DNA of 64,000 nt from Cnuella takakiae (lineage in GTDB: Bacteria > Bacteroidota > Bacteroidia > Chitinophagales > Chitinophagaceae): the NCBI RefSeq assembly GCF_001953305.1, contig NZ_MTFE01000010.1, positions 1 to 64,000 of the forward strand, in the 5' to 3' direction. Every line of letters starts with the position of its first letter. The first letter of the stretch is position 1. Both the position numbers and the translations under genes were made by a program. Below the pieces are notes generated by a model. The model saw only the letters and a program-made list of their open reading frames with translations, did no database searches and was not told the DNA's origin. Shown here one piece after another: positions 1-64,000 of this stretch.

Positions 1-480
1 GCTGCAGCTTTTCCCCTTTGCTGAATAGCGATAAGAGCGTACAAGGGTGCGACGCAAAAGAAGTTGAATAGCACTAATGCAGTTTGTCCCATCATATCCA
101 TCAAGGCTATCTCTGTATCAAGGTCTTAAAAGGTTACACCTGGTCTATTCTTTTTCTCTGCCCTGTTCCTGTAGCATTCTGGAGCATCGGGGAGTGTTGA
201 TACTGCTGTACAACCGGCAGGAAACACGTATGAATTGGTGTACCTGCAATGTATTATTGGATATGCGCTTCCTCCAATGATGTTTGCATGTAAATGGGCC
301 TACCCTGAGGGTAGGAAAGCACCAATTAAAATCTAAATCAAAAGAGCCTGTTTTATTACTGTAAAAGCTTTGGATGAAGAAAGTTTCAATTTGACACTGG
401 AATCATTTGCCTTTTGTATCTCGTAAAAACCACAATTTCCAGTTGTTTCATCAGCATTACCCATTTTTGCAGATCAACAG
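1..480. other. left-edge non-coding stretch, no gene supported
   Basis: I see no convincing gene here. The only open frame over 60 codons (77-280) has no family resemblance, biased composition or ribosome-binding site. The 11-mer GTGCGACGCAA at 47-57 recurs at 5071-5081 and may be part of a dispersed intergenic repeat. Confidence 0.5.
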
Positions 481-1110
481 ATGCTTATAGAGATGGGCAA
501 AGAAAAAACCGAGGAATCATTGGAGCCGCTTATAAATTATTTCAACCGGTTGATTCCACTGAATACAGAAGAAAAGGTATTAGTCCGGGAAAGATTTCAT
601 GCCCGTCTTTTCAGGTGGCGACAGTTTGTACTTCAGGAAGGTGATACCTGCACACAATTCTACTTTGTTGTTCGGGGCTGCCTCCGCATGTACAAGATTG
701 ATGAAAAAGGCAGCACGCATATTCTCCAGTTTGCAGCTGAAAACTACTGGATCAATGACCTAGGCAGCTTTCACGGCATGAAGCCTTCAACCCTTAATAT
801 TGATGCATTAGAAGACACCGTAGTGTTCCAGATCAGTCATGCTGACCTTATTTCGCTGTACATCCAGGCACCAAAGTTTGACCGTATTTTTCGTGTCCTG
901 CTGTAAAACGGCTTTATCCGTTTGCAGCAGCGCCTCCTGCAAAACATCAGTTCCATCGCTGAAGAACGGTACCATACATTTTTGGAAATCTACCCACACC
1001 TGGTAAACAGACTTTCCCAGGTACAAATTGCTTCCTACCTGGGCATTACACCAGAGTTTTTAAGCCGGCTGCGCAACCGCCGCAGCAAGGCGCAAAGACT
1101 AAAATCTTAA
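481..1110 (+). pseudogene. Crp/Fnr-family regulator, broken by one in-frame stop
   Basis: The frame reads as a cyclic-nucleotide-binding regulator of the Crp/Fnr type. Residues 1-141 form the cNMP-binding beta-roll (FVLQEGDTCTQFYFVVRGCLR is the typical core). After a TAA at 904-906 the same frame continues with a dimerisation helix (RLLQNISSIAEERYHTFLE) and a helix-turn-helix (QIASYLGITPEFLSRLRNR). Replacing the TAA by one sense codon would give about 209 residues, a normal length for the family. As read, the product would lack its DNA-binding domain. The protein would have controlled nearby genes, probably the oxidoreductase just downstream (inference from position). The lesion could also be a sequencing error. 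Confidence 0.85.
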
Positions 1111-1213
1111 ACTACAACAAGATTATTTCTTAAACCAGTTCATTGGATGTCGGGGCCTGATTGCGTGAGCTTTGCACCCTGAATCAATCATTAACCATCC
1201 AAAAGAAATAGTC

Positions 1214-1863
1214 ATGAGTACGAAATCGAAAGTAGCCGTCATCGGCCTGGGCAATATCGGAAGCGCCGTTGCCGCTAACCTCGTTAAAGGAAATCGCCCA
1301 ATAATTGTTGCCGACCGCACATTAGCCAAAACAGAAGCACTGGCACAGAAGCTGGGTGCTTTGGCACAGCCAGCCGATATTGCTGCCGCTATTAAAGATG
1401 CCGACATCATTGTATTGGCCATCTACTTCAACCCCATCCAAGAGTTTTTAAAGCAGTACGCATCGGAGCTGGCGGGCAAGGTCATTGTCAATCCCTCTAA
1501 CCCGATTGCACCCGCTGAAAATGGTGGCTTTAAAAAGATCGTTGGTGAAGACGAATCATCAGGTCAGTTCCTTCCCACACAGCTACCGCAAGGTGTAAAG
1601 CTTGCCAAGGCATTGGGTACCTGGGAGCCGCATCTTTAGCTGGCACAGCCCACCAAACACCTGAAAAAGCAGTACTCTTCTATGCCACCGACGATACAAC
1701 CATCAAAGGTGAAATCGAAAAACTGATCCGTGATAATGGTTTTGAACCTGTCCGTGTAGGTGGCTTGGACAAATCCATCCGTATCGAAGTCTTTGGTGAT
1801 CTCCATGAATTTGGTGCACTGGGTAAACCGGTAACGCTGGCTGAAGCAAGCGAAAAAGTATAA
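1214..1863 (+). pseudogene. F420-reductase-like NAD(P)-binding oxidoreductase, frameshifted
   Basis: The start MSTKSKVAVIGLGNIGSA carries a Rossmann dinucleotide motif (GLGNIG). The region resembles COG2085-type NADPH-dependent F420 reductase-like proteins. Around 1620 the frame is lost: the first frame stops at 1637, while another frame continues with LGAASLAGTAHQTPEKAVLF to a stop at 1861-1863. One missing base next to GGTACC explains this. The rejoined product would be about 217 residues, a normal family length. ATG at 1214 is preferred over an upstream in-frame start at 1172, because the Rossmann motif should lie close to the N-terminus. It sits just downstream of the broken Crp regulator. 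Confidence 0.82.
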
Positions 1864-1945
1864 CACAGGACCGCTGACCGGAAAAACAGATGTACACAGG
1901 ATTGTAACCTATACATCCTCCCACAACAATTTCAACTCAATTTTC

Positions 1946-2398
1946 ATGAAAAAATTAGTAGCATCACTTCTCATCCTCCTGTCCGTGTCCCTGCTGGGCA
2001 ACGTTGCCCAGGCGCAAGCCAGCCAGAAAGCAGCAATTGAAAAACTAATCTTTGCCTACCGCGACGCATTGAACGCAGCCGACGCAAATAAGGTTGTTCC
2101 CCTTTACACTTCTGATGGCGTGTTGCTTGCTAACGCTGCTCCTACCGCTGCAGGATCGGACCAGGTGAAGGGTACCTACCAGTATGTGTTTGAAAACTTT
2201 AAATACACCTTGGAATTTTCCATTGCAGAGATCGTTGTGAGCGGTAACTATGCGTTTGCCCGATCCACCTCGAAAGGCTCTTTTGTCATCAAGTCAAGCA
2301 ATCAAACCGTTCCCGATGAGAACAGGGAATTGTTTGTCTTTGAAAAGGTAAAAGGGGAATGGAAAATTGCCCGTTACATGTACAACAAAGCCAAGTAG
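1946..2398 (+). CDS. exported SnoaL/NTF2-like small protein
   Basis: A 150-residue protein starting with a Sec signal peptide (MKKLVASLLILLSVSLLGNV, cleavage near AQA at about residue 23-25). The mature part has the pattern of the SnoaL/DUF4440 NTF2-like fold: an N-terminal helix pair (IEKLIFAYRDALNAADANKV), a YTSDGVLL turn, and a C-terminal ELFVFEKVKGEWKIARYMYN strand pair. Family members bind or isomerise small hydrophobic molecules, but no substrate can be named. It lies between the broken oxidoreductase and an alpha/beta hydrolase on the same strand, so co-transcription is likely. Confidence 0.75.
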   Translation: MKKLVASLLILLSVSLLGNVAQAQASQKAAIEKLIFAYRDALNAADANKVVPLYTSDGVLLANAAPTAAGSDQVKGTYQYVFENFKYTLEFSIAEIVVSGNYAFARSTSKGSFVIKSSNQTVPDENRELFVFEKVKGEWKIARYMYNKAK

Positions 2399-2495
2399 GC
2401 AGGGTTGTCAAAACAGCAGCAGACTTGGAATATTAGGGTGCGGCAGATTGATACCCTGTTGCACCTTCAATATTATTTCTAAAACACATAGCATT

Positions 2496-3365
2496 ATGAA
2501 ACCAGTTTTCTTTTCCCTGTTTATTCTCCTTCTTATAACATGCAGCAGCCAGGCACAGCCCCCCCAGAAGCTGAGGCATTTTTTGCAGGCCGGGCCCTCT
2601 CCGGCTGGGTCTATTCCATATGGCGCCAACCCCAAAGTAGGGCGATATGCCAGTGCAGGTGATGCCAGGATCTATTATGAAGTGTATGGAAAAGGAAAGC
2701 CGGTGGTGATTCTGCATGGCGGAATCTTTGGTTCGCCTTATGAAATGCACCAGTTTATTGATAGCCTGAAAAAAGGTTACCAGGTTATTGCGGTGTCCAC
2801 CTGTGGCCATGGCAAATCAGAGTTGGGAACTGAACCTATCACCTATGAGCAAAAGGCTAGCGATGTACTGGCAGTGATCAATGCCGTCACTAAGGACAGC
2901 GCAATTATCCTGGGGTTCAGCGACGGAGCTTATACCGGCTACAAGCTAGCCAGTCAATATCCCGGTCAAGTGCAAAAGCTGATTGCCATTGGTGCTGCCG
3001 AGATCAGACCAGGTGTACGTGATTTTACTTTTGACGCCAGGAAGGGAATTGCTTTAGATACCCTTTATTGGAAACAGCAGTTTAAACTGATGCCCCAACC
3101 AGAGCGCTTACAAGAGATGTTCACAATGTTGGGCTCTATGTATAGCCGCCTGACATTGGATAGCAACTTCTTTGTGACAATCAAATGTCCTGTACTGGTG
3201 ATGGCAGGAGACAGAGATGCATCCAATCCTATCCAGCGGGTAGTAAACACGGCCCAGATGATACCCAACAGTCAGGTAGGCATTATACCCAACACCACTC
3301 ACGGCGTGTTCCTGGAGAACTTCCAGGCAGTTTGGGCCTGTGTTGTTCCATTCCTAAAGCAATAA
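2496..3365 (+). CDS. exported alpha/beta hydrolase
   Basis: A 289-residue alpha/beta hydrolase with an N-terminal export signal (MKPVFFSLFILLLITCSSQA). The Cys after LIT could be a non-ideal lipobox. Fold landmarks are the oxyanion region VVILHGGIFG, the nucleophile elbow GFSDGAYTG (Ser in G-F-S-D-G) and the late His in NTTHGVFLE; an acidic residue lies in VMAGDRDA. The open frame extends upstream to 2367, but ATG at 2496 is chosen because it begins the signal peptide. The substrate is unknown. It lies between two NTF2-like genes, a combination also seen in the larger cluster at 20.5-35.8 kb. Confidence 0.82.
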   Translation: MKPVFFSLFILLLITCSSQAQPPQKLRHFLQAGPSPAGSIPYGANPKVGRYASAGDARIYYEVYGKGKPVVILHGGIFGSPYEMHQFIDSLKKGYQVIAVSTCGHGKSELGTEPITYEQKASDVLAVINAVTKDSAIILGFSDGAYTGYKLASQYPGQVQKLIAIGAAEIRPGVRDFTFDARKGIALDTLYWKQQFKLMPQPERLQEMFTMLGSMYSRLTLDSNFFVTIKCPVLVMAGDRDASNPIQRVVNTAQMIPNSQVGIIPNTTHGVFLENFQAVWACVVPFLKQ

Positions 3366-3384
3366 ATTATTAAATAAAGGATCA

Positions 3385-3759
3385 GTGAAAAATCAAGACC
3401 TTATGGCAAGCAATGAAAGTCTCACAAGGAAAATATTGAACCATCATCTCACTGCATTTGGTGGAAACGATTTAGATGCCATCATGCATGATTATACCGA
3501 GGAGTCGGAGGTGCTCACACCAGAAGGATCAATAAAAGGTCTGGCGGCCATTCGCAAGTTCTTTGCAACGTATTTTGTCACCATACCAACAGGATCAGCC
3601 TTTGAAATGAGGCAGTTAATGGTTACTGGCAGTACTGCATACATTGTGTGGGCCAGTGATTCACAAGTCGCGAGCATTCCGCTGGGAACAGATACCTTTT
3701 TTTTACAGGATGGTAAGATCAGGCTGCATACGGTGGCGGCACACATACTGCCAAAGTGA
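3385..3759 (+). CDS. SnoaL-like/DUF4440 protein, cytoplasmic
   Basis: A protein of up to 124 residues with the NTF2-like pattern: LNHHLTAFGGNDLDAIMHDYTEESEVLTPEG, then KGLAAIRKFFATYF and a C-terminal DTFFLQDGKIRLHTVAAH. It has no signal peptide, unlike the homologue at 1946. The longest start is GTG at 3385, with AAAGG four bases upstream; ATG at 3403 (MASNESLTRK) is an alternative. It begins 19 nt after the hydrolase stop, so the two genes are probably in one operon. Function beyond the fold is not determinable. Confidence 0.72.
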   Translation: MKNQDLMASNESLTRKILNHHLTAFGGNDLDAIMHDYTEESEVLTPEGSIKGLAAIRKFFATYFVTIPTGSAFEMRQLMVTGSTAYIVWASDSQVASIPLGTDTFFLQDGKIRLHTVAAHILPK

Positions 3760-3820
3760 TCAACTTACGATTGGTGGCGGTGTGAAGCGTCCCTGTTTTT
3801 AAAACTGAAAAAGCCAGCAG

Positions 3821-4495
3821 ATGAAAAGCATACTACTTGGGTTTGTGAGTTACCTGATAATTGGTTCAGCAAATCTTTATGCACAACAGATCAGATTGGG
3901 CGAGGACCAACTGCAGGCTGTAGGCGTATCTATGAAACTGGATAGAGTGAAGGGAAGAAAGGCAGTACGGGTAGTGAAAGACACTTTAATCAAAGAGGTT
4001 GATGAACCTACGTTTGTAAAAATCAGGGATATAGATTTTTCTAGTGGAACCATAGAGGTAAAGGTGTTAAGCCGCCTCTTGAAGCATGCGCCTGACCATG
4101 CAAGGGGCTTTATCGGAGTAGCTTTTCATATTAATGACAGCAATTCCCGCTTTGAAAGCATTTACCTGCGCCCCACCAATGGCCGGGCAGATGACCAGGT
4201 TCGGCGCAATCACGCTATCCAGTACTTCGCTTACCCGGACTTTAAATTTCAACGGCTCCGAAAAGAGGCGCCGGAGCAGTATGAGTCGTATGCTGATATG
4301 GAATTGGATGAATGGATTACCATGCGGATTGTGGTAAAGGGTGGGCAAGCCAAAATCTTTTTAAAAAAGAACCGCCAACCCTCCCTGGTAGTGAATGATC
4401 TAAAACTTGGAAGCAATGCTGACGGGGCTATTGGGCTGTGGGTTGATGTTGGTACCGAAGGATATTTTTCTAATTTGAAGGTCCGCAACAAATAA
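3821..4495 (+). CDS. exported DUF1080/LamG-like protein
   Basis: A 224-residue protein with a signal peptide (MKSILLGFVSYLIIGSANLY, cleavage near AQQ). The body has the jelly-roll pattern of DUF1080/LamG-like domains: FVKIRDIDFSSGTIEVKV, RGFIGVAFHINDSNSRFESI, DEWITMRIVVKGGQAKIFLK and a terminal GYFSNLKVR. Such domains bind or cleave sugars in Bacteroidota, but I see no catalytic signature, so the activity is open. It is the last gene of the 1.9-4.5 kb group. Confidence 0.65.
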   Translation: MKSILLGFVSYLIIGSANLYAQQIRLGEDQLQAVGVSMKLDRVKGRKAVRVVKDTLIKEVDEPTFVKIRDIDFSSGTIEVKVLSRLLKHAPDHARGFIGVAFHINDSNSRFESIYLRPTNGRADDQVRRNHAIQYFAYPDFKFQRLRKEAPEQYESYADMELDEWITMRIVVKGGQAKIFLKKNRQPSLVVNDLKLGSNADGAIGLWVDVGTEGYFSNLKVRNK

Positions 4496-5360
4496 GTCCA
4501 ATTCATGGACTCAATTTGGTGCTCCATCTCACGCCGGATTTTTATATGAAATCCTTCTTGTCTTCAATCTTTCCTTCTATCTCTGGTAAACAGGGGCGTC
4601 AAATGTGCAAGACCACCGTCGAGACCTTTATTTGCTCTTTATTCACGGAGACCCCGAAGCGTAGTAAACGCTTATTTGCGATGGAGTAACTGGAGCGGAA
4701 CGGACGGCGATTGTAGGAGCGGAAAGTAAAGCGGAACGTAAGGAGCGAAAGAGCAATTTAGTATTTGTGCGTTGGCCAAAAGAAGCGCAACCTCTGTGCG
4801 CATGGGCAACGTTGTGCGGTGTGTCGCCAGAACAAATTAAAATCTCTTGTTGACCTTTTGGCTCCAGGGAATAGTTGGCGGTGGCTTCTTTGCTTTCTGT
4901 CTGCTTATTTTAGCGTAGGCGTTATTTAGAGCAGGCTGAATTTGGAAACCCTGAAGGTAGATATAGTGCGACTTGACTCTTATCCCTTTTCACTTTTAAA
5001 ATAAAATCTACTCGCAACTGCTTTGTTCCTGCTTAACAACTCTCTGTCTTTACTTCACAAACATAGGAGAGTGCGACGCAACAAAAGCCTTATAGATAGC
5101 CTACAGCTGACACCATCATCCATTCAAATCCTCCGTTTCTCCCACCTATATGCGTTTAAGGAAATCATATAAATAGCTGAACAATATCATACAATCATCC
5201 CCGTGTACATTTGGCGTTTGTGTTCCAACATTGAGGTTCACAGGACTTAACCCTTATATATGCCATATGATTTTCATAACCTGCAAAGTGAGGAAACCTA
5301 GCGCTATTTTGCTTCGGCCTTTATAGCACAGTCGCCGGCTGTAACTTAGATTCATGATAG
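4496..5360. other. long intergenic stretch without a supported gene
   Basis: No gene is convincing here. A 9-bp inverted repeat (TTGCTCTTT at 4632-4640, AAAGAGCAA at 4748-4756) brackets a purine-rich segment with three GGAGCG-type words and a small AAGCG/CGCTT hairpin. The GTGCGACGCAA word at 5071-5081 repeats the one at 47-57. Confidence 0.45.
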
Positions 5361-6225
5361 CGAGGGCAAGGCAGGTATCTGTTAACGAAGCTCATCAAAA
5401 AAGATGGGCACTTCGCAGGAGAGTCTGGGCAAATCGGTGTTTGAAGTATTTCCAGCGGATATAGCTGCCGAATACCGGCGAAATGACAAACAGGTACTGG
5501 CAACCAGACAGACTATCAACACCGTCGAAAAAACAGTAGACCTGCATGGCAATGCGGCCACTTACAAAGTCACCAAATTCCCTTTGCATATAGCGGATGA
5601 ATAAATGGTAGGCGGGTTTGCGCTGGACATCAGCGACCGGGAAGGGCAACATCACGACTTGCTACAGCACGAGCGGTCAAAAGCCAAGATCACGGTAACT
5701 TCTATCATCGAAGCCCAGGAGGCAGAAAGAAACCACTTATCGCAGATACTTCGTGATGGCATCAACCAAACCCTGACCTCTTGAAAACTTATGGTGGAAG
5801 TAGGCGGCCCTTCTATCAACCCCTATGTGCACCGGTTGTATACCTATATTCAGGAAGCAATCAAAGACCTGGGGAGCATCAGCGCCAACCTGAGTGGATC
5901 AGTGATCAGGGAAGTAGGCCTATTGCCTGCCATCAGGAACCTGTTAGCGCTTAACAATCCTGCCGTAACCTTTGTATCGGAACTGGAAGAAATGGCATAT
6001 GCCGTACTTCAGGGCAAGTTGCAATTGGGTTTTACCGGATGATGCAAAGCATGTCCCAACTCATAACACTTTGTCCCTCCCAGCCTGACGGAAGCATCCG
6101 CATTCTGACGCAAAACAAGAATCTGTTTGTACTCCTTGAAATCTGGCAAAAAGAGGATTGGATAAAAATATCAAAGGCCCATCAACAGAATGCTTGCAAA
6201 GGTTGGAAAGCCCCTGATAAAAAGA
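5360..6225 (+). pseudogene. decayed PAS sensor kinase-like gene
   Basis: A related protein can be followed through several lesions. A PAS-like start near 5372 (GRYL..NEAHQKKMGTSQESLGK) needs two frame corrections. From 5404 the frame gives SVFEVFPADIAAEYRR and then meets TAA (5602-5604) and TGA (5782-5784). Between the stops is EAQEAERNHLSQILRDGINQ, matching the dimerisation helix of the gene at 8781-10472. After a further shift near 6040, MQSMSQLITLCP aligns with CIQAAGRLLQTIP of that same gene. This is therefore a dead paralogue. The usual phospho-accepting His is Arg (codon 5752-5754) in this copy too. Confidence 0.75.
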
Positions 6226-6829
6226 AACCAACACACATATTCACATCTGCTTATATATTTGATGCCCATATCCTAGCTATTATTGCCGCTTCACCGATTA
6301 TCTATATTGGAACCGATTATGATGATTTCTCTATATTTCATCTGACTGTCCAGAAAATCAGTGCTACACAACCTGTAAATTGGTTTACCTATCATCATAC
6401 GTTTTTACAGAACCCCATTGCCGGAATTTGTCTTGTTTTGGATATTCCCGTCACCAACTTTATACACGCTCAACTGATTAGAGCGGTGAGTAACTATACA
6501 CATCAGGAAAGGCTTGCCTTGTATGTTTTACCTCCCTGAACCCTGAGATGTAAAGCCGATGTTCAAGGGAGTGGAAGTAAGAGGGTTTGTGCCTAAGCTG
6601 GTACAGTTCGACTATTTGGTAGCGCACCTGAAATTAAAAATGGAAGTTGCTTAAAAAGGGATTGCTGTGGGACGATTAGCTTCAAGCGCATATAAAATCC
6701 GCCGCTAAATAATAACGTACTAAACCTGTTTATACCAAAGCCATAAAAAAATTGCGCCTTGCAGCGCCATTGCCCTTTGTCCTGATACAACACATGAAAA
6801 AGAATAAGGGCAAAGGATAAATAGCGGAT
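6226..6829. other. region after the dead kinase, no firm gene
   Basis: An open frame that begins in the dead kinase continues to 6539 without recognisable similarity after about 6225. A 31-codon frame (6559-6654, starting MFKGVEVRGFVPKLVQFDYL) has protein-like composition and may be the tail of a lost gene, but nothing else supports it. Confidence 0.35.
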
Positions 6830-7054
6830 TTACTGTTGTTGCCTGCGGTGTTGTTGCTGATAAGCCAGATACAAATCATCCAACAATGCTGTCTCTGGTG
6901 ATACACCAATACAATGCCGGCCTCTGAACTCAAAGCATAATTCATGAGGTGGGGAGTTATCGCCCTTGTATTTTAAAAGTCGGGCAACAAAGCTGCCATC
7001 CGGGAGCTCCATAACGTCATACCGCACCAATAAACCCCGGAACAACACCGACAC
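6830..7054 (-). CDS. small uncharacterised protein
   Basis: Up to 74 residues from GTG at 7052-7054, or 60 residues from an internal ATG at 7010-7012 (MELPDGSFVARLLKYKGDNS). The composition is protein-like (alternating hydrophobic and charged residues, then a Gln/Arg-rich tail YQQQHRRQQQ). No family is recognised. It is 99 nt downstream of the sensor kinase on the same strand and could be the last gene of that kinase group. Confidence 0.45.
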   Translation of the reverse strand: MSVLFRGLLVRYDVMELPDGSFVARLLKYKGDNSPPHELCFEFRGRHCIGVSPETALLDDLYLAYQQQHRRQQQ

Positions 7055-7153
7055 TTAAACCCACATATACACCGCTTTGCTATTGTTGCACAAACAAGGT
7101 GCCGCTTGTACATCCCATACGGTAACCCAAACGCCAGAAGAAAGGGCGGCCTT

Positions 7154-8377
7154 TTATAAAGCCTGATGGTCGGGCAGGTAGCAGTTGAAGGTAGCCCCGC
7201 CTTCGGGGTTGCCGCTTACCCGTATCAGGCCGCCATGGTAGGCAAGAATACGCTGGCAGATGCTCAGGCCCAGCCCCGCGCCGCCCTGTTTTTCTTTTGA
7301 GTGCAGCCGGGTGAAAGGTTGGAATATTTTTTCGCGGTAAGCCGCTGCAATGCCGACACCATTATCCGAAACCGACAATACCCAATAATCCTGCTGGTTT
7401 TCTGCTGCCCTGAAAGCAGTAATATGAACGCGGATGGGTGTATCAACATGCGAAAAGGTAAGCGCATTACTCAGCAGGTTGGCTACCAATTGGTGCAGCA
7501 GGTGAGCAACGCCCCACACCGGTGGAAGCGCACCCACTATTACCGTGGCGCCTACCTCCTGAATTTTTACTTCAAAGGAGGCAACAACCTGTTGCACCAC
7601 CTGCTCCAAGCTGACCATAGCCGCTACGGGCGCCTGCGCCTCCACACCCGCATACATCATTACCCCTTCAATCATCTGCACCAATTGGTGGGCGGCATGG
7701 TCGATGCGCTGCAAATGGTAAATAGCCGTTGGCGGCACCACGCCATCCAGGTCTTGGAGCAGGCGGGAGGTATAGGTGCGAATTTTCCGTACTGGCTCCC
7801 GCAGGTCGTGGGAGGCTGCATGGATGAACTGTTGGAGGTTTTCGTTGGCGCTGGACAAACTGTTGTTGGACTGTGCCAGCAGGGTGCGGTGCTGGTGAAG
7901 GCTGGTATTTAAATGAGCAGCATGCTCTTTGAGCAGGCTCAGGCTGGCAACAACGCTTTTGATGTCATCCTGCTGAGTGGTGATGTCCACATTGGCCGAA
8001 ACGCTCCAGATATGAAGCCCCTGCTCATTTTTGATGGGAACACCCAGGTTGACATACCATTGGGTGATGCCCGTACGGTGTACGAATCTTTTGATCACCT
8101 TCCGCACCACTGTTCCCTGTTTGATGGCCTGTGCCACCGGCGCATCTGCGGGTTGCAACATATTTCCATCTTCATCTTCATACACCGCCAGCTTTACAAT
8201 TTGCCGCAATAAAGCATCGAGGTTGCTGCCAAAAACTACAGGGGTGCCCAATATATCGCTGAACTCCCGCATACCGGCGGCATTTGCATACCGGAGACTG
8301 CCATCGCGGTCAAATAAGAAAATGGGAATGGGGAGCGCTTCAATAATGGCCGTGGCTACCTGAGGTATCAGAAGCAT
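7154..8377 (-). CDS. PAS sensor histidine kinase
   Basis: A cytoplasmic histidine kinase of 407 residues if it starts at ATG 8375-8377 (MLLIPQVATAIIEALPIPIF). The open frame runs 33 codons further up to a GTG at 8474-8476, but that extension has no domain. Domains in order: PAS (LPIPIFLFDRDGSLRYANAA), a coiled linker (LNTSLHQHRTLLAQSNNSLS), HisKA with the phospho-acceptor in AASHDLREPVRKI, and HATPase_c with N-box NLLSNALTFS, G1 DNGVGIA and G2 GGAGLGLSIC. All motifs look functional. It lacks a receiver and membrane segments, so it should sense a soluble cue and pass phosphate to a separate regulator; the only response regulator nearby is at 16916-17545. Confidence 0.85.
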   Translation of the reverse strand: MLLIPQVATAIIEALPIPIFLFDRDGSLRYANAAGMREFSDILGTPVVFGSNLDALLRQIVKLAVYEDEDGNMLQPADAPVAQAIKQGTVVRKVIKRFVHRTGITQWYVNLGVPIKNEQGLHIWSVSANVDITTQQDDIKSVVASLSLLKEHAAHLNTSLHQHRTLLAQSNNSLSSANENLQQFIHAASHDLREPVRKIRTYTSRLLQDLDGVVPPTAIYHLQRIDHAAHQLVQMIEGVMMYAGVEAQAPVAAMVSLEQVVQQVVASFEVKIQEVGATVIVGALPPVWGVAHLLHQLVANLLSNALTFSHVDTPIRVHITAFRAAENQQDYWVLSVSDNGVGIAAAYREKIFQPFTRLHSKEKQGGAGLGLSICQRILAYHGGLIRVSGNPEGGATFNCYLPDHQAL

Positions 8378-8780
8378 TTTATCACCGGAGTGGATATATA
8401 GCTCATTATTGTCCAAAATAGGGAGTTGGGTGTGATAACACAGCAGAATGCGATGCGTCTTTACCAGAAGATGCACTAAGTTAAGCGGAAATATAGCTTT
8501 TGGAAAAAATAAGGGTGTATTTCAAATCTTCGCCGGTTTGTGCGGACGCAAACCGAGGCAGCCGCTGAAGGCTGTGTCCACACAGCCCTATGGTCCAGCG
8601 AAAACTTGAAATGCACCCAAAAATAGTAAGGCTTATTTGAAGTAGCCTGTGCTTCCAACTTATGGCATGGAGAAGTTTGCCGCAGTATTCCGCTTGCCTG
8701 ATCTCTTCCATACAACAAGCTGCCAAACCCACCCCTTTTCAGCAAAAACACCTCTTGTTACCCCAGGCAACAAAACACCT
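8378..8780. other. structured spacer between two kinase genes
   Basis: This holds two adjacent hairpins: CGGTTTGTG/CGCAAACCG with loop CGGA (8534-8555) and the perfect palindrome GGCTGTGT-CC-ACACAGCC (8570-8587). A minus-strand open frame covers them (8476-8751) but resembles no protein. The structures could terminate or process the transcript between the two kinases. Confidence 0.5.
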
Positions 8781-10472
8781 TTACTTTTTTACCACGGGAA
8801 TGGACAGCCGGATAGTATCGTCAGGGAAACTGACTTTACCACCGAGATAGGCGGCCCAGTTAGCTAGATCGTTGAACGATTCCTGCGCCAATACATCCAA
8901 TAAAGCTTCATTGGGACCAATATGGATGTTGACGATCAGATGCCTGCGGAAACAATACAATTCAAATTGTAACGCCTCCGCAACTGGTATTGTTTGCAGT
9001 AGCCGTCCTGCCGCCTGAATACACCGGTAGCTTCCCAGGCTAAATGTACGGGGCCAGCGCTGTACCTGCCGTTCGGTAAGCCGGTTGCTGACCGCTACAA
9101 CTGGCGGGAAGTTGCAACACAAACTGTTGATGGCTGGTATCAGGCCAAGTTCCCGCACGATATTACCATTGAGCATTTCACTTTTTTCCTTGATGGTGGC
9201 AATCGAGGATTGCAGTAAATTCTGTGCTTTCAGTTGCAAGGAATTGGCGCCGCCGCCTTCCATTTCCAGCATCAGCTTACAGGCAGCAAGGGTTTGATTG
9301 ACGGAATCGCGCAGCCAGTGGGAGAGATAATTGCGTTCGCGCTCCTGTGCATCGGCAACCGACCGCAACAAGGTGCGCTGTTGTGCCGCCGCCATCCGCA
9401 ATCCCTTGCTTTGATTGGCCAGCTCCCGGGTGATATTGGTGGCCCAACAGCCTACCATCATGGTACCTGCCACCTTAATAGGAAAGTGAACCACCCGGAA
9501 GGTATCTATGCGGCCATTGGTAAGCAGGGCTTTTTGTAAGGTAACTGCGGGTGTGCCGGTACGCAACACTTCTTGAAGGGTTGAACGGCAGGTCTCGGCT
9601 GTTTCGGGTGTAAACAGTGCTTCGTAGGGCTGGCCTATCAAGTATTGGGTAGTACCCAGCTTTTGCTGCTGCGCCCTGTTGAAGTACTGGAAACAACCCT
9701 GTGGATCGCTGATCCAGGCCATGGACGGCGATTGTTCCATAAAAGCTTCAAACCCTTCGCTGCTTTGGCTTAGTGCTTCGGCAATCTGTTGTGCAAGTAG
9801 CTGCTTTTGCAACTGCTGCCGCGTATTGGTGTAATCGGCTACTAGAATAAGTATGCCCGGAGTTTGGGCTTCAGGTATATTGATGGGCAAAAATTTCAGT
9901 TGCAAATTCGTATCCTGCTGCCCTGCTGCCGATACTTCATATACCACCGGCAGGCCCTGCACACATTGGCAGCACCGCTGGTACAAAGCGCCAAACTCGG
10001 TGGCTGGTACCAACCCGCGCAGCGCAGATCCCGCTTTGGCTTGTGTATCGAAGAACAAAGCAGCGGCACCATTACCCGGGTAGTGGGCCAGCAGCCTGAA
10101 TTGATGATCCAGCAATATTGCGGAGGACTCAAAATGATGTAGCACCTCGTTGATTACCGGTACGGCCTTCAACCGGTAGGTGTAAAAAGTACCAAGCCTG
10201 AGGCCCTGCGCATCCTGCCAGGGCAGTACCTCAGGCTCGGCATCTACCCAAAGGCTGGCCAGCAGCATGCGCTCCACCTGCCTGTAAGGGCGTGGCCTGC
10301 ATTCATTGGGCAGCGGCAATATCCGCTTTGCCGCTTCGTTGAAAAAAACGGCACGCCCTCCTTTGTCCACTCCAATAATGGGATAGGGATGAGCGTGCAG
10401 CAAACCAGCGATCATGGGGTGTACCCCTGTATCCAGGTTCGGTTTGTTGATAAGTTTGAGATCCACGGTCAT
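8781..10472 (-). CDS. multi-PAS protein with degenerate kinase core
   Basis: A 563-residue protein. The N-terminal half has three PAS-like segments (about residues 20-60, 110-150 and 245-330; the clearest is SPSMAWISDPQGCFQYFNRA). A helix follows that matches HisKA_3-type dimerisation domains: DAQERERNYLSHWLRDSVNQ. In that family the residue before Asp is the phospho-accepting His; here it is Arg388. The C-terminal part keeps the ATPase outline (GSYRCIQAAGRLLQ, then FNDLANWAAYLGGKVSF) but lacks a recognisable N-box Asn and DxGxG. The protein is probably a pseudokinase that binds or regulates neighbouring kinases. The dead copy at 5.4-6.2 kb shares the Arg. Confidence 0.75.
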   Translation of the reverse strand: MTVDLKLINKPNLDTGVHPMIAGLLHAHPYPIIGVDKGGRAVFFNEAAKRILPLPNECRPRPYRQVERMLLASLWVDAEPEVLPWQDAQGLRLGTFYTYRLKAVPVINEVLHHFESSAILLDHQFRLLAHYPGNGAAALFFDTQAKAGSALRGLVPATEFGALYQRCCQCVQGLPVVYEVSAAGQQDTNLQLKFLPINIPEAQTPGILILVADYTNTRQQLQKQLLAQQIAEALSQSSEGFEAFMEQSPSMAWISDPQGCFQYFNRAQQQKLGTTQYLIGQPYEALFTPETAETCRSTLQEVLRTGTPAVTLQKALLTNGRIDTFRVVHFPIKVAGTMMVGCWATNITRELANQSKGLRMAAAQQRTLLRSVADAQERERNYLSHWLRDSVNQTLAACKLMLEMEGGGANSLQLKAQNLLQSSIATIKEKSEMLNGNIVRELGLIPAINSLCCNFPPVVAVSNRLTERQVQRWPRTFSLGSYRCIQAAGRLLQTIPVAEALQFELYCFRRHLIVNIHIGPNEALLDVLAQESFNDLANWAAYLGGKVSFPDDTIRLSIPVVKK

Positions 10473-10548
10473 AAACGCTGAAGGTTACTGATACGGGAGG
10501 CACCGGCAGGCGGGCAAGGCCTATCCCGCAACTAAAGATTGCTGCTGG

Positions 10549-11769
10549 CTACCCTCCTGCTAACAGGGGTGCTGTATAAGCCACCACGGGAAAGCCCACG
10601 GTAAAAGTGGTACCGGCGCCCGGCTCACTTTGCACTTCAATAAAACCATCGAGCTGTTGTACAAAGTCGTGTACCAACATCAGCCCGATGCCACAACCTT
10701 TTTCACTGTTGGTACCATCCTTTGAAGCTACATGGCTGCGGAATAAACTTTTCTGGCCAGCCTGATCCATACCTACACCGGTGTCGGCAACGGTGAGCAC
10801 ACAATAGGCATTCTGCTGCGTCCATTCAATGGTGATGCTGCCCTTGCTGGTAAACTTGATGGCGTTGCTCATCAGGTTGCGTACCACAAACGCCAGTACG
10901 CCTTCTGTAACGGCAACAGGATGGCTGTCCTGTATGGCCATATGCAAATCAATTAGCTTGCTGGTAGCTGTATGGGCCAGCAGGCTCAACTCCTTGCGGA
11001 TGATTTGTGTCGGCCAGGCACATATGGGTTTCTGCCAGGCTATATCCATATTTAACCTGCCCCAGGTTACCAAACTATCGTAAGTCTGCAGGCTGAAATT
11101 CAGCTGATCCTGCATCAAACTCATCAACCGGGGTACTTCTTCGGGGGGGCACAAGCCGTCCTGTACCAGGTCAAGCAGGTGTTTCATGGAGCTCAAAGGC
11201 CCCCTGCAATCATGGCCCATCACCAGGAGAATTTTGCGTTGGTTTTCCAATAATATTTTGTTAGCCGCTTTGCGTTGTTCTTCTTCCTGCCGGAGCAGGC
11301 GCAGCGCTTCTTTTCTTTTCTCAGCTTGCTCCATCCGCACAACAAGGCGGCCTAGCCGTTGTAGTTGTTTATACTGCTGCGGGCTCAGGTTAAAAGGCTT
11401 GTTGTGGAGCAAACAAATACCGCCTATCTCTTTGCGCTGGCAAATGATAGGTACGCCCGTGCAAAACCACACCACATCATTACTGGATGTCAGCTTTGCT
11501 CCACTTTTGGAAATGGTGGGATCATTATTCCCGGAGTTGCTGAAGTCTCTTTGTTGCATCAGGTGGTAACAGGATGGAACTACATCATAAACTAAACCAG
11601 GCTCCCGGCTCACTACCTGCCGCCTGCTGGAAAATAAACTGATCATGGACAGGCTCACTCCACTGGTGGTACGGGCTAAAAATGCCAGATCGGATAGCCC
11701 CGGATTATTTGCCAATTGAAAACCTGTATCCGTAACTGTTTTATTAGTTGGTGAGCTGTAATGGAGCAT
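10549..11769 (-). CDS. GAF-type sensor histidine kinase
   Basis: A 406-residue soluble kinase. Residues about 20-155 look like a GAF domain (LAFLARTTSGVSLSMISLFS; VPIICQRKEIGGICLLHNKP). A coiled coil (EQAEKRKEALRLLRQEEEQR) leads into HisKA with MGHDCRGPLSSMKHLL, then HATPase_c with N-box NLMSNAIKF, G1 DTGVGM and G2 GCGIGLMLV. All catalytic motifs are present. It is the first gene of a minus-strand series, 76 nt upstream of the pseudokinase, so the active and degenerate proteins are probably made together. Confidence 0.82.
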   Translation of the reverse strand: MLHYSSPTNKTVTDTGFQLANNPGLSDLAFLARTTSGVSLSMISLFSSRRQVVSREPGLVYDVVPSCYHLMQQRDFSNSGNNDPTISKSGAKLTSSNDVVWFCTGVPIICQRKEIGGICLLHNKPFNLSPQQYKQLQRLGRLVVRMEQAEKRKEALRLLRQEEEQRKAANKILLENQRKILLVMGHDCRGPLSSMKHLLDLVQDGLCPPEEVPRLMSLMQDQLNFSLQTYDSLVTWGRLNMDIAWQKPICAWPTQIIRKELSLLAHTATSKLIDLHMAIQDSHPVAVTEGVLAFVVRNLMSNAIKFTSKGSITIEWTQQNAYCVLTVADTGVGMDQAGQKSLFRSHVASKDGTNSEKGCGIGLMLVHDFVQQLDGFIEVQSEPGAGTTFTVGFPVVAYTAPLLAGG

Positions 11770-12284
11770 GCCCTGTAAATTTTGCGATTGAAAAAAATGC
11801 CTTCCTAATCATCTTCAGGAAAACGATACATGGAACAGAAAAAAGACGCTGTTTAAACATAACTATGTTCCTGGCGCTTCAATCACATTAGATGATGTTT
11901 GCTTGCCGCAAGCTGCGCTACTATGCAATGGCAATCAAAGAACATCGATAAAAAATAGGGCAGGATTTACGTTTTTAATGTCATAAGAAGAAAGAAAGCC
12001 CGAGGTAGAAACCACTGGCCGTTATTAAGTCTTTTACCACATCTAAACTGCTGGCAACAAAGAAAGGAAAAGCGTAAGCCAGGATATGTAACCAGAGCAA
12101 TATTTTTCTTGTCGTGTTTTGTCCAATCAAGCCGGACAAAAAACAAAACTGCCAACAGGCACTATGCCAATAACCAGCTGTATGCGTTAAACTTTAATTG
12201 TTACAACCCAATGGAAAATTTATATCCGGCAACAATGGTTATATTGGATATATCGCTTTCATTTTTTATTTAACCTGTACGCAT
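11770..12284. other. AT-rich divergent spacer, no gene
   Basis: This is the space between the minus-strand kinase series and the plus-strand giant kinase. It presumably carries both promoters, but I cannot place a convincing TAnnTTTG-type element. A 62-codon minus-strand frame (11967-12155) has no support. Confidence 0.5.
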
Positions 12285-15200
12285 ATGCCGGCCCGTAAAT
12301 CCACTATCCCTATTCTTTTGCTAAGCAGTATCGGTTTTATAGTTGTTGCCATGGTATGGTTTGTCATCATTGCGGTGCAACTAAAACGTAGCAGAGAAGA
12401 GGTTGCCCACTCGCAAAGGATTTTAAAACACGTTACCGCACTACAGGTATTATCGAAGCAACAAATGCTGATGCAAAAGGACACACATCTTGTGGCAGCC
12501 ACAAGCTTGTTGATGAAAGAGCAGGCAACGGAGCTGAAGCGTCTTACCGAGTTATCACCTGCACGGCAACAGGCAATAAGCAGGTTGTTGGTGGCGCTAC
12601 AGGCAACAGCGCCACCGCAAACCCTGGCACCCATCATACAAAAAATCAGCCAACAGGAAGAACAGTTATATACAAGCAACAACCGGCAACTGGTAAGCGA
12701 CCGGAAGATGCTGAACCTGCTTCAGGTGATTACCCTGGCCGGGCTGGTCATTATTGGCAGTTACCTCTTTTTTTTAGCCCGTGGCCGGCAAAGAATCAAG
12801 GACCAATTCAAATTGTTTACCGAGCACCTGCACGATGTGATGCTATACTTGGATAAAGAGGGCAGGGTGGTGTACGCCAACAGGGCGGCGGCGGCATACA
12901 CCCAAACCGCACCAGACCAGTTGAAAGGACAGCTACTGTATTCAATTGGCGGCTTTGCACCTATTGCGGGTATAAAAACATTGTGGGATGCTACCCGGCA
13001 ACTACCGGCCAGTCATCAGGAGCAGTATATGGAATACGAAGACCTGGCTACCAACCAGTTTTATGGCCTGAGCATTTACCCGGCGGCAATCGGTTATCTG
13101 GTGGTTTGCAGAAACAGAACAGAGCTGGCAGTGGCTGCGGGAAAAAACGTATTGGCGGAGCAGCAGTTGGTACAAAAAGAAGAACACTACAGGCACCTGA
13201 TCAATGCGATTTCAGACTGTGTTTTTACCGTTGATGCCAACGCACGGATCACCGCTGTAAACGAGGCGGTATGCAATACCACCGCAAAGCCGGCGGCGCA
13301 TTTTATAGGCGCCCCGCTCAGCCGCATCATTGCTATCAAACCCGCAGAAGTACAACAAGAAGCGCTGTCGTTTTATACACGCTGCCTGGAGCTGCAGATT
13401 TCGGACACGCTGGAATACGTAGATAAAAAAAGTAACCGGGCCCGGATCATTTTTGCCTATCCTGCTTTTGGCGGCCTGCTGGTAATCAGCAGGAATACTA
13501 TCGACAAATGGCAGGCTGCCAACACGGCCAGAACACTGACAGAGGCCCTGCACACCAAAGAACAGCAATATGCATCCTTGCTCAAATCCATCACCGATGG
13601 ATTGTATGTGTTGGACAGCAACTGGGTTTTTACCCATGCAAACGAAAAGCTGTGCGCCTATTTCAACTTGCCAATGAACGCGGTGGCAGGGCAGTCGTTC
13701 AAAACCCTTTTTCCCGAGCTGCGCCACCCCAATTTCAGGAATTTTGTTGCCGCCATCAACGATGCCATTACCGAAGGCAAAGAGGGACTTGTGGAACTGC
13801 TGGATTTGCGGGGCGATTATTACCAGATCAGAATGTACCCGCATCTGGATGGTGTGTTGGTCATCTACCGCAATATTACTGATGTACGGACGGCGGCGGC
13901 CGAAAAAGAGCGCCTGACCAAACAGCTTGCCGACAGCCAAAGACAGTACGCACAGCTTGCCGAATCGATATCGGATGGCGTTTATGCCATCGACGCCAAC
14001 TGGACCATCAGCTTCGCCAATATGGCCACTACCATCGCTGATACACCGGCCAGCCTTACCGGAAAAAACTTCTTTGACATCGCCCGGCTTTCGTTGGAAA
14101 AAGATTACACGGCCTTATTTCAACTGATTGTGCACTGCCACCAACAACAACAGGAAGGTTATATAGAGGTGGCCGATAAGGAGGACCGCTGGATCCGTTC
14201 GGTAGTGGTATATCCCTGGAAAGGAGGAGTCAATATACTCACCCACGATATCACGGCTACCCGGAGGGCAGAAGCAACCGCCAAAAACCTGGCGATAAAA
14301 GCCGCCGAGGAAAAAGCCCGGTATGAAGTATTTTTACAATCGGTGACAGACGGTATCTACGCCCTCGGCCGCAACTGGCGCTTCCTGTATTGTAATGATA
14401 CATTTGCCCGTTATTTTGGCCACACCCCAGCCTCACTGCTGGATATGGATTTCCGCGAGTTGTGGCCCAGCCTCAACAACAGCCGTTTCCGGCCTGTGTA
14501 CAACCTGCTGGAAGCCGCCATCAGCCAAAAAACCAACGGGTACCTGGAAGTGCTTGGCGAAGACCAGAAAACATGGTATGGCATCAGGGCCTTTGCTTCT
14601 GAAACAGGTGTATCGGTAATTTACCAGGATATCACCAGCCGTAAAACTGCCGAACTACAGGTAGTACAGTTGGGAGATGAACTCAACCTGCAAAAAGAAC
14701 GGTTCCTGATTTTGGAACAATGGATGACCGATGCGGTATTGTACCTGGACCAGTTGTTTTGCATACGTTATGCCAATACGGTAGTTTGCCGGTACTTCAA
14801 TCTGGATTTCGCCCAATTGTCTGGCCGCAACTATTTGCAACTCTTGGGAACAAAGCAAATAGATGATCCGGAGTACATACAGTCGATACAATCCGCCGTA
14901 CTACAGGCACAACCGGCTGAACTAATCGTACACAATGTTGAAGGTAAGTATATGAACTGCCGGATCATACCGGTTACAGGCGGCACCATCTTACTGCTGC
15001 ACGACATCACGGAGCAGTACCACACACAAATTTCGCTGGAAAATGCCCGCACCCAACTGGAGCAGCAGTTGTGGCAAAATAAAATTTTTGTCGACTCCGT
15101 ACAGGATGGCATTTACGCACTTGATTTTGACTGGAAGTTTCTGTTTGCCAACCATACCTGTGTACTGGATTTTGGAAGACCCAAAGAACAATTGCTGGGT

Positions 15201-16871
15201 GCCGATTACCGTACCATTTACCCCGGCTTACTGCACCCGCAGCGGCCCGGGCTGTACCAAAAGCTCCGCGAGGCACTAGAAGAAGGCAAGGAGGGAATGT
15301 TGCATTGGGAGTACCAGGAAGGCTGCTATTCTTTTGTCCGCATCTATCCTTCCCCAACCGGTGTATCGGTGTACTACCGCGAGATTACCGAAGAGTATCA
15401 AAAGAGTGTAAAAATTGGGGAGCTGTCCCAAACCTTTGCGTTGCAAAACGAACGGTACAGCACCCTGGTACAGGCAGTAACCGATGGATTTTACGCATTG
15501 GACAAGCAGTGGCGATTTACCTATGCCAACCAATTTGTATGCGCCTTTTTCAACAAACCCGAAGCCAGTATTCTGGACCAGCCGCTGGGCGAGCTGTGGC
15601 CGGTATTATACACACCGGATTTTGCCCCTTTTTACCAGCTATTGCACAACGCAATTGAACTGGGCGAACCGGGATATATTGAGATAGCAGGTGATACGGA
15701 GCAACCGGCCACTTTTGGTGTTTGGACCTATCCCTCCGCAACCGGAACTTCGGTTTTATTGAAAGATATTACACCCCAGAAAGAAGCGGCACATCGGATG
15801 CTGGCCCTTACCGAAAAGGTTTCAAATCAGAACCAGCGGTACAATGATCTGATCAACGCCTATCCAGATAGTTTCGCCGGTATTGATTTCGATTGGAACT
15901 TCACCGTTGTAAATGAAGAAGGCGCCCATATGTTGGGGCAAAACAAAGTGGCCATACCAGGCCGCCGGGTGCTGGATTTATTTCCCTTTATCAACACGCC
16001 GGCAGGTGCGCCCCTGTTCAACCTGTATGCCGCGGGGCTGGAGCAAAGAAAACAAGGATACCTGCGTATACCCATACCCGGCGATGGCAGGGTGTATGAT
16101 GTGTGGGTGTACCCGGCCAACTCTGGCATATCCGTTATTTGCCGCGACCAAACCGCCTATGCACTGGCTGATGCTGCCCGCAAAAAGCTGCTCCTCAAAG
16201 TACATAAGCTGAGCAAACACCTGCAACAGGCACGCGAAGAAGAGCGCAGCCACCTTGCCCGGGAAATTCATGACGAACTGGGACAACAACTAACGGGCAT
16301 CAAGCTGGGTTTGGCCATTCAGGTAAAACGCTGCCAGCGGCAACTGCCTACAGCAACTTTCGATGCGGGCAGCATATACCAAATGCTGGATGACACCATC
16401 GATACGGTGCGCAAAATATCGGCCAACCTGCGGCCACCCGTACTCGATGAGATGGGACTGATGGCCACGCTTCAGTGGTATGCACAACGGTACCAACAAC
16501 AATACGGCATAACCATCCATTTTAAAATCAAATCCTTTTATTCGCCCGGCAAGGACAAGGAAATTCACGTCTTCCGCATCTTTCAGGAATCGCTGACCAA
16601 TATCATGCGGCATGCCCAGGCCACCGCCATCACCGTTCATATAGCCTGTACGCCTGCATTGTTCCGCATCAGCATACGCGATAATGGTAAAGGCATCATG
16701 GAAGAAGACCAGTTCAAAAGCCTGGGCATTACCGGTATGCGGGAAAAGGCACACCTCATAGGGGGCAAATTCACCATTCTTCCCCATCCGCAAAAAGGAA
16801 CGGTAGTACAATTAAAAGCGCGGATAAAGCCCATGATCATCCAGGATGATGACAGCCTGCAACAGCATTGA
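12285..16871 (+). CDS. giant membrane kinase with nine PAS domains
   Basis: A protein of 1528 residues from ATG 12285; an upstream in-frame TTG at 12198 is disfavoured. A first transmembrane helix (ILLLSSIGFIVVAMVWFVII) and a second near residue 150 (LLQVITLAGLVIIGSYLFFL) flank a helical extracytoplasmic sensor. Nine PAS units follow at a regular spacing of about 126 residues, most starting like TDGxYALDxxWxFxYAN (about 12.83, 13.2, 13.58, 13.96, 14.34, 14.72, 15.1, 15.48 and 15.86 kb). The C-terminus is a HisKA_3 domain (EERSHLAREIHDELGQQLTG, His1329) plus HATPase_c (QESLTNIMRHAQ, DNGKGI, LGITGMREKA). HisKA_3 kinases normally pair with NarL/LuxR regulators, and one is convergent right after it. 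Confidence 0.9.
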   Translation: MPARKSTIPILLLSSIGFIVVAMVWFVIIAVQLKRSREEVAHSQRILKHVTALQVLSKQQMLMQKDTHLVAATSLLMKEQATELKRLTELSPARQQAISRLLVALQATAPPQTLAPIIQKISQQEEQLYTSNNRQLVSDRKMLNLLQVITLAGLVIIGSYLFFLARGRQRIKDQFKLFTEHLHDVMLYLDKEGRVVYANRAAAAYTQTAPDQLKGQLLYSIGGFAPIAGIKTLWDATRQLPASHQEQYMEYEDLATNQFYGLSIYPAAIGYLVVCRNRTELAVAAGKNVLAEQQLVQKEEHYRHLINAISDCVFTVDANARITAVNEAVCNTTAKPAAHFIGAPLSRIIAIKPAEVQQEALSFYTRCLELQISDTLEYVDKKSNRARIIFAYPAFGGLLVISRNTIDKWQAANTARTLTEALHTKEQQYASLLKSITDGLYVLDSNWVFTHANEKLCAYFNLPMNAVAGQSFKTLFPELRHPNFRNFVAAINDAITEGKEGLVELLDLRGDYYQIRMYPHLDGVLVIYRNITDVRTAAAEKERLTKQLADSQRQYAQLAESISDGVYAIDANWTISFANMATTIADTPASLTGKNFFDIARLSLEKDYTALFQLIVHCHQQQQEGYIEVADKEDRWIRSVVVYPWKGGVNILTHDITATRRAEATAKNLAIKAAEEKARYEVFLQSVTDGIYALGRNWRFLYCNDTFARYFGHTPASLLDMDFRELWPSLNNSRFRPVYNLLEAAISQKTNGYLEVLGEDQKTWYGIRAFASETGVSVIYQDITSRKTAELQVVQLGDELNLQKERFLILEQWMTDAVLYLDQLFCIRYANTVVCRYFNLDFAQLSGRNYLQLLGTKQIDDPEYIQSIQSAVLQAQPAELIVHNVEGKYMNCRIIPVTGGTILLLHDITEQYHTQISLENARTQLEQQLWQNKIFVDSVQDGIYALDFDWKFLFANHTCVLDFGRPKEQLLGADYRTIYPGLLHPQRPGLYQKLREALEEGKEGMLHWEYQEGCYSFVRIYPSPTGVSVYYREITEEYQKSVKIGELSQTFALQNERYSTLVQAVTDGFYALDKQWRFTYANQFVCAFFNKPEASILDQPLGELWPVLYTPDFAPFYQLLHNAIELGEPGYIEIAGDTEQPATFGVWTYPSATGTSVLLKDITPQKEAAHRMLALTEKVSNQNQRYNDLINAYPDSFAGIDFDWNFTVVNEEGAHMLGQNKVAIPGRRVLDLFPFINTPAGAPLFNLYAAGLEQRKQGYLRIPIPGDGRVYDVWVYPANSGISVICRDQTAYALADAARKKLLLKVHKLSKHLQQAREEERSHLAREIHDELGQQLTGIKLGLAIQVKRCQRQLPTATFDAGSIYQMLDDTIDTVRKISANLRPPVLDEMGLMATLQWYAQRYQQQYGITIHFKIKSFYSPGKDKEIHVFRIFQESLTNIMRHAQATAITVHIACTPALFRISIRDNGKGIMEEDQFKSLGITGMREKAHLIGGKFTILPHPQKGTVVQLKARIKPMIIQDDDSLQQH

Positions 16872-16915
16872 AGCATGCACCTACCAGTAAACAGGCGGGC
16901 TGTAAGTAGCAACGT

Positions 16916-17545
16916 TTAAAGCAGATGCTCTTCCAGGCAAAAACGAACCAGGTCTGGCACGGTAAACAACTGGAGTTTTTCCATCACCCGGCTCCGGTAA
17001 GTGGCAAAAGAAGAAGCACTGATATGGAGCAGTGCGGCGCCCTCGCGTACTTTCTTTCCCTTTGCCACCAGCAGCAGCACTTCCATTTCCCGATCTGTCA
17101 GCAAATCTTTACTGACTTTTCCTTCGGGGTTGAAAATTGCGGAAACCATGATTTCCGCTACCTGCTCCGTTATATAATTTTTCCCGGTGATGATGCGCTC
17201 CAAAGCATCCACAAGGTCCACGGCCGCCACCGTTTTGGTCAGGTATCCCGATGCGCCTGCCCGCATCGCCCGCAGGGCATAAGCGTCTTCGCTGTGGAGG
17301 GTCAGCACCAGCACCGGAAGCTTGGGTTTAACCTGTCTTATTTGTATCAGCGCATCAATGCCTGTTTTCCCCGGCATGGTAATATCCGTTACCACGGCAT
17401 CCCAATCTTCTGCAAGTACCCGCCGTACAAGGTCGTCGGCATTATCCACTTCCACAACATTACAAAAGGGATAAGATTCCTGTATCAATTGGCGCATACC
17501 TACACGTACAATAGTATGATCGTCGGCGATGATAATTTTTTTCAT
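16916..17545 (-). CDS. NarL/LuxR-type response regulator
   Basis: A 209-residue two-domain regulator. The receiver domain has the acidic pair ADDH, phospho-acceptor Asp54 in VVTDITMPGKTG, the switch Thr in LVLTLHS and Lys in GYLTKTV. The C-terminal LuxR helix-turn-helix is LTDREMEVLLLVAKGKKVRE followed by SASSFATYRSRVMEKL. It ends 44 nt from the end of the giant HisKA_3 kinase on the opposite strand. That kinase class typically phosphorylates this regulator class, so the pair is probably cognate (inference). It may also serve the minus-strand kinases at 7-12 kb. Confidence 0.9.
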   Translation of the reverse strand: MKKIIIADDHTIVRVGMRQLIQESYPFCNVVEVDNADDLVRRVLAEDWDAVVTDITMPGKTGIDALIQIRQVKPKLPVLVLTLHSEDAYALRAMRAGASGYLTKTVAAVDLVDALERIITGKNYITEQVAEIMVSAIFNPEGKVSKDLLTDREMEVLLLVAKGKKVREGAALLHISASSFATYRSRVMEKLQLFTVPDLVRFCLEEHLL

Positions 17546-18009
17546 AGAAGTTGGGTTTGTAGGTAAACATGGCGCTGATGGTTTACTGCATGAATTTTCC
17601 TGCTTCTGTTAATATAGCAATTCCTATTATAACACAAGAGGTTTGATGCGGCTAAATTGTTGGCTTGACTTGAATCTTAAGGCTCTTTTTTTTATTTTTT
17701 TGGTGTGTTATTTACAAGTAGTTGGATGGACCTAAAACTTTAAATATTGCGCTGCTTGTGAGTATACAAAAACTAACCGTTACATGTGCCAGACAATACC
17801 TTTAAATGGCAATTTTTTATTACAGTACGTGCAAAACCCAAGAGGGTATCAAATTCAAAAAGCAATTTGCTGATATTGGTAAGCTAATAACCAATCCACA
17901 TCAAAATATGTTGCACCACCTGATACACCTGCAACTGAATGAGATTTTTTGATAATGGCTGGGTATAAGTACAGGCAAACGGCCTGAATAGTTAATTATG
18001 AACAATCAA
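17546..18009. other. AT-rich spacer before the insertion sequence
   Basis: No open frame or structure stands out. It contains the promoter side of the response regulator gene and ends at the terminal repeat of the IS3-type element. Confidence 0.5.
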
Positions 18010-18039
18010 GTTTGACCTCCTCCCGTATTCTGGACAGGG

Positions 18040-19000
18040 CTAAAGTGGAGGATTTGGACTTCTGTGAGGGATTAAAATCTGGTGATGAAGGCGTATATTT
18101 TCTGATGCAGCTGAGTCATGGTTTGCAGCTGCAAAATACATGTCTTCATCACCAGAAGCCGCCAGCAGGCCATCTTTTCGTTCTTCTGTTTTGCTGCTTT
18201 GCTGAAATTGTTCTACTACCTTTGCTGGTGTTTGGTCGTTTAATGAGCTGTGTGGCCGAAAGTTGTTGTATTCATCTATCCACAATTTGATCTTTTCATA
18301 GGCATCTTCCTTGGATAGGAACCAGTGCATGTTTAAGCATTCATCGCGAAAAGAGCTATTGAACGACTCTATGAACGGGTTGTCCGTTGGTTTGCCAGGA
18401 CGGGAATAATCCAAAGTGATGCCATTTTAGTAAGCCCACATGTCAAACTCTTTGGATATGAACTCACTTCCGTTATCCACCTGAATTCTTTTCGGCACCA
18501 TTCTATTCTCCTTCTTCAGTGCCTCCATGACTTCCACCACATCTATTCCCTTGATGGATTTGCCCACTCGGATCGCGTGGCAGTAGCGACTAAAATTATC
18601 CACTACAGTTAAACACCAGAATTTCCGTCCATCAAAGAGCTAATCCTGTACGAAATCCATGCTCCGCACTCGTTTAACTTAGGGTTCAATGGCCGCTCCA
18701 GTCAGTGTGCAGCTGCTTTATTTCTCCTTGGCCGTTTGCTTCGTAGGTTCAGCCCTTCTTCCTTGTAGATACGGTGTACCCGCTTATGATTATCTTTGAA
18801 ACCAACTCTCTACGAAGCAAAAAAAAGTTCTGCCACATACCATACCTAACTCTTGCTGCAGCAATCTCCTTTATACGCTGCCGGAGCGGCCGGTCTTCAC
18901 GCCGATGATGCTTATAGTACCAGGCTGAGCGATGCAGGCAAACAGCTTTGCAAGCCTTGATCACTGAAACTCTATAGGTGATGATTAACCCGGATGCCAA
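18040..19000 (-). pseudogene. IS3-family transposase OrfB, multiply broken
   Basis: Pieces of the DDE integrase can be read: an N-terminal part (HRSAWYYKHHRREDRPLRQR), the core VVDNFSRYCHAI and VPKRIQVDNGSEFISKEF, and the C-terminal catalytic stretch NPFIESFNSSFRDECLNMHW with RPHSSLNDQTP. In-frame stops occur at 18427-18429 (after DMWAY) and 18640-18642 (after VQD), and the N-terminal part is frameshifted. Confidence 0.82.
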
Positions 19001-19043
19001 CTCGCGTAGTTGGCGGACTTTCAGGGACTTTTTTTAGCACATC

Positions 19044-19286
19044 CTACAGCATCTGTTTATCTAAAGTCAGATCTGCTACAATTTGTTTGAGCTTAAAGCT
19101 CTCTTTTTCCAACTGACGTAGACGTCGGAGTTCAGAAACACCTAGACCACCAAACTTCTTCTTCCAGTTGTAAAACGTCGCCTCCGAAATACCCATCTTG
19201 CGACAGCCCTCATCTACCCTGGTGTCCGTCTCAGCCTGCTCCAGGGCAAACGCAATTTGTGCTTCTGTGAACGTGGACTTTTTCAT
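19044..19286 (-). CDS. IS3-family transposase OrfA
   Basis: An 80-residue helix-turn-helix protein: MKKSTFTEAQIAFALEQAET, CRKMGISEATFYNWKKKFGG and a leucine-zipper-like tail LRRLRQLEKESFKLKQIVAD. This is the classic OrfA of IS3 elements, which binds the terminal repeats. The frame is intact, but the catalytic partner OrfB is destroyed, so the element cannot move by itself. Confidence 0.88.
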   Translation of the reverse strand: MKKSTFTEAQIAFALEQAETDTRVDEGCRKMGISEATFYNWKKKFGGLGVSELRRLRQLEKESFKLKQIVADLTLDKQML

Positions 19287-19497
19287 TGAAAACCTCCCTC
19301 GTTTTAAGGTATGGAATAATCGCCGGTTCTCTAATTTACCAATGCCCGTTTTTGCGGGGGGAAGTCACACTATAAGCAACCCCAAACGCTGATCAATCTA
19401 ACTTTTCTACTCTTCCAATTGTAGCGGTTGCTCCAAATAGTAATAGATTTTTAGAGCTACGCAAAATAGAATTTTAACTAGGAATAAATTCATCATT

Positions 19498-20397
19498 TTA
19501 ATTCATCATACTCCGGTATTCATTAGGCGATTGCCCTACCTTTTGCCGAAACAACCTGGTAAAATGCTGCGGGTATCTAAAGCCCAGTTCGTAGGCCACC
19601 TGGCTTACCGATTTAGACCCATCAAAGATTCGTTCCTTGGCTACATCAATCACCTTCGCCTGTATGTAGTCCTGGGCGGTTTTGCCGGTTTCCTTTTTGA
19701 TCATCTCTCCGAAATAGTTGGCCGAGAGGTTCAACTGGCCTGCGCACCAGGCAACAGTGGGCAGCCCTTCCGTTTGCGGCTGGTCGGTAGTGAAGTAGCT
19801 GTTGAGCAATGTTTCAAATTGCTCCAGCAGGCTTTTGTGCACTGTTTCCCGGGTAAGGAATTGGCGGTCGTAGAAGCGGATGCAGTAGTTGAGAAACAGT
19901 TCGATGTTGGTAACAATCAGGCGTTTGCTATGTTTGTCGATAGCATGATCCAGTTCGTACTGGATTTTTGAAAAACAGTCAAGCACAATCTTGCGTTCCC
20001 TTTCTGAGAGGTGCAGCGATTCGTTAGATTGGTAGCCAAAGAAGGGATAGTCCTGGATATGTTTGCCCAATGCGGTACCGTGAATCAGGTCGGGGTGAAA
20101 CACCAGTGCATAACCTTTAGGTTGGTAATACTCGCCATTGCTGTTCATACCCGCCACCTGACCCGGACCTAAAAATACCAGGGTGCCTTCCTGGTAGTCG
20201 TAGGTGCCGCGGCCATATACAAGGTCGCCGCATTTTACGTCTTTCAAAAAGATGGTGTAAAATCCAAAATACATCCGCGAGCCCTGCCGGGGCGCAGCTT
20301 TTGACAGGTCCACCACACTCACCTGGGGGTGCAGGGTTTCGTTGTTGTTGAACTCGTTGTATTGGCTGATGGTTTCAAAACGACGGAGTGTATCCAT
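19498..20397 (-). CDS. AraC-family transcription regulator
   Basis: A 299-residue regulator. The N-terminal half is a cupin-like sensor (GTLVFLGPGQVAGMNSNG, GYALVFHPDLIHGTALGK). The C-terminal two helix-turn-helix motifs are typical of AraC: LNLSANYFGEMIKKETGKTA and VSQVAYELGFRYPQHFTRLF. It is divergent from the carboxylesterase operon. Between them (20465-20509) is a repeat with two CCGTAAT half-sites 21 bp apart, the geometry of AraC-type sites, and it recurs before the second operon at 25240. It is the likely regulator of the 20.5-35.8 kb cluster. Confidence 0.9.
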   Translation of the reverse strand: MDTLRRFETISQYNEFNNNETLHPQVSVVDLSKAAPRQGSRMYFGFYTIFLKDVKCGDLVYGRGTYDYQEGTLVFLGPGQVAGMNSNGEYYQPKGYALVFHPDLIHGTALGKHIQDYPFFGYQSNESLHLSERERKIVLDCFSKIQYELDHAIDKHSKRLIVTNIELFLNYCIRFYDRQFLTRETVHKSLLEQFETLLNSYFTTDQPQTEGLPTVAWCAGQLNLSANYFGEMIKKETGKTAQDYIQAKVIDVAKERIFDGSKSVSQVAYELGFRYPQHFTRLFRQKVGQSPNEYRSMMN

Positions 20398-20464
20398 GGC
20401 GCACTGGCTTTATTCCGCTAAAATTACCCCATTAGAGGAGCGATGAGGCAGGAGGCAGGCGAAA

Positions 20465-20509
20465 TCCGTAATAATGGTAGGAGAAACCGTAATCTGTATA
20501 CAACCGGAG
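20465..20509 (+). promoter_or_regulatory. candidate AraC operator, copy 1
   Basis: A 45-bp sequence repeated at 25240-25284 with one mismatch. It contains CCGTAAT at 20466-20472 and again at 20487-20493, exactly 21 bp apart. Fifteen bases after its end is CATCTTAG (20524-20531), aligned with GAACTTTG at the same offset in copy 2; both partly fit the Bacteroidota -7 consensus TAnnTTTG. It lies between the divergent AraC and carboxylesterase genes. Confidence 0.7.
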
Positions 20510-20583
20510 GGTGGAAAAGGGGTCATCTTAGTAGCGCCTTGTAATTCGTAAACCGCAAAGGCTTCACTCCTCTTAACGTTCAA

Positions 20584-22314
20584 ATGAAAAGACTAACCCT
20601 TGGGATTGTATCCCTGATTGCCTGCTCCCTTATTGTACATCAAAAGCCCGCATTTGCCGCCGGCCATCTGCCAGAAAGCGGAGGCCCTGTTGCAGCAAAT
20701 AACACCTACCGGAACAATGCTGGTACCCGGCTACCCGAAATGCTACCCGAAAAGGATACCACCGGCAACGGGCCCCTGGTGCGTACCGCTTCAGGCGAAG
20801 TTCGTGGCACTACCCAGGGCGGTGTTTCCAGCTTCAAGGGTATTCCTTATGCCGCTGCCCCGGTGGGCGACCTGCGTTGGAGGCCGCCGCAGCCGGTAAA
20901 ACCCTGGCAGGAAGCACGCGATGCCACCAAGGATTGCGCTGACTGCCCCCAAAGGAGCTTTCCCGGTTCAAAGGCCACTATTTCAGAAGACTGTCTTTTT
21001 TTAAATGTGTACACGCCTGCCGCCGCTAAGAGGGGCGCTAAGCTGCCCGTAATGGTTTGGATTCATGGCGGCAGTTTTGTAGGTGGCAGCGGCTCGGGCC
21101 CCGGTGCGGCAGGCGATGCCTTTGCCAAACAGGGCGTTATCCTTACCACCATCAATTACCGCCTGGGCCGGCTGGGACATTTTGCACATCCGGCACTCAG
21201 CCAGCAAAACCCCGAGGAGCCCAAAGGCAGCTATGCGTTCATGGACCAGATTGCCGCACTGAAGTGGGTAAAGGAAAATATCGCCGCTTTTGGTGGCGAC
21301 CCCAACAACGTTACCATTTTCGGTTTCTCCGCAGGCGGCGTGTCGGTTCATTCCCTGATGACCATACCGGCGGCAAAGGGTTTGTTTCATAAAGTAATCA
21401 GCCATTCGGGTGGCGGCCGCGATGGGGTGCTTACCGGCAGGCCCATACGGCAGGATGGCGCAGACCCGCTCTATGCCGTATCGGCAGAAACCATTGGGTT
21501 GAACTTTGCCCGCAAACACAAGATTGAAGGCACCGATGCTGCCGCAGTAGCCCAACTGCGTGCTTTGCCCATGGAGGCTATTGTGGATGGTGGACAGGAA
21601 GCCGACAGTGCGGGACGGCGCACCTATGCCGGACCCATCCTCGATGGAAAACTGATGGTGGAAACCGCCGAAAGCGCCTACAAGGCAGGCCGCCAGGCCC
21701 GTGTGCCGCTGATGATTGGTAATTGCAGTGCGGAAATAGGCGGACCCTTTGTTACCAACGCCAACTCCAAGGAAGCCCTGTTCACGCTCTTTGGTGACCT
21801 GAAAGGCGAGGCCAGTGCAGCTTTCGACCCCCAGGGCGATAAAGAGTTTGCCGAGGTGCTCACCAGGTTTAATACCGATTGGGTGTGGGGCGAGCCCGCC
21901 CGGATGACGGCCAGAGTTTTCGCAGCTAAAAAGGTGCGCGTTTATATGTTCCAGTTCGGGTACGTTCCCCCGGCCATGCGGGCAAGGGCACGGTATGGCG
22001 CCGGCCACGGCTCTGATGTTTCCTTTGCATTCAATACGCTCAACGCACGGTGGGGAGCGCCTGCTGAGGCCACACCTGAAGAGCAGAAACTGGCAAGGGT
22101 GATGAATACCTATTGGACCAATTTTGCGAAAACAGGCAACCCCAATGGTTCCGGCTTGCCCTTATGGCCACAGTATGATCCACAGCAGGAACAAATACTC
22201 GATATTGAACTGGATGGCAAACCCGTAGCCAAACCCGACCCACGCAAAGCCCGGTTCAACGTGATTGAAAAGGCCTTTAACAAGCGCGAACGGATACAGT
22301 CGCGGGGTATATAA
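20584..22314 (+). CDS. exported type-B carboxylesterase
   Basis: A 576-residue carboxylesterase/para-nitrobenzyl esterase with a signal peptide ending near PAFAA. Landmarks: the substrate entrance [16 protein letters not shown], the disulfide-type [11 protein letters not shown], the oxyanion hole [11 protein letters not shown], nucleophile Ser249 in FGFSAGGVS and the catalytic His in [10 protein letters not shown]. It hydrolyses ester bonds in the periplasm or outside the cell; the physiological substrate is not visible. It is the first gene of operon 1, about 75 nt after the candidate operator. Confidence 0.92.
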
Positions 22315-22414
22315 AAAGAAGAGAACAGTAGGGGTAAAAAAACCTCTTCGTAAAAACTATCTTCCCGTTTAGCCGAATACCAATATTCCCTTTTCCACAA
22401 ACAAATGCTTCCAC

Positions 22415-24676
22415 ATGACACAACAAAAGTCTTCCATGAACAGGCGGTCATTTCTTAAATCTTCCACCCTTGCCGGGGGCGGGCTGATGCTCAGTTTTAC
22501 CTGGCTGTCGGCATTCAAATCTGCCGGTACAACGGGTATTGCCGACCTGCCAGGCGATTGGGTAGAAATCAATGGCTATATCAAGATTACACCTGACAAT
22601 ACCATCAAGATACTGAACCCCAATCCCGAGTTTGGGCAAAACGTAATGACCTCGCTGCCCATGATCGTGGCCGAGGAACTTGACGCCGACTGGAAGAAAG
22701 TGGTAGTGGAAATGGGCCCGCACGACAGTGTAAAACTTGGTCCGCAGTTTACCGGCGGTAGCAATTCGGTACGCATGTACTGGCGGCCGCTGCGGCAGGC
22801 TGGTGCCGCCGCCCGCCACATGCTGGTGGAAGCCGCCGCTCAAACCTGGAGCGTGCCCGTGGAAGAAATAACCACAAAGGGCGGTATGCTGTACCATGAA
22901 AAAAGCGGCAAGTCGGGCACTTACGGCAGCATGGCCACCAAGGCGGCCACACTTGCCGTGCCCAAAGACGTTAAACTCAAAGACAGCAAGCAGTTCAAGG
23001 TAATCCGCAGTGCGCAGAAGAACGTGGAAGGCGCCAAGATCGTATCGGGCAAACCCCTGTTTGGATTGGACTACCAGCAAAAAGGTATGCTCATCGCCAT
23101 GATTCATCATCCGCCGGGTTTTGGCATGAAGCTAAAATCCTATGATGCAACCGCCGCTTTGAAGATGCCGGGGATCAGGGATGTGTTTACCCAGAAACTA
23201 TACGAAGATGGTTTTGAGCAAGGTGGCTTTGATACCCGCTCTTTCAACGACCTGCTGGTGGTGGTGGGCAATACTACCTGGGAGGTGATGCAGGCCCGCA
23301 AGCAATTGAAAGTGGAGTGGGAACCCGCAGGCGAAACAAAGGATACCATGGGCGGCCGGGGACAGAAAAGGGAAGTGGTGGTTCCGGGAACACTGGAAAG
23401 CACTGCGGACCAGTTGAAGAAAATGCAGGAATATGCGGCAAAACCTGCCCAGCAACTCCGCAAGGATGGTGACCCTGAAACGGCCTTCAAAAATGCAGCG
23501 CAAATCATTGAGCGCACCTATACCGCACCTTTCCTGGCGCACAACTGTATGGAGCCGATGAACTTCTTTGCCCACGTTACCGACGAAAAGGCGTTGGTGG
23601 CAGGCCCGCTCCAGGCACCGGGATGGTCGGAGCCCACGCTGGCAAAACTGCTCAACCTGCCTGCCGATAAGATTGAGATACAAATGACACGGATGGGTGG
23701 CGGCTTTGGCCGCAGGGCTTACGGGCAGTATATGTTTGAAGCGGCCTTGATTTCTAAAAAGGTAAAAGCACCGGTAAAACTGGTGTACACCCGCGAGGAC
23801 GATATGACCTATGGCATTTACCGTCCCATGTACACGGCTACCTACCGGGCGGCGCTCGATGCCAACAAAAAGCTGATCGGGTTTCACGTAAAAGGCGGCG
23901 GCATTCCCGAGCACGCCATTCATGCCAACAGGTTCCCGGCAGGCGCGGTAGACAACTACCTGGCCGAAGGCTGGCAGATCCCCTCCAATATTACCATCGG
24001 AGCCTTCCGGGCGCCGCGGTCCAACTTCAACGCGGCGGCAGAACAATCCTTTCTGGACGAATTGGCCGAAGCCATGGGCAAGGACCCGATTGACTTCCGC
24101 CTGAAACTGCTGCAGCGGGCCAAGGAAGCACCGGTGGGCAGGAACAACGAATACGATGCAGCCCGCTATGCCGAGGTGCTGCGCCTGGTAAAAGAGAAAT
24201 CGGGATGGGGCAAACCGGAAAATGCCCAATACAGCAGGGGCGTAGCCGCTTATTTCTGCCATGCCTCCTATGCCGCCCATGTGGTGGACATCGTGATGAA
24301 GGAAGGCAAGCCTTACGTGGAAAAAGTAACCAGCGCCGTTGATTGCGGCATCGTGGTGAACCCCGATGCTGCGGCCAATATGGTGCAGGGCGCCGTGGTG
24401 GATGGCATCGGCAATGCGTTCTATGGCGGGTTGACGCACAAGGATGGCGTGCCGGTCCAAAACAATTTCCATACTTACCGGATGATACGGATGCCGGAAG
24501 CACCCAAAAAGGTAGAAGTGCATTTTGTACAAAACGATATCGACCCGACGGGTTTGGGCGAACCACCCTTCCCGCCGGTATTTGGCGCCGTTGCCAATGC
24601 CCTGTACAAGGCTGCAAGCAAGCGTTTGTACCAACAACCCTATGCACCGCAACTGGAAACACCCAAAGCGTTTTAA
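22415..24676 (+). CDS. molybdopterin-binding subunit of periplasmic hydroxylase (IorB-like)
   Basis: A 753-residue large subunit of the xanthine oxidase family, closest in layout to the isoquinoline 1-oxidoreductase beta subunit. It has a Tat signal (NRRSFLKSSTLAGGGLML), so it would be exported folded with its cofactor. Cofactor-binding motifs include MTRMGGGFGRRAYGQYMFEA and GAFRAPRSN; the catalytic base is Glu716 in GLGEPPFPPVFG. These enzymes hydroxylate N-heterocycles or oxidise aldehydes. It is followed after 33 nt by the iron-sulfur subunit. Confidence 0.9.
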   Translation: MTQQKSSMNRRSFLKSSTLAGGGLMLSFTWLSAFKSAGTTGIADLPGDWVEINGYIKITPDNTIKILNPNPEFGQNVMTSLPMIVAEELDADWKKVVVEMGPHDSVKLGPQFTGGSNSVRMYWRPLRQAGAAARHMLVEAAAQTWSVPVEEITTKGGMLYHEKSGKSGTYGSMATKAATLAVPKDVKLKDSKQFKVIRSAQKNVEGAKIVSGKPLFGLDYQQKGMLIAMIHHPPGFGMKLKSYDATAALKMPGIRDVFTQKLYEDGFEQGGFDTRSFNDLLVVVGNTTWEVMQARKQLKVEWEPAGETKDTMGGRGQKREVVVPGTLESTADQLKKMQEYAAKPAQQLRKDGDPETAFKNAAQIIERTYTAPFLAHNCMEPMNFFAHVTDEKALVAGPLQAPGWSEPTLAKLLNLPADKIEIQMTRMGGGFGRRAYGQYMFEAALISKKVKAPVKLVYTREDDMTYGIYRPMYTATYRAALDANKKLIGFHVKGGGIPEHAIHANRFPAGAVDNYLAEGWQIPSNITIGAFRAPRSNFNAAAEQSFLDELAEAMGKDPIDFRLKLLQRAKEAPVGRNNEYDAARYAEVLRLVKEKSGWGKPENAQYSRGVAAYFCHASYAAHVVDIVMKEGKPYVEKVTSAVDCGIVVNPDAAANMVQGAVVDGIGNAFYGGLTHKDGVPVQNNFHTYRMIRMPEAPKKVEVHFVQNDIDPTGLGEPPFPPVFGAVANALYKAASKRLYQQPYAPQLETPKAF

Positions 24677-24709
24677 CCCATTCCATTCCTCCCCAACAAC
24701 AACACGGAT

Positions 24710-25174
24710 ATGATCACCTTAAATATCAACAACAAACCCTACAACGTAAACGTGTCGCCCGATACGCCCTTGCTGTGGGTGCTGCGCGATACCCTCGGCC
24801 TTGTGGGCACCAAGTATGGTTGTGGCATGGCCCAATGCGGCGCCTGCACCGTTCACCTCGATGGCACCGCCACGCGGTCCTGCCTGCTGCCCGTATCGGC
24901 GGTGGGTAAAATGAAGATCACCACCATTGAAGGCCTTTCCCAAAAGCAGGACCATCCGGTGCAGCAAGCATGGCTGGAGCTGGATGTGGCCCAGTGCGGT
25001 TATTGCCAGAGCGGTCAGATCATGTCGGCAGTGGCCCTGCTCAAGCAAAACAAAGCACCAAGCGATGCCGACATTGACGCGGCAATGGCAGGAAATATCT
25101 GCCGCTGCGGCACCTACCTGCGTATCCGCGAAGCCATTCACCGGGCAGCCGAACTGCAGCGCAAGAAGGGGTAG
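24710..25174 (+). CDS. [2Fe-2S] subunit of the molybdenum hydroxylase (IorA-like)
   Basis: A 154-residue electron-transfer subunit. The plant-type [2Fe-2S] cluster is bound by Cys38, 43, 46 and 58 ([17 protein letters not shown]). The second cluster uses [10 protein letters not shown] and GNICRCGTY. It has no signal of its own, so it would be carried across with the Tat-tagged large subunit. No FAD subunit is present, as is usual in IorAB-type enzymes, so electrons must leave to a cytochrome, possibly the one fused to the dehydrogenase at 31927. Confidence 0.92.
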
Positions 25175-25211
25175 CGCAAAGCCTACATCATTGGATATAA
25201 ATTTTGGAAAG

Positions 25212-25240
25212 GCCTGTAGCAAGATGAGCTACAGGCTTTT
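25212..25240 (+). terminator. intrinsic terminator after operon 1
   Basis: GCCTGTAGC (25212-25220) and GCTACAGGC (25228-25236) form a perfect 9-bp stem with a 7-nt loop, followed by TTTT. The T-run directly abuts copy 2 of the candidate AraC operator, so one operon ends where the next promoter begins. Confidence 0.85.
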
Positions 25241-25284
25241 CCGTAATAATGGTAGGAGAAACCGTAATCTGTATACCACCGGAG
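25240..25284 (+). promoter_or_regulatory. candidate AraC operator, copy 2
   Basis: This copy differs from copy 1 at one base (C for A near its end). Half-sites CCGTAAT lie at 25241-25247 and 25262-25268, 21 bp apart. GAACTTTG (25299-25306) follows at the same offset as in copy 1 and fits most of the Bacteroidota -7 element. The start codon of the aldo/keto reductase is 40 nt downstream. Confidence 0.72.
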
Positions 25285-25323
25285 CAAGTACAAGCAGGGA
25301 ACTTTGTGTTGTAAACAGAATGA

Positions 25324-26178
<855 letters not shown>

Positions 26179-26195
26179 CATAAAAAATATCCGGT

Positions 26196-28324
<2,129 letters not shown>

Positions 28325-28348
28325 ATAACCCCATCTTAAACCATTATC

Positions 28349-28861
28349 ATGACCTATTCTAAAAGCGTGTCCACATTTTTTAAAACTGCAATACTGTGTT
28401 CCGGCCTGCTGGCACTTGGTACCGTTTCGGCTAATGCACAGCAAAGTGGTGCTCCTGTAAGTAAGGAACAACAAGAACTGCTTGACCTATCTAAACAAAA
28501 ATGGCAATGGATGGCGGATAAGAAAGCCGATACGCTTGCCGGGCTTTTTCACGACAAATCCATGTTCGTGCACATGGGTGGCAGTTGGGGAAAGGCCCAA
28601 GAAGTAAATGTGATCAAGAGTGGTGGTATCCACTATAAAAAAGCCGAAGTGTACTCTGCTTCGGTCAACATCATTGGTAATACAGCCATCCTGTTGAATG
28701 ATATCGACCTCGTTGCGGTTGTAGGCGGCAATGAAGTGGTTAATCCCTTTATGGTAACGGAAGTGTATGTAAAAGAAGGCGGCCAATGGAAAATGGGTTC
28801 GCTTACTTTCTCCCGGCTGATGCGGGCAGTGAAGTTGAAAACCGGTACGGGCAACCAATAA
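28349..28861 (+). CDS. exported DUF4440/NTF2-like protein, copy A
   Basis: A 170-residue protein with a signal peptide (cut near SANAQQ). The mature part is NTF2-like: KQKWQWMADKKADTLAGLFH, SMFVHMGGSW and MVTEVYVKEGGQWKMGSLTF. It is a clear paralogue of the next gene (shared WQWMADK, LAxLFHD, FVHMxG, VTEVY), implying tandem duplication. Members of this fold bind small molecules or act as isomerases; no active-site assignment is possible. Confidence 0.82.
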   Translation: MTYSKSVSTFFKTAILCSGLLALGTVSANAQQSGAPVSKEQQELLDLSKQKWQWMADKKADTLAGLFHDKSMFVHMGGSWGKAQEVNVIKSGGIHYKKAEVYSASVNIIGNTAILLNDIDLVAVVGGNEVVNPFMVTEVYVKEGGQWKMGSLTFSRLMRAVKLKTGTGNQ

Positions 28862-28889
28862 TGTCAAGCACCCACAAAAAAGTAAGAAC

Positions 28890-29342
28890 ATGAATAAAAG
28901 AATCATTAGCCTATTCCTGCTGCTGGTAGTTGCGCAGGCCTTGTTTGCACAAAAGGCAGCCGATACCCTTCAAATCATCAACCTGTCGAAAGCCAAATGG
29001 CAGTGGATGGCCGACAAGGATGTGGACAAGCTGGCCAACCTTTTTCACGACGAATCGAAGTTTGTGCACATGAGCGGCACCTGGAAAAAAGACGAGGAGC
29101 TGGACATCATCAAAACAGGAAGGATCTGGTACCGCAAAGCCGATGTACACGATCTGGCCGTGGAGCTGGTGGGAGACAATGCCATTGTATGGAACCGCAT
29201 TACCCTTACGGCCGTAGTACGCGGCGCCGATGCAGTAACGGAGTTTACTGTAACCGAGGTATACAAACAGCAAAAGAAGGATTGGAAGCTGCTGGCCCTT
29301 ACGTTCAGCGGCGTGCAGGATACCCACAAAATTGTGCATTGA
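28890..29342 (+). CDS. exported DUF4440/NTF2-like protein, copy B
   Basis: A 150-residue partner of copy A, 28 nt downstream, with its own signal peptide (LLLVVAQALFAQKAA). Core pattern: KAKWQWMADKDVDKLANLFH, KFVHMSGTWKKDEELD and FTVTEVYKQQKKDWKLLALT. The two paralogues may form a heterodimer, as NTF2-like proteins often dimerise (inference). Confidence 0.82.
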   Translation: MNKRIISLFLLLVVAQALFAQKAADTLQIINLSKAKWQWMADKDVDKLANLFHDESKFVHMSGTWKKDEELDIIKTGRIWYRKADVHDLAVELVGDNAIVWNRITLTAVVRGADAVTEFTVTEVYKQQKKDWKLLALTFSGVQDTHKIVH

Positions 29343-29399
29343 AAATTACCTGTTGCTGAAACTTAGAAGCAATGTCTTTTACACCAACCCCGAAGGCCT

Positions 29400-30002
29400 A
29401 TGAAATGCTCGTTTTGCCTTTTGCTGATTTTTGTTTTGACCGGCCTGTCGGGATGTACGCATGCACAAAAAACGGCCAACAAAGAGGTGTTGGTCGTTTA
29501 CCTGTCGCGAACCGGCAATACGAAAGTGGTGGCGGAAATGATACACCGGCAGGTGGGTGGAGCCATCGTAGCATTGGAACTGCGGCAGCCCTATCCCGAA
29601 AACTACCGCGCCATAGTAGAACAGGTAGCGGAGGAAAACAGGAGCGGTTACTTACCACCACTGAAAACAACAATCGATAGCATGGAACGCTATGCTGTTG
29701 TATTTGTTGGCTTTCCTACCTGGGGCATGCAACTTCCGCCTCCCATCAAGAGCTTTTTGAAACAGTATGACTTCGCAGGTAAAACCATCGTGCCGTTTAA
29801 TACCAATGCAGGATATGGCATCGGCAGCAGTTTTCAAACCCTGAAGGAACTCTGTCCCAACAGTACCGTGTTGGAAGGTTTTACCATGAAAGGCGGTGTG
29901 GAAAGAGATGGGATTCGATTAGCCATCAAAGGCGAAGTGGCGCAGCAAGCGGAAAGGAAAATAAAGGAATGGTTGCGCAAAATAAAGGTTATAAAGAATT
30001 GA
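29400..30002 (+). CDS. flavodoxin-like lipoprotein
   Basis: A 200-residue protein with a lipobox signal (LIFVLTGLSGCTHAQ), so it is a membrane-anchored lipoprotein. The mature part has the flavodoxin FMN phosphate loop VVYLSRTGNTKVVAEMI, the second loop VGFPTWGMQLPPPIKSFL and the third FNTNAGYGIGSSFQTLK. It would carry or donate electrons outside the cytoplasm, which is uncommon for flavodoxins. It sits between the NTF2-like pair and the cupin gene. Confidence 0.87.
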   Translation: MKCSFCLLLIFVLTGLSGCTHAQKTANKEVLVVYLSRTGNTKVVAEMIHRQVGGAIVALELRQPYPENYRAIVEQVAEENRSGYLPPLKTTIDSMERYAVVFVGFPTWGMQLPPPIKSFLKQYDFAGKTIVPFNTNAGYGIGSSFQTLKELCPNSTVLEGFTMKGGVERDGIRLAIKGEVAQQAERKIKEWLRKIKVIKN

Positions 30003-30050
30003 TTATCGCTAAGCATTAGACATTGAATTGAAACATCACAAAGAAGCCAT

Positions 30051-30539
30051 ATGAAGATTTTAAAAAAGGAATACTCAATAGCGTTATTGGTCCTGGTGTT
30101 TTTCCTTGGCATTCATCAGGCCATATCAGCCCAGGCCACACCAACATCCAAACCACTAGCGGGTGTTTTTCCTACCGGCAATAAAATCACCAACAACAAT
30201 TTTACCGGAACGGCCTACCTGCAATCCCTCATTGAAGCAGATAGCCTGAACGCCATATCTGTTGGCAACGTCACTTTTACACCCGGTGCCAGGAGTAAAT
30301 GGCACCTACACCCCGCAGGGCAGATACTGCTGGTGACCGATGGCGTGGGTTATTACCAGGAGCGGGGCCAGCCTAAGAAAATACTCCGTAAAGGTGATGT
30401 GGTGAAATGCCCGCCCAATACCCCGCACTGGCATGGCGCCAGTGCTACCGAAGGCTTTGTACAGGTAGCCATCACCAGCAGGGAGAAGGGCGAAACTGTT
30501 TGGATGGAGGCGGTGACGGATGCGGAGTATCACCAGTAA
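30051..30539 (+). CDS. exported cupin protein
   Basis: A 162-residue single-domain cupin with a signal peptide (cut near ISAQA). Cupin motif 1 is WHLHPAGQILLVTDGVGYYQ and motif 2 is GDVVKCPPNTPHWHGASA. The His residues and Gln/Asp fit a metal site. Similar proteins are often found with carboxymuconolactone decarboxylases, and one is encoded at the end of this cluster. The reaction is unknown. Confidence 0.87.
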   Translation: MKILKKEYSIALLVLVFFLGIHQAISAQATPTSKPLAGVFPTGNKITNNNFTGTAYLQSLIEADSLNAISVGNVTFTPGARSKWHLHPAGQILLVTDGVGYYQERGQPKKILRKGDVVKCPPNTPHWHGASATEGFVQVAITSREKGETVWMEAVTDAEYHQ

Positions 30540-30662
30540 AAAGGCAGGTTGTTGATAGCAACTAAATGCTGCCGTTTGCATCCTGTTTGGTATTACCAAC
30601 TGCCAATAGCCAACAGCCAACATCCCAATCCCCAAAAAATTATCACCCCAAATCAAGCATAA

Positions 30663-31784
<1,122 letters not shown>

Positions 31785-31926
31785 GGCCAATTGGAATGCA
31801 GGCGGGGTTAGGTAACCACTATCGTATTTAAATAGGTGTTCCTAAAAATGAGGTGGTTACTAAACCTTACCCAACAGATGTAAAGCCATAATTGAAAAAC
31901 AAACTTGATTAGCACTTGTAAGACCG

Positions 31927-33888
31927 ATGAAAACAGAAGGTAAAAAAATAGTCATTGCATTTATTTTATCGATGCTGCTCCCTGCGTTTCTGTCAACCAA
32001 TGTTTGGGCACAAACACGCACGGCTGCGCAGGCAATCGCCAATGGCAGGCAGTTGTATGCCGTCAATTGTGCCAACTGTCATGGCCCCAGGGCGCAGGGG
32101 GCGGTTAAGGCAGGAGCGGAACTCTCCATCATCACCGAACGGGGCGGAAAGCAGCCACCCGACCTTACCGATGGTGTTTGGGACCATGGGGCAACAGATG
32201 CCGCAATCCTCAATACCATCAAAAAAGGTATTCCGGAAGCAATGATGCCACCTTACGGGGGCAGCCTTTCCGATAATCAAATCAGGAATGTGGTGGCTTA
32301 TATCCGTTCGCTTGCCTCGCCCCAGGCAGGAGCTACAGCCGGGGCCGACCAGCCTTTGCCACAAAGGCCGGGGCCAGTGGCGGGAGCACGCAAACTGGAG
32401 CTGGCCGATTACCTGGAACTGCCCATCACGGGTGATATGTCTTCCGACCGCGTTACCGGTGTGCTGGCAAGAGGCAGCATCCTGCGTGAGGAACCGGGCA
32501 GCCGCCGGTTTTTTGTCAACGACCTGAATGGCCTGTTGTACATCATCGACAAGCAATCAAAGAAAACAACGCCTTACCTGAACTTCAACGGCTCGGGCGG
32601 CAAGGCAGGGTTATTTCCCAAGTTTACACCGGTAATGGGCTATGCCACCGGTTTGATGAATTTTGTTTTCGACCCCGGGTACGCCCGCAATGGTGTATTC
32701 TATACCCTCCACATGGAACTGCCCACAACAAGCGGCGACAGCGCTATGCCTAAGGCAGGCGTGATACCCGGGTTGGACCTTGCGGGGTACAGCACCTCGC
32801 CCGCACTGGTTAAACCATACCCGGCTCCCAACCTGCAAATGGCCCGCGAGTTGGTGATTGTGGAGTGGACCGACCAGCAACCCGTCAACGCTACATTTGA
32901 AGGAACGGCAAGGGAAGTGTTCCGTTTGCAGGTGCCGGGCATTTTCCATCCCCTCAACGAAATGACCTTTAACCCCGTGGCCCGTCCCGGCGACCCCGAC
33001 TACCGGGTTATGTACCTGGGCATTGGCGATGCGGGAACCGGCGAGCGCCCCGGTCCTATGCGGATGCATGCCCAACGGTTAGATACCTACCAGGGTAAAA
33101 TCCTGCGCATCATACCCATGCTGAGCGAGCATAAAGCCACCAGCACGGTAAGCGAAAACGGCCGCTACCGCATACCCAACGATAATCCCTTTGTTTCGGT
33201 TGCGGGTGCCCGTAAGGAGATATGGGCTTATGGCTTGCGCAATCCGCACCGCCTCACCTGGTATGTGGACCCCGCAAAGCCCCGCAACCCTGTTTTGCTT
33301 GCGTTCAACATTGGTTTGGTGAGTTGGGAAACGGTGATGATTATCAAAAAGGGCGCAAACTATGGCTATCCCTTCCGCGAGGGCATGCAAAGCATGTCGC
33401 AAAACAATGGCATGGGGCCGCTGCCTGCCGTAGACACCCTGGCAGTAAGAGTTTCCGACACCCTAACCAACGGTACGGTAAAACCCACTTATGCTGTTGC
33501 TGCTTACCCCCATGCACCCACGGGCGGCGATGCCATTGCCAATGGCTTCGTGTACCGGGGCAAACGCATTCCGGCCTTGAAGGGTACCTTGGTTTTTGGC
33601 GATATCACTACCGGCAGAATCTGGTATGCTTATATGAAAGACATTCTTGCTGCCGATGATGGCAATCCACAAACCATGGCGCCCCTGCACGAGCTAAATG
33701 CCGGCATCCGCACACTATCGGAACAGGCCTATCAAAGACGCGGTGGCAAAGGACCGGTACTTCCTGGCAGGGGAGCGGTGGCAGGTGCCGGCCGTATCGA
33801 CCTCCGGCTGGCGGAGGATAGCAACGGCGAACTGTATGTGCTGACAAAAGGAGATGGAATGATTCGCACCATGGTAAGCGTTAAATAA
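31927..33888 (+). CDS. cytochrome c fused to PQQ-type sugar dehydrogenase domain
   Basis: A 653-residue exported protein. After a signal peptide (cut near VWAQT) comes a class I cytochrome c: heme ligands Cys48, Cys51 and His52 (VNCANCHG), with a likely axial Met in MMPPYGGSLSD. Residues about 160-650 resemble glucose/sorbosone dehydrogenase beta-propellers: EPGSRRFFVNDLNGLLYIID, RMHAQRLDTYQGKILRIIP, EIWAYGLRNPHRLTW and GGDAIANGFVYRG. Electrons from the propeller would pass through the heme. It is a plausible electron outlet for the molybdenum hydroxylase (inference). Confidence 0.85.
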   Translation: MKTEGKKIVIAFILSMLLPAFLSTNVWAQTRTAAQAIANGRQLYAVNCANCHGPRAQGAVKAGAELSIITERGGKQPPDLTDGVWDHGATDAAILNTIKKGIPEAMMPPYGGSLSDNQIRNVVAYIRSLASPQAGATAGADQPLPQRPGPVAGARKLELADYLELPITGDMSSDRVTGVLARGSILREEPGSRRFFVNDLNGLLYIIDKQSKKTTPYLNFNGSGGKAGLFPKFTPVMGYATGLMNFVFDPGYARNGVFYTLHMELPTTSGDSAMPKAGVIPGLDLAGYSTSPALVKPYPAPNLQMARELVIVEWTDQQPVNATFEGTAREVFRLQVPGIFHPLNEMTFNPVARPGDPDYRVMYLGIGDAGTGERPGPMRMHAQRLDTYQGKILRIIPMLSEHKATSTVSENGRYRIPNDNPFVSVAGARKEIWAYGLRNPHRLTWYVDPAKPRNPVLLAFNIGLVSWETVMIIKKGANYGYPFREGMQSMSQNNGMGPLPAVDTLAVRVSDTLTNGTVKPTYAVAAYPHAPTGGDAIANGFVYRGKRIPALKGTLVFGDITTGRIWYAYMKDILAADDGNPQTMAPLHELNAGIRTLSEQAYQRRGGKGPVLPGRGAVAGAGRIDLRLAEDSNGELYVLTKGDGMIRTMVSVK

Positions 33889-33952
33889 CTACGGTCTGGT
33901 GCGCTTACCTTAGGTTTGGTATGATAGCCAGGGCAAATAAAAAATCTGTTTT

Positions 33953-35050
33953 ATGTACACTAATCATATTGTTTTTAGGAAATCGAGGGTCTTGCCTTTG
34001 ATTGGGTTTGCTTCCCTTTTTCTTGCTTCCTGTGCATCGCTAAAAGGAGGTTCAGGCAATGGCCCGCTCGTCATTCAGGAGCAGGGCAGTTTTGCCGCCG
34101 GTGGTAGCATGGTTACCGCTCCTGGTACTTTTGATACCTACAAGCCCACACCGGCAGGACAAACTTACCGGGGCGACCATGCCTATGTATTTTACCAGGT
34201 GCCGGTAAAAGCCCGCAAATATCCCCTGGTGATGTGGCATGGCATTGGTCAGTTTTCAAAAACCTGGGAAACAACGCCTGATGGCCGCGAAGGATACCAG
34301 AACATTTTTCTCCGCAGGCGTTTTGGCGTTTACCTGGTGGACCAACCGCGCAGGGGCAATGCAGGCCGCAGCATGGTGGGTGGCAGCATCGAACCTACAC
34401 CCGATGAGCAGCAGTGGTTCAATACCTTCAGGGTAGGCATGTGGCCGGCCTATTTTGAAGGCGTTCAGTTTGCCCGCGACACGGCAACACTGAACCAGTA
34501 TTTCCGGCAGATGGTGCCCAATGTTGGTCCCATCGATATCAATGTAAACGCAGAAGCGGTATCCGCGCTGCTTCAAAAAATAGGTCCGGCTATTCTGGTA
34601 ACGCATTCCCATTCTGGCGGTATGGGATGGCTTACGGCCACGAAGAACCCGCAGGTAAAAGCCATCGTTTCGTATGAGCCCGGAAGCGGCTTCCTGTTCC
34701 CGGAAGGCGAGGTGCCCGCACCCATCGCTATGACCGGCGGTTCACTGGCTGCTATAGGTATTCCCATGTCCCAGTTTATGGCACTTACCAGAATACCTAT
34801 CATCATTTACTATGGCGATAACATACCGGCAAAGCAGTCGGACAACCCCGGTACCGATGGGTGGCGGGCACGCCTGCAAATGGCAAGGCTGTGGCGTGAT
34901 GTGGTAAACCGCCATGGCGGCGATGTAACGGTGGTTCACCTGCCTGAAGCAGGAGTAAAGGGCAACACCCATTTTCCTTTTTCCGATTTGAATAATGTAC
35001 AAGTTGCCGACCTGATGTCGCAATGGTTGAAAGAAAAGAAACTTGATTAA
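33953..35050 (+). CDS. alpha/beta hydrolase lipoprotein
   Basis: A 365-residue lipoprotein (lipobox FLASCASLKGG) with an alpha/beta hydrolase fold: YPLVMWHGIGQFSKTWETTP, VYLVDQPRRGNAGRS, nucleophile elbow VTHSHSGGMGW (Ser in H-S-G-G context) and a His near KGNTHFPFSD. Proteins like this are often found with PQQ or Mo enzymes in Bacteroidota cluster contexts, but the substrate is unknown. The decarboxylase-like gene begins 19 nt downstream. Confidence 0.83.
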   Translation: MYTNHIVFRKSRVLPLIGFASLFLASCASLKGGSGNGPLVIQEQGSFAAGGSMVTAPGTFDTYKPTPAGQTYRGDHAYVFYQVPVKARKYPLVMWHGIGQFSKTWETTPDGREGYQNIFLRRRFGVYLVDQPRRGNAGRSMVGGSIEPTPDEQQWFNTFRVGMWPAYFEGVQFARDTATLNQYFRQMVPNVGPIDINVNAEAVSALLQKIGPAILVTHSHSGGMGWLTATKNPQVKAIVSYEPGSGFLFPEGEVPAPIAMTGGSLAAIGIPMSQFMALTRIPIIIYYGDNIPAKQSDNPGTDGWRARLQMARLWRDVVNRHGGDVTVVHLPEAGVKGNTHFPFSDLNNVQVADLMSQWLKEKKLD

Positions 35051-35069
35051 TACAGCAAACAATACGCTC

Positions 35070-35828
35070 ATGCCGAAATACAAAATCTATATGCTGGGTA
35101 TGGTGCTGCTCTGCAGCCTTTCCCCAAACCTTAAAGCACAAACAATGGCACCCAGCAACGCAACTGCTTTACAGAAAGACAATAAACTAAATGCAAAGGA
35201 GCAGGCCATCGTACTGATTGCCGCCTTTACTGCCAAAGGCAATATGCCCAAATTGCAGCAAGCGTTGGAAACAGGGCTTAACCTGGGTTTGACGATAAAT
35301 GAAATAAAAGAGGTGCTGGTACAGTTGTATGCCTATGCGGGTTTTCCGCGCAGCCTCAATGCGCTCAACAACTTTATGGTTGTTGTAAAAGATAGGAAGG
35401 CAAAGGGCATTAAAGATATGGAAGGCCGGGAAGCAACATCTTTGCCCACTGAAAGAAGCTTCCTCCAGTTTGGTACCGATAACCAAACCAAGTTGGTAGG
35501 ACGACCAGTTACTGGTGAACTCTACGAGTTTGCACCCGCCATCGACCAGTTCCTGAAAACACACCTTTTCGGCGATATTTTTGGCCGGGATAATATGGAC
35601 TGGAAAACTAGGGAAATTGCCACCATTTCTGCACTTGCTGCTATGGGTGGATTAGAGGCCCAACTGCAAAGCCATTTTGGCGTAGGTAGGTACAACGGCA
35701 TCAGCGAAGCAGCACTGCAACAATTAGTATCCATCATCCGCACTAATGTGGGCGATCAGGAAGGGCTCGATGCAGCACAAGTACTGCAAAAGACCTTGGC
35801 ACCCGCCAGACGGCATGGTAACAAATAG
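35070..35828 (+). CDS. exported double-domain carboxymuconolactone decarboxylase family protein
   Basis: A 252-residue protein from ATG 35070 (the open frame extends to a TTG at 35043, but the signal peptide MPKYKIYMLGMVLLCSLSPN starts here). Two CMD domains: KEQAIVLIAAFTAKGNMPKL with INEIKEVLVQLYAYAGFPRS, and TREIATISALAAMGGLEAQL with GISEAALQQLVSIIRT. They match true gamma-CMD rather than the CxxC AhpD type. Known enzymes decarboxylate ring-cleavage lactones in the cytoplasm; an exported double-domain form suggests a different role. It is the last gene of the cluster. Confidence 0.87.
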   Translation: MPKYKIYMLGMVLLCSLSPNLKAQTMAPSNATALQKDNKLNAKEQAIVLIAAFTAKGNMPKLQQALETGLNLGLTINEIKEVLVQLYAYAGFPRSLNALNNFMVVVKDRKAKGIKDMEGREATSLPTERSFLQFGTDNQTKLVGRPVTGELYEFAPAIDQFLKTHLFGDIFGRDNMDWKTREIATISALAAMGGLEAQLQSHFGVGRYNGISEAALQQLVSIIRTNVGDQEGLDAAQVLQKTLAPARRHGNK

Positions 35829-35876
35829 TCAGATTACATACTGGAGCGCAACACTAGGAAAAATCAATGGAGTAGG

Positions 35877-35906
35877 AAAAACAGCTTTTAACCCTAGGCT
35901 GTTTTT
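35877..35906 (+). terminator. bidirectional terminator at the cluster end
   Basis: AAAAACAGC (35877-35885) and GCTGTTTTT (35898-35906) give a 9-bp stem with a 12-nt loop. U-rich arms on both strands serve the enzyme cluster on one side and the broken M23 gene (ending at 35908) on the other. Confidence 0.8.
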
Positions 35907-35907
35907 C

Positions 35908-36524
35908 TTACTTAACTATCTCTAGTGGGTTCAATGAATGTTTATCTAAGCGCATGGAAATATGTAGGTGTGGCTCTCTACTCTTGCCTGTATTTCCTGA
36001 AATTTTATTGGTTGGCCTTCATTTATCAATTGATCAATTTTCACCAAGGCGTATTGTAAATGAGCATATGATGTTGTGATTCCCTGTCCATGATCCAACA
36101 CAACATACACCCCAGACCGCTCATCAAACCCCACTTTTTCTACCCGTCCTGCCGCTACTGCCATCACCGGTTCATGATAAGCCTCCAGATCCACGCCATC
36201 GTGAACGTGCGGCAATTTGGAAATGGGTTGGTACCGCTTTCCATAACTTGAAGTAACCCTGATTCGTCTTAAAGGAGGATGGAACAGCGGTTTACGGGTA
36301 GGGTACCGAACACTTTGATTGTTTTCTTTTTACTCTTTATTATATACTGTTGTATCTGCTGGGGGCATGCGCATGGAGTCTTGTTCAGGTTTTTCTACAC
36401 CCCGTTGAACAGCCCTCGATACTTTTCTTCCAATAACCCCCACAGTTGAAAGCTGTGCCCTACCCTGCATCCCAACCAACAAAAGGGTATAGTAAGTATG
36501 CTTAATCGACTTAGAAGTAAACAT
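35908..36524 (-). pseudogene. M23-family peptidase, broken
   Basis: One frame starts at ATG 36524 (MFTSKSIKHTYYTLLLVGMQ), meets TAA at 36330-36332, and continues with RIRVTSSYGKRYQPISKLPH, the zinc ligand motif HVHDGVD and YAHLQYALVKIDQLINEGQP. One missing A near 36000 then shifts the frame; the other frame gives ISGNTGKSREPHLHIS with the second His motif HLH and stops at 35908. Intact M23 enzymes cut peptidoglycan cross-links. In Bacteroidota such genes are often carried by conjugative elements. Confidence 0.8.
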
Positions 36525-36539
36525 AAATTCACCTTTTTA

Positions 36540-37330
36540 CTAGAGGTTACCTCCAAAATATCTTAACATAATGTTGATGGCAGCGAGGTAGATAAATGCC
36601 TGGAAGTTTTCTTGCTTTCACTCCCATCTGACTATACATCTTCTGAAGTTTTGTAACCATGCAAAGAACCGCTCAACAGTCCAGCACTTTCTGTAAGCTC
36701 TTAGCTTTCGTCCATCCTGGGTCTTTTTTCGTTTTCTGTTTCGCTTGTGCGGTGCGATGAGCTCAATGCCTTTTCTTTTCAACTCCTTATCCAGTGGATC
36801 ACTGTCATAAGCCCGGTCGCCCACCAACTTCCCGATGCGTGCCCTGCTGAATCGCTCCCTGATGGTTTGTTTTACCAGCTTTGTTTCAAAGGGCTTGGCC
36901 GAAAACACCGGAAGGGCAAGCGGCCGGCTGCCTTTAGTGGTGATAGCCATTACCTTGGAACCTTTGCCCTGCTTTGTCTTCCCTACACTCGAACCCCTCT
37001 TTTTGCCGTGGCAAAAGAACCATCGATGTAAGCGGTCGGCTTTCCTTTACTCCTTCCATTATGATAGGCAATTAACCGCGCAAGTATCTTTCTAAACACC
37101 CCTGCTTGGATCCCCATTTGGAAGTATCGGTGGCAGGTCTGGTAAGGAGGATAATCATGAGGCAACAAATGCCACGGAGCACCAGAAAACAAAATGTAAA
37201 TGATGCCGTTTAACACTTCCTTGGGATCGCGTCGGGGTCTGCCCTTTCCGTCTTTTCGCCGCTTTTGCTTTGTCAGTAACTCATTTACAGCTGCCCATTC
37301 ACCATCACTCAGCCAAACACCACCTTTCAT
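36540..37330 (-). pseudogene. IS5-family (IS427-type) transposase, two-frame
   Basis: Frame 1 (37330-36983) gives the N-terminal part: LSDGEWAAVNELLTKQKRRK, GAPWHLLPHDYPPYQTCHRY and the first Asp in TAYIDGSFATAKRG. The second frame (-1) gives GSSVGKTKQGKGSKVMAITT, the second Asp in GDRAYDSDPLDKELKRKGI and the Glu in TVERFFAWLQNFRR. The switch is at CAAAAAGAGG, and the element near 56.6 kb switches at the same place, so programmed frameshifting is possible. A TGA after RWE (expected Tyr) cuts the last 26 codons, so this copy is probably dead. I could not assign terminal repeats. Confidence 0.78.
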
Positions 37331-37366
37331 AAAACTCCTTTATAATCCACTTCACAAAGCCCATAC

Positions 37367-37501
37367 CTATTCAAAACCATTTTTGTGATAAGCTCTAACA
37401 CGATTTATCCTTGCGCCATCCTGTTTAGAAAAATCCTGTGCATTGCTAACTCCTTTAATGATTGAAACTAAAGTCTCAGTGATGAACGTGTCTAACTCCA
37501 T
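37367..37501 (-). pseudogene. small gene clipped at its 3' end
   Basis: The 44-codon frame from ATG 37499-37501 (MELDTFITETLVSIIKGVSN) has a well-formed start and protein-like composition. It ends at 37367 right beside the IS5-type transposase, so the insertion probably removed the rest. I do not recognise the family with confidence. Confidence 0.45.
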
Positions 37502-37521
37502 GATGTTTTGGTTTAACTTAA

Positions 37522-38469
37522 AAGATAGCGTCAGTACGGGTAAAAGTAGCATCCGCTCCTACAATTAACTTAGGAACTGATACAAGTGTCTGTGCAGGAG
37601 AAAACGTAGTGTTTGATGCAGGAAGTGGTTTCAGCAGCTTCATCTGGAATACTGGTGAAACAACGCAGCAAATAAAAGGGAGCAAAGCAGGCAGGTACAT
37701 TGTCCATGCACAAACAGAAGTGGGCTGCCGGTCGGCTGACACCGTAGAAATAGTAAGGGTATTCGCCAAACCTGACATACAGTTAAACAAAGATGCGAAG
37801 CTCTGTTTTGGATCAGAAAGAAAACTGGATGCAGGAAGTTTCAAACAATACTTATGTAGCTCCCATCAAACAGGTAGCACCATCACCATAAAAGACACCG
37901 GCACCTATTGGGTAAAGGTTTAGGACAACAACGGTTGCACGGCAAGCGATACTATTTCCATAAACATGCTCCTACCGCTACCCGCCCGCTTTTTGCCATT
38001 GAACACCAGCATCTGCGCGTTTGACAAAATCACCATAGGCCTTGCACGGAATTATAGCAGCTATTTATGGAATACCAATGAAGTGAAAAAAGAAATCACC
38101 ATTGAAGAGCCGGGACTGTATACACTCCTGGTGAAAGATGCCAACGAATGCACCGGTAAAGATTCCATCCTGGTCAAATTGAAACAGTGCATGGAAGGTG
38201 TTTATGTGCCCACTGCATTTTCGCCCAAAGGTGATGGCAAAAATGACCAATTCCGGCCTTTGGTTTTTGGCGACATCCAACAGTATCATTTTACAGTTTT
38301 CAAACGCTGGGGAAAAAAGATCTTTGAAACCAAAGACGCCAACAAGGGGTGGAATGGCAATTTTAAGGGAGCAGGCGATGGAAGCCAGGTATACACATGG
38401 ACCTGCCTGGTACAACTCCGGGGTAAGGCAAAATTATTGCACAAAGGAACCGTAACACTTGTTAGATGA
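37522..38469 (+). pseudogene. 3' end of a giant T9SS type-B adhesin-like gene
   Basis: No start exists: the frame opens at 37522 after a stop and reads Ig/PKD-like repeats typical of giant surface proteins (TSVCAGENVVFDAGSGFSSF, IWNTGETTQQIKGS; later SICAFDKITIGLARNYSSYL). A TAG at 37921-37923 interrupts the same frame. The C-terminus is the gliding-motility CTD (VPTAFSPKGDGKNDQFRPL, FKRWGKKIFETKDANKGWNG), which directs secretion through the type IX system. It is the tail of a gene whose 5' part has been lost. Confidence 0.85.
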
Positions 38470-38910
38470 GGTAATAAAGTGTGTATAACAGGACCGCTAT
38501 AGACTAAAATTTAAACTTTATAGCAAGGACTGCACTGTTGGACTTTTGAAACCACAGAATCAAAAAGCCTCGGTGCAAACCCGTTTGCTTAAAAGTTTAA
38601 AAAGCAGAGTTGGTACTACTCATTACAATTTTGGAGCAACTGCCCTTTATAACATCCAGGTAAAATATTGCCATTCACGCCACCTGATAGGCAAGTTTGA
38701 GCCTTTGTTAACTTCAGCTCTTTCCAGGTATACATAGGTTTACGGCAATAAGAAAAGCTGTTCCAAATGCATTGCTTTTAGAAAAAGAAGCGATTGAAAA
38801 GGTTAAGCTATACGTGCAGCTAATTGCTGAAGGTCAGTTAAAACAAACGAAGCAAGTTTTACAGTTTTGGAAAACAAAATTTCAATTAAACAATGACTAC
38901 CACGGTAAGC
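38470..38910. other. gene-poor spacer
   Basis: A plus-strand open frame from about 38737 (LLEKEAIEKVKLYVQLIAEG) might be a remnant, but it runs straight through the terminator of the opposite GH32 gene and lacks an ATG in a good context. I leave it uncalled. Confidence 0.4.
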
Positions 38911-38943
38911 AACAAAAAGCCCGTTACCAGAGGCAACGGGCTT
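38911..38943 (-). terminator. terminator of the GH32 gene
   Basis: AAGCCCGTT (38917-38925) and AACGGGCTT (38935-38943) form a perfect 9-bp stem with a 9-nt loop. Read on the minus strand it is followed by TTTTTG, the expected U-tract, just past the GH32 stop codon. Confidence 0.85.
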
Positions 38944-38967
38944 ACAAGTATTTGCAATTGAACACTG

Positions 38968-40491
38968 CTATTTCAGAGCCTTATGGTTTTGGCCTTGCAG
39001 ATACATAGATCGATAAGGCGTTACCTGAAAGGATTGAATAGCAGATGAATCTTTTACATCAATGCTATAGCTTTCATAGTCGTTGTCAGGAAAAAAGATT
39101 TGCGTCATAACGGTAAGGCCATCATCAGCAAACAATTCTACAGATGCTTTATCAACAATAAGAGTCAGCTTTATATTGGGAGTGGCAGAAAACCGGGGTG
39201 CCCGGTGTATGGCAGCGAAACCAGGTTCAAAACTTATTTTCCCGGAAGCACGCCGATCCATATAAAAGCTATTGGTGGCTGCATCATACCCCAATACCAC
39301 TTTTTGGCCTACCTTATTTTTAAGGGTTATTGAAAAAGCATCTAAGCTTTGAGTTGTCAAATTCATGCGTACGGGGCCATTCAATACACCTTGTTGTTGC
39401 CCTTGCATAGTTTGAATTGCCAGCACCTGCAGTTCCGCTACCGGAAGGGAAGCAATGCGGTATTTGCCACCTACCTGCTCCAATCGCAACTCCCGGGGCA
39501 CCGTTGTAGCACTACGCCATGTTTTGGTAGGCACCAGGTTGGCATATTGCCAGTTACTCATCCATCCAAGAAAGATCTTGCGCTTTCCCGTATTGGACCA
39601 GGTAATACCCGCATACTCATCGGGGCCATAATCCAGCCATTGTGTTTCATTGCTGTAAGGTGTAAAGTGCTGTCCGTCAAATTTGCCCACAAAATACTGG
39701 GTAGCCGAACCGCCATTTGGCCCGCCGGGATTGAGGTTAACAATCAAAACCCAATGCTGTTGCCCACCATGTTCCAGCATAAACAGGTCAGGACACTCCC
39801 AAACGCCGCCATGCGCACCAACTTCTTTTCCAAACTCACTTTCCTTTGTCCAGTTCTTCAAATCTGGAGAAGAATAAAACGCAACCCGGTCTTGAACAGC
39901 GAGGGTCATGATCCATTTTTTTGTAGCTTCATTCCAACCCACTTTGGGATCCCGGAAATCGCGGATACCGGCATTAGCCAGTACAGGATTTCCAGCGTAC
40001 TTGGTCCATGTTTTCCCATCGTCGTTGCTAAAGGCAATTGCCTGGCTCTGAAAGTCGTTGCGCCCTTTACGCTCCCCTGTGGTATCGTGGTACGTAAATA
40101 TTGCAACCAACGGAGCTTTGCCATTTTTGCCCAACCCTGATGTATTTCGGGTATCCACTACTGCACTCCCAGAGAAAATATATCCCAGGCTGTCGGGATA
40201 TAACGCAATTGGCTTGTGTTGCCACTCCACCAGGTTGGTGCTGGTAGCATGCCCCCAATGCATGGGTCCCCAAACCGTGCTGTCTGGATAGTGCTGGTAA
40301 AACAAGTGGTAAGTACCATTGCTATATACCATGCCATTGGGGTCGTTCATCCAACCACTGGGTGGTGTAAAATGAATTTGCGGTCGGTGCTGCTCTGAAG
40401 CCACCTTGCTGTTTTCGGCTGACTGCTTAGCCGTTGTGCATGCCACCAGTATAGCAATAAGGGTAAGTGGAATAAAATTTTTGAACATCAT
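38968..40491 (-). CDS. GH32 fructan hydrolase lipoprotein
   Basis: A 507-residue glycoside hydrolase family 32 enzyme (levanase/inulinase/invertase group) anchored as a lipoprotein (LIAILVACTTAKQ). The nucleophile is Asp50 in SGWMNDPNG, the stabiliser is in FRDPKVGW, and the acid/base Glu is in WECPDLFML. The five-blade propeller is followed by a beta-sandwich (VPRELRLEQVGGKYRIASLP ... SVELFADDGLTVMTQIFFPD). It releases fructose from fructans at the cell surface or in the periplasm. It is the last gene of the fructan locus, separated from SusD by a strong hairpin. Confidence 0.95.
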   Translation of the reverse strand: MMFKNFIPLTLIAILVACTTAKQSAENSKVASEQHRPQIHFTPPSGWMNDPNGMVYSNGTYHLFYQHYPDSTVWGPMHWGHATSTNLVEWQHKPIALYPDSLGYIFSGSAVVDTRNTSGLGKNGKAPLVAIFTYHDTTGERKGRNDFQSQAIAFSNDDGKTWTKYAGNPVLANAGIRDFRDPKVGWNEATKKWIMTLAVQDRVAFYSSPDLKNWTKESEFGKEVGAHGGVWECPDLFMLEHGGQQHWVLIVNLNPGGPNGGSATQYFVGKFDGQHFTPYSNETQWLDYGPDEYAGITWSNTGKRKIFLGWMSNWQYANLVPTKTWRSATTVPRELRLEQVGGKYRIASLPVAELQVLAIQTMQGQQQGVLNGPVRMNLTTQSLDAFSITLKNKVGQKVVLGYDAATNSFYMDRRASGKISFEPGFAAIHRAPRFSATPNIKLTLIVDKASVELFADDGLTVMTQIFFPDNDYESYSIDVKDSSAIQSFQVTPYRSMYLQGQNHKALK

Positions 40492-40563
40492 GTTTTTTTT
40501 AAAATTAGTTCAACCCTGCATGGCTTGAAGGCAGGCAGAGCATTTGGGAAAACGGTACCAATA

Positions 40564-40593
40564 CAAAGGGCAGGCATATTCGCCTGCCCTTTG
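40564..40593 (-). terminator. strong hairpin between SusD and GH32 genes
   Basis: CAAAGGGCAGGC and GCCTGCCCTTTG form a perfect 12-bp stem with a 6-nt loop. The U-tract is weak, so it may act as a partial terminator or RNA-stability element that lowers GH32 relative to SusC/SusD. Confidence 0.65.
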
Positions 40594-40616
40594 TTTCTAT
40601 TGAATCAAACCAAAAA

Positions 40617-42323
40617 TTAGTAACCTGGATTCTGCTTGTACAGGCCTTTGGTAAATGTGATTTCCGATTGGGGTATGGGCAGGTATTCATCACGGCCGGC
40701 AGTAAACTTGGCGGTAGCCAGGAAGGGACGACGCACCTTTTCAACCAACAGGTAATTATTCAGCACCTGTTCGGCAATACCCCATCGTACCAGGTCAAAA
40801 AAGCGTTCACCCTCGGTGGCAAACTCAAGGCGCCGCTCCCACTGCAAGGCGTTGCGTGCAAAGTCTTTTGTCCATCCCGTGGTGGTATAGCCCTGTACAT
40901 TATACCGGGAAGCAAAACTGCCATCTGCTTTTTTAAGTTTTCCGGTACTTGCAGCCGCCCTCGCCCTTATTTGATTGATCAGCGGCAATGCACGGTCCTG
41001 TTGATCGAGTTCGATGAAAGCTTCGGCTTGCATCAGCAACACATCATCATAGCGCAGTACATCATAGTTTTTGGCCGAGCCCATGAAGGGGCCAAGCTTA
41101 AAATAAGACACACTGGTTGCCAGTTGCTGGTTGCGCATGGTATGAAAATTACCATATACACCCGGATCGCGTACCCAACTGTTGCTGAATGGGCGTGTGT
41201 TATCATATTTGAAAGGATGGCCATCAATACCCACCGTGTGGTCTAGGCGGGGGTCAACGGTTTGAGCATTCAAATCGGCAATGCCATTGTTGAAAGTATC
41301 GAAATTGGGCAATCCATTAGCATTGGTGGTGTGTGCATTCACCAAGTTTTGGCTTGCAGCATGAAAACCGCAACAACCATACTGGGGTGCTCCGTGGGGA
41401 TAGTTCAATCCATCTTCAAAATTGAGGCGGCCGGAAGTGGTTCCATCGTTGATAGAAAACTGGATGGCAAAAACCGACTCAGGACCATTCTCGCCCTCAG
41501 GCAAGAAGTTGTTGGCAATATCATTGTTCAAAGAATACTTGCCTGAAGCAATAACAGCCTGCGTTAGGGTTAATACTTCCTGGAGTCTTGTTTTATTGAT
41601 GCTGGTTACACGGTGCTTGTCATCCTGCTGGTAGGCTTGAAACAAACGCAGCTTAGCAAGGTAAGCTTGTGCTGCATATTTGTTTACCCGGCCTTTTTCA
41701 CTTTGCATTTCAGGCAGGTTGTCCACAGCAAATTGCAGGTCGGCTGCAATCTTATTCCAGCTTTCCTCATTCGTCAGGTCATTGGATGTTTTCAGGATAT
41801 CCGCCTCTGTAGCAGCTTCATCAAAAATGGGAATGTTCTTGTAAAGCAACTTCAAGGTGAAATAGCTGTGTGCACGTAAAAACCGCAGCTCAGCCAGCCT
41901 GGATTTTTTATTGGGAAAACTAGTTTCCGGAAGTGAATTGACAGCCCGCAGCGCCACGTTGGCCCTGGAGATGGATTTGAACAGGTTTTTCCAGGTGCGG
42001 CCCACAAATGCATCCATAGAGGGGGCTACCAGGTTGTAATGTTCCATGGCATCAATTTCGCCCACATCGCCGGTACCACCACCGCCTTTATATGCATCGT
42101 CGGAGCGTACGCTACCATAAGCCCATTTGCTGTAAATGGGACCAATCATATCACCATTGCCGATGGCCGAATAGGCAGCTGTTACTAGGCCTTCAACAGC
42201 AGTAGAAGAAGTAAGGTCGGCCGACGACAATACGCCGGTGGGTTCATAATCCAGTGCTTTTTTGCAGGCGCCCAAAGTGAGTACTCCTATTAGCAGCAAG
42301 CCAATAGCTTTTATATTTTTCAT
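40617..42323 (-). CDS. SusD/RagB-family glycan-binding lipoprotein
   Basis: A 568-residue lipoprotein from ATG 42323 (MKNIKAIGLLLIGVLTLGAC, lipobox LGAC); the open frame starts 14 codons earlier, but the signal peptide begins here. It has the SusD N-terminal TPR-like helices (SAVEGLVTAAYSAIGN; AELRFLRAHSYFTLKLLY) and the C-terminal SusD stretch (ALQWERRLEFATEGERFFDL, VRWG). It forms the lid of the SusC channel and binds fructo-oligosaccharides (inferred from the GH32 and fructokinase neighbours). Confidence 0.93.
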   Translation of the reverse strand: MKNIKAIGLLLIGVLTLGACKKALDYEPTGVLSSADLTSSTAVEGLVTAAYSAIGNGDMIGPIYSKWAYGSVRSDDAYKGGGGTGDVGEIDAMEHYNLVAPSMDAFVGRTWKNLFKSISRANVALRAVNSLPETSFPNKKSRLAELRFLRAHSYFTLKLLYKNIPIFDEAATEADILKTSNDLTNEESWNKIAADLQFAVDNLPEMQSEKGRVNKYAAQAYLAKLRLFQAYQQDDKHRVTSINKTRLQEVLTLTQAVIASGKYSLNNDIANNFLPEGENGPESVFAIQFSINDGTTSGRLNFEDGLNYPHGAPQYGCCGFHAASQNLVNAHTTNANGLPNFDTFNNGIADLNAQTVDPRLDHTVGIDGHPFKYDNTRPFSNSWVRDPGVYGNFHTMRNQQLATSVSYFKLGPFMGSAKNYDVLRYDDVLLMQAEAFIELDQQDRALPLINQIRARAAASTGKLKKADGSFASRYNVQGYTTTGWTKDFARNALQWERRLEFATEGERFFDLVRWGIAEQVLNNYLLVEKVRRPFLATAKFTAGRDEYLPIPQSEITFTKGLYKQNPGY

Positions 42324-42378
42324 TTGTTTGTTTTTGAATTCTGATAAATGTTGCAGCAGCATCATTCATCACTTGTTC

Positions 42379-45300
42379 TTAGAATGATGCATTGATACCA
42401 AAGGTGAAAGTGCGGGGGATGGGCACCGGGTCTAAATCGATGCGCTCAGGATCAGGGCTCAGGTAAGACTTGCTTTTGAACCAAAACAGATTTTCACCCA
42501 TGGCAAACAAACGCAGCCTGGAGAATACCGCTTTGGGCGCAAAGTTGTACCCCAATTGCATGTTCCGCATTTTGAAATAGGAAGTGCTTACGATAAAGTA
42601 GTCTGATGTACGCCCCTCGTTGTTATTATCCTTCAGGGTAAGGGCTGGCACTCGGGTATTGGTATTTTGTGGTGTCCATGCATTGAATACGCCTGGTCCG
42701 ACATTCTCACGGCTGCGCATTAGGTTATTAAAAACAGTATATACATCAAAACCTTCGCGGCCAGCTACACCCGAACCAAATAGGGAGAGATCAAAGTTCT
42801 TGTAGTTCAGGTCTACCCTTGCACCATATTCCAATGCGGGCAATGTTGTGCCAATCCAGGTACGATCAAGGTCGTTGATAACACCATCATTATTGATGTC
42901 CACGTACCGGATGCGGCCGGGAGCAGCACCAATTTGTGTGGCAGCTTTTTCAACATCAGACTGTGATTGAAAAAGGCCGGCGGTTTTATAACCAAATATG
43001 TCGAATTGTGAATGCCCGATAATGGTGCTCACCAGGTTGCCTGGGTATGCAGGCCGTACAGCTTCCGGCAGCTCAGTGATTTTGTCCCTGAAATGGGCAA
43101 AGTTCAATTGCACATTGTACTTCAGTGCGCCACCTTTATCACCGCGGTAGCCCAGTACCAGTTCCCAACCCTTGTTGCTCTTGGAAGCGCCGTTCACAGC
43201 CTTGTTCTGTCCTTCGCCAAGGGCTGAGGCCACTGGGGGAGTGATTAAGATGCCCGAAGTTTTGCGGGAGAAATAATCGAAAGAACCAAAGATGCGGTTG
43301 TTCAGGATGGCAAAGTCAATACCGGTGTTGATTTCATAGGTAGTTTCCCATTTCAAATTTGGATTGGCCGCTTGCGTTTGTACAAAGCCAGAAGGCAGCG
43401 TACCTGTATTTGCGCCACTGAGCGAGTAGGCTGTGCCGATATTCATATACTGTTCCCAAAAGCCACCTACCAGTTGCGACAGGGTAGTGCCATAACGTGT
43501 ATCAAACAAACCAAAACGTGCAAGGTCTCCAATCTGCTGATTACCCACGCGGCCAACACCAGCACGCAGCTTTAGTTCTGAAAACAGCTTATTGTTGGCC
43601 ATGAAGGCCTCCTTGTCGATACGCCAGCCCATGGATGCAGCAGGGAAAATACCATACTGGTTATTGGCACCAAAACGGGACGATCCATCGCGGCGCAATG
43701 TTAACGCCAGCAGGTAACGATCGTCGTAGTTGTAGTCTACCCGGCCGAATTGAGAAAAGAGCCTGTTGCCGGTAGATCCACCCGTAACATTGGTATTTCC
43801 AGTGGCAGCATTCAGGGTGAAATACTTTTCGGTTTGAAGCGCAAATCCTTCCTTGCGTGTAGTTTGGAAATCCAGGTCGGTTTTGATAAACTCAGTACCA
43901 GCCAACACCTTTATACTGTGGTTGTTGATGGTGTAATTGTACCGCAACGTATTGGAAAATGTCAGACTCAGGTAATGATTCTGATCAAAAGAAAGGCTGT
44001 TGGTAGTGCGGCTGAGTGCACCTTCTGTAAAAGTGGGTGCAATTACTTTATTCTGAAACCTGGAATCATCAGCACCGATGTTGGACTTGAAGAAGAGATT
44101 TTTGATGGGCTGTATTTCAAAAAACACGTTGCCGAAAGTATTTAACCTGTTGGCATTATTCCAACGCGACAAATACTGCATATGCAACGGATTGTTGCGG
44201 TCCGAATAACCTGCTCCTGACTCACCTGCGAAAGTAGTACCGTCTTTTTGGTAAACCGGAACGGTAGGCGCCAGGGTAACACCCAGAAATGTAGTAGTGG
44301 CCCCACCAAGGTCGCGGGCGGTCAGGGTTTCATTGGAGTTGGCTATCCGCAGGTTCACACCAAAAGTAGCTTTGTCGTTGAATGCCCTTGTGATGGCATT
44401 GATACTGCCGCTGTAACGGCGATAACCTGTATAACGCAGCATACCCGTATTATTAAGATACCCCAGGTTTATTTCTAACGAAGAGTTTTTATTACCTACC
44501 GAGGCAGTGAGGCTGTTGTTGGTAACAAATCCTTTTTTATACAATACCGATTGCCAGTCTGTATTACCAGCAGGCGTGTTGGGGTCGCCGCCTACAAAGG
44601 GCTTAACGGTTACGGCATTCAGCTTTGGATTATTATAATCGTTATTCCAGTCAAAACCATAAATCTCGCCATAGCCAGCGGAGGGATCCTGCTTGTCGTT
44701 CACCGAAGCCTGCCACAGTGCCTTTCCCCTGTCAACGGCGTTGAGCATATCAAAACGCGACGACCTTTCAGATTGTACAGAGAAGCTATTATCGAACTGT
44801 AGCAAAACCTTATTATTGGTATTGCCTCCGTTTTTGGTGGTAACAATGATTACGCCGTTTGAAGCGCGGGCACCGTAAATAGATACTGCAGAAGCATCCT
44901 TAAGCACCTGTACCGAAGCAATGGTTGCCGGGTTTAGGTTTTGAAACACTTCCGGACGGGTAGTGGGGATACCATCAATGATGTACAATGGATCATTGTT
45001 GCCCAAGGTGTTGGCACCCCGGATCAGGATGCGGCCATTTGAGCCGTTGGGTGAGCCATCCTTTTCGATGTACAAACCAGCAACGCGGCCCTGCAGCGCC
45101 TGCATAACATTACCCGAGCTGTTGTTTTTTACAGGGGCGAGGTCCACGACAGCTACAGCTCCGGTAAGGTCTTGCTTGCGCTGCGAAGTGTAGCCTACCA
45201 CAACCACTTCATTCAGGTTGTTGGCAACGGCTTTCATTTGCACCAGCAATTGGTCTTTACCATCCACAGAAAGCTCCTGTGACTCGTAACCTACCGAAGT

Positions 45301-45513
45301 AAACACAAGGGTATTGCTTTGCGCAGGCATGGCAATACGGAAGTTTCCCGAACCATCGGTTTGTGTGGCCGTAGTGCTTCCTTTAACAGTAACAGACGCA
45401 CCTGCAAGAGGTGCATTGGCATTGTTCGTTATCGTACCACTTATGGTACGTTGTTGTGCCCAGCTGGTTATTGTCAGCAGAACACAAGCGATCACATGGA
45501 ATAATCGTTTCAT
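42379..45513 (-). CDS. SusC/RagA-family TonB-dependent transporter
   Basis: A 1044-residue outer-membrane transporter: signal peptide (cut near SWAQQ), carboxypeptidase-like domain (ISGTITNNANAPLAGASVTV), TonB-box region and plug (GNVMQALQGRVAGLYIEKDG, NDPLYIIDGIPT), then a long beta-barrel ending in FTFGINASF. It imports fructo-oligosaccharides with TonB energy. The ATG overlaps the TGA of the fructokinase gene (ATGA at 45510-45513), suggesting translational coupling. SusD starts 55 nt downstream of its stop. Confidence 0.95.
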   Translation of the reverse strand: MKRLFHVIACVLLTITSWAQQRTISGTITNNANAPLAGASVTVKGSTTATQTDGSGNFRIAMPAQSNTLVFTSVGYESQELSVDGKDQLLVQMKAVANNLNEVVVVGYTSQRKQDLTGAVAVVDLAPVKNNSSGNVMQALQGRVAGLYIEKDGSPNGSNGRILIRGANTLGNNDPLYIIDGIPTTRPEVFQNLNPATIASVQVLKDASAVSIYGARASNGVIIVTTKNGGNTNNKVLLQFDNSFSVQSERSSRFDMLNAVDRGKALWQASVNDKQDPSAGYGEIYGFDWNNDYNNPKLNAVTVKPFVGGDPNTPAGNTDWQSVLYKKGFVTNNSLTASVGNKNSSLEINLGYLNNTGMLRYTGYRRYSGSINAITRAFNDKATFGVNLRIANSNETLTARDLGGATTTFLGVTLAPTVPVYQKDGTTFAGESGAGYSDRNNPLHMQYLSRWNNANRLNTFGNVFFEIQPIKNLFFKSNIGADDSRFQNKVIAPTFTEGALSRTTNSLSFDQNHYLSLTFSNTLRYNYTINNHSIKVLAGTEFIKTDLDFQTTRKEGFALQTEKYFTLNAATGNTNVTGGSTGNRLFSQFGRVDYNYDDRYLLALTLRRDGSSRFGANNQYGIFPAASMGWRIDKEAFMANNKLFSELKLRAGVGRVGNQQIGDLARFGLFDTRYGTTLSQLVGGFWEQYMNIGTAYSLSGANTGTLPSGFVQTQAANPNLKWETTYEINTGIDFAILNNRIFGSFDYFSRKTSGILITPPVASALGEGQNKAVNGASKSNKGWELVLGYRGDKGGALKYNVQLNFAHFRDKITELPEAVRPAYPGNLVSTIIGHSQFDIFGYKTAGLFQSQSDVEKAATQIGAAPGRIRYVDINNDGVINDLDRTWIGTTLPALEYGARVDLNYKNFDLSLFGSGVAGREGFDVYTVFNNLMRSRENVGPGVFNAWTPQNTNTRVPALTLKDNNNEGRTSDYFIVSTSYFKMRNMQLGYNFAPKAVFSRLRLFAMGENLFWFKSKSYLSPDPERIDLDPVPIPRTFTFGINASF

Positions 45514-46439
45514 AATTGGGGTTTTGTTTTAAGAAGAGCGCTTTGAGAATTGGCTTGTATCATCGATTGGACTGTTTCTGGATTGTAATTGGGACAGGCG
45601 CCGTTTTGTGTGGCGATAAAGGCGCCCAGGCCGCAGGCAAACTGCAATGCTTCCCCTGTACCGGCGCCGTGAATGGTTTTATGTAGAAAGCCCGCCAGAA
45701 AAGCATCCCCGCTGCCGATGGTGTCTGCCACCTGCACCGAAATGCCATTATGATGGTAAAAACTACCCTGGTGCAAAACCATGGCGCCCTTACTGCCAAG
45801 GGTTACAATAATTGTTGGAATATTGAATTTGTCTTGCAGGCAAAGCATCATGTCTTCATGCTCCTGAAGGGGAGCATACCAGCGGGCTATAAGTTCGAGT
45901 TCGGCTTCATTAAGTTTTAGGATGTCGGCATTCGACAACAGGAACTCCACGCCAGCCCGGTTATAATGAGGAGGCCGGAGATTGATGTCCAGCACCCGGC
46001 AGGAAGCCGCTTCCATTAACTGGTATAAAGTAGTGCGGGAAACAGCATTGCGCGTTGCCAAAGACCCAAAAACAAAATATGTTGCATTAGCAACTGCCAT
46101 AGCAGCAGTTGGATCATGTTGGATAAAGTCCCATGCTACCGGCTGAATAATATCGTATTCCATTTCATCCGGGCTCTTGGGACGCGCATGCACCCAGCCG
46201 GTTTCAACACTAATATCAGTTTGTACCAATTGAGTAGGAATGCCGCTATCATCAAGCAGGGCCAACAACTTCCGCCCTCTTTCATCAGTACCGACACGAG
46301 AGATCAGCGTGGGATTTTCGCCAAGTCTTTTTAGGTGGTAGGCCACATTCATGGGTGCACCACCCGGTAAGGAAACACTGGGCAGTACATCCCATAGTAT
46401 TTCTCCAAAACACACCAAATTAGGAGCAGACAAGCACAT
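45510..46439 (-). CDS. PfkB-family fructokinase
   Basis: A 309-residue PfkB sugar kinase. N-terminal sugar-binding signature: PGGAPMNVAYHLKRLGENPT. Catalytic base Asp in the C-terminal motif DTIGSGDAFLAGFLHK. The GH32/SusCD setting points to fructose as substrate (fructose to fructose 6-phosphate). Its stop overlaps the SusC start by 4 nt, an unusual order in which a cytoplasmic kinase leads the transporter pair. Confidence 0.92.
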   Translation of the reverse strand: MCLSAPNLVCFGEILWDVLPSVSLPGGAPMNVAYHLKRLGENPTLISRVGTDERGRKLLALLDDSGIPTQLVQTDISVETGWVHARPKSPDEMEYDIIQPVAWDFIQHDPTAAMAVANATYFVFGSLATRNAVSRTTLYQLMEAASCRVLDINLRPPHYNRAGVEFLLSNADILKLNEAELELIARWYAPLQEHEDMMLCLQDKFNIPTIIVTLGSKGAMVLHQGSFYHHNGISVQVADTIGSGDAFLAGFLHKTIHGAGTGEALQFACGLGAFIATQNGACPNYNPETVQSMIQANSQSALLKTKPQL

Positions 46440-46562
46440 CGTATTATATTGAAATCTACAGTTAGCGGTACCAATTCGTTAGGGCATCCATCAATTAATT
46501 CCCAGCGATTTCTTAGTTGATTCTGTTTGAATGAAGAGGGGCAACCTTATTAAGCAGCTGGT

Positions 46563-47906
46563 TTAGTGTAAGATCAGGCTACGTTCAATTTGCTCTAATG
46601 ACTGCCCTTTGGTTTCGGGCATAAGCTTCCAAACAAAAAGCAATTGCAGCAACATCATAAAAGAGAAAAACAAAAACGTATGTCCACCACCCAGCTTTTC
46701 GGCAAAAAGTGGAAAGGCAAAAGCAATAACTGCGGCCATCACCCAGTGGGTAGTGCTACCAAGGGTCTGACCTTTGGCTCTTACCTGGTTGGGAAAGATT
46801 TCGGATATAAACACCCAAATGACTGCTCCCTGGCTAAAAGCAAAAAAAGCAATATAGACCAGCAGGTATAAGGTAACTGACCAGCCACCGAAATCCTGCC
46901 GATAGAAAGCCTGCGCTACCAGCCCCAGTGTTGCAATAAGGCCAACAGACCCTATAGCCATGAGCGTTTTACGACCTATACGGTCAATGAACTGCAACGC
47001 AATGAGGGTGAATAAAAAATTAACCGCCCCAATGCCAACCGTAGAAAGCAGGGATGAAGAGCGGCCCAGGCCTGTCATTTCAAAAATGCGTGGCGCATAA
47101 TAAATGATGGCGTTAATACCTGAAACCTGGTTAAAGATGGCAAACGACACTGCTAGGAATATAGGCAACTTGTACTTGCGCGAAAGCAGTTGATCGCCCT
47201 TGTTGCCGGCAGCAGTGGCTTTTTGCTCCGCTTCGGCATTGCTGCGAATACTTTCTATCTCCTGTAGGTATGTTTTGGGATTTGCAATCTTGAGGATGGC
47301 CGTGGCTTCCGCTACCTTGCCCCGGCGTGAGATAAGCCAGCGGGGACTTTCAGGCACCAACTGCAACATTACCAGGAATAAAAGAGAAGGAAACACCTGT
47401 ACACCCAACATCCATCGCCATGCGTGCTCACCGTCTATCCCAATCAGGTAATTGGAGAAATAAGAAAGGAGAATACCAAATACTACATTAAACTGAAACA
47501 GGGCCACCAGTCTCCCCCTTCGGTTTGCTGGTGCAATTTCCGAAATATAGACCGGCGCAGTTACCGATGAGGCACCTACACCCAAGCCACCCAGTAGGCG
47601 AAACAGCAGGAATACATACCAGTTGGTAGCAAGGGCCGTACCCAAAGAGGAAAGAAGGTACAAAGACGCAATGATCATCAGCGTGGTGCGCCGGCCCAGC
47701 CGATCAGAAGGAATGGAACCAAACAAAGAACCGATGACAGTACCAATTAATGCAATGGAAATGGTTAGTCCATGTTCTACAGGTGAAAGGTTCCAATATT
47801 TTTGTATTGCCTGCTCGGCACCTGAAATTACGGCAGTATCAAAACCAAATAGAAATCCACCCAAGGCAACAACAATACTCCATAAGAAGACTTTTCGCTT
47901 GTTCAT
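46563..47906 (-). CDS. MFS sugar porter
   Basis: A 447-residue inner-membrane transporter with twelve predicted helices. Sugar-porter signatures are GFDTAVISGAEQAIQKYW, the loop DRLGRRTTLMI, PESPRWLISRRGKV, NQVSGINAIIYYAP and PETKGQSLEQIE. It brings fructose released by GH32 into the cytoplasm for the kinase. It is the first gene of the minus-strand locus, divergent from the sensor-regulator. Confidence 0.94.
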   Translation of the reverse strand: MNKRKVFLWSIVVALGGFLFGFDTAVISGAEQAIQKYWNLSPVEHGLTISIALIGTVIGSLFGSIPSDRLGRRTTLMIIASLYLLSSLGTALATNWYVFLLFRLLGGLGVGASSVTAPVYISEIAPANRRGRLVALFQFNVVFGILLSYFSNYLIGIDGEHAWRWMLGVQVFPSLLFLVMLQLVPESPRWLISRRGKVAEATAILKIANPKTYLQEIESIRSNAEAEQKATAAGNKGDQLLSRKYKLPIFLAVSFAIFNQVSGINAIIYYAPRIFEMTGLGRSSSLLSTVGIGAVNFLFTLIALQFIDRIGRKTLMAIGSVGLIATLGLVAQAFYRQDFGGWSVTLYLLVYIAFFAFSQGAVIWVFISEIFPNQVRAKGQTLGSTTHWVMAAVIAFAFPLFAEKLGGGHTFLFFSFMMLLQLLFVWKLMPETKGQSLEQIERSLILH

Positions 47907-48243
47907 ACAGCTAGCAGAATTTCCAGCAACTTACCCTACCGCACCAGCAGACCGCCAGCAATTACAGCTCAAATGTTTTCGAAATCGAAACAATCAAAAA
48001 AATTACACAAAGACTTGTTATACAAAAACATTACACATACTTAATTATTTAGTATTTATAGTTTACTTCAATTTCGAATCGCAATATTTCGATTTTGTTA
48101 CAAGTCTAAAACAAAGACAATATTTTTTAGAAATCCTGTAAATTGACCTGTCGTATATTTAAATTGCCTTCCCTGCACTTTGCTAATTTTACCACTTCAT
48201 AAATATCGCCGAGGCAAATAATTGCTGTAAGGCCAGGTTGCAT
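47907..48243. promoter_or_regulatory. divergent control region of the fructan locus
   Basis: AT-rich spacer between the sugar porter and the sensor-regulator. It holds the palindrome TTTCGA-AA-TCGAAA (47977-47990) and two direct TTTCGA copies (48072-48077, 48087-48092) 15 bp apart. These are candidate binding sites for the hybrid regulator, whose AraC-type domain needs repeated sites. I could not fix the -7 elements. Confidence 0.55.
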
Positions 48244-51000
48244 ATGCCATTTAGACACACCACAATTTCCCTAATAATTGTTTGGACAATCATTTGTATT
48301 GCACCAACAGCCTGCTCGCGGCAAAAGGAGCCTAAGCATTTTACCATAGGTTTCTCGCAATGCTCTTCGGACGATTGGCGCAACGTAATGTTGCAGGAAA
48401 TGAATAGGGAATTGGCCTATCACCCCAATACCCGGCTGTTATACCGGCAGGCAAATGGCAATACAGCCCTGCAGATTGCTCAGGTTCAGGATTTATTAAA
48501 ATCTGGCATCGACCTGCTCATCATTTCACCAAATGAAGCGGTGCCCCTTACCGCTGTTGTAGCAGAGGCATTCAAAAAGAAACTCCCAGTAATAGTTGTA
48601 GACCGGAAAATAGATGCCCCATATTACACTGCTTATGTTGGCGGCGACAATTATGAAGTTGGGCGCATGGCAGGCGAATATGCTGCACACCTGCTGAAAG
48701 GCAAAGGGGACATTCTTGAACTGACAGGCTTGCCCAGGTCCTCCCCAGCCATTGAGCGGCACAAGGGCTTTGCTGATGCCCTAAAGGCTTATCCGCAAAT
48801 GCACATACAAAAACAGATCAATGGTGAGTGGCTAAAAGAGAAAGCGCAGGAGAAATTAATTAAAACTATAGGGACAGAAACTAGGCCAACCCTTGTATTT
48901 GCACACAATGATCGGATGGCTATGGCCACCTACGAAGCGTACCGGGAAAAGGGCTTGCCGGTTCCCCATATCATTGGTGTGGATGGCCTACCCGGAGTAA
49001 ATGCAGGCATGGACCTGGTAGCTAAAAAAGCAATCACTGCTACCATGATGTATCCCACAGGAGGCGAAAAAGCCATCCGTACAGCCATGGATATTTTGCA
49101 AAAAAGGAATTATAGCAAACAGAGTTTAATTAGCACAACAGTCATTGACTCTACCAATGTGCGGTACATGCAGTTGCAGACCGAAACAACGTTGAGCCAA
49201 CAAAAAGCAATTGAACGGCAGCAAGGCATGCTCGCAAACCTGAAAGCTATCTATAACAACCAACGCACCTTTGTATACATCCTGGCACTTTCACTGGTAC
49301 TCACTATTGTGTTGGCCGCCCTCGCTTTCTACTCCCTTCGCGAAAACCGGAAAATCAACAGGCAGTTGCAGCTTCAAAACGAAGAAATCCTCAGCCAGAA
49401 AGAACAATTGGAGTTGATGTCGGCTCGGGCGCAAGAAGCCAATGAGGCAAAAGTGGATTTTTTTACCAATATCAGCCATGAGTTCCGTACGCCACTCACC
49501 TTGATATTAGGCCCCTTGGAAGAACTTCTTGCCAATCCCAAACTGGGACATGCAACGGCTCAAAGTTTGGAAATGGTGCAGAAAAATGTGTTCCGGTTGC
49601 TCCGCCTGGTAAACCAACTGATGGATTTCCGGAAGATTGAAGCTGGCAAAATGAAGATAAAGGTCGCCGAACAAGACCTGGTAGCATTTATAAATGAGAT
49701 GTTACAACATTTTAAACCGGTAGCTAAAAAAAGGGGAATTGACTTAAGGCTGCTTACCACCGAGCGACACCTCCTCATGTATTTTGATGCAGATATGCTG
49801 GATAAGGTAATGTTCAACCTCCTTTCCAACGCTTTTAAGTTTACGACCGATGGCGGCTTGATACATGTTGCACTTTCAAAAAGCGAAAACAATGAGTTAG
49901 CCTTAATAAAAGTAGAAGATAATGGCATGGGTATGTCGGCAACAGCCCAAGAGCACCTGTTTGAAGTCTTTTACCAGGGTGAATACGAAAACAATAAAGG
50001 CTCAGGTCTGGGACTTGCGCTTTCCAGAGCACTCATTGAGCAGCATAAAGGGACAATCAAAGTACAAAGTATAAAAGGGAAAGGAACCACCTTTAGCATT
50101 TCGCTACCACTGGAGGGGGCACACCAGCAAATCCAGGCATCACCAGCAATACCGGTACAAGAAGCTTTGTATGCTGAAGATCAGCTGTACACTGCCGAGC
50201 TGCAGGATAAAGCCTTATCGCTTGCAGATAGCCATGACATTGAAGTAAAAGAGCAAACCATCCTGGTGGTGGAGGACAATTCCGACTTACGCCGTTTGCT
50301 CGTCGAAAAATTAAGCAATGAGTACAACGTGGTGGAGGCTGCTGATGGACCGAGTGCCCTGCAGCAAGCATTCGACTTGATACCAGATCTTATTATCTGC
50401 GATGTGGTTATACCGGGCAAAGATGGCCGGGAGGTAACACAGTTATTAAAAAACGACATCCGCACTTCACACATCCCAGTAATTTTATTAACAGCAAAAG
50501 CCAGTACCGAACAGCAACTGGCCGGCATGAAAACAGGCGCCGACGCATATATAACAAAACCATTCAATCTCCAGTTTCTGGCAGCTTCAGCCCGCTCAAT
50601 ATTAGCAAACCGGGTAAGAATACGGGATCATTTTACTTCCGGGTTAACCGCTGATCTGAAGACCAATGCAATGAGCAAATTGGACAGAAAGTTCGTAAAC
50701 GACCTTACAGCGCTGATAGCATCTAATATCAGCAATGAGGCTTTTGGCGTTGAAGAAGTGTGCCAAGAAATGGGTATCTCGAGAGTGCAGTGCAACCGGA
50801 AAGCAAAAGCATTGTTGAACCTTACCATAAGTGACTTCATATTAAATACTAGGCTGCAAAGGGCCAAATACCTGTTACAACATGAAGAATATACGGTAGG
50901 TGAGATAGCATACCAGGTTGGCTTCGCTTCACCTGCCTATTTCTCCACGGTGTTCAAATCGAAATTTGGTACTACACCAAAGGCGTTCCGGGAAAAATAA
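48244..51000 (+). CDS. hybrid two-component sensor-regulator (SusR-like HTCS)
   Basis: A 918-residue single-protein phosphorelay from ATG 48244. After an export signal, residues about 30-320 form a periplasmic sugar-binding-protein-type sensor (HFTIGFSQCSSDDWRNVMLQ, VYVGGDNYE-like region AYVGGDNYEVGRMAGEYAA, PTLVFAHNDRMAMAT). A transmembrane helix (VYILALSLVLTIVLAALAFY) leads to HisKA (FFTNISHEFRTPLTLILG), HATPase_c (DNGMGM, GSGLGLALS), a receiver (DLIICDVVIPGKDG) and an AraC HTH (VGEIAYQVGFASPAYFSTVF). The Bacteroides thetaiotaomicron protein BT1754 with this architecture senses fructose; the same ligand is expected here. Confidence 0.95.
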   Translation: MPFRHTTISLIIVWTIICIAPTACSRQKEPKHFTIGFSQCSSDDWRNVMLQEMNRELAYHPNTRLLYRQANGNTALQIAQVQDLLKSGIDLLIISPNEAVPLTAVVAEAFKKKLPVIVVDRKIDAPYYTAYVGGDNYEVGRMAGEYAAHLLKGKGDILELTGLPRSSPAIERHKGFADALKAYPQMHIQKQINGEWLKEKAQEKLIKTIGTETRPTLVFAHNDRMAMATYEAYREKGLPVPHIIGVDGLPGVNAGMDLVAKKAITATMMYPTGGEKAIRTAMDILQKRNYSKQSLISTTVIDSTNVRYMQLQTETTLSQQKAIERQQGMLANLKAIYNNQRTFVYILALSLVLTIVLAALAFYSLRENRKINRQLQLQNEEILSQKEQLELMSARAQEANEAKVDFFTNISHEFRTPLTLILGPLEELLANPKLGHATAQSLEMVQKNVFRLLRLVNQLMDFRKIEAGKMKIKVAEQDLVAFINEMLQHFKPVAKKRGIDLRLLTTERHLLMYFDADMLDKVMFNLLSNAFKFTTDGGLIHVALSKSENNELALIKVEDNGMGMSATAQEHLFEVFYQGEYENNKGSGLGLALSRALIEQHKGTIKVQSIKGKGTTFSISLPLEGAHQQIQASPAIPVQEALYAEDQLYTAELQDKALSLADSHDIEVKEQTILVVEDNSDLRRLLVEKLSNEYNVVEAADGPSALQQAFDLIPDLIICDVVIPGKDGREVTQLLKNDIRTSHIPVILLTAKASTEQQLAGMKTGADAYITKPFNLQFLAASARSILANRVRIRDHFTSGLTADLKTNAMSKLDRKFVNDLTALIASNISNEAFGVEEVCQEMGISRVQCNRKAKALLNLTISDFILNTRLQRAKYLLQHEEYTVGEIAYQVGFASPAYFSTVFKSKFGTTPKAFREK

Positions 51001-51285
51001 TAATGCAGCCCTGCTTGAAATAAGATCTAACTATTCCATTATTAATCTTCAATCTGGGCGGGCTTATTTCGCCAGCAATTACCAGTCAAAATTTAGGTAA
51101 TTAGTACTGCAACAAATAAGGAGCTAAAATTGATACATTCCTTTGGATAATTGTTGTGACCGCTATCGGGCAGAGTATTTATGAAGTGGTGGCATTTTCC
51201 GTTCCGTCAGTTTTGGTTAAAGATAAAAAGCTGAACTGAAATTCTATTGATGGTAATATGCACATCAGCCACCATTGCATAAATA
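51001..51285. other. spacer after the sensor-regulator
   Basis: No gene, hairpin or repeat stands out. Confidence 0.5.
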
Positions 51286-51912
51286 CTATGTTATGCGTCC
51301 TTTAGTCTTCAGATTGATGTTTATTTCACCAGATTTGTATTGCAGGTGAAGTACATTATCCTTTATGAAAATGTTGTCAAAAGCATATTCTGGTACAACA
51401 ACATTGAAGTCTTTTGGATCTATGCGATGATGATATTTTTGCGAGTGTCAATGTAATCCAAGATTAGCTGGTCTTCCTTCGATAAAATAACAAAGTCAAA
51501 AAACTCCTTCGAAGAATGATCATAAATGAGTTCCTCAAACCCATCAATCCTTTTGCCTGTGTTTTATCTACAAGCACAAAGTTGCAAGGACCGTTAGCAG
51601 GACACCCACTTCTAAATAATAAGGTCTTTTTATACTCCTTTGCTAGTTGAAAACCCAAACGAAAAGTATAACCAAAATATTCAATTGGCACTTCATCTAG
51701 AACAATCGTTTTATTGTCAAGCTTTTTAAGCGTAAGCCAAACTCGCTTACACTTGATATGCCAATAGAGCTCACTGTCGTTGGAAAGACGTTTAGTCGAA
51801 CAATTAATAGAACCATTGTTGATGAGGAAGTCTGTAGTACATCACACTGCTTTTTTTGAGCATGAACCAATGGGCTTATCAAAACAAACCATACAATTAA
51901 GGAACTCTTCAT
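51286..51912 (-). pseudogene. exported protein of unknown family, several frameshifts
   Basis: It starts with a clear signal peptide (MKSSLIVWFVLISPLVHAQK). The frame shifts soon after (FLINNGSINCSTKRLSNDSE), runs well through TIVLDEVPIEYFGYTFRLGF and GCPANGPCNFVLVDKTQAKG, then shifts again (FEELIYDHSSKEFFDFVILS; RIDPKDFNVVVPEYAFDNIF) and ends at 51286. About 205 residues when rejoined. The family is not recognised. It sits just inside the edge marked by the integrase and tRNA scar. Confidence 0.68.
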
Positions 51913-52162
51913 AAGTATCGCGTAACGTCAGACTGCGCAAAAAGGTCACAGTCAATGGCGTTTATAGGCAGTTAAATAAATAGAAGTGTAAAGAACTTTA
52001 CTCTCCTAAAAATTTCTTTATGGCTTACCGGCAGGTTGCAAACAGCCATCTTCTGCCTGGAGGACTTCATTGTGTCGAATGCTCCCGTATGCATACTCAG
52101 AGCTTTTTGCAAGCAGATCAACTACACAGTCCTGAACTTTTAGAGCAAGTACAAACATCCAA

Positions 52163-53512
52163 TTAACGCCTATCCTTATCCTTGAAGGCATTGAGATTAC
52201 TCGCAAACGCTTTTTTCACCTCTTTTTCAAAGCTGTCCAAATAGCTTTCCGTGGTTTTCATGCTGGTGTGCCCTAGTGCTTCCTGGATGAACTCGGTGCT
52301 GGCGCCTGAGCGCTTCAGCACCGTGGAAAAGGTATGCCTGGCCACATAGGTGGTGGCTTTCTTGTCTATTCCCAGGTTCTGCAGTATCTCTTTCATCCAA
52401 TAGTTAACAAGGCCTACAAAGTTTTGCACCCGGTCATAAATCCGCAGGTCTGACAACCCTTGCTGCAGTATGGGAAAAACATAGTTGTCAGGTGAACGAT
52501 CCTGGTTGCCCCACCGCTCCAGGATGGCTTTCATATCCTCATTTACATATACAGTAATCGGCTTTGGATCAGCTCTCAGGCTGAGTTCCGTTTTCGCCCG
52601 CTCAAAGGTGATGTAATCACCATGTAAGTTCGACCAGCGCAGCAGGGCAATATCTTTGGGGTTCATGCCATTACCGAAATAGGAAAACAGCCAGAAGTCC
52701 CGTGCCATCCGCTCTGAACTGTTCTCCATGCTACACTCGTAATAATAGATGCGTTCCACATCTTCCAGGTCAAGCGCCTTCTTTACCCCCTTTGCAGTGG
52801 GTATCTGGTACTTTTTACGGCCAAATGGATAGGCAGTATCCTTGCTCAGCAACCCTTGGTCTATCACTTCGTTAAACACTGCCCTTAGGGGCCTGAGGTA
52901 AATCCCTATGGTTGTTTTGCTCAGCCCATTTGTAATAGCGTGTCGCTCATAAGCCTGCAGGAAAGCCGGCTTAATTTCCAGCAGGTTAACATTGCCCCTG
53001 AAACCTTTCAGGGATACATAGCTGCAGTGGTAAGCAACAGCAGAGCTAATTCTGCCCTCCTTTACCAGTTTTCTGATGTACTGCTGGTATGCCCAGGATA
53101 AGCTAAGCTGCTTCACCCCTGTTTCTTTTAGAATAGGGAACTTCTTCAGGAATGGAGTATAATCATAGCCGTCTTCTTCTGCATCCGGCACTGCCAAAAC
53201 TTTCATTCGCTTTTGTCGGTACAGGGCATTACCCAGCACAAACTTGCGCTCAAAAACATCAAAACTAAAGGGCTGTAGCCGGGCAACAAGGCTGGCAGCA
53301 TCCCGTTCGGATTTTTTCAGTTTATCTCGGATGTCTTGAAGATCCTGGCTCACACGGGTAGCGGAGAGTTTTTGGTAATCTTCCTCTGATAGGTCGTAAA
53401 CGGTAGGATAATAGTTAGTGACCCTCAGGTGGTTAATCCTGAGTTTGACGGGATACTTGTTCTGGCGCTTCGCACGGCGGGTATCCAGGATCATGGAAAT
53501 GGCTACTGACAT
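52163..53512 (-). CDS. tyrosine recombinase (integrase)
   Basis: A 449-residue integrase of the Bacteroidota type. An N-terminal arm-binding domain precedes a SAM-like core-binding domain (LSWAYQQYIRKLVKEGRISS). The catalytic domain has Arg in VARHTFSTVLKR, His in QEALGHTSMK and the nucleophile Tyr in TTESYLDSF. The first catalytic Arg is replaced in GNGMNPKDIALLRW, as is common in this subfamily. It reads away from a tRNA-Asn 3' half about 205 nt upstream, the usual arrangement for an element integrated at a tRNA gene. Confidence 0.93.
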   Translation of the reverse strand: MSVAISMILDTRRAKRQNKYPVKLRINHLRVTNYYPTVYDLSEEDYQKLSATRVSQDLQDIRDKLKKSERDAASLVARLQPFSFDVFERKFVLGNALYRQKRMKVLAVPDAEEDGYDYTPFLKKFPILKETGVKQLSLSWAYQQYIRKLVKEGRISSAVAYHCSYVSLKGFRGNVNLLEIKPAFLQAYERHAITNGLSKTTIGIYLRPLRAVFNEVIDQGLLSKDTAYPFGRKKYQIPTAKGVKKALDLEDVERIYYYECSMENSSERMARDFWLFSYFGNGMNPKDIALLRWSNLHGDYITFERAKTELSLRADPKPITVYVNEDMKAILERWGNQDRSPDNYVFPILQQGLSDLRIYDRVQNFVGLVNYWMKEILQNLGIDKKATTYVARHTFSTVLKRSGASTEFIQEALGHTSMKTTESYLDSFEKEVKKAFASNLNAFKDKDRR

Positions 53513-53717
53513 AACAAATGGTTTTTCTTGCTCCTCAATTCATCTTACACACATTCCATTTTGTACAATTTGCAATCAGATTTGCAATCAAGCGGGTGCT
53601 AAACGAAGCAAAGTCCAGGGAACTTAAGTTAATAAAAATAGTGTAAAATGTTGGTTAATAATAGTTTGCGATAAAATGAGCTAAACCGGAATAAACGAGG
53701 TAAAGCCACGAGCCCAA

Positions 53718-53759
53718 CTGTTAATCAGAGGGTCGTTGGTTCAAGTCCAACAGGGGGAG
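53718..53759 (+). other. tRNA-Asn 3' half (attR-like scar)
   Basis: From the anticodon loop (CTGTTAA, anticodon GTT) onward, the sequence matches a tRNA-Asn: TCAGAGGGTCGTTGG, T-loop TTCAAGT, CCAAC and acceptor strand AGGGGGA with discriminator G. The preceding bases (GCCCA) cannot pair with the 3' anticodon stem, and no D-arm or 5' acceptor is present. This is what tyrosine integrases leave at the distal end of an element inserted in a tRNA gene. The intact tRNA should lie at the left end, outside this window. Confidence 0.8.
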
Positions 53760-53763
53760 CAGC

Positions 53764-53788
53764 AAAAGGTCACTTCGGTGACCTTTTT
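53764..53788 (+). terminator. intrinsic terminator after the tRNA-Asn fragment
   Basis: AAAAGGTCAC (53764-53773), loop TTCG, GTGACCTTTT (53778-53787) plus further T. A perfect 10-bp stem with a stable UUCG tetraloop. It is the original terminator of the tRNA gene, now left behind the scar. Confidence 0.88.
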
Positions 53789-53951
53789 CATTTTTGCCAG
53801 CATTCGCAATGCAATGAACTTTAAGTACGCTTTAAGTAATAAAGGTTGTACATAACAGAAATTTTCCGCGTTTGCAGGTTGCCTTTTTGCAAAGAGCGGA
53901 TCAACCCTTCGTTTAACTCGGGGTTAGCTAGTTGCTTGTTAGGCAAAGCCC

Positions 53952-54270
53952 CTAACTTTTGTGCAGGTCGAAGCCGTACTTTTCATGAAGCTGGTTGACC
54001 TTGTAATTACTTGCCTGGGGCCTTTCTTTACTATCCGGTTGCAGGCAGGCCTTGTAGGTTTGCCCTTATCGGCAAGCTCCTTGTTTACGGAACGCCCCTC
54101 CAATAAGTTGAAACCTTCTTTAAGGGTAAAGACATAGCCTTTGTTGATATAAAAATTCTGGCCCCGGGCAGCTTCACAATCGCCAACGGTTCCGGCCCAC
54201 TGGTTAAGGAAATAGAGATTACTGTTGTCTGATTTCCGAAAGAACAGGTTATCCCCGATACCGGGGTCTC
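53952..54270 (-). pseudogene. DUF3945-like fragment
   Basis: The minus strand reads DNLFFRKSDNSNLYFLNQWA, then QNFYINKGYVFTLKEGFNLL and EGRSVNKELADKGKP. A missing base shifts the frame, which resumes with YKACLQPDSKERPQASNYKV and NQLHEKYGFDLHKS before TAG at 53952-53954. The pattern (NKGY-TLKE-xNLLEGR-VxKEL) is that of DUF3945 proteins, which occur on conjugative elements of Bacteroidota. No start is visible and the 5' part is missing. It lies just right of the tRNA scar, so an earlier element probably used the same site. Confidence 0.68.
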
Positions 54271-54811
54271 CGACTTCGGCAGCGTGCCCTAACTGGAACT
54301 ATCTAGCCCCTTCTTCTCTTTTCTCCTCCGAGGGTGCATGCAAACCTTCTCTAAACCTGAGGTACTTAAGGGCCAGCCTCAAACGCATTTACCATCACAA
54401 CTTCACTCCATTTACCAGTACGCTGAGCAAGCCTTGGGTATAGTGATCAGGCTGGTTGAAGCCGATGGCGCTTATCAGATTGGCAAGTTCTGCCTATTAA
54501 TGGCTTGTTGGGGTAAAAGCTTAAGGTTTACAAATAAAAAGGCCCTGGTAAAAACCAAGGCCGAACCAAAACTAATTGCTTATCCGAATAAGCATGATAA
54601 AGATTGAAAAACGCTGAATAGTATTGTGGTTTGATGTTTAAATCAGATGCATCTCTACCTGCAATTGATCGAAGCTACCACTTGCGATGACAGTTGGCTA
54701 GCCTTCGCATTAACTACATTGCTTTGTAGCAAAACACCATGCACAGATGAATCCAAAAATGGATTACTGCACCATACCTTTTGCTTTATTCGATTAAGCA
54801 CACACCGCTTT
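54271..54811. other. spacer without a supported gene
   Basis: Short open frames on the plus strand (54225-54443, 54338-54607) lack family resemblance. Nothing else is visible. Confidence 0.45.
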
Positions 54812-55708
54812 TCACCGGTGCCTGTGCTTAGGTTCGTAGATGAGCCGGGTGAATGTACTGAGCCGCTGGTTCTCGCGGCCAATGGGCACACCAGCCACTA
54901 TGCCCACCATGAGGTTGTCGGTAAGGCTGAGGCGAAGCTGCGGCCTGATAGTAAGATCAAAGTCGGTATCGCTAAACTCCTTGTTCAGTTCCACGCCGAT
55001 GAAATTGCGTGTACCGGGAACCATGTAATGGAAACTCGAGTTTACTTGCCAGCTTGTATGCGTAGCCCCACTATGGAAGTGAGAAGTGATGGCAGGACCC
55101 GCATAAATAAGGCTATGAGCATTGCTTCCCCACCGCTTTGCCGCCACAATAAAAGGATTATAAATATTGCCTGACCATAAGGGGCCTTTCTCCCGGGCAT
55201 CAAACGGTCGGAGTTCGAATTCGTGTATATAGCCAATGGCCACCGAGGTTTTAAGCGGGTTTGATACCAGCAAAGTAAATTGTGTTGCCAGCTTCAGGCT
55301 GTTCAGCCGGTTGGCTGGTATAGAATCTTTTGGCATTTTGCCATTGGTGCGGTAATAAAAAGTAAAGGGAAGTTCCACTTCGAAACCCAGCCGGTTTACA
55401 GGTGCGAACTCAAATTCCACCAAGGCAGTGTAGCTATCAAAATCGTTGTTATCGGTTAAACCAAGCCCAACGTTCCACTCCTTTTCGCCCTTCCGAGCGC
55501 CTAAGTCGCGGATAAGGTCGATGTACAGCGGCTCGGCATGAAGAAGTTTCAAAGGCTCCGCTTTTTTTTCGATTTCATTAATGTATACACTGTCTGCTTG
55601 CCGGTTGAGCAAAGCCAGTGAATCAGTATCCTGGGCTCTGGCAATTGGTTGCAGCAAAAAGATGATCAGTGCCAGCAAGCAAGCTGGCATTACTATATTC
55701 CTTGTCAT
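54812..55708 (-). CDS. outer-membrane beta-barrel-like protein
   Basis: A 298-residue exported protein (MTRNIVMPACLLALIIFLLQ, cleavage near ARAQD). The mature part begins with the conspicuous stretch HAEPLYIDLIRDLGARKGEK and continues as alternating hydrophobic strands (NRLGFEVELPFTFYYRTNGK; NSSFHYMVPGTRNFIGVELN), consistent with a small outer-membrane barrel. I recall this N-terminal stretch as a hallmark of a conserved uncharacterised Bacteroidota family; its function is unknown. It is paired with the small exported protein upstream. Confidence 0.78.
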   Translation of the reverse strand: MTRNIVMPACLLALIIFLLQPIARAQDTDSLALLNRQADSVYINEIEKKAEPLKLLHAEPLYIDLIRDLGARKGEKEWNVGLGLTDNNDFDSYTALVEFEFAPVNRLGFEVELPFTFYYRTNGKMPKDSIPANRLNSLKLATQFTLLVSNPLKTSVAIGYIHEFELRPFDAREKGPLWSGNIYNPFIVAAKRWGSNAHSLIYAGPAITSHFHSGATHTSWQVNSSFHYMVPGTRNFIGVELNKEFSDTDFDLTIRPQLRLSLTDNLMVGIVAGVPIGRENQRLSTFTRLIYEPKHRHR

Positions 55709-55880
55709 GAAGTTGTTGGTTGAAGAACCCTTATGTTGGTTCTATTGTGTAGATAAAAGAAAGCTAGTCAGCATATTTGGTCCGTTATGGACGTGCAGGA
55801 AAAATCCCACACCCGGTTTAATGCATGATGGAGCAGGGCAGAACAGTTAAGTTGCCGCTAACAGCTTTAAATGGAGTAGA

Positions 55881-56261
55881 TCAGACAGCCTTGGGTGGCG
55901 GTGCGTGGGGTTGGTCGTGCCGGGTCGGCACCAGGGAAAAATAGGTGATGAAGTGCTCAGGCGCAACGTGTGATGGATGCAGCAAGTAGCCGGTACGTTC
56001 TGTAAAATAGAGGTCAATTGTAGCAGTGTTCTTTTCTACATCCTCATCGTCGCCTTCCGGTATGTCGTGGTCAAAAAAACCTTCGGCGATCCATTCGATT
56101 AGGCTTTCCGTATCATTCAATGAAAGGTCTTCCGGGTAGTTGTAAAAGGCATTGGCATCCGGTGCGTCCACGCTGAGGTTAAATAGTTGCAGCAGCAAGA
56201 GCCAGCATAGCAATGTTTTAAAGAAGCGTCGTATGATGGGTTGGGGCCTCACGAAGCGCAA
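55881..56261 (-). CDS. small exported protein, unknown function
   Basis: A 126-residue protein with a signal-anchor (FFKTLLCWLLLLQLFNLSVD). The acidic mature part (DHDIPEGDDEDVEKNTATID) and the terminal stretch HVAPEHFITYFSLVPTRHDQ have no recognised family. It is on the same strand and 172 nt upstream of the barrel-like protein gene, so the two may act together. Confidence 0.7.
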   Translation of the reverse strand: MRFVRPQPIIRRFFKTLLCWLLLLQLFNLSVDAPDANAFYNYPEDLSLNDTESLIEWIAEGFFDHDIPEGDDEDVEKNTATIDLYFTERTGYLLHPSHVAPEHFITYFSLVPTRHDQPHAPPPKAV

Positions 56262-56464
56262 ATATAGAGATGGTGGTACGCTGGCCGGTTAAGATTCTGT
56301 TATACATCCATGCTGTTGAACCATTTGGTTCACATGAAATCATAACAATACTTAATCATCCCTTGTAACAATGCCTTTGATAACCTCTGGAAAGCAAGTC
56401 TCCGCGGGTGTTTATAAACTTGATACCGGCAAAACGGTTTTCAGGGTCTCACAGCTTTCCATCT

Positions 56465-56931
56465 TCACTTACCATACAATTTTACCTCATGAATGGATGC
56501 AGATGCAATCACTATGGATACAGGACGACTTTTTTCATTTGTGAGTACCATGATCTTAGTTCCCTTTCCCTTCTTGGTCGGGCCCTGATGGCCCTCCTTT
56601 TTGATGGAGCAAAGGAGCCATCGACATAGAACATTTCCTGTACCCGGATATCTTTACCATAGGGTGGATGTCTGCGCACCTTACGCATCAACTTTTTAAG
56701 TAAGCCCTCATCTGCCCAAAGCTGAAAGTAGCGGTGACAACTCTGGAATGAAGGGTACAGATCTTCTGGTATTGCTCGCCGGGGTGCACCGGTTTTCTGT
56801 ATACAGATGATAGCTTCAAAGGTTCGCTTCAGATCCACTGGTGGCCTGCCGGGACCCCGTTTACGGCCATACTTCCCAGCGATCATTGGCGCAAACAAGC
56901 TCCACAGATCAATAATGGGCTTCTGCTTCAT
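56465..56931 (-). pseudogene. truncated IS5-family (IS427-type) transposase
   Basis: From ATG 56931: MKQKPIIDLWSLFAPMIAGK, then the N-terminal transposase core AIPEDLYPSFQSCHRYFQLW and the first catalytic Asp in FYVDGSFAPSKR. At CAAAAAGGAGG the -1 frame continues with GPTKKGKGTKIMVLTNEKSR and stops at 56465, so the second half with the remaining Asp and Glu is missing. The frame switch is at the same position as in the copy at 36.5-37.3 kb. An open frame extends to 57102, but that part belongs to the neighbouring transposase remnant. Confidence 0.8.
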
Positions 56932-56978
56932 AACACCACATTTCCAATCCAACGCCAAACTCCTTACCAAGCAAACAC

Positions 56979-57290
56979 CTATTTTAAGACAGGCTCTAGT
57001 TGTATGGAACGCGCCACGGTTCTGAAGGTAGCTATGCCGGACGCCTCCACCTTGTTGTACCACAATGCAAGGTGTTTGAAGGCCTGTTCTTTGGAACGGC
57101 ACCGCTCATAAATCTGCCCCAACTCCGCAGCCAAGCCATATGCCTTTTGCAGGGCAGCATAACGTTTAAAGAGCAGTATCGCCCTTTCTTTCTGATCTGC
57201 ACTCCACTTGCTATGGTGCCTGAACAACAGGTAGCGGCTCCGCACCAGCAGCTGTTTGAGTGTTTCGCCATTGGCAAGCTTGTGCTTCTT
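56979..57290 (-). pseudogene. ISL3-type transposase fragment
   Basis: The minus strand reads KLANGETLKQLLVRSRYLLF, RHHSKWSADQKERAILLFKR, AYGLAAELGQIYERCRSKEQ and ASGIATFRTVARSIQ, a stretch typical of ISL3-type transposases. Similarity stops at about 56998, next to the truncated IS5-type element, which probably cut it. Upstream (near 57265) the frame is broken as well. Confidence 0.72.
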
Positions 57291-57993
57291 TCAAACGCTG
57301 AATGCAATCCTGTTTACAGATGATGATTGGCCGCAAAAAAGGCCTACGCTTCTATCCAAATTTCAGGAACAGATACCTCAATACGAAGGCCTGGAACTAT
57401 TTAGCCAGAAAACAATGATAACAGCTTTCAATTTTCAAGTTTTCGCCCCGGAAGTTTGAAACATGTGTCATCGATGACAAACATCGAAGGATCTCTTTTT
57501 GTTTTCCCTATAGGACTTATATATAAAATGTAACTTAGGAGTATATCTCCATTGCCTATCGAATTACCTTTTTTCCCTAGAGCGAAACAGGCAGCTTTTT
57601 GTTGAGCCACAACCTGGCTATAGAAATCATTCATTTCAGGAAGACTGCTCTTCCAGCTTTTTGTACGGCACGCCAAAAGAACGGTTTGCAGGTTCCAGAG
57701 CACAGTTAAAAGTTATATAGAAAACATACTTTGTTGTTGCGGCCGCTCCTTGTAATGTACATGCATCAGCATTGCTACATTAGGGAGAAAAGCAAAACTT
57801 AAAAGGAGCTATTGAATATAATATTTCAGAGCAGACAAATTACAGCGGTATTAGGTACAAGGAAAAGTCACTCTTATTGTTACCCATCAGCATGCTGCTG
57901 GTGTTGGGTGCAACACAAATTGGCCATAAGTAGGTTTGTTCAGGATAATGCTGCTCTATAGGGTGACCATCTGTTCAAACTAAAACTTGCCAT
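57291..57993. other. spacer with possible transposase debris
   Basis: A 91-codon minus-strand frame (57428-57703) could be a further piece of the ISL3-type element, but I cannot align it. The last 250 bp before the delta-60 gene show no gene. Confidence 0.4.
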
Positions 57994-60900
57994 ATGAATA
58001 AGATGCTATGCTTTTGCCTGTGCTTATTTGTAGCTGGCCCTTTGATGGGGCAGGCCGGGCGGCTGGACTCCTCTTTTGCCGGTAAAGGATGGTTGACTAC
58101 CAGATTCCTCATCGGAAACAAAAATGAAGAACGGGGACTTGGAATCATGCTGAAGCCAGATGGTTCCATGATCGTCCTTACCGAAGGAACAACGGCTCCG
58201 CCTTATTCCACAAAAACATCGTTCCTGGTTCGTTTCAGCGCTGATGGCAAACAGGATTTGAACTTTGGTGTAGATGGCTTTTCGCAACAGGTAAATTTAA
58301 TACACAGTACAGCAGTACAGCTGCAGGATGGAAAGATCATCGTAGCAGGCGCCCTTACCGATGATGGTGCATTCAATGGACACCTTGCATTTGCCCGGTA
58401 CTTTGAAGATGGCGATTTAGACACGTCTTTTGGCAGCAACGGGATACTGAATACAAAACGTCAAATTGATGAACCAAGTGCTGTTGTGCTGCAGCCGGAC
58501 CAAAAGATACTGGTGGCAGGTACGACCTATGATAATGAGATAGAACAATATGGTTTTGCCCTCGCCCGATTCTCTCCAACAGGCATTCCTGACTCTTCAT
58601 GGGGTGACGCCGGTATTGCAACAACTTTCTTTAATACCAATCATCCTGAAATTTTGGGCGGCAAAGCCAGTTCACTTGCCCTGCAAACAGACGGTAAGGT
58701 CGTGGTGGCAGGAAGTATACTGAACGGACTTTTGCCATCAAAAGACTTTGCCCTGGTGCGTTATAAAAGTGATGGAAGCCTCGATTCAGGATTTGCGACT
58801 AATGGTATTCAGGTAACCGATTTTACAGGCGGTGAGGACGAGGCCTCCTCGGTAGTGGTGCAGCAGGATGGGAAAATACTGGTAGCAGGAAAATCCGGGA
58901 ATACCAATTCGGATTTTGCACTTGCCCGTTATCATGCGAATGGCATGCCCGATAACTCATTTAGCGGCGACGGATTACATACCACTGATTTCTTTGGTGG
59001 GCCCGACCAGGCAAGCACCATTGTAGTTCAGGATGATGGAAAAATACTGGTAGCCGGTAGCGCTAAAAGCACTTCCGGCCGCAGCGCTCTTGCCCTTGCA
59101 CGGTTTCATGCCAATGCTGCACCGGATCTTTCTTTTGGCGGAACAGGCAGGTTTATCGATGAATCTATAGGCACGAGTGTAAGCGCCAGAGCCATCATAT
59201 TACAACCTGATCATCGCATCCTGGCAACAGGATACACCCAGGGCGTTGCAGACAGCAGCCTGGACCTTGTTGTCGGACGATACCAGCCTGAAGGTTCTTT
59301 GGATCTTACATTTGACGATGACGGAAAGGGCACTGCCTTTTATACCTACTCAGGCAATAGCAGGCTCCACCATATAGCGGTTCAGCAGGATGGCAAGCTG
59401 GTTGTTGCCGAAGCCCTATTTTCTCTTGCCCGATACCATGCAGATGGTACTCCCGACTCTACTTTCGGTATTCATGGTCAGGTTGTGGAAGCACCCATAG
59501 GAGAAATCCAAATCACCCAGGCAATAGCCATTCAGCAAGATGAAAAGCTCCTGCTGGCAGGCCACGATCCTGCATACGATGGTTCTGTACTGATGCGCTT
59601 TCAAATAAACGGCACACTCGATTCAACCTTTGGCAACAATGGAGTGGTAAAGACCCCATCATTCAGCGGTAATGCAATAGCCATTCAGGATGATGGCAAG
59701 ATACTGGTGGCAGGCGGCCTAACGAATCCGGTGTTTGGCACAGGGGATTTCGCCGTTATCCGGTTAAATAAGAATGGTACCATGGATGATTCATTTGATG
59801 GGGACGGAATCCTAATCACTGATTTTGTAAACATTAGAGCGGCGGCTACAGCAATAGCAGTTCAACCCGATGGTCATATAGCAGTAGTGGGAAGCACTAT
59901 TAATTTCCCCAATTTCAACCTGGTCCTTGCACGTTATCGCAGCGATGGCTCGCTTGATCCTGATTTTGGAATCGGCGGCAAGCAGGAAACGGACTTATTT
60001 GGCTCGCATGATATGGCCGCGGCATTAACCATCCAGAAGGATGAAAAGATCATAGTAGCGGGTTTTTCAGAAAGAAAAAATACCAACCGGCAAAATTTTA
60101 CGCTTGTCCGGTTCAATAAAGACGGAACACTGGATAGCACGTTCAGTAAGGATGGCAAACTTGCTTCCCCTTATAACTTCAATAGAGACAACAGGGCTGG
60201 GGATATAGTACTTCAGGAGGACGGAAAAATCATTGTGCCGGTAAATTTTCCATCACTGGACCCACCCAATGGATTAATAGTCTTCAGATTTAATCCGGAC
60301 GGCACTCCGGATAGTTCCTTCCAGGAGAATGGCATGCTTCGCTCCTACTTTGGCAAACAGGAGAGCGCAAGGGGAGTAGCCCTAGCAGGAAACCGGTTGT
60401 ATGTTTCGGGTGTTCAGCGCCAGGGCTTGTTCATGGAAGGTCTTATAGCGGCATATATGCTTGAAGAAGCAGGGATGGTGGTTTCATCCTTTACCCTCAT
60501 CGATGCGGTACGGGATACAGATGCGGGTGAGCTCAAAGATGGTGCTGTGGTCAACCTCTCTGCTATACGTGGCACCCGCATCAGCATAAGGGCCAACACC
60601 GGGGGTGCCGCTGCAGGCAGTGTAGTGATGCAACTGAGCGGCACACAGGTGCACAACAGAACGGAGAACAGGGCACCTTATGCCCTGTTCGGCAACAGGA
60701 ACAAGGAGCATACCTACCGCGCCTGGCGCCCCAGCCCCGGCCCCTATACCCTTACTGCAACCCCTTACGCCGGCACAAACGGCAGGGGCACCAAAGGCAC
60801 ACCCTACACGGTCCGCTTCACCATCGTGGAAGAGCTATCCCTTGCACGCTTTACCCTCATCAACGCAGCCCGCAATACCGTTATCTCCACCCTCTCCGAC

Positions 60901-61503
60901 GGAGCAGTCATTGACCTGGCCCATACCCCGCATATCAACATCCGGGCAGAACAGGGTACAGGAGTGGCAGAAAGCATCCGCTTTGGGGTGAACGATCAGG
61001 CAGCTTACAGCATGGAGAGCAGTGTTCCCTTTGCACTTGCAGGCGACATCAGGGGCGATTATGCTGAGTGGCAGGTAAGTCCCGGCACCTACACCATTAC
61101 CGCTACTCCGTACAGCGAAAACTATGGCAGGGGAACCATGGGCACAGCACTGCGCATTACCATCACCATCATTGATTCAAAAGCGGAGCAGCGGTCAGGC
61201 ATTGTACAAGGGGCTGCGGAGCAGCAGCAGGAGGAAGGCCGCGGGCTCAGCCTGGAGGTGCTACCCAACCCGGTGAAGGAAAGCGGGTGGGTGCAGTTCC
61301 GTGTACCGCAGGCTACCACAGTTGCTTTGTTCCTGGCGGATGGCGCAGGCAGGAGCATACAGCAGGTATTTGGCGGCAGGGTTCAGGGTGGGGTGCTGCA
61401 GCGGCTGAAGGTGCAGACCCAGGGCCTTCCACCGGGCCTGTACTTCTGCAGGCTGGTAACTGCGGGTGGAAAGACAGTGACCAGCAAGCTGGTAAGGCAG
61501 TAA
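57994..61503 (+). CDS. secreted delta-60 repeat protein with T9SS signal
   Basis: A 1169-residue exported protein. After a signal peptide (MLCFCLCLFVAGPLMGQ) come about 14 delta-60 repeats forming a beta-propeller-like region; typical units are DGKILVAG ... DFALARYHANGMPDNSFSGD. Residues about 830-1080 hold two similar beta-domains, each starting FTLIxAxRxT (FTLIDAVRDTDAGELKDGAV; FTLINAARNTVISTLSDGAV). The C-terminal about 85 residues are a T9SS type-A sorting domain (LEVLPNPVKESGWVQFRVP ... PPGLYFCRLVTAGGKTVTSK). The protein is sent to the surface or released. Function unknown. Confidence 0.9.
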   Translation: MNKMLCFCLCLFVAGPLMGQAGRLDSSFAGKGWLTTRFLIGNKNEERGLGIMLKPDGSMIVLTEGTTAPPYSTKTSFLVRFSADGKQDLNFGVDGFSQQVNLIHSTAVQLQDGKIIVAGALTDDGAFNGHLAFARYFEDGDLDTSFGSNGILNTKRQIDEPSAVVLQPDQKILVAGTTYDNEIEQYGFALARFSPTGIPDSSWGDAGIATTFFNTNHPEILGGKASSLALQTDGKVVVAGSILNGLLPSKDFALVRYKSDGSLDSGFATNGIQVTDFTGGEDEASSVVVQQDGKILVAGKSGNTNSDFALARYHANGMPDNSFSGDGLHTTDFFGGPDQASTIVVQDDGKILVAGSAKSTSGRSALALARFHANAAPDLSFGGTGRFIDESIGTSVSARAIILQPDHRILATGYTQGVADSSLDLVVGRYQPEGSLDLTFDDDGKGTAFYTYSGNSRLHHIAVQQDGKLVVAEALFSLARYHADGTPDSTFGIHGQVVEAPIGEIQITQAIAIQQDEKLLLAGHDPAYDGSVLMRFQINGTLDSTFGNNGVVKTPSFSGNAIAIQDDGKILVAGGLTNPVFGTGDFAVIRLNKNGTMDDSFDGDGILITDFVNIRAAATAIAVQPDGHIAVVGSTINFPNFNLVLARYRSDGSLDPDFGIGGKQETDLFGSHDMAAALTIQKDEKIIVAGFSERKNTNRQNFTLVRFNKDGTLDSTFSKDGKLASPYNFNRDNRAGDIVLQEDGKIIVPVNFPSLDPPNGLIVFRFNPDGTPDSSFQENGMLRSYFGKQESARGVALAGNRLYVSGVQRQGLFMEGLIAAYMLEEAGMVVSSFTLIDAVRDTDAGELKDGAVVNLSAIRGTRISIRANTGGAAAGSVVMQLSGTQVHNRTENRAPYALFGNRNKEHTYRAWRPSPGPYTLTATPYAGTNGRGTKGTPYTVRFTIVEELSLARFTLINAARNTVISTLSDGAVIDLAHTPHINIRAEQGTGVAESIRFGVNDQAAYSMESSVPFALAGDIRGDYAEWQVSPGTYTITATPYSENYGRGTMGTALRITITIIDSKAEQRSGIVQGAAEQQQEEGRGLSLEVLPNPVKESGWVQFRVPQATTVALFLADGAGRSIQQVFGGRVQGGVLQRLKVQTQGLPPGLYFCRLVTAGGKTVTSKLVRQ

Positions 61504-62117
61504 GCCTTACCAAATCATGGGCATGTAGGTCATTTCTATCGTATGCTAATTGAACATGTAGTTGATCCGTTCAAGAATTTAGAAATGCTGATCTATGTGC
61601 CCATGACAATGCACATTATATACAATGTTGACCGGCATGCCACGCATGCCGCTGTCATCAGGAAATAAATAAGATACTAACCAGCATTTTCATTTTAAAG
61701 GCATGCAGGACTGGGACTCCTCCCCTGCAAGTACTCTGCAGCAGGCTTTATCTTGGCTCCTATTTATTTGCGGTCTCTTTTGCCGAAGGAAAACACCTCC
61801 CGCCACAGATTTCATTCACAGGCTAAATGGTATTGCCCAAAGTCTAATAGGGGCCATGTAGGCAGGCATGTTTCACGTTATCGCGGTGTGTTACTTACTC
61901 CAGGTTAGACTGCCAGGTGTTGGCCTTGTTTCGATCTTATCGATTTACCTTATTTTTTTATGGGGGCTTGGGTGGCAGGTAGTGCAAGCAGCCGGTGCAG
62001 ACCAAATGCGACCCACAACCTGGCCTGGATAGCACCTACTTCATCTATGACATCAAATTAATACGGTAAAAGATCTTTACCGTAAACTGCCCACCTTCAC
62101 AAAGATTTCCCAGGCAA
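61504..62117. other. intergenic spacer, no gene
   Basis: This is the 3' region shared by two convergent genes. No open frame, strong hairpin or repeat is evident. Confidence 0.5.
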
Positions 62118-64000
62118 CTAATCCTGAGGTAACAAGAAACTGAACCTGGCCCCTTCCCCTATCCTCGACTGCGCCCAGATATAACCCTGATGGTTGTCTA
62201 TTACCTTTCGCGCAATTGATAGGCCTATGCCCGTACCCTCGTATTCACTTCGGCCATGCAGGCGCTGAAACATCTTAAAAATGTGGTCCGCATACTCCTG
62301 CTCAAAACCAATTCCATTATCCTGAACCTCGATCAGATAGTAATGTTGCTCCCACATTGCCGCGGGAAGCTGTTCTGCCAAATCAGCTCCGGTGATAGAA
62401 CGTGAACTTATAACTATTCGTGGAGGCGTATCCTGTTTGCTGTACTTCAGCGCATTGGAGATCAGGTTTTGGAAAAGCTGCTGTAATTGCCTGCGATAGC
62501 CATTTACAACAGGTAGTGAATGCACCTCGATCACCGCCTTTTTTTCCTCGATCTGCACATCTAGATCTGAGAGGACGATCTGTACCTTTTTGTTTAGGTT
62601 CACTTCTTCTTTTTGGAGCGGCGTTTCACTTACCTGTGAATAGGTTAGCAGGTCTTCTACCAATTGGTTCATACGGCTGGCAGCTGTGTGCATGCGCTGA
62701 AAAATCCCTGCTTCTCCCTCAGTCAGGCGATCTTTCAGACTGCTCTGGAGTCGATCGGAAAATGTTTGAATCTTCCGTATGGGTTCTTTTAGATCATGGG
62801 AAGCAGCATGGGCAAATTCTTCCAGGTAGGCATTGGAGCGCTTCAGCTCCTCAATGTTCTGCTCCAGCTGGAGTTGCAATGTTTTGAGCTGGGTAATGTC
62901 CGTAAAAGTACCCAGTACCTTATCACCAACTTTAGTGATCCTCATGTTTACCCAAGCATCCACGATTTTACCCGAATAATGAATGTCAAATTGCTGCTGT
63001 ACCCCGGTAAGGTACACGTCCCGTAAACGCTCAAACAAACCATTGGTTTTGTAGGTTTCAAACTTCAGTGAAGCAGGTTGGTCAACCAGGTCCTCGGCCT
63101 GGTCACCCACAAAGGCTGCCATGACCTGGTTGACTAAAGTAAACCTGAAATCTGTAATCTCATTTCCTTCATAAACAGGCCTGATCATGAAAAAGCCAGC
63201 CTGTGTTGTATTGATAATGGTGGTAAGTTGCCGGGCTGAACTTTCCAAAGCCATTTGGGCTTCTTTGATAGGCGTAACGTCGGTAAAGATGTATATCTGG
63301 CGGTTATCGTCCATCTTTGAAACCGATACCTCCAGCCAAGCCCCCAACCCTTCTAAAAAGTACTGCGTGATAAAGGGCACTCCTGTTTCCATGCACTGCA
63401 CACACATCTGAAAGTAAGCCGAACGGGTAAAAGATGGATCCAGCGCAGCACCAGTTTTCGTTAGATAGTCTTCTTTGGAAAAACCGGTAAACCGGACAGC
63501 GGCGTCGTTGGCAATCAGGGTTTTTATATCGATGATGTTCCCCTTTGCATCCCGGATCATTTCTCCCACGGTAATGCCATTGGAAGAATGGGTTAGGATG
63601 TTGTCAAGCAGCAAGGTTTTTTCCTGTTCTTTTCGCTCCGCTTCGCGTTGTGCCCGGCGATCCCGGGTTGTACTCAATATGCCACCTTCATAAACTACCC
63701 TTCTTGTTTCCAACTGTAGTCCTGCATGATGCGCATAAAAGGTGTACTCACTGGGTTCGCCAGTCTGATAGACCTGGAGAAAATGTTCAAAATTAGCTTG
63801 TGCGCTCTCCATAGAGGGTACGCCATCTTTCAGAACACAAAGTCCGGTTAAACTACCTTTAGGATGGTTGATGGCGGTATCTGCCGAACGGTTGGAATAA
63901 CCTACCTGGAAATCTTCCACCATGCCGCTGCTTCCAGTAAGGGGGTATACCCATATAATCGCATCAGGCAAAAGGTCTAAAATAGGGGCAACAAAGGATG
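62118..64000 (-). CDS. multi-PAS sensor histidine kinase, 5' end beyond the window
   Basis: The frame stays open to the right edge (SFVAPILDLLPDAIIWVYPL), so the N-terminus is missing; a TTG at 63969-63971 is not a credible start. Three or four PAS domains are visible (LLPDAIIWVYPLTGSSG; DNILTHSSNGITVGEMIRDA; INTTQAGFFMIRPVYEGNE). A coiled linker (LQLQLEQNIEELKRSNAYLE) precedes HisKA (FAHAASHDLKEPIRKIQTFS) and HATPase_c (NLISNALKYS, DNGIGF, GTGIGLSIAR). All motifs needed for activity are present. It resembles the kinase at 7154 in its HisKA type. Confidence 0.88.
   Translation of the reverse strand, partial: SFVAPILDLLPDAIIWVYPLTGSSGMVEDFQVGYSNRSADTAINHPKGSLTGLCVLKDGVPSMESAQANFEHFLQVYQTGEPSEYTFYAHHAGLQLETRRVVYEGGILSTTRDRRAQREAERKEQEKTLLLDNILTHSSNGITVGEMIRDAKGNIIDIKTLIANDAAVRFTGFSKEDYLTKTGAALDPSFTRSAYFQMCVQCMETGVPFITQYFLEGLGAWLEVSVSKMDDNRQIYIFTDVTPIKEAQMALESSARQLTTIINTTQAGFFMIRPVYEGNEITDFRFTLVNQVMAAFVGDQAEDLVDQPASLKFETYKTNGLFERLRDVYLTGVQQQFDIHYSGKIVDAWVNMRITKVGDKVLGTFTDITQLKTLQLQLEQNIEELKRSNAYLEEFAHAASHDLKEPIRKIQTFSDRLQSSLKDRLTEGEAGIFQRMHTAASRMNQLVEDLLTYSQVSETPLQKEEVNLNKKVQIVLSDLDVQIEEKKAVIEVHSLPVVNGYRRQLQQLFQNLISNALKYSKQDTPPRIVISSRSITGADLAEQLPAAMWEQHYYLIEVQDNGIGFEQEYADHIFKMFQRLHGRSEYEGTGIGLSIARKVIDNHQGYIWAQSRIGEGARFSFLLPQD

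Follow-up and report, generated by a model that had tools for sequence, protein, structure and literature searches.

What becomes of a sensor histidine kinase whose phospho-accepting histidine has been replaced? The question is raised by the window analysed here, a stretch of 64,000 nucleotides from Cnuella takakiae (contig NZ_MTFE01000010.1), in which the initial annotation noted a sensor kinase carrying Arg at this position and proposed a pseudokinase that governs its active neighbour kinases. On the minus strand an unbroken reading frame runs from 10472 to 8781 and encodes 563 residues with no stop; the helix motif of the protein is ERERNYLSHWLRDSVNQTLAACKLMLE. The Arg was read correctly: it is Arg388, and it replaces the His of the LHD/E-xxxQ motif expected of a HisKA_3 kinase. 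The gene and its parts are:

8781..10472, minus strand: pseudokinase gene, 563 aa, with N-terminal sensor part, PAS, DHp-like helices and ATPase-like remnant
9462..9752, minus strand: PAS domain, residues 241-337 (PF00989, 6.6e-10; PF08448, 2.3e-8)
9153..9386, minus strand: HisKA_3-like DHp helices, residues 363-440 (alignment and AlphaFold helices)
9309-9311, minus strand: codon CGC of Arg388, where the phospho-acceptor His stands in active HisKA_3 kinases
9294..9308, minus strand: retained motif DSVNQ, D389 to Q393, equivalent to DesK D189 and Q193 (PMC5231405)
9273..9275, minus strand: Leu400 (+12), equivalent to the regulator-docking Leu200 of DesK (PMC5231405)
8784..9098, minus strand: remnant of the ATPase domain, residues 459-563; N-box, G1 and G2 motifs absent

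Pfam recognises PAS domains only, and the HisKA_3 and HATPase models give no match in the protein even at E<1. Active LHDNVNQ kinases in the genus (loci L013-L019) have the same PAS type. Alignment with active relatives bears out the reported absence of an N-box and of DxGxG. The N-box QEVLNNIIKHA of the relatives has become QAAGRLLQTIP, the G1 box DNGKGF has become GPNEALL and the G2 glycines are lost, leaving none of the ATP-binding boxes expected in a HisKA_3 kinase. Helix 1 round the acceptor is 49% identical to that of active kinases, the rest of the DHp and CA domains 17-19%.

The structure prediction of the C-terminal region that had been suggested as a check finds the fold of HisKA_3 kinases kept. 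AlphaFold models residues 330-563 with a pLDDT of 83 as a DHp domain, formed by helices 3-75 and 81-105 (numbering of the 330-563 fragment), followed by a Bergerat-like CA domain. The top Foldseek matches are DesK-H188V (3ehj) and the DesK-DesR complex in the phosphatase state (7ssj), with E about 2e-6 and a global TM of about 0.37, a low value that is to be expected for two flexibly joined domains. Since the acceptor His is replaced and the ATP-binding motifs are lost while DHp helix 1 is retained, the protein is, as judged from its sequence, a kinase-dead HisKA_3-type sensor or pseudo-histidine kinase, the selection on this type being seen in its relatives.

A second copy of the gene lies 2.6 kb away and has decayed:

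5314..6150 (about), plus strand: decayed paralogue with stops, a frameshift and an Arg codon

Stop codons interrupt its frame at 5602 and 5782, and the frame shifts near 6025. Its motif is LRDGINQ, as had been claimed; CGT at 5752-5754 encodes the Arg, and the N-box has been lost here too, its region reading QSMSQLITLCP. The two copies pair in trees built with all columns (support 99/96) and with the motif columns removed (95/91), yet they share only 28% identity. The Arg substitution is thus likely to be older than the duplication, in agreement with the initial annotation.

No close orthologue of the protein was found in the genus (18 genomes, its own included) or among 396 genomes of the family, and a protein scan of a wider contig collection found no relative. 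A DNA pattern of the helix with His matches ten times in its own genome and not at all when reversed as a control for chance; with the Arg-type codon it matches twice, at the 563-aa gene and the decayed copy. The 395 remaining genomes of the family contain four matches to the Arg-type pattern. Two are genuine pseudokinases, L022 (LRDNISQ) and L025 (LRDSVNQ, with one frameshift in the PAS region); the other two, L021 and L024, encode HTH proteins with no relation to them. Searching with the L022 protein and then with a profile added seven more: L034 and L035 (LRENINQ), L036 (LGESVNQ), L061 (LRNNINQ), L062 (LRDNINQ), L065 and L066 (both LRDSVNQ). The total is nine further pseudokinases in eight genomes and four genera besides that of the window, all in one family. 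Held-out pseudokinases score 139-202 bits against the profile and active kinases 113-133 bits, the margin for L022 being small; the held-out members outscore every active kinase tested, and the grouping is thus no product of the profile itself.

Across the class, in 247 genomes mostly outside the family, the profile search found no further pseudokinase at threshold, and the five matches that were read (L075, L076, L077, L079, L080) carry LHD motifs and are not of the Arg type; a sixth, L078, did not come up in the motif scan. The exact Arg-helix pattern occurs at three loci of the wider contig collection, one being L025 again and the second an unrelated archaeal protein. The third, a PAS kinase in a Pedobacter sp. 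MAG (L029:2713-4635), has FRDGIGQ, with Arg at the acceptor and an ATPase domain that looks intact, and from its sequence is possibly an independent, earlier-stage loss of the acceptor. A 146-aa open frame (L087, G274:C11:1301604-1302032), matched by the pseudokinase profile over its final two thirds alone, is a truncated or broken copy.

The nine relatives share the losses and the retained positions. The acceptor is Arg in eight and Gly in one; position +1 is D/E in eight and Asn in L061; position +5 is Gln and position +12 hydrophobic in all nine. The 563-aa protein and the decayed copy have R, D, Q and L at the four positions. Neither an N-box nor DxGxG is present in any of the nine, and in the seven scanned the Pfam models for HisKA_3 and HATPase detect nothing, the best match reaching 14.7 bits to HisKA_3 against a cut-off of 24. 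The sensor end is of two kinds. Five proteins (L022, L025, L034, L035, L036) have one PAS type, PAS_4 in the three scanned, and four (L061, L062, L065, L066) have a hydrophobic N-terminus read as about six transmembrane helices, with a sub-threshold MASE7 match in one. Twenty of 223 alignment columns are invariant, the Gln among them. Whole-gene dN/dS is 0.18, 0.11 and 0.20 in three relative pairs, rough values with some dS >1. In one pair of genomes (G177/G230) the DHp region gives 0.066 for the pseudokinase and 0.065 for the active kinase just upstream. The nine-member clade thus evolves under purifying selection with Arg as the usual replacement, and together with the lost acceptor and ATP motifs and the kept fold this upholds the pseudokinase part of the initial annotation. 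That the protein and these relatives have retained the face used on the partner protein suggests that they turn signals off or redirect them and do not start them.

The nine relatives form one clade (100/99, motif columns removed). With all columns the 563-aa protein and the decayed copy are sister to it (96/94). When the motif columns are dropped the pair has no resolved place, and the AU test does not reject a grouping with the active L013-type kinases (p=0.09). Because its placement depends on these columns, the Arg may have arisen once or twice; the PAS type shared by the 563-aa protein and the L013-type kinases would fit either origin. The sister group consists of active kinases from the genus that are built alike, such as L013, and that have the PAS type and the DHp in common with the 563-aa protein. 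As to whether Arg is conserved in homologues, the point on which the initial annotation staked its reading, it is so within the pseudokinase clade (8/9), and His is found in the active sister group only.

Which proteins the pseudokinase acts on is the part of the initial annotation that is not supported. Four genes around it are relevant:

7154..8476, minus strand: downstream neighbour, PAS-HisKA-HATPase_c kinase (Pfam)
10549..11769, minus strand: kinase gene next upstream; HATPase_c is matched, HisKA weakly, and the His is present (Pfam)
12198..16871, plus strand: active HisKA_3 kinase with IHDELGQ, 1557 aa, about nine PAS stretches (Pfam)
16916..17545, minus strand: NarL-type response regulator (REC + GerE), candidate substrate (Pfam)

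The kinases at 7154 and 10549, which the protein had been proposed to control, are HisKA-type and not HisKA_3, and are less likely partners; most relatives, moreover, have no directly adjacent kinase. The usual partners of HisKA_3 kinases are regulators of the NarL/FixJ type, which makes such a regulator the expected partner of the pseudokinase. The 1557-aa kinase and the NarL-type regulator of the window face each other on opposite strands. Beyond them, at 18040-18414 on the minus strand, lies an open frame that by reading of its sequence resembles an IS3-type transposase in its C-terminal part. The genome also encodes at least 10 LHDNVNQ-like kinases. In G177 and G230, two species of one genus, a conserved same-strand cluster (L070:2869-7697, L071:2953-7761) runs from a HAMP-HisKA kinase through a single receiver and an active REC-HisKA_3 kinase to the pseudokinase, an arrangement that hints at an antagonistic or heterodimeric kinase-pseudokinase pair there. 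The active HisKA_3 kinase is directly beside the pseudokinase in these two of the nine relatives, and the others have no directly adjacent kinase gene.

The retained residues may point to an activity that does not need the acceptor. In DesK, Asp189 binds Arg84 of the regulator in the phosphatase state, Gln193 positions the water and the regulator is docked by Leu200; for the phosphatase activity of NarX the His is reported to be nonessential (PMC5231405). In nature, DrBphP, homologous to histidine kinases, works as a phosphatase with undetectable kinase activity (PMC8292422). The 563-aa protein has the D/E at +1 (D389) and the Gln at +5 (Q393) of this phosphatase mode, and we infer, with belief and doubt evenly balanced, that under the control of its PAS domains it either dephosphorylates or binds NarL-type regulators in their phosphorylated form. 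It would dimerise via the DHp domain with a helix register set by its PAS domains, and the face formed by D389, Q393 and L400 would bind a phosphorylated NarL/FixJ-type regulator. The bound regulator would be dephosphorylated, with the Gln positioning water, or at least held. The net effect would be to counteract at least one of the cell's active LHDNVNQ kinases. A caveat on the phosphatase reading is that Gln and D/E could be retained for helix packing instead, the Gln being one of 20 invariant columns; DivL, which binds DivK~P and does not act as a phosphatase, also speaks against it (PMC4211667).

A rather unlikely alternative is that the protein works as an adaptor, pairing through its DHp with an active LHDNVNQ-type kinase and tuning it with no chemistry on a regulator. 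DHp helix 1 is retained, active kinases of like build in the genus form the sister group, the ten or more LHDNVNQ-like kinases of the genome are possible partners, an active REC-HisKA_3 kinase immediately precedes the pseudokinase in two genomes, and precedents exist in DivL-CckA, RetS-GacS and RocA-CovS (PMC4211667, PMC7028121, PMC9491836). However, a kinase gene is not directly adjacent in any of the other relatives, the neighbours of the 563-aa gene itself belong to another DHp class, and DesK turns to its regulator the very face (+1, +5 and +12) that is conserved here. That same docking face would also serve a decoy or phospho-specific sink that binds the phosphorylated regulator without dephosphorylating it, for which DivL, a pseudokinase with Tyr for His that binds DivK~P and is not a phosphatase, is the precedent (PMC4211667). 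This is improbable, as the Gln at +5, which is catalytic in the DesK/NarX phosphatase reaction and not merely a docking residue, is strictly retained and favours catalysis.

That the gene is functionless and dying, like its paralogue at 5.3 kb, might be argued from the missing orthologues in genus and family, the very long branch and the dead sister copy nearby. We consider it very improbable: 563 codons are free of stops despite about 2.5 changes per column on that branch, GC at the three codon positions (0.59/0.41/0.58) resembles that of the adjacent genes, and conservation is centred regionally on DHp helix 1. A kinase still active via another acceptor or a cryptic ATP site is scarcely credible with the His and all of the N-box, G1 and G2 motifs gone; the predicted Bergerat-like fold is the one feature found in its favour.

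Extended from this protein to the group, the dephosphorylation reading becomes a tentative and somewhat doubtful proposal: one Bacteroidota family would hold one-way sensor phosphatases in which Arg has replaced His, the ATP site is lost and DxxxQ is under selection. If true, signals passing through Arg-type HisKA_3 proteins could only dephosphorylate regulators. A published survey found the His missing in 0.3% of HisKA_3 (56 of 16,025) and in 0.9% of HisKA sequences, and this rarity in HisKA_3 was taken to argue against phosphatase activity as the general role of pseudo-histidine kinases (PMC12632262). The sequences counted were those recognised as HisKA_3, and members like the present ones would mostly go unrecognised. 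Surveys built on the Pfam HisKA_3/HATPase models would miss Arg-type pseudokinases, and since the clade lies below the Pfam thresholds the 0.3% may be an undercount. As the phosphatase chemistry of HisKA_3 proteins has no need of the His, the clade offers a natural test of evolution into dedicated regulator phosphatases.

Pseudo-histidine kinases are already known as a kind, though mostly as single cases. The nearest active relatives, the LHDNVNQ PAS kinases of the genus (L013), have the His and all ATP motifs intact. DivL of Caulobacter likewise combines PAS sensor domains with a DHp in which the acceptor has a conserved replacement (Tyr), but its N, G1, F and G2 boxes are all present and it was shown to be no phosphatase (PMC4211667), whereas the 563-aa protein has Arg and no ATP motifs. 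RocA, a streptococcal pseudokinase with six transmembrane helices and a degenerate CA domain, is similar in layout to the transmembrane relatives; in contrast to them it carries a His, His246, which is dispensable, and CovS is the protein through which it acts (PMC7028121). The ChrS pseudokinase made by a frameshift in the CA domain has also lost kinase function, and the phosphatase Gln of wild-type ChrS is Q191, but the case is a laboratory mutation with a truncated CA in which phosphatase activity is lost too (PMC9491836). DrBphP is a phytochrome (PMC8292422) and is likened by its phosphatase output without detectable kinase activity, not by its motifs. DesK and NarX, bifunctional HisKA_3 kinase-phosphatases, share the DHp class, the D-xxx-Q motif and the +12 docking residue, but retain the His and ATP binding, neither of which the 563-aa protein has. 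By analogy with NarX, and with about as much for the comparison as against it, the protein could be the natural counterpart of a His-mutated HisKA_3 kinase that retains its phosphatase.
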